A DNA stretch of 6,388 nucleotides from a bacterium (GCA_030622125.1 JAUXGM010000129.1:1-6388); one strand, 5' to 3'. Positions 1 to 6,388 are shown, counted from the stretch's first letter. Notes: generated by a model not told the origin, from the sequence alone. Program-made: numbers and translations.

Positions 1-5
1 TAAAA

Positions 6-23
6 TAGAAAATTAATTTTCTA
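6..23. repeat. 18-bp perfect AT-rich palindrome
   Basis: TAGAAAATTAATTTTCTA equals its own reverse complement and has no loop. It lies about 180 bp before argF, in spacer DNA. It could be the remnant of a terminator stem for an upstream gene or a protein-binding site. In DNA this AT-rich, palindromes of this kind can also arise by chance, and no T-run marks it as a terminator. Confidence 0.4.
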
Positions 24-44
24 ATAATTAAAAAGATTTAGAAT

Positions 45-62
45 AATGAAATTTCATTTCAT
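45..62. repeat. Nested AT-rich inverted repeats, ATGAAAT-N3-ATTTCAT
   Basis: Two symmetric readings overlap here. AATGAAATTTCATT (45-58) is a perfect 14-bp palindrome. ATGAAAT and ATTTCAT (46-52 and 56-62) form 7-bp arms around TTC. The TGAA...TTCA pattern recalls the arginine-repressor box, but the inner spacing is one base longer than that consensus, and the site lies about 90 bp upstream of the argF -35 box. It is recorded as a possible regulatory site only. Confidence 0.3.
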
Positions 63-82
63 AACTGAAAATTTAGACTTGA

Positions 83-107
83 AATCCGTATAATCCGTTA
101 AATCCGT
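83..107. repeat. Three AATCCGT units with a 9-bp period
   Basis: The heptamer AATCCGT occurs at 83-89, 92-98 and 101-107, separated by two-base spacers, and is followed by GGT. It stands out from the AT-rich surroundings. The period is exactly 9 bp, so the copies do not face the same side of the helix. I recall similar AATCCGT arrays in the spacers of Bacteroidota and related genomes, but could not search for them. The likeliest reading is a dispersed intergenic repeat; a cluster of binding sites is the alternative. Confidence 0.7.
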
Positions 108-151
108 GGTAAAAAAAATCTTATTTCGCAAAAAACTATATTTAAAAAAAC

Positions 152-179
152 TTGACTTTAAAATTTAAGATGGTATTAT
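152..179 (+). promoter_or_regulatory. Sigma70-type promoter of argF-dtd
   Basis: TTGACT (152-157) is a near-consensus -35 box. After a 16-bp spacer comes TATTAT (174-179) as the -10 box. Transcription would start near 186, leaving a leader of about 20 bases before the argF start codon. This is the only convincing promoter in the 204-bp leader. It should serve both argF and dtd, because their reading frames overlap. Confidence 0.65.
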
Positions 180-194
180 AAGAAAAATAATACC
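172..194. promoter_or_regulatory. Perfect 8-bp inverted repeat over the argF -10 box (candidate operator)
   Basis: GGTATTAT (172-179) and ATAATACC (187-194) are exact reverse complements around the 7-base spacer AAGAAAA. The left arm contains the -10 box, and the predicted transcription start falls at the edge of the spacer. The left arm would therefore not be transcribed, which favours a DNA operator over an RNA hairpin. Binding here would block RNA polymerase. It does not resemble the arginine-repressor consensus, so the regulator is unknown. Confidence 0.45.
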
Positions 195-199
195 GGAGG
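195..199 (+). promoter_or_regulatory. Shine-Dalgarno sequence of argF
   Basis: GGAGG lies five bases before the ATG at 205 and abuts the right arm of the inverted repeat ending at 194. It fixes the argF start codon. Confidence 0.85.
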
Positions 200-204
200 C
201 AGAT

Positions 205-1134
205 ATGCAAAAGAAAGATCTTATTTCAATCAAGGATTGGACAGAAGAAGAAATTAAGCATCTGTTTTACACTGCTGCAAAGATAAAAGGTTATCAAAAA
301 ACCAATCTGAAATTTCACCCGTTGGAAGGTAAAACACTTGGGATGATGTTCGCAAAGGCATCAACAAGAACCAGGGTTTCCTTTGAAGTTGGTATGTATC
401 AGCTTGGCGGGTATCCGCTTTATCTTGATATTAAAGCAAATCTACAGGTTGCAAGAGGTGAATCCATTGAAGACACCGCAAAGGTTTTGTCCGGATATCT
501 TGATGGAATTATGATAAGAACATACAATCATGATGATGTGGTAAAATTAGCGGAATTCGGGACAATTCCCGTTATCAACGGCTTAACGGATCTACTTCAT
601 CCCTGTCAAGTTTTAACGGACATATTTACATTTATGGAATATCGCGGAGAAGCAAAAGGAGCAACGGTTGCTTTTATCGGAGATGGGAATAATATGGCAC
701 ATTCATGGTTATATGGTGCGGCAAGAACCGGAATGAACCTTAATATCGTTTCTCCAAAGGATTATCAAGTAAATAAGGAAATTTATGAAGATGCAAAAAA
801 AATTGCAAAAGACAATAATTGTAAATTAAGCCTTTTTGAAGACCCGAAAGAAGCGGTCAAAAATGTTGATCTGATCTATACGGATGTTTGGGCATCAATG
901 GGACAGGAAGCGGAGCAAAAGAAAAGAGCGAAAGCATTTGCGGGTTATAAGGTAGATAGAGACCTTTTGAACCGTGCCGATAAGAATGCACTTGTTATGC
1001 ATTGTTTACCCGCACATCGCGGTGACGAGATCACCAGTGATGTAATGGATGATAGAAAACATTCTGCGATCTTTGATGAGGCAGAGAATCGATTACATCT
1101 TCAAAAAGGTATTTTATATCTCCTTATGAAATGA
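205..1134 (+). CDS. argF: Ornithine carbamoyltransferase
   Basis: This cytosolic enzyme transfers the carbamoyl group of carbamoyl phosphate to ornithine, giving citrulline for arginine synthesis. The 309-residue length is normal for the family. Visible motifs are the carbamoyl-phosphate loop STRTR (53-57), HPCQ (132-135), DVWASMG (227-233), whose SMG segment is typical for ornithine rather than aspartate as second substrate, and the active-site HCLPAHRG (266-273). The start is set by GGAGG five bases upstream. The gene is first in a two-gene unit with dtd and overlaps it by ATGA, so dtd translation is probably coupled. A promoter with a symmetric site over its -10 box lies just upstream. A catabolic role (arcB type) cannot be excluded by sequence, but no arcA or arcC is in view. 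Confidence 0.93.
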   Translation: MQKKDLISIKDWTEEEIKHLFYTAAKIKGYQKTNLKFHPLEGKTLGMMFAKASTRTRVSFEVGMYQLGGYPLYLDIKANLQVARGESIEDTAKVLSGYLDGIMIRTYNHDDVVKLAEFGTIPVINGLTDLLHPCQVLTDIFTFMEYRGEAKGATVAFIGDGNNMAHSWLYGAARTGMNLNIVSPKDYQVNKEIYEDAKKIAKDNNCKLSLFEDPKEAVKNVDLIYTDVWASMGQEAEQKKRAKAFAGYKVDRDLLNRADKNALVMHCLPAHRGDEITSDVMDDRKHSAIFDEAENRLHLQKGILYLLMK

Positions 1135-1562
1135 AGGTAGTAATTCAAAGAGTAAAAAAAGCTAAGGTTTCAGTGAAAAATAAAGAGATAGCCTCTATTG
1201 ACAGGGGCTATCTCATTTTACTTGGGGTTTCAAAGGAATCAGTTTATAAAGATATTGAACATCTGACAAAAAAAATAGCCAATCTAAGGATATTTGAGGA
1301 TGAAAACGGTAAGATGAATCTCAACATTAAGGATGTAGGAGGTGAGATACTTCTTGTATCGCAATTTACACTTTATGCCGATACAAAAAAAGGAAATCGT
1401 CCTTCATTTACCAAGGCAATGGAACCGGAAAAAGCAAAAAAAATGTATGAGGAATTTGCAAGAAAATTAAATGACCTTGGTATAAATGTAAAAACAGGTA
1501 TCTTTGGTGCTCGTATGGAAATTGCCCTCACCAACGACGGTCCCGTTACGATAATTATTTGA
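1131..1562 (+). CDS. dtd: D-aminoacyl-tRNA deacylase
   Basis: This enzyme hydrolyses D-amino acids (and glycine wrongly attached to tRNA-Ala) from tRNA, a proofreading step in the cytosol; it acts as a dimer. At 143 residues it is full length for the bacterial Dtd1 family. It begins with the typical MKVVIQRV strand, carries the catalytic SQFTL motif (77-81), and ends with the GIFGARM and LTNDGPVT segments (123-129 and 133-140), the latter holding the Gly-cisPro pair (G137-P138) that excludes L-amino acids. No Shine-Dalgarno sequence is evident, and the ATG overlaps the argF stop codon, so it probably depends on ribosomes finishing argF. It converges on the large minus-strand gene with only 13 bp between them. 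Confidence 0.95.
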   Translation: MKVVIQRVKKAKVSVKNKEIASIDRGYLILLGVSKESVYKDIEHLTKKIANLRIFEDENGKMNLNIKDVGGEILLVSQFTLYADTKKGNRPSFTKAMEPEKAKKMYEEFARKLNDLGINVKTGIFGARMEIALTNDGPVTIII

Positions 1563-1575
1563 AGATGGTAAAAAA

Positions 1576-4353
1576 TTATTTATTATATTCCTTTATCAAA
1601 TCCTTGTAATCATTAAGATAGGTGCGGGTGGGTTTTTGTTTTTTCAGTTTATTGGGATACCATTTCTGAATAAATTTCCCCATCTGTGAATAGCGTATAT
1701 TTTCCTCTTTCCTTTGATACATTGATCTTTGAAGGTCAAGAAGCTTTATCACTATTTTTCTTCCTTTTTTTGGAATATCACCGGTTGCTTTCTTCTTCAA
1801 TATCTCTTTTTTAAGATCTTCCATATCCTCTTTAATGTTCTTGGTATCCCCTACCATTTCACCTTTCTCTTTCCCCTTTTCAATCTCCTTTTCAAGTTCT
1901 TCAAGCCCTTTCTTTATCTCTTCCTGATGTTTACCCGCCTGATCAAGTGCCCTTGACAATCGTTTATTTAATTCACTGTTTTTGAGTTGTTCCATTAGTT
2001 TTTCCAAATAGGAATTTAGCTGTGACTGATCTTTTGCAAGTTCATTTAATTTTTGAAAGAGATTCATACTATTTGATGAATTACAACTACAGGAATTCAT
2101 TTGGTCAAGCAATTTTAAAAGCTCATTCATATATTGACTGTAATTGTTTTTAAATATCGTAAAGTATCTACCCTCTTTTTTGATCTGAAACCGTTTGTAA
2201 TTTTCCTTTGCATTTTCAAACTTCTTGTAAAGATTATAATTCATCATTAACAAAATTGCGGCATATTTTTGGATCTCTGTCTCAGCATTTTTCAATTTAC
2301 TGCTAATAAAGCTCTCATCTTCCTTTGCAAATTGAGAAGCAAAATCAATAGAAACGGAATTTTTAACAAGCGGCATAAGATCGGGATTATTATTGTTTTG
2401 TTCGTTTAATTTATTTTTAGAAAACTGTTTGAATTGTTTGGAAAGTTGATTCTTTTTCTGATTGAATTTTGATTGTTGTTTTTCATTTTTCATCTTTTCA
2501 AGATTTAACCTTGCCATATCAGGATCAAGCATTTTCTTATCTTTATCGTCAAACTTCGAGAAAAGTTCATTTGCATCTTTTTTTACATTCTCAAGTTTTT
2601 TTTCTTCACCGAATTTTAATTGGTCAAGTTTTTCAGCGATCTTTTTTGCATCCAATCCTTTTTTATATTCCTCCAATTTTTTTACGATCCGCTCAAGCTC
2701 AAAGGCTATTTTTTTAAGGTCTTCCTGAGATAATTTTTTTTCCGAACTATCATTTTTGTTCATAGATCTCTCAAGTTTACTCTCAAGAAGTTTCATAACA
2801 TTTTCATCTAAAAGTTCTCTTATCAAGTCCATTTGCTTTTTGAATTGTTCTATGATCTTATCCTCAATTTTCAGCTGCTCCATTTCCGCTTTAAGATAAT
2901 CAGCGGTTTTTTTAATTGTTTCGGCATTCTTTTTTATATTTTTCTTGACCGTTCTTTGAAATTTTTCTGTGTTTCCCTCTTTTTGCATTTTTTTAAGAAG
3001 TCTTTCTTTTTCAAGATCATTTGCACCGTTTTTCAATTCCCCGAAAAGATCATTTCCAATATTTTCAAAGATCTCTCTGATATCATTTTTATCAAAAAGC
3101 GATAAAGTAAAATGTTGTGATTCTCCTTTTTCGCCGTATACATCATAAGCTTCAATATAAAAATAAAGTAGTCTATCTGATAATGTTGTGATCTCATCGA
3201 GCCTTATATTATAATTGCTTGTAAAATACTTTTTCCCTAAATGGTTTTTTATTTGTATCTTTTTTTTTGTATTCTGAAGTTCTTTTTCATAAACAAAGTA
3301 AATTTTGTCAATACCTTCCCGGTCGGATATTCTATATTTGATGGGATAATCACCATAAAAACTATCGATTTCTTCATCCTCTTTCGGCTTTAATATCTCT
3401 ACGATAGGTCCGTTATTTTCCATAGATTTTATATATCTTTCGTATTCACCAACAAGATATTTACCATTATAGACCTGTAATTTCATTTTTACATCACTGT
3501 CCAATCTTATAATACCATTAAGCTTATTTAATTTCTTTTTATTACTTTTCAGAAGAAACTGATCATATTTCCCTGATATCTTAAATATATACCTTATCTT
3601 TGTTCCCTTAATAGCACTGTTCGCCTCCAATTTATACCATTTATTATCGCTTTCCTTGTATTCATATCTATCTGCAATTTCAACTGCCTTCAATACTTCA
3701 ACCGACAAGATTTTTTTTGTAGTTCCACATTCCAATGTCAATTTTCCTTCTTTTAGTTTATTTAGTGTGATATAATTGTTATTTACCTTAAAGTTGCCAA
3801 CTTCCTTTCCATTGTTCTTTACATTCAATTTGATAGTATCACTGTATGTTTTAACAAAAAGTTTGGCGGGATTTCTTGTGTATTCATTGTAAATAATTGA
3901 TCTATCTTTCACAAAGAAAAAGGTCTTGCCGGGAATAATGTTGTTTTTTAATACAAGTATTAGAAAGATCATTATAATCTGAATATATAGAGTGCGTATC
4001 AAAATATCTCTAATATGAAGGGGGACTTTTTGTTCTAAAACCGGGTTCTCTATTTTATCAAGTTCATATTTTAAAAGAGCAGTTTCTTTTTTTTTCTTCT
4101 GTCGAATTAAACAAAGATGGTAGAACCTGCTGCCGACCCCTGAATGTTCCTTCATGAATAAAAGGAGTTGTTTCTTTCTTAATAAATATCCCAATATTAG
4201 GAGATAGATAAAGATCGGTGTAAAACTAAAAAATTTTAGCCCGATTATATATAAGATGAGAATGGACGGTAAAAAAAAAAGTCCTTTAACAAGATAATTT
4301 AAAAATAATTTACTTCTGACATACGAAGTAATTTTGTTTATTTTTTTTTCTAT
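1576..4353 (-). CDS. DUF4175-like membrane-anchored coiled-coil protein, probable ATA start
   Basis: The function is unknown. Read from the ATA at 4353, the protein has 925 residues. A hydrophobic hairpin (about 16-37 and 43-58) is followed by a basic loop containing KEHSGVGSRFYHLCL, and then a third membrane helix (about 116-136). A beta-rich region to about 420 and a long Lys/Glu/Gln-rich helical region, probably outside the membrane, follow. Near 754-757 is an SCSC cluster in a Ser/Asn linker, and the tail has LLDLQRSMYQRKE (about 871-883). Hairpin, loop, third helix, Cys/Ser linker and LLDLQRS tail match what I recall of the DUF4175-like proteins of FCB bacteria. No ATG, GTG or TTG precedes the TTG at 4194, which would cut through the second helix. 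The ATA has GAGGA six bases upstream and overlaps the AMMECR1 stop as ATAG. It is the last gene of the visible operon. Family assignment is moderate; the coding call is firm. Confidence 0.6.
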   Translation of the reverse strand: MEKKINKITSYVRSKLFLNYLVKGLFFLPSILILYIIGLKFFSFTPIFIYLLILGYLLRKKQLLLFMKEHSGVGSRFYHLCLIRQKKKKETALLKYELDKIENPVLEQKVPLHIRDILIRTLYIQIIMIFLILVLKNNIIPGKTFFFVKDRSIIYNEYTRNPAKLFVKTYSDTIKLNVKNNGKEVGNFKVNNNYITLNKLKEGKLTLECGTTKKILSVEVLKAVEIADRYEYKESDNKWYKLEANSAIKGTKIRYIFKISGKYDQFLLKSNKKKLNKLNGIIRLDSDVKMKLQVYNGKYLVGEYERYIKSMENNGPIVEILKPKEDEEIDSFYGDYPIKYRISDREGIDKIYFVYEKELQNTKKKIQIKNHLGKKYFTSNYNIRLDEITTLSDRLLYFYIEAYDVYGEKGESQHFTLSLFDKNDIREIFENIGNDLFGELKNGANDLEKERLLKKMQKEGNTEKFQRTVKKNIKKNAETIKKTADYLKAEMEQLKIEDKIIEQFKKQMDLIRELLDENVMKLLESKLERSMNKNDSSEKKLSQEDLKKIAFELERIVKKLEEYKKGLDAKKIAEKLDQLKFGEEKKLENVKKDANELFSKFDDKDKKMLDPDMARLNLEKMKNEKQQSKFNQKKNQLSKQFKQFSKNKLNEQNNNNPDLMPLVKNSVSIDFASQFAKEDESFISSKLKNAETEIQKYAAILLMMNYNLYKKFENAKENYKRFQIKKEGRYFTIFKNNYSQYMNELLKLLDQMNSCSCNSSNSMNLFQKLNELAKDQSQLNSYLEKLMEQLKNSELNKRLSRALDQAGKHQEEIKKGLEELEKEIEKGKEKGEMVGDTKNIKEDMEDLKKEILKKKATGDIPKKGRKIVIKLLDLQRSMYQRKEENIRYSQMGKFIQKWYPNKLKKQKPTRTYLNDYKDLIKEYNK

Positions 4354-4910
4354 TTTAAGTCCTCTTCTGAAAATACAATCGCTTGAAATGTACGAAGTTC
4401 AACATCCTTTTGCTTCCATGCATCCGGCGGAAGCCCAGCCTTTCCATAACAGAGCTCATTTAGAAATGTCTCTTTGTCCCAGCCGGTCTCTGTTGCAACC
4501 TGCGGAAGAAAAACTCCTTGATTCCAGCCTTTTTTGACTATTACACCATCTCTGCCGAGTACAATATCATCAGCAGATTTTACAAGTTCAGGCGGAGTTA
4601 AAACTGATATTTCTATGGTAATTTTGTTAATCTCATTTGATGATACCGATGGAAATCTTGGATCCCTCGTTGAGGATTCAATGGCTGTATCTCTGATCGT
4701 TTCCCATAACGGTTTGTAGGCAATGATAAAACCAATACATCCTCTTAAATTACCCTGTTCCCTTATCGTTGTAAATGCCCCTGCTTTCTGAGAGAATTTT
4801 TCTTTTATCCCTTTCGGAGGATCATATATCTTATGTTCATTAATGTAAAGCTCAATTGTTTTACGGGCAAGACCGAGTAATGCCTTTTTATCCTCAGTTG
4901 TAAGTTTCAT
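4350..4910 (-). CDS. amrA: AMMECR1-domain protein (AmmeMemoRadiSam system protein A)
   Basis: This single-domain AMMECR1 protein of 186 residues is the usual length for bacterial members. The family hallmark LRGCIG is at 55-60. It is followed by DPRFPSV (83-89), GVFLPQVATE (132-141), KAGLPPDAW (157-165) and the final strand FQAIVFSE (175-182), all in the family order. No signal peptide is present, so it should be cytosolic. In bacteria and archaea the domain occurs beside Memo and a radical SAM enzyme; the reaction is not known. Its ATG overlaps the Memo stop codon as ATGA, immediately after a run of A, and lacks a clear Shine-Dalgarno sequence, so translation is probably coupled to Memo. Its 3' end carries the ribosome-binding site of the next gene. 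The symbol is a convention and should be treated lightly. Confidence 0.9.
   Translation of the reverse strand: MKLTTEDKKALLGLARKTIELYINEHKIYDPPKGIKEKFSQKAGAFTTIREQGNLRGCIGFIIAYKPLWETIRDTAIESSTRDPRFPSVSSNEINKITIEISVLTPPELVKSADDIVLGRDGVIVKKGWNQGVFLPQVATETGWDKETFLNELCYGKAGLPPDAWKQKDVELRTFQAIVFSEEDLK
4360..4364 (-). promoter_or_regulatory. Shine-Dalgarno sequence before a probable ATA start
   Basis: On the minus strand GAGGA is followed by six bases (CTTAAA) and then ATA at 4353-4351. The spacing is ideal for a start codon there, and no ATG, GTG or TTG in this frame lies between this site and the TTG at 4194. The site lies within the last codons of the AMMECR1 gene. It supports re-initiation at ATA by ribosomes that have just terminated. 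Confidence 0.45.
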
Positions 4911-5800
4911 TTTTTTTTTAGCTCTTTATAGAAAACAAAGGATCCATAGCCGACAACCCGATCTTCATTAAAAGCAGAACTACCGGAATCACTTAACTTT
5001 AACAATTTTGCTTTGATCGTATCATTTTTTTCGATCATCTTTAAAAAAACAGAGATAGGAAATAGACCACATGCCTCTATTTCTCCACTAAGATTTTTCT
5101 TTAAAAAAAGTTCGCTATTTTTTGACACAACTATATCTGCGAGTTCAGTATCCATTTTATTACAGACCGCACTTGTTTTGTAATGAGAAAGATCGGACGA
5201 GATAACAAAAAGAGAATTATCAATGTACTTCTTTAAATTATTTGCAATTTCGGTTATCATCGTTTTATTTAGCGAACCCACAATAATCGGTACTATCTTC
5301 ATTTTCGGATATTTATAATTAATAAATGGAAGTTCTACCTCTACGGAGTGCTCTTTTTCAAATTCCTTATTCGAGAGTTTTATATAATCTGTTTTTGCAA
5401 GCTCTTCTACAACTTTTTTATCTATCGGTAATCGTCCATTTGGAAGAACATAACAGTCAAATAATGGTACCACAGCTCCGGAAAGCTGATAAAAATGACT
5501 TGGTCCGATAATGAAAATGCGTTCATATTTTGCATAATTATTTGTAGATAGTGCTTTAAAACTGTATCCAGCCGTAGACCCGGAATAGCGATATCCGGCA
5601 TGGGGAGATATTATTCCAACTATTGAACAGTTCGGCAACTCAACCTTTGCACCGTCAATGAACGATTTTATCTCTTTATTTAATACAGTATCTTTTTCGG
5701 GATAGAACACTCCTAATACATTTGGAAGTTTTTCTCTCCTGCTTGAAGAAACACAGGAGAACATTAAAAGTATTAACAGGAAACTAATTACTTTTTTCAT
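4907..5800 (-). CDS. amrB: Memo-family protein with lipoprotein signal (AmmeMemoRadiSam system protein B)
   Basis: This protein belongs to the MEMO1/AmmeB family, which shares a fold with extradiol dioxygenases and binds a metal. Its 297 residues match the family plus a leader. The conserved blocks are PHAGY (66-70, His67), GPSH (99-102, His102), HSVEVELPF (151-159), SSDLSHY (201-207) and CG (244-245, Cys244). His67, His102 and Cys244 correspond to the proposed metal-site residues of human MEMO1. The odd part is the N-terminus: two lysines, a hydrophobic stretch (4-14) and MFSC ending at Cys16, followed by a Ser-rich spacer. This reads as a lipoprotein signal, although Met and Phe at -3 and -2 are weak lipobox residues. 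The start overlaps the upstream gene by 17 bp and has no strong Shine-Dalgarno sequence. The enzymatic role is unknown. The family call is firm; export is likely but unproven. Confidence 0.9.
   Translation of the reverse strand: MKKVISFLLILLMFSCVSSSRREKLPNVLGVFYPEKDTVLNKEIKSFIDGAKVELPNCSIVGIISPHAGYRYSGSTAGYSFKALSTNNYAKYERIFIIGPSHFYQLSGAVVPLFDCYVLPNGRLPIDKKVVEELAKTDYIKLSNKEFEKEHSVEVELPFINYKYPKMKIVPIIVGSLNKTMITEIANNLKKYIDNSLFVISSDLSHYKTSAVCNKMDTELADIVVSKNSELFLKKNLSGEIEACGLFPISVFLKMIEKNDTIKAKLLKLSDSGSSAFNEDRVVGYGSFVFYKELKKK
4910..4919 (-). other. Run of ten A at the Memo/AMMECR1 junction
   Basis: Read on the minus strand, ten consecutive A cover the last lysine codons of Memo and the first base of the AMMECR1 ATG. 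In the zero frame Memo stops at the overlapping TGA. One extra A in the transcript, or a -1 ribosomal slip, would carry Memo directly into the AMMECR1 frame and make a single fused polypeptide. The run is also a likely hotspot for length mutation or sequencing error. Confidence 0.6.
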
Positions 5801-6386
5801 CGCTCATTTTTCTGCCAAGTTCGAAGTAATGTTTCTCCTTTTCAGTGTTGCCAATTTTTTTATAGTAGATATAACACATTCCAATTTCGGTCATTGTATC
5901 TATGTCTTCTTTTTCAATTCCATTTATGATCTTTTCCATCCACCATTTATTTTCTTCAATATTTAGTTTTTTAAATTCATTAACAAGTGAATTAAATTTC
6001 CCTTTCTTATAGAGATGAAACACCTTCAACATATTTATAATATTTGTATCATTTTTATATTGTGAGATAAATTCCTTTTCTCTTTCCGGATCATCTATTT
6101 TTAATATTTGAAGATATTCGATAAGAACTTTTTTTTTCTCTTTGTTTTTTTTCTCTGCTTCCTCTGCGGTTGTAGATTCTTCGGCTGAAGCCTCAGAATG
6201 ACCGAAGGGGGCGTTCTCTGTGGTTACTTCTTCTGGTTTTTCTTCTATTTTCTCTTCTTCTGTTTTTCCTTCTTCACCAACCTCTAACCTCGAACCTCTA
6301 TCTTCTGTTTTTTCTTTACTTCCTACTTCTTCACTTCCTACTTCTTCACTTCCTACTTCTTCACTTCCTACTTCTTCACTAACCTC
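5784..6386 (-). CDS. Partial unknown protein: repeat-rich acidic linker plus helical C-terminal domain
   Basis: I do not recognise this protein. The frame is open from the right edge of the window to a TAG at 5784, giving 200 residues with the N-terminus missing; the ATG at 6032 is internal because the open frame continues 118 codons upstream of it. Visible residues 1-78 are a low-complexity acidic linker: four EEVGS repeats (4-23), an RGSRLEVGEEG stretch (30-40), and a segment around PFGHSEASAEES (60-71) encoded by a palindromic dispersed repeat. From about 79 comes a Lys/Glu-rich helix, then amphipathic helices that look like degenerate TPR units, such as MCYIYYKKIGNTEKEKHYFELGRKM near the end. 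The stop lies 17 bp inside the Memo gene, so the two are translationally coupled. The linker suggests a tether between an unseen N-terminal part, perhaps a membrane anchor, and the helical domain. Confidence 0.75.
   Translation of the reverse strand, partial: EVSEEVGSEEVGSEEVGSEEVGSKEKTEDRGSRLEVGEEGKTEEEKIEEKPEEVTTENAPFGHSEASAEESTTAEEAEKKNKEKKKVLIEYLQILKIDDPEREKEFISQYKNDTNIINMLKVFHLYKKGKFNSLVNEFKKLNIEENKWWMEKIINGIEKEDIDTMTEIGMCYIYYKKIGNTEKEKHYFELGRKMSDEKSN
6174..6213. repeat. REP-like palindromic dispersed repeat inside a coding region
   Basis: The plus strand reads AGATTCTTCGGCTGAAG then CCTCAGAATGACC and a G-rich tail. ATTCT (6176-6180) pairs with AGAAT (6195-6199), and GGCT (6183-6186) pairs with AGCC (6189-6192) around GA, leaving a two-base mismatch, so a stem of nine pairs can form. 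The GATTCTTC...AGAATGAC frame matches a repeat I know from spacers of many Bacteroidota and other genomes, though I could not search. It is much richer in GC than its surroundings and is translated in frame. Confidence 0.6.
6279..6299. repeat. Three tandem AACCTCT/AACCTCG heptamers
   Basis: AACCTCT (6279-6285), AACCTCG (6286-6292) and AACCTCT (6293-6299) run head to tail and are followed by A. A fourth copy, AACCTCT, is at 6381-6387 next to the window edge, so copies flank the 15-bp tandem array. In the coding strand they read as AGAGGTT units encoding part of the acidic linker. Confidence 0.65.
6318..6377. repeat. Four perfect 15-bp tandem repeats encoding EEVGS
   Basis: The unit ACTTCCTACTTCTTC is repeated exactly at 6318-6332, 6333-6347, 6348-6362 and 6363-6377; a fifth copy begins with ACT and then diverges into AACCTCTA. 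On the minus strand each unit encodes Glu-Glu-Val-Gly-Ser in frame. The copies are identical, even at third codon positions, which points to recent expansion or frequent slippage. Because the unit is a multiple of three, copy-number change alters linker length without breaking the frame. Confidence 0.9.
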
Positions 6387-6388
6387 TA

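Follow-up and report, generated by a model that had tools for sequence, protein, structure and literature searches.

A likely AUA start codon overlapping the AMMECR1 stop in a DUF4175-like membrane protein gene of an uncultured bacterium

Introduction

Where does a gene begin when its reading frame offers no ATG, GTG or TTG at the place where its protein seems to start? The question is raised by a DUF4175-like membrane protein gene located directly behind AMMECR1 on contig C130 (6388 bp), which in its entirety is the window analyzed here. The contig belongs to an assembly of an uncultured bacterium (2.08 Mb in 192 contigs, 96% complete). The initial annotation of this DNA proposed that the gene begins at an ATA codon overlapping the AMMECR1 stop, or else that an ATG was lost there through mutation or an assembly error.

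Initiation at AUU, AUA and AUC is already known, and is rare per genome (infC, ccpN, rnhC). Non-canonical initiation codons have reportedly been found in several genes of Deinococcus deserti by Baudet et al. in 2010. Gene finders normally allow only ATG, GTG and TTG, so genes with other starts are truncated or lost; in the cases described below, truncation would remove membrane anchors, a signal peptide, or the beginning of DnaB and of an ABC ATPase.

Results

The reading frame and its junction with AMMECR1

Three genes follow one another on the minus strand in the order of transcription: a MEMO1-like gene (4907..5800; PF01875, E 7e-55), AMMECR1 (4350..4910; PF01871, E 3e-55) and the large membrane-protein gene. 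The first standard start in the frame of the latter is a TTG (4192..4194), from which an 872-aa ORF can be read. The frame stays open for 68 codons upstream of this TTG, back to an in-frame TGA within AMMECR1, and a scan of these 68 codons found no ATG, GTG or TTG. Exactly 53 codons lie between the TTG and the proposed ATA start (4351..4353), and read from this ATA the gene spans 1576..4353 on the minus strand, with an unbroken frame of 925 codons plus a stop, as supported by the frame itself, the orthologues and profile comparison. The ATA sits at position -4 relative to the TAG stop of AMMECR1 (4350..4352), so that the two codons overlap as ATAG. A Shine-Dalgarno-like (SD-like) GAGGA (4360..4364) precedes the ATA with a spacer of 6 nt and doubles as coding sequence for part of the acidic AMMECR1 tail (EED). 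ATGA overlaps, to which the initial annotation likened this junction, are found elsewhere in the window, between the MEMO1-like gene and AMMECR1 (4910-4907) and between OTC and DTD (1131-1134). What that annotation had observed in the sequence, from the lack of a standard start to the place of the GAGGA and the ATAG overlap, is confirmed on every point.

The open stretch looks to be more than a chance event: of the 341 genes of 150 aa or longer that a 483-kb sample of this genome contains, dnaB alone stays open further without a start. A run of 53 hydrophobic codons without a standard start is, taken alone, not very improbable, and it is the conservation among orthologues that carries weight. 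Runs of A9 and T10 are located near the junction; single-base indels in these runs expose no standard start.

The N-terminal hairpin and the identity of the protein

The codons between the ATA and the TTG encode most of a predicted two-helix hydrophobic hairpin (residues 2-56; 4186..4350). Two stretches of the first 56 residues are hydrophobic (Kyte-Doolittle means over 19 residues reach 2.2), and an AlphaFold model made from five sequences (mean pLDDT 64, with the hairpin helices at low to moderate confidence) places helices at residues 2-25, 28-36, 45-56 and 116-137, followed by beta strands (152-418) and then long helices. Hydropathy and model together are consistent with the hairpin described in the initial annotation. 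Mechanical ORF calling does begin at the TTG, as was also stated there; a start at residue 54 would cost the protein helix 1 together with almost the whole of helix 2. Proteins of this type were expected to open with such a hairpin, and it is indeed present in every orthologue, including those that have an ATG just upstream of it, and in DUF4175 relatives from other phyla. None of these orthologues dispenses with the hairpin to begin at the position of the TTG.

The name DUF4175 holds for this protein by homology but not by direct match. Compared with Pfam and NCBIfam the window protein has no match, and PF13779 is absent at E up to 1; its orthologues in a sister family exceed the PF13779 cut-off of 27.3 bits (37.6 bits for L017 and 33.7 bits for L018), and a profile comparison of the two families gives 99.6%. 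The window protein shares with DUF4175 membrane proteins the N-terminal hydrophobic hairpin followed by beta-rich and long helical parts, and differs in having diverged too far to match the model. The DUF4175 protein AdvA of Acinetobacter has been reported as a critical division protein (PMC7481262); we draw no inference from this about the function of the window protein.

Conservation of the ATA across genera

We compared seven species of the phylum, five from the family of the window (genera g1 to g4, with the window in g1) and two from a sister family. Four of the relatives have public records, all of them metagenome-assembled genomes (JAGLWT01, JAGLGN01, JAGGYO01 'isolate AUK180' and CALMGJ01). 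The DUF4175-like gene is present in 7/7 species. In g2 (L004, 41% identity) AMMECR1 ends in AAA TAA and an ATA in the DUF4175-like frame occupies the same -4 place, giving ATAA; no standard start was found between the junction and the hairpin, and one ATG does occur within AMMECR1, 23 codons upstream, of which neither g1 nor g3 has an equivalent. In g3 (L005), where AMMECR1 is fused to MEMO1 and ends in CAA TAG, the ATA is again at -4, giving ATAG, and 10-14 codons further on come a GTG and then an ATG. The last codon of AMMECR1 therefore varies across the three genera (AAA, AAA and CAA) while ATA stands at -4 in all of them. The comparison suggested in the initial annotation, namely whether orthologues have ATGA at this junction, thus returned ATAA and ATAG in the sister genera, and not ATGA.

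Conservation of the start codon ends with g4, which departs after separation of the genes: in its two species about 390 bp lie between AMMECR1 and the DUF4175-like gene, and an ATG precedes by six codons the residue that aligns with the window's ATA. In the sister family AMMECR1 precedes the gene by 6-11 nt, and an ATG opens the gene where the window has its ATA, to within one residue; residues before the hairpin show weak similarity across the two families (p about 0.05), and the case for this positional equivalence thus depends mostly on how far the start lies from the hairpin.

The residues that follow the ATA are conserved as protein. Between the window and g2, 9 of the first 15 residues are identical, including four synonymous codon changes, and the similarity over residues 2-15 (p 5e-5) is best in the DUF4175-like frame. 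Similarity to g3 covers the residues that precede the g3 ATG (p 0.004); those before the g3 GTG, taken by themselves, gave no similarity signal. The occurrence of ATAA in g2 and ATAG in g3 at the same place favors an ATA start over a recent loss or an error private to one assembly, and because the residues after the ATA are conserved and three separate assemblies agree, neither an assembly error nor a start at the TTG fits the data. Of the two possibilities raised in the initial annotation, the comparative evidence supports the ATA as the true start, and the same evidence, together with the indels that expose nothing, speaks against a lost ATG. The distribution also indicates that the junction is old, being common to three genera of the family.

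One caveat is that an ATA appears automatically if the frame offset is kept, the last codon of AMMECR1 ends in A, and the stop is TAA or TAG; in these genomes the TAR stop follows an A in 38-47% of genes. In g1 and g3 a one-step change of ATAG that creates an ATG destroys the AMMECR1 stop (TAG to TGG); in g2 the one-step change from ATAA to ATGA keeps a stop. The ATA may be retained for low output or may simply be trapped.

The ribosome-binding site and the initiation machinery

The 3' end of the 16S rRNA is CACCTCCTTA, and the anti-SD is therefore the ordinary one. The anti-SD duplex at the ATA, separated from it by 6 nt in each case, amounts to -5.8 kcal/mol in g1, -5.4 kcal/mol in g2 and -7.7 kcal/mol in g3. 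At the other candidate starts in the window the duplex is never better than +0.2 kcal/mol, the TTG has no SD (+2.8 kcal/mol), and no SD-like site was found at the other candidate starts of g1 and g2. Duplexes of -5.4 kcal/mol or stronger precede 57% of the genes in the window's genome versus 16% of random internal sites; the acidic tail of AMMECR1 would give a purine run anyway, however, so the SD-like site is not independent evidence.

The initiator tRNA is ordinary (GGG/CCC anticodon stem, anticodon CAU), and the elongator Met tRNA and the IF3 sequence of this genome look ordinary as well. Feedback through IF3 as in E. coli was rejected, because infC of the window's family appears to start at TTG and because IF3 and the initiator tRNA are of the usual kind. 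A reassignment of AUA to methionine was likewise rejected, as internal ATA codons align with Ile 45 times, with Leu 21 times and with Met 5 times. A search for RNA structure at the junction found none (z about 0).

Initiation at the AUA and alternative explanations

We consider it quite probable that the DUF4175-like gene starts at the AUA at 4353-4351, with SD-assisted reinitiation after AMMECR1 terminates. Translation of AMMECR1 would feed the AUA in the following manner. Ribosomes finishing AMMECR1 would halt at the UAG, the GAGGA just upstream would hold the small subunit near the stop, and after a step of one base back reinitiation would occur on the AUA, which shares two bases with the stop codon. 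The ordinary initiator tRNA (CAU) would pair with AUA despite the mismatch at the third position, and the first residue would be formyl-methionine and not isoleucine. Because AUA is a weak start, the membrane protein would probably be made at a low level and coupled to AMMECR1.

Alternatively, the start may be another non-standard codon downstream of the ATA, either an ATA at codon 5 or the ATT at 4332 (codon 8), or a codon beside helix 1 (TTA in the window, CTG in g2, ATG in g3). ATT is a proven start in infC, in the g4 pair constraint sets in at about codon 12 when the gene is read from its ATG, and the ATG of g3, 14 codons after the ATA, has a weak SD; the residue aligned with it is Leu in the window and g2. 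However, none of these codons has an SD in the window or in g2, the residues that precede them are conserved between the two, and TTA is not plausible as a start, which makes initiation further downstream unlikely. If ribosomes shifted frame by -1 on reaching the end of AMMECR1, they would produce an AMMECR1-DUF4175 fusion, and there would be no separate start. The DUF4175-like frame is indeed -1 to that of AMMECR1, and A_AAA_TAR is found before the stop in g1 and g2, but the A_CAA_TAG of g3 does not allow re-pairing, the two genes are separate in g4 and in the sister family, where intergenic DNA divides them, and the other ATAR junctions described below end in CTA, GTA, CGA, ACA and AGA and reveal no common slippery motif. 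We regard such a fusion as decidedly improbable.

The idea that an ATG was recently lost, or was miscalled in the window's assembly through a substitution or a homopolymer error, draws on the A9 and T10 runs nearby and on a patatin gene in one of the assemblies (G002), which illustrates that such runs disturb frames in these metagenome-assembled genomes; that gene is start-less probably due to an A10 run and was discarded as a case. Yet the same ATA is found in g2 and g3, which come from other projects, indels in the A9 and T10 runs expose no standard start, and the frame of 925 codons is intact, so that this explanation appears very improbable. A protein starting at the TTG is what a gene finder would call, on the logic of mechanical ORF calling; the cut through helix 2 and the want of an SD count against it, and the conservation of the hairpin in all orthologues, those started by ATG among them, and in distant DUF4175 relatives leaves it hardly credible.

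Other non-standard starts in the lineage

A few further genes in the 483-kb sample have no standard start that fits their N-terminus, and orthologues were gathered for four start-less genes. In the WecA-like glycosyltransferase (PF00953) an ATA stands at the start in g1, g2, g3 and g4, and in g1 (AAA TAA), g2 (CTA TAA) and g4 (GTA TAA) it is located at -4 from the stop of the upstream epimerase gene. In g3 and g4 no standard start occurs until far into the protein, and in g2 a TTG is found five codons after the ATA. From these alignments the WecA-like gene appears to be an independent second case of an ATA start. In g1, g2 and g3 the membrane-anchored TPR gene behind accC has an ATC that an SD precedes by 5-6 nt, and in g4 it has an ATA; because an ATA is also present at -4 from the accC stop in g1-g3, both codons are candidate starts in these genera. 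The dnaB gene of the window's genome has ATC after AAAGGAGGCGGAAG, and ATG in the other genomes; its 79 codons without a standard start are such that almost no single indel can supply one. The DUF6754 gene has an ATA at its start in the window's genome only. In g3, an ABC ATPase gene has an ATA that overlaps the preceding stop as ATAG (SD -9.1 kcal/mol), and its first standard start lies 35 codons in, past a conserved SFSYGD stretch. The infC gene of the sister family has ATT with a strong SD, the classical case.

The last codons before the ATA junctions at -4 are AAA, AAA and CAA; AAA, CTA and GTA; CGA, ACA and AAA; and AGA. Although the residues they encode differ, each of them has A as its last base, an argument that it is the ATA itself that is retained. 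Some indels could give back a standard start to the WecA-like gene in g3 and to the TPR gene in g1 and g2, so these are weaker when considered as single genomes. Predicted AUA, AUC or AUU starts amount to about four among 389 sampled genes of the window's genome (about 1%, a rough figure), and the lineage appears to use these codons at the start of several genes besides the DUF4175-like one. We tentatively suggest that this small candidate phylum may have a relaxed choice of start codons, with roughly 1% of genes, including essential ones such as dnaB, starting at AUA, AUC or AUU, and with recurring ATAA/ATAG termination-reinitiation junctions that are kept from genus to genus in two gene pairs at least (AMMECR1 to DUF4175-like and epimerase to WecA-like), perhaps also in a third (AccC to TPR).

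Scans of the genomes qualify the use of single features as evidence. An SD followed by ATA, ATT or ATC was not enriched upstream of genes with a poor SD at their standard start (10/97 versus 56/662 for other codons, p 0.33); an SD alone therefore proves nothing, and each case needs orthologues. At start-less junctions in the -4 phase, the base before TAA or TAG is A in 11/11 cases from five genomes (about 1e-4 by base composition), a figure on which we place no weight, as the cases are not independent of one another and three of them appear incidental: serS has a conserved N-terminus further upstream, L215 has an ATT with a better SD, and L223 has an ordinary ATG downstream. The same scan of 300 kb of E. 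coli K-12 (258 genes) returned no start-less gene at an ATAA or ATAG junction.

Discussion

Overlaps of 4 nt between the stop of one gene and the start of the next are described as ATGA or GTGA, combining an NTG start with a TGA stop (PMC10666635, PMC6728339). The junctions described here have the same -4 geometry between co-directional genes, and the same reinitiation has been proposed for both; they combine, however, ATA with TAG (g1 and g3) or TAA (g2). The AMMECR1 junction would thus work like an ATGA or GTGA pair and is not one. A survey of 2.66 million gene pairs gives the -4 overlaps as ATGA or GTGA and leaves ATA unmentioned (PMC10666635), for which reason the ATAA/ATAG stop-start overlap looks new to us; the recurrence of AUA, AUC and AUU starts in one lineage looks new as well. 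Translational coupling falls steeply with distance in measured gene pairs (PMC10666635). Should the ATAA and ATAG junctions prove genuine, ATGA and GTGA would not be a complete account of 4-nt stop-start overlaps, and the lineage would provide a natural, cross-genus system in which to ask whether a ribosome that reinitiates is more tolerant in its choice of start codon than a fresh one.

Rare ATA, ATT and ATC starts that hold species-wide are also found in Listeria monocytogenes, where infC (ATT) and rnhC (ATC) have fixed non-canonical starts, and where ATA mutants of rsbW, a gene that overlaps rsbV, still work (PMC13068326). Six conserved genes among 2265, or less than 0.3% of core ORFs, have non-canonical starts in that species (PMC13068326), compared to roughly 4/389 sampled genes here, which are predictions, and of which two or three are conserved over genera.

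A close likeness to the start proposed for the DUF4175-like gene is found among the Staphylococcus aureus genes with AUA or AUU starts, infC, ccpN, citZ and cvfC1, in which an AUA start is backed by an SD (PMC13009471). AUA starts in S. aureus yield about 10-30% of AUG, and the non-canonical start of ccpN is conserved between S. aureus and B. subtilis (PMC13009471). The S. aureus genes are described there as having extended SDs and experimental proof (PMC13009471), whereas the window gene has a moderate SD; an overlap with an upstream stop, present at the window's AUA, does not figure in the described part of the S. aureus account (PMC13009471). The efficiency of ATA in E. coli is cited as no more than 1% of ATG (Hecht 2017 as cited in PMC12864459), and a change of ATG to ATA in rpoS of E. 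coli cut RpoS only up to five-fold (PMC12864459).

Start codons in other genes

The gene for a WecA-like glycosyltransferase (PF00953) begins with ATA in all four genera of the window's family, g1, g2, g3 and g4 (stretch L097, 9209-10084, plus strand, on contig C89 of the window's own genome, G000; orthologues in L152, L151, L141 and L150). In three of the four this ATA overlaps the stop codon of an upstream epimerase gene by four nucleotides (ATAA). The standard starts (ATG, GTG or TTG) fall within the protein, that of g2 being a TTG five codons in.

A membrane-anchored TPR gene behind accC (L105:12495-13394, minus strand, G000 C47; orthologues in L149, L136, L134 and L135) appears to start with ATC after a good Shine-Dalgarno (SD) sequence in three genera and with ATA in the fourth. 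The sole fitting start of an ABC-type ATPase gene in genome G002 (L162:16169-16972, minus strand, C11) is an ATA that follows AGAGGAG and overlaps the upstream stop as ATAG. The DUF6754 gene of G000 (L026:4983-5783, minus strand, C8) has an ATA start with AAGGAG seven bases upstream and a signal-peptide-like N-terminus, whereas its orthologues have standard starts. The dnaB gene of G000 (L101:4984-6408, minus strand, C176) shows 79 codons without ATG, GTG or TTG; here AAAGGAGG is followed, after 6 nt, by an ATC whose position matches the ATG of other genomes.

In the sister family, infC (L215, from 422 onwards, plus strand, G005 C252) resembles its E. coli counterpart in starting with ATT, here preceded by a strong SD, whereas the window's family apparently uses TTG. 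The serS gene of G001 (L208, plus coordinates about 2968-4224, minus strand, C140) has 76 codons without a standard start, and its open frame starts within the conserved N-terminus (KDPKLFTEN); a frame error is possible.

Homopolymer runs and other features

In the patatin-like gene of G002 (L154 at 14124, minus strand, C11) the likely ATG is out of frame with the gene at an A10 run, a break attributable to slippage or to assembly error. The DUF4175-like gene itself has an A9 and a T10 run, as read on the sense strand, among its first 30 codons (window 4261-4350), where slippage may occur.

The window's MEMO1-like protein (4907-5800) carries a lipoprotein-like signal (LLMFSC), and in g3 and the sister family (L005, L017 and L018) a signal-like N-terminus precedes a MEMO1-AMMECR1 fusion, an arrangement that suggests export. 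A tandem repeat at 6312-6380 of the window (15-bp unit, 4.6 copies, 98% match) lies within an open frame and encodes GSEEV repeats.
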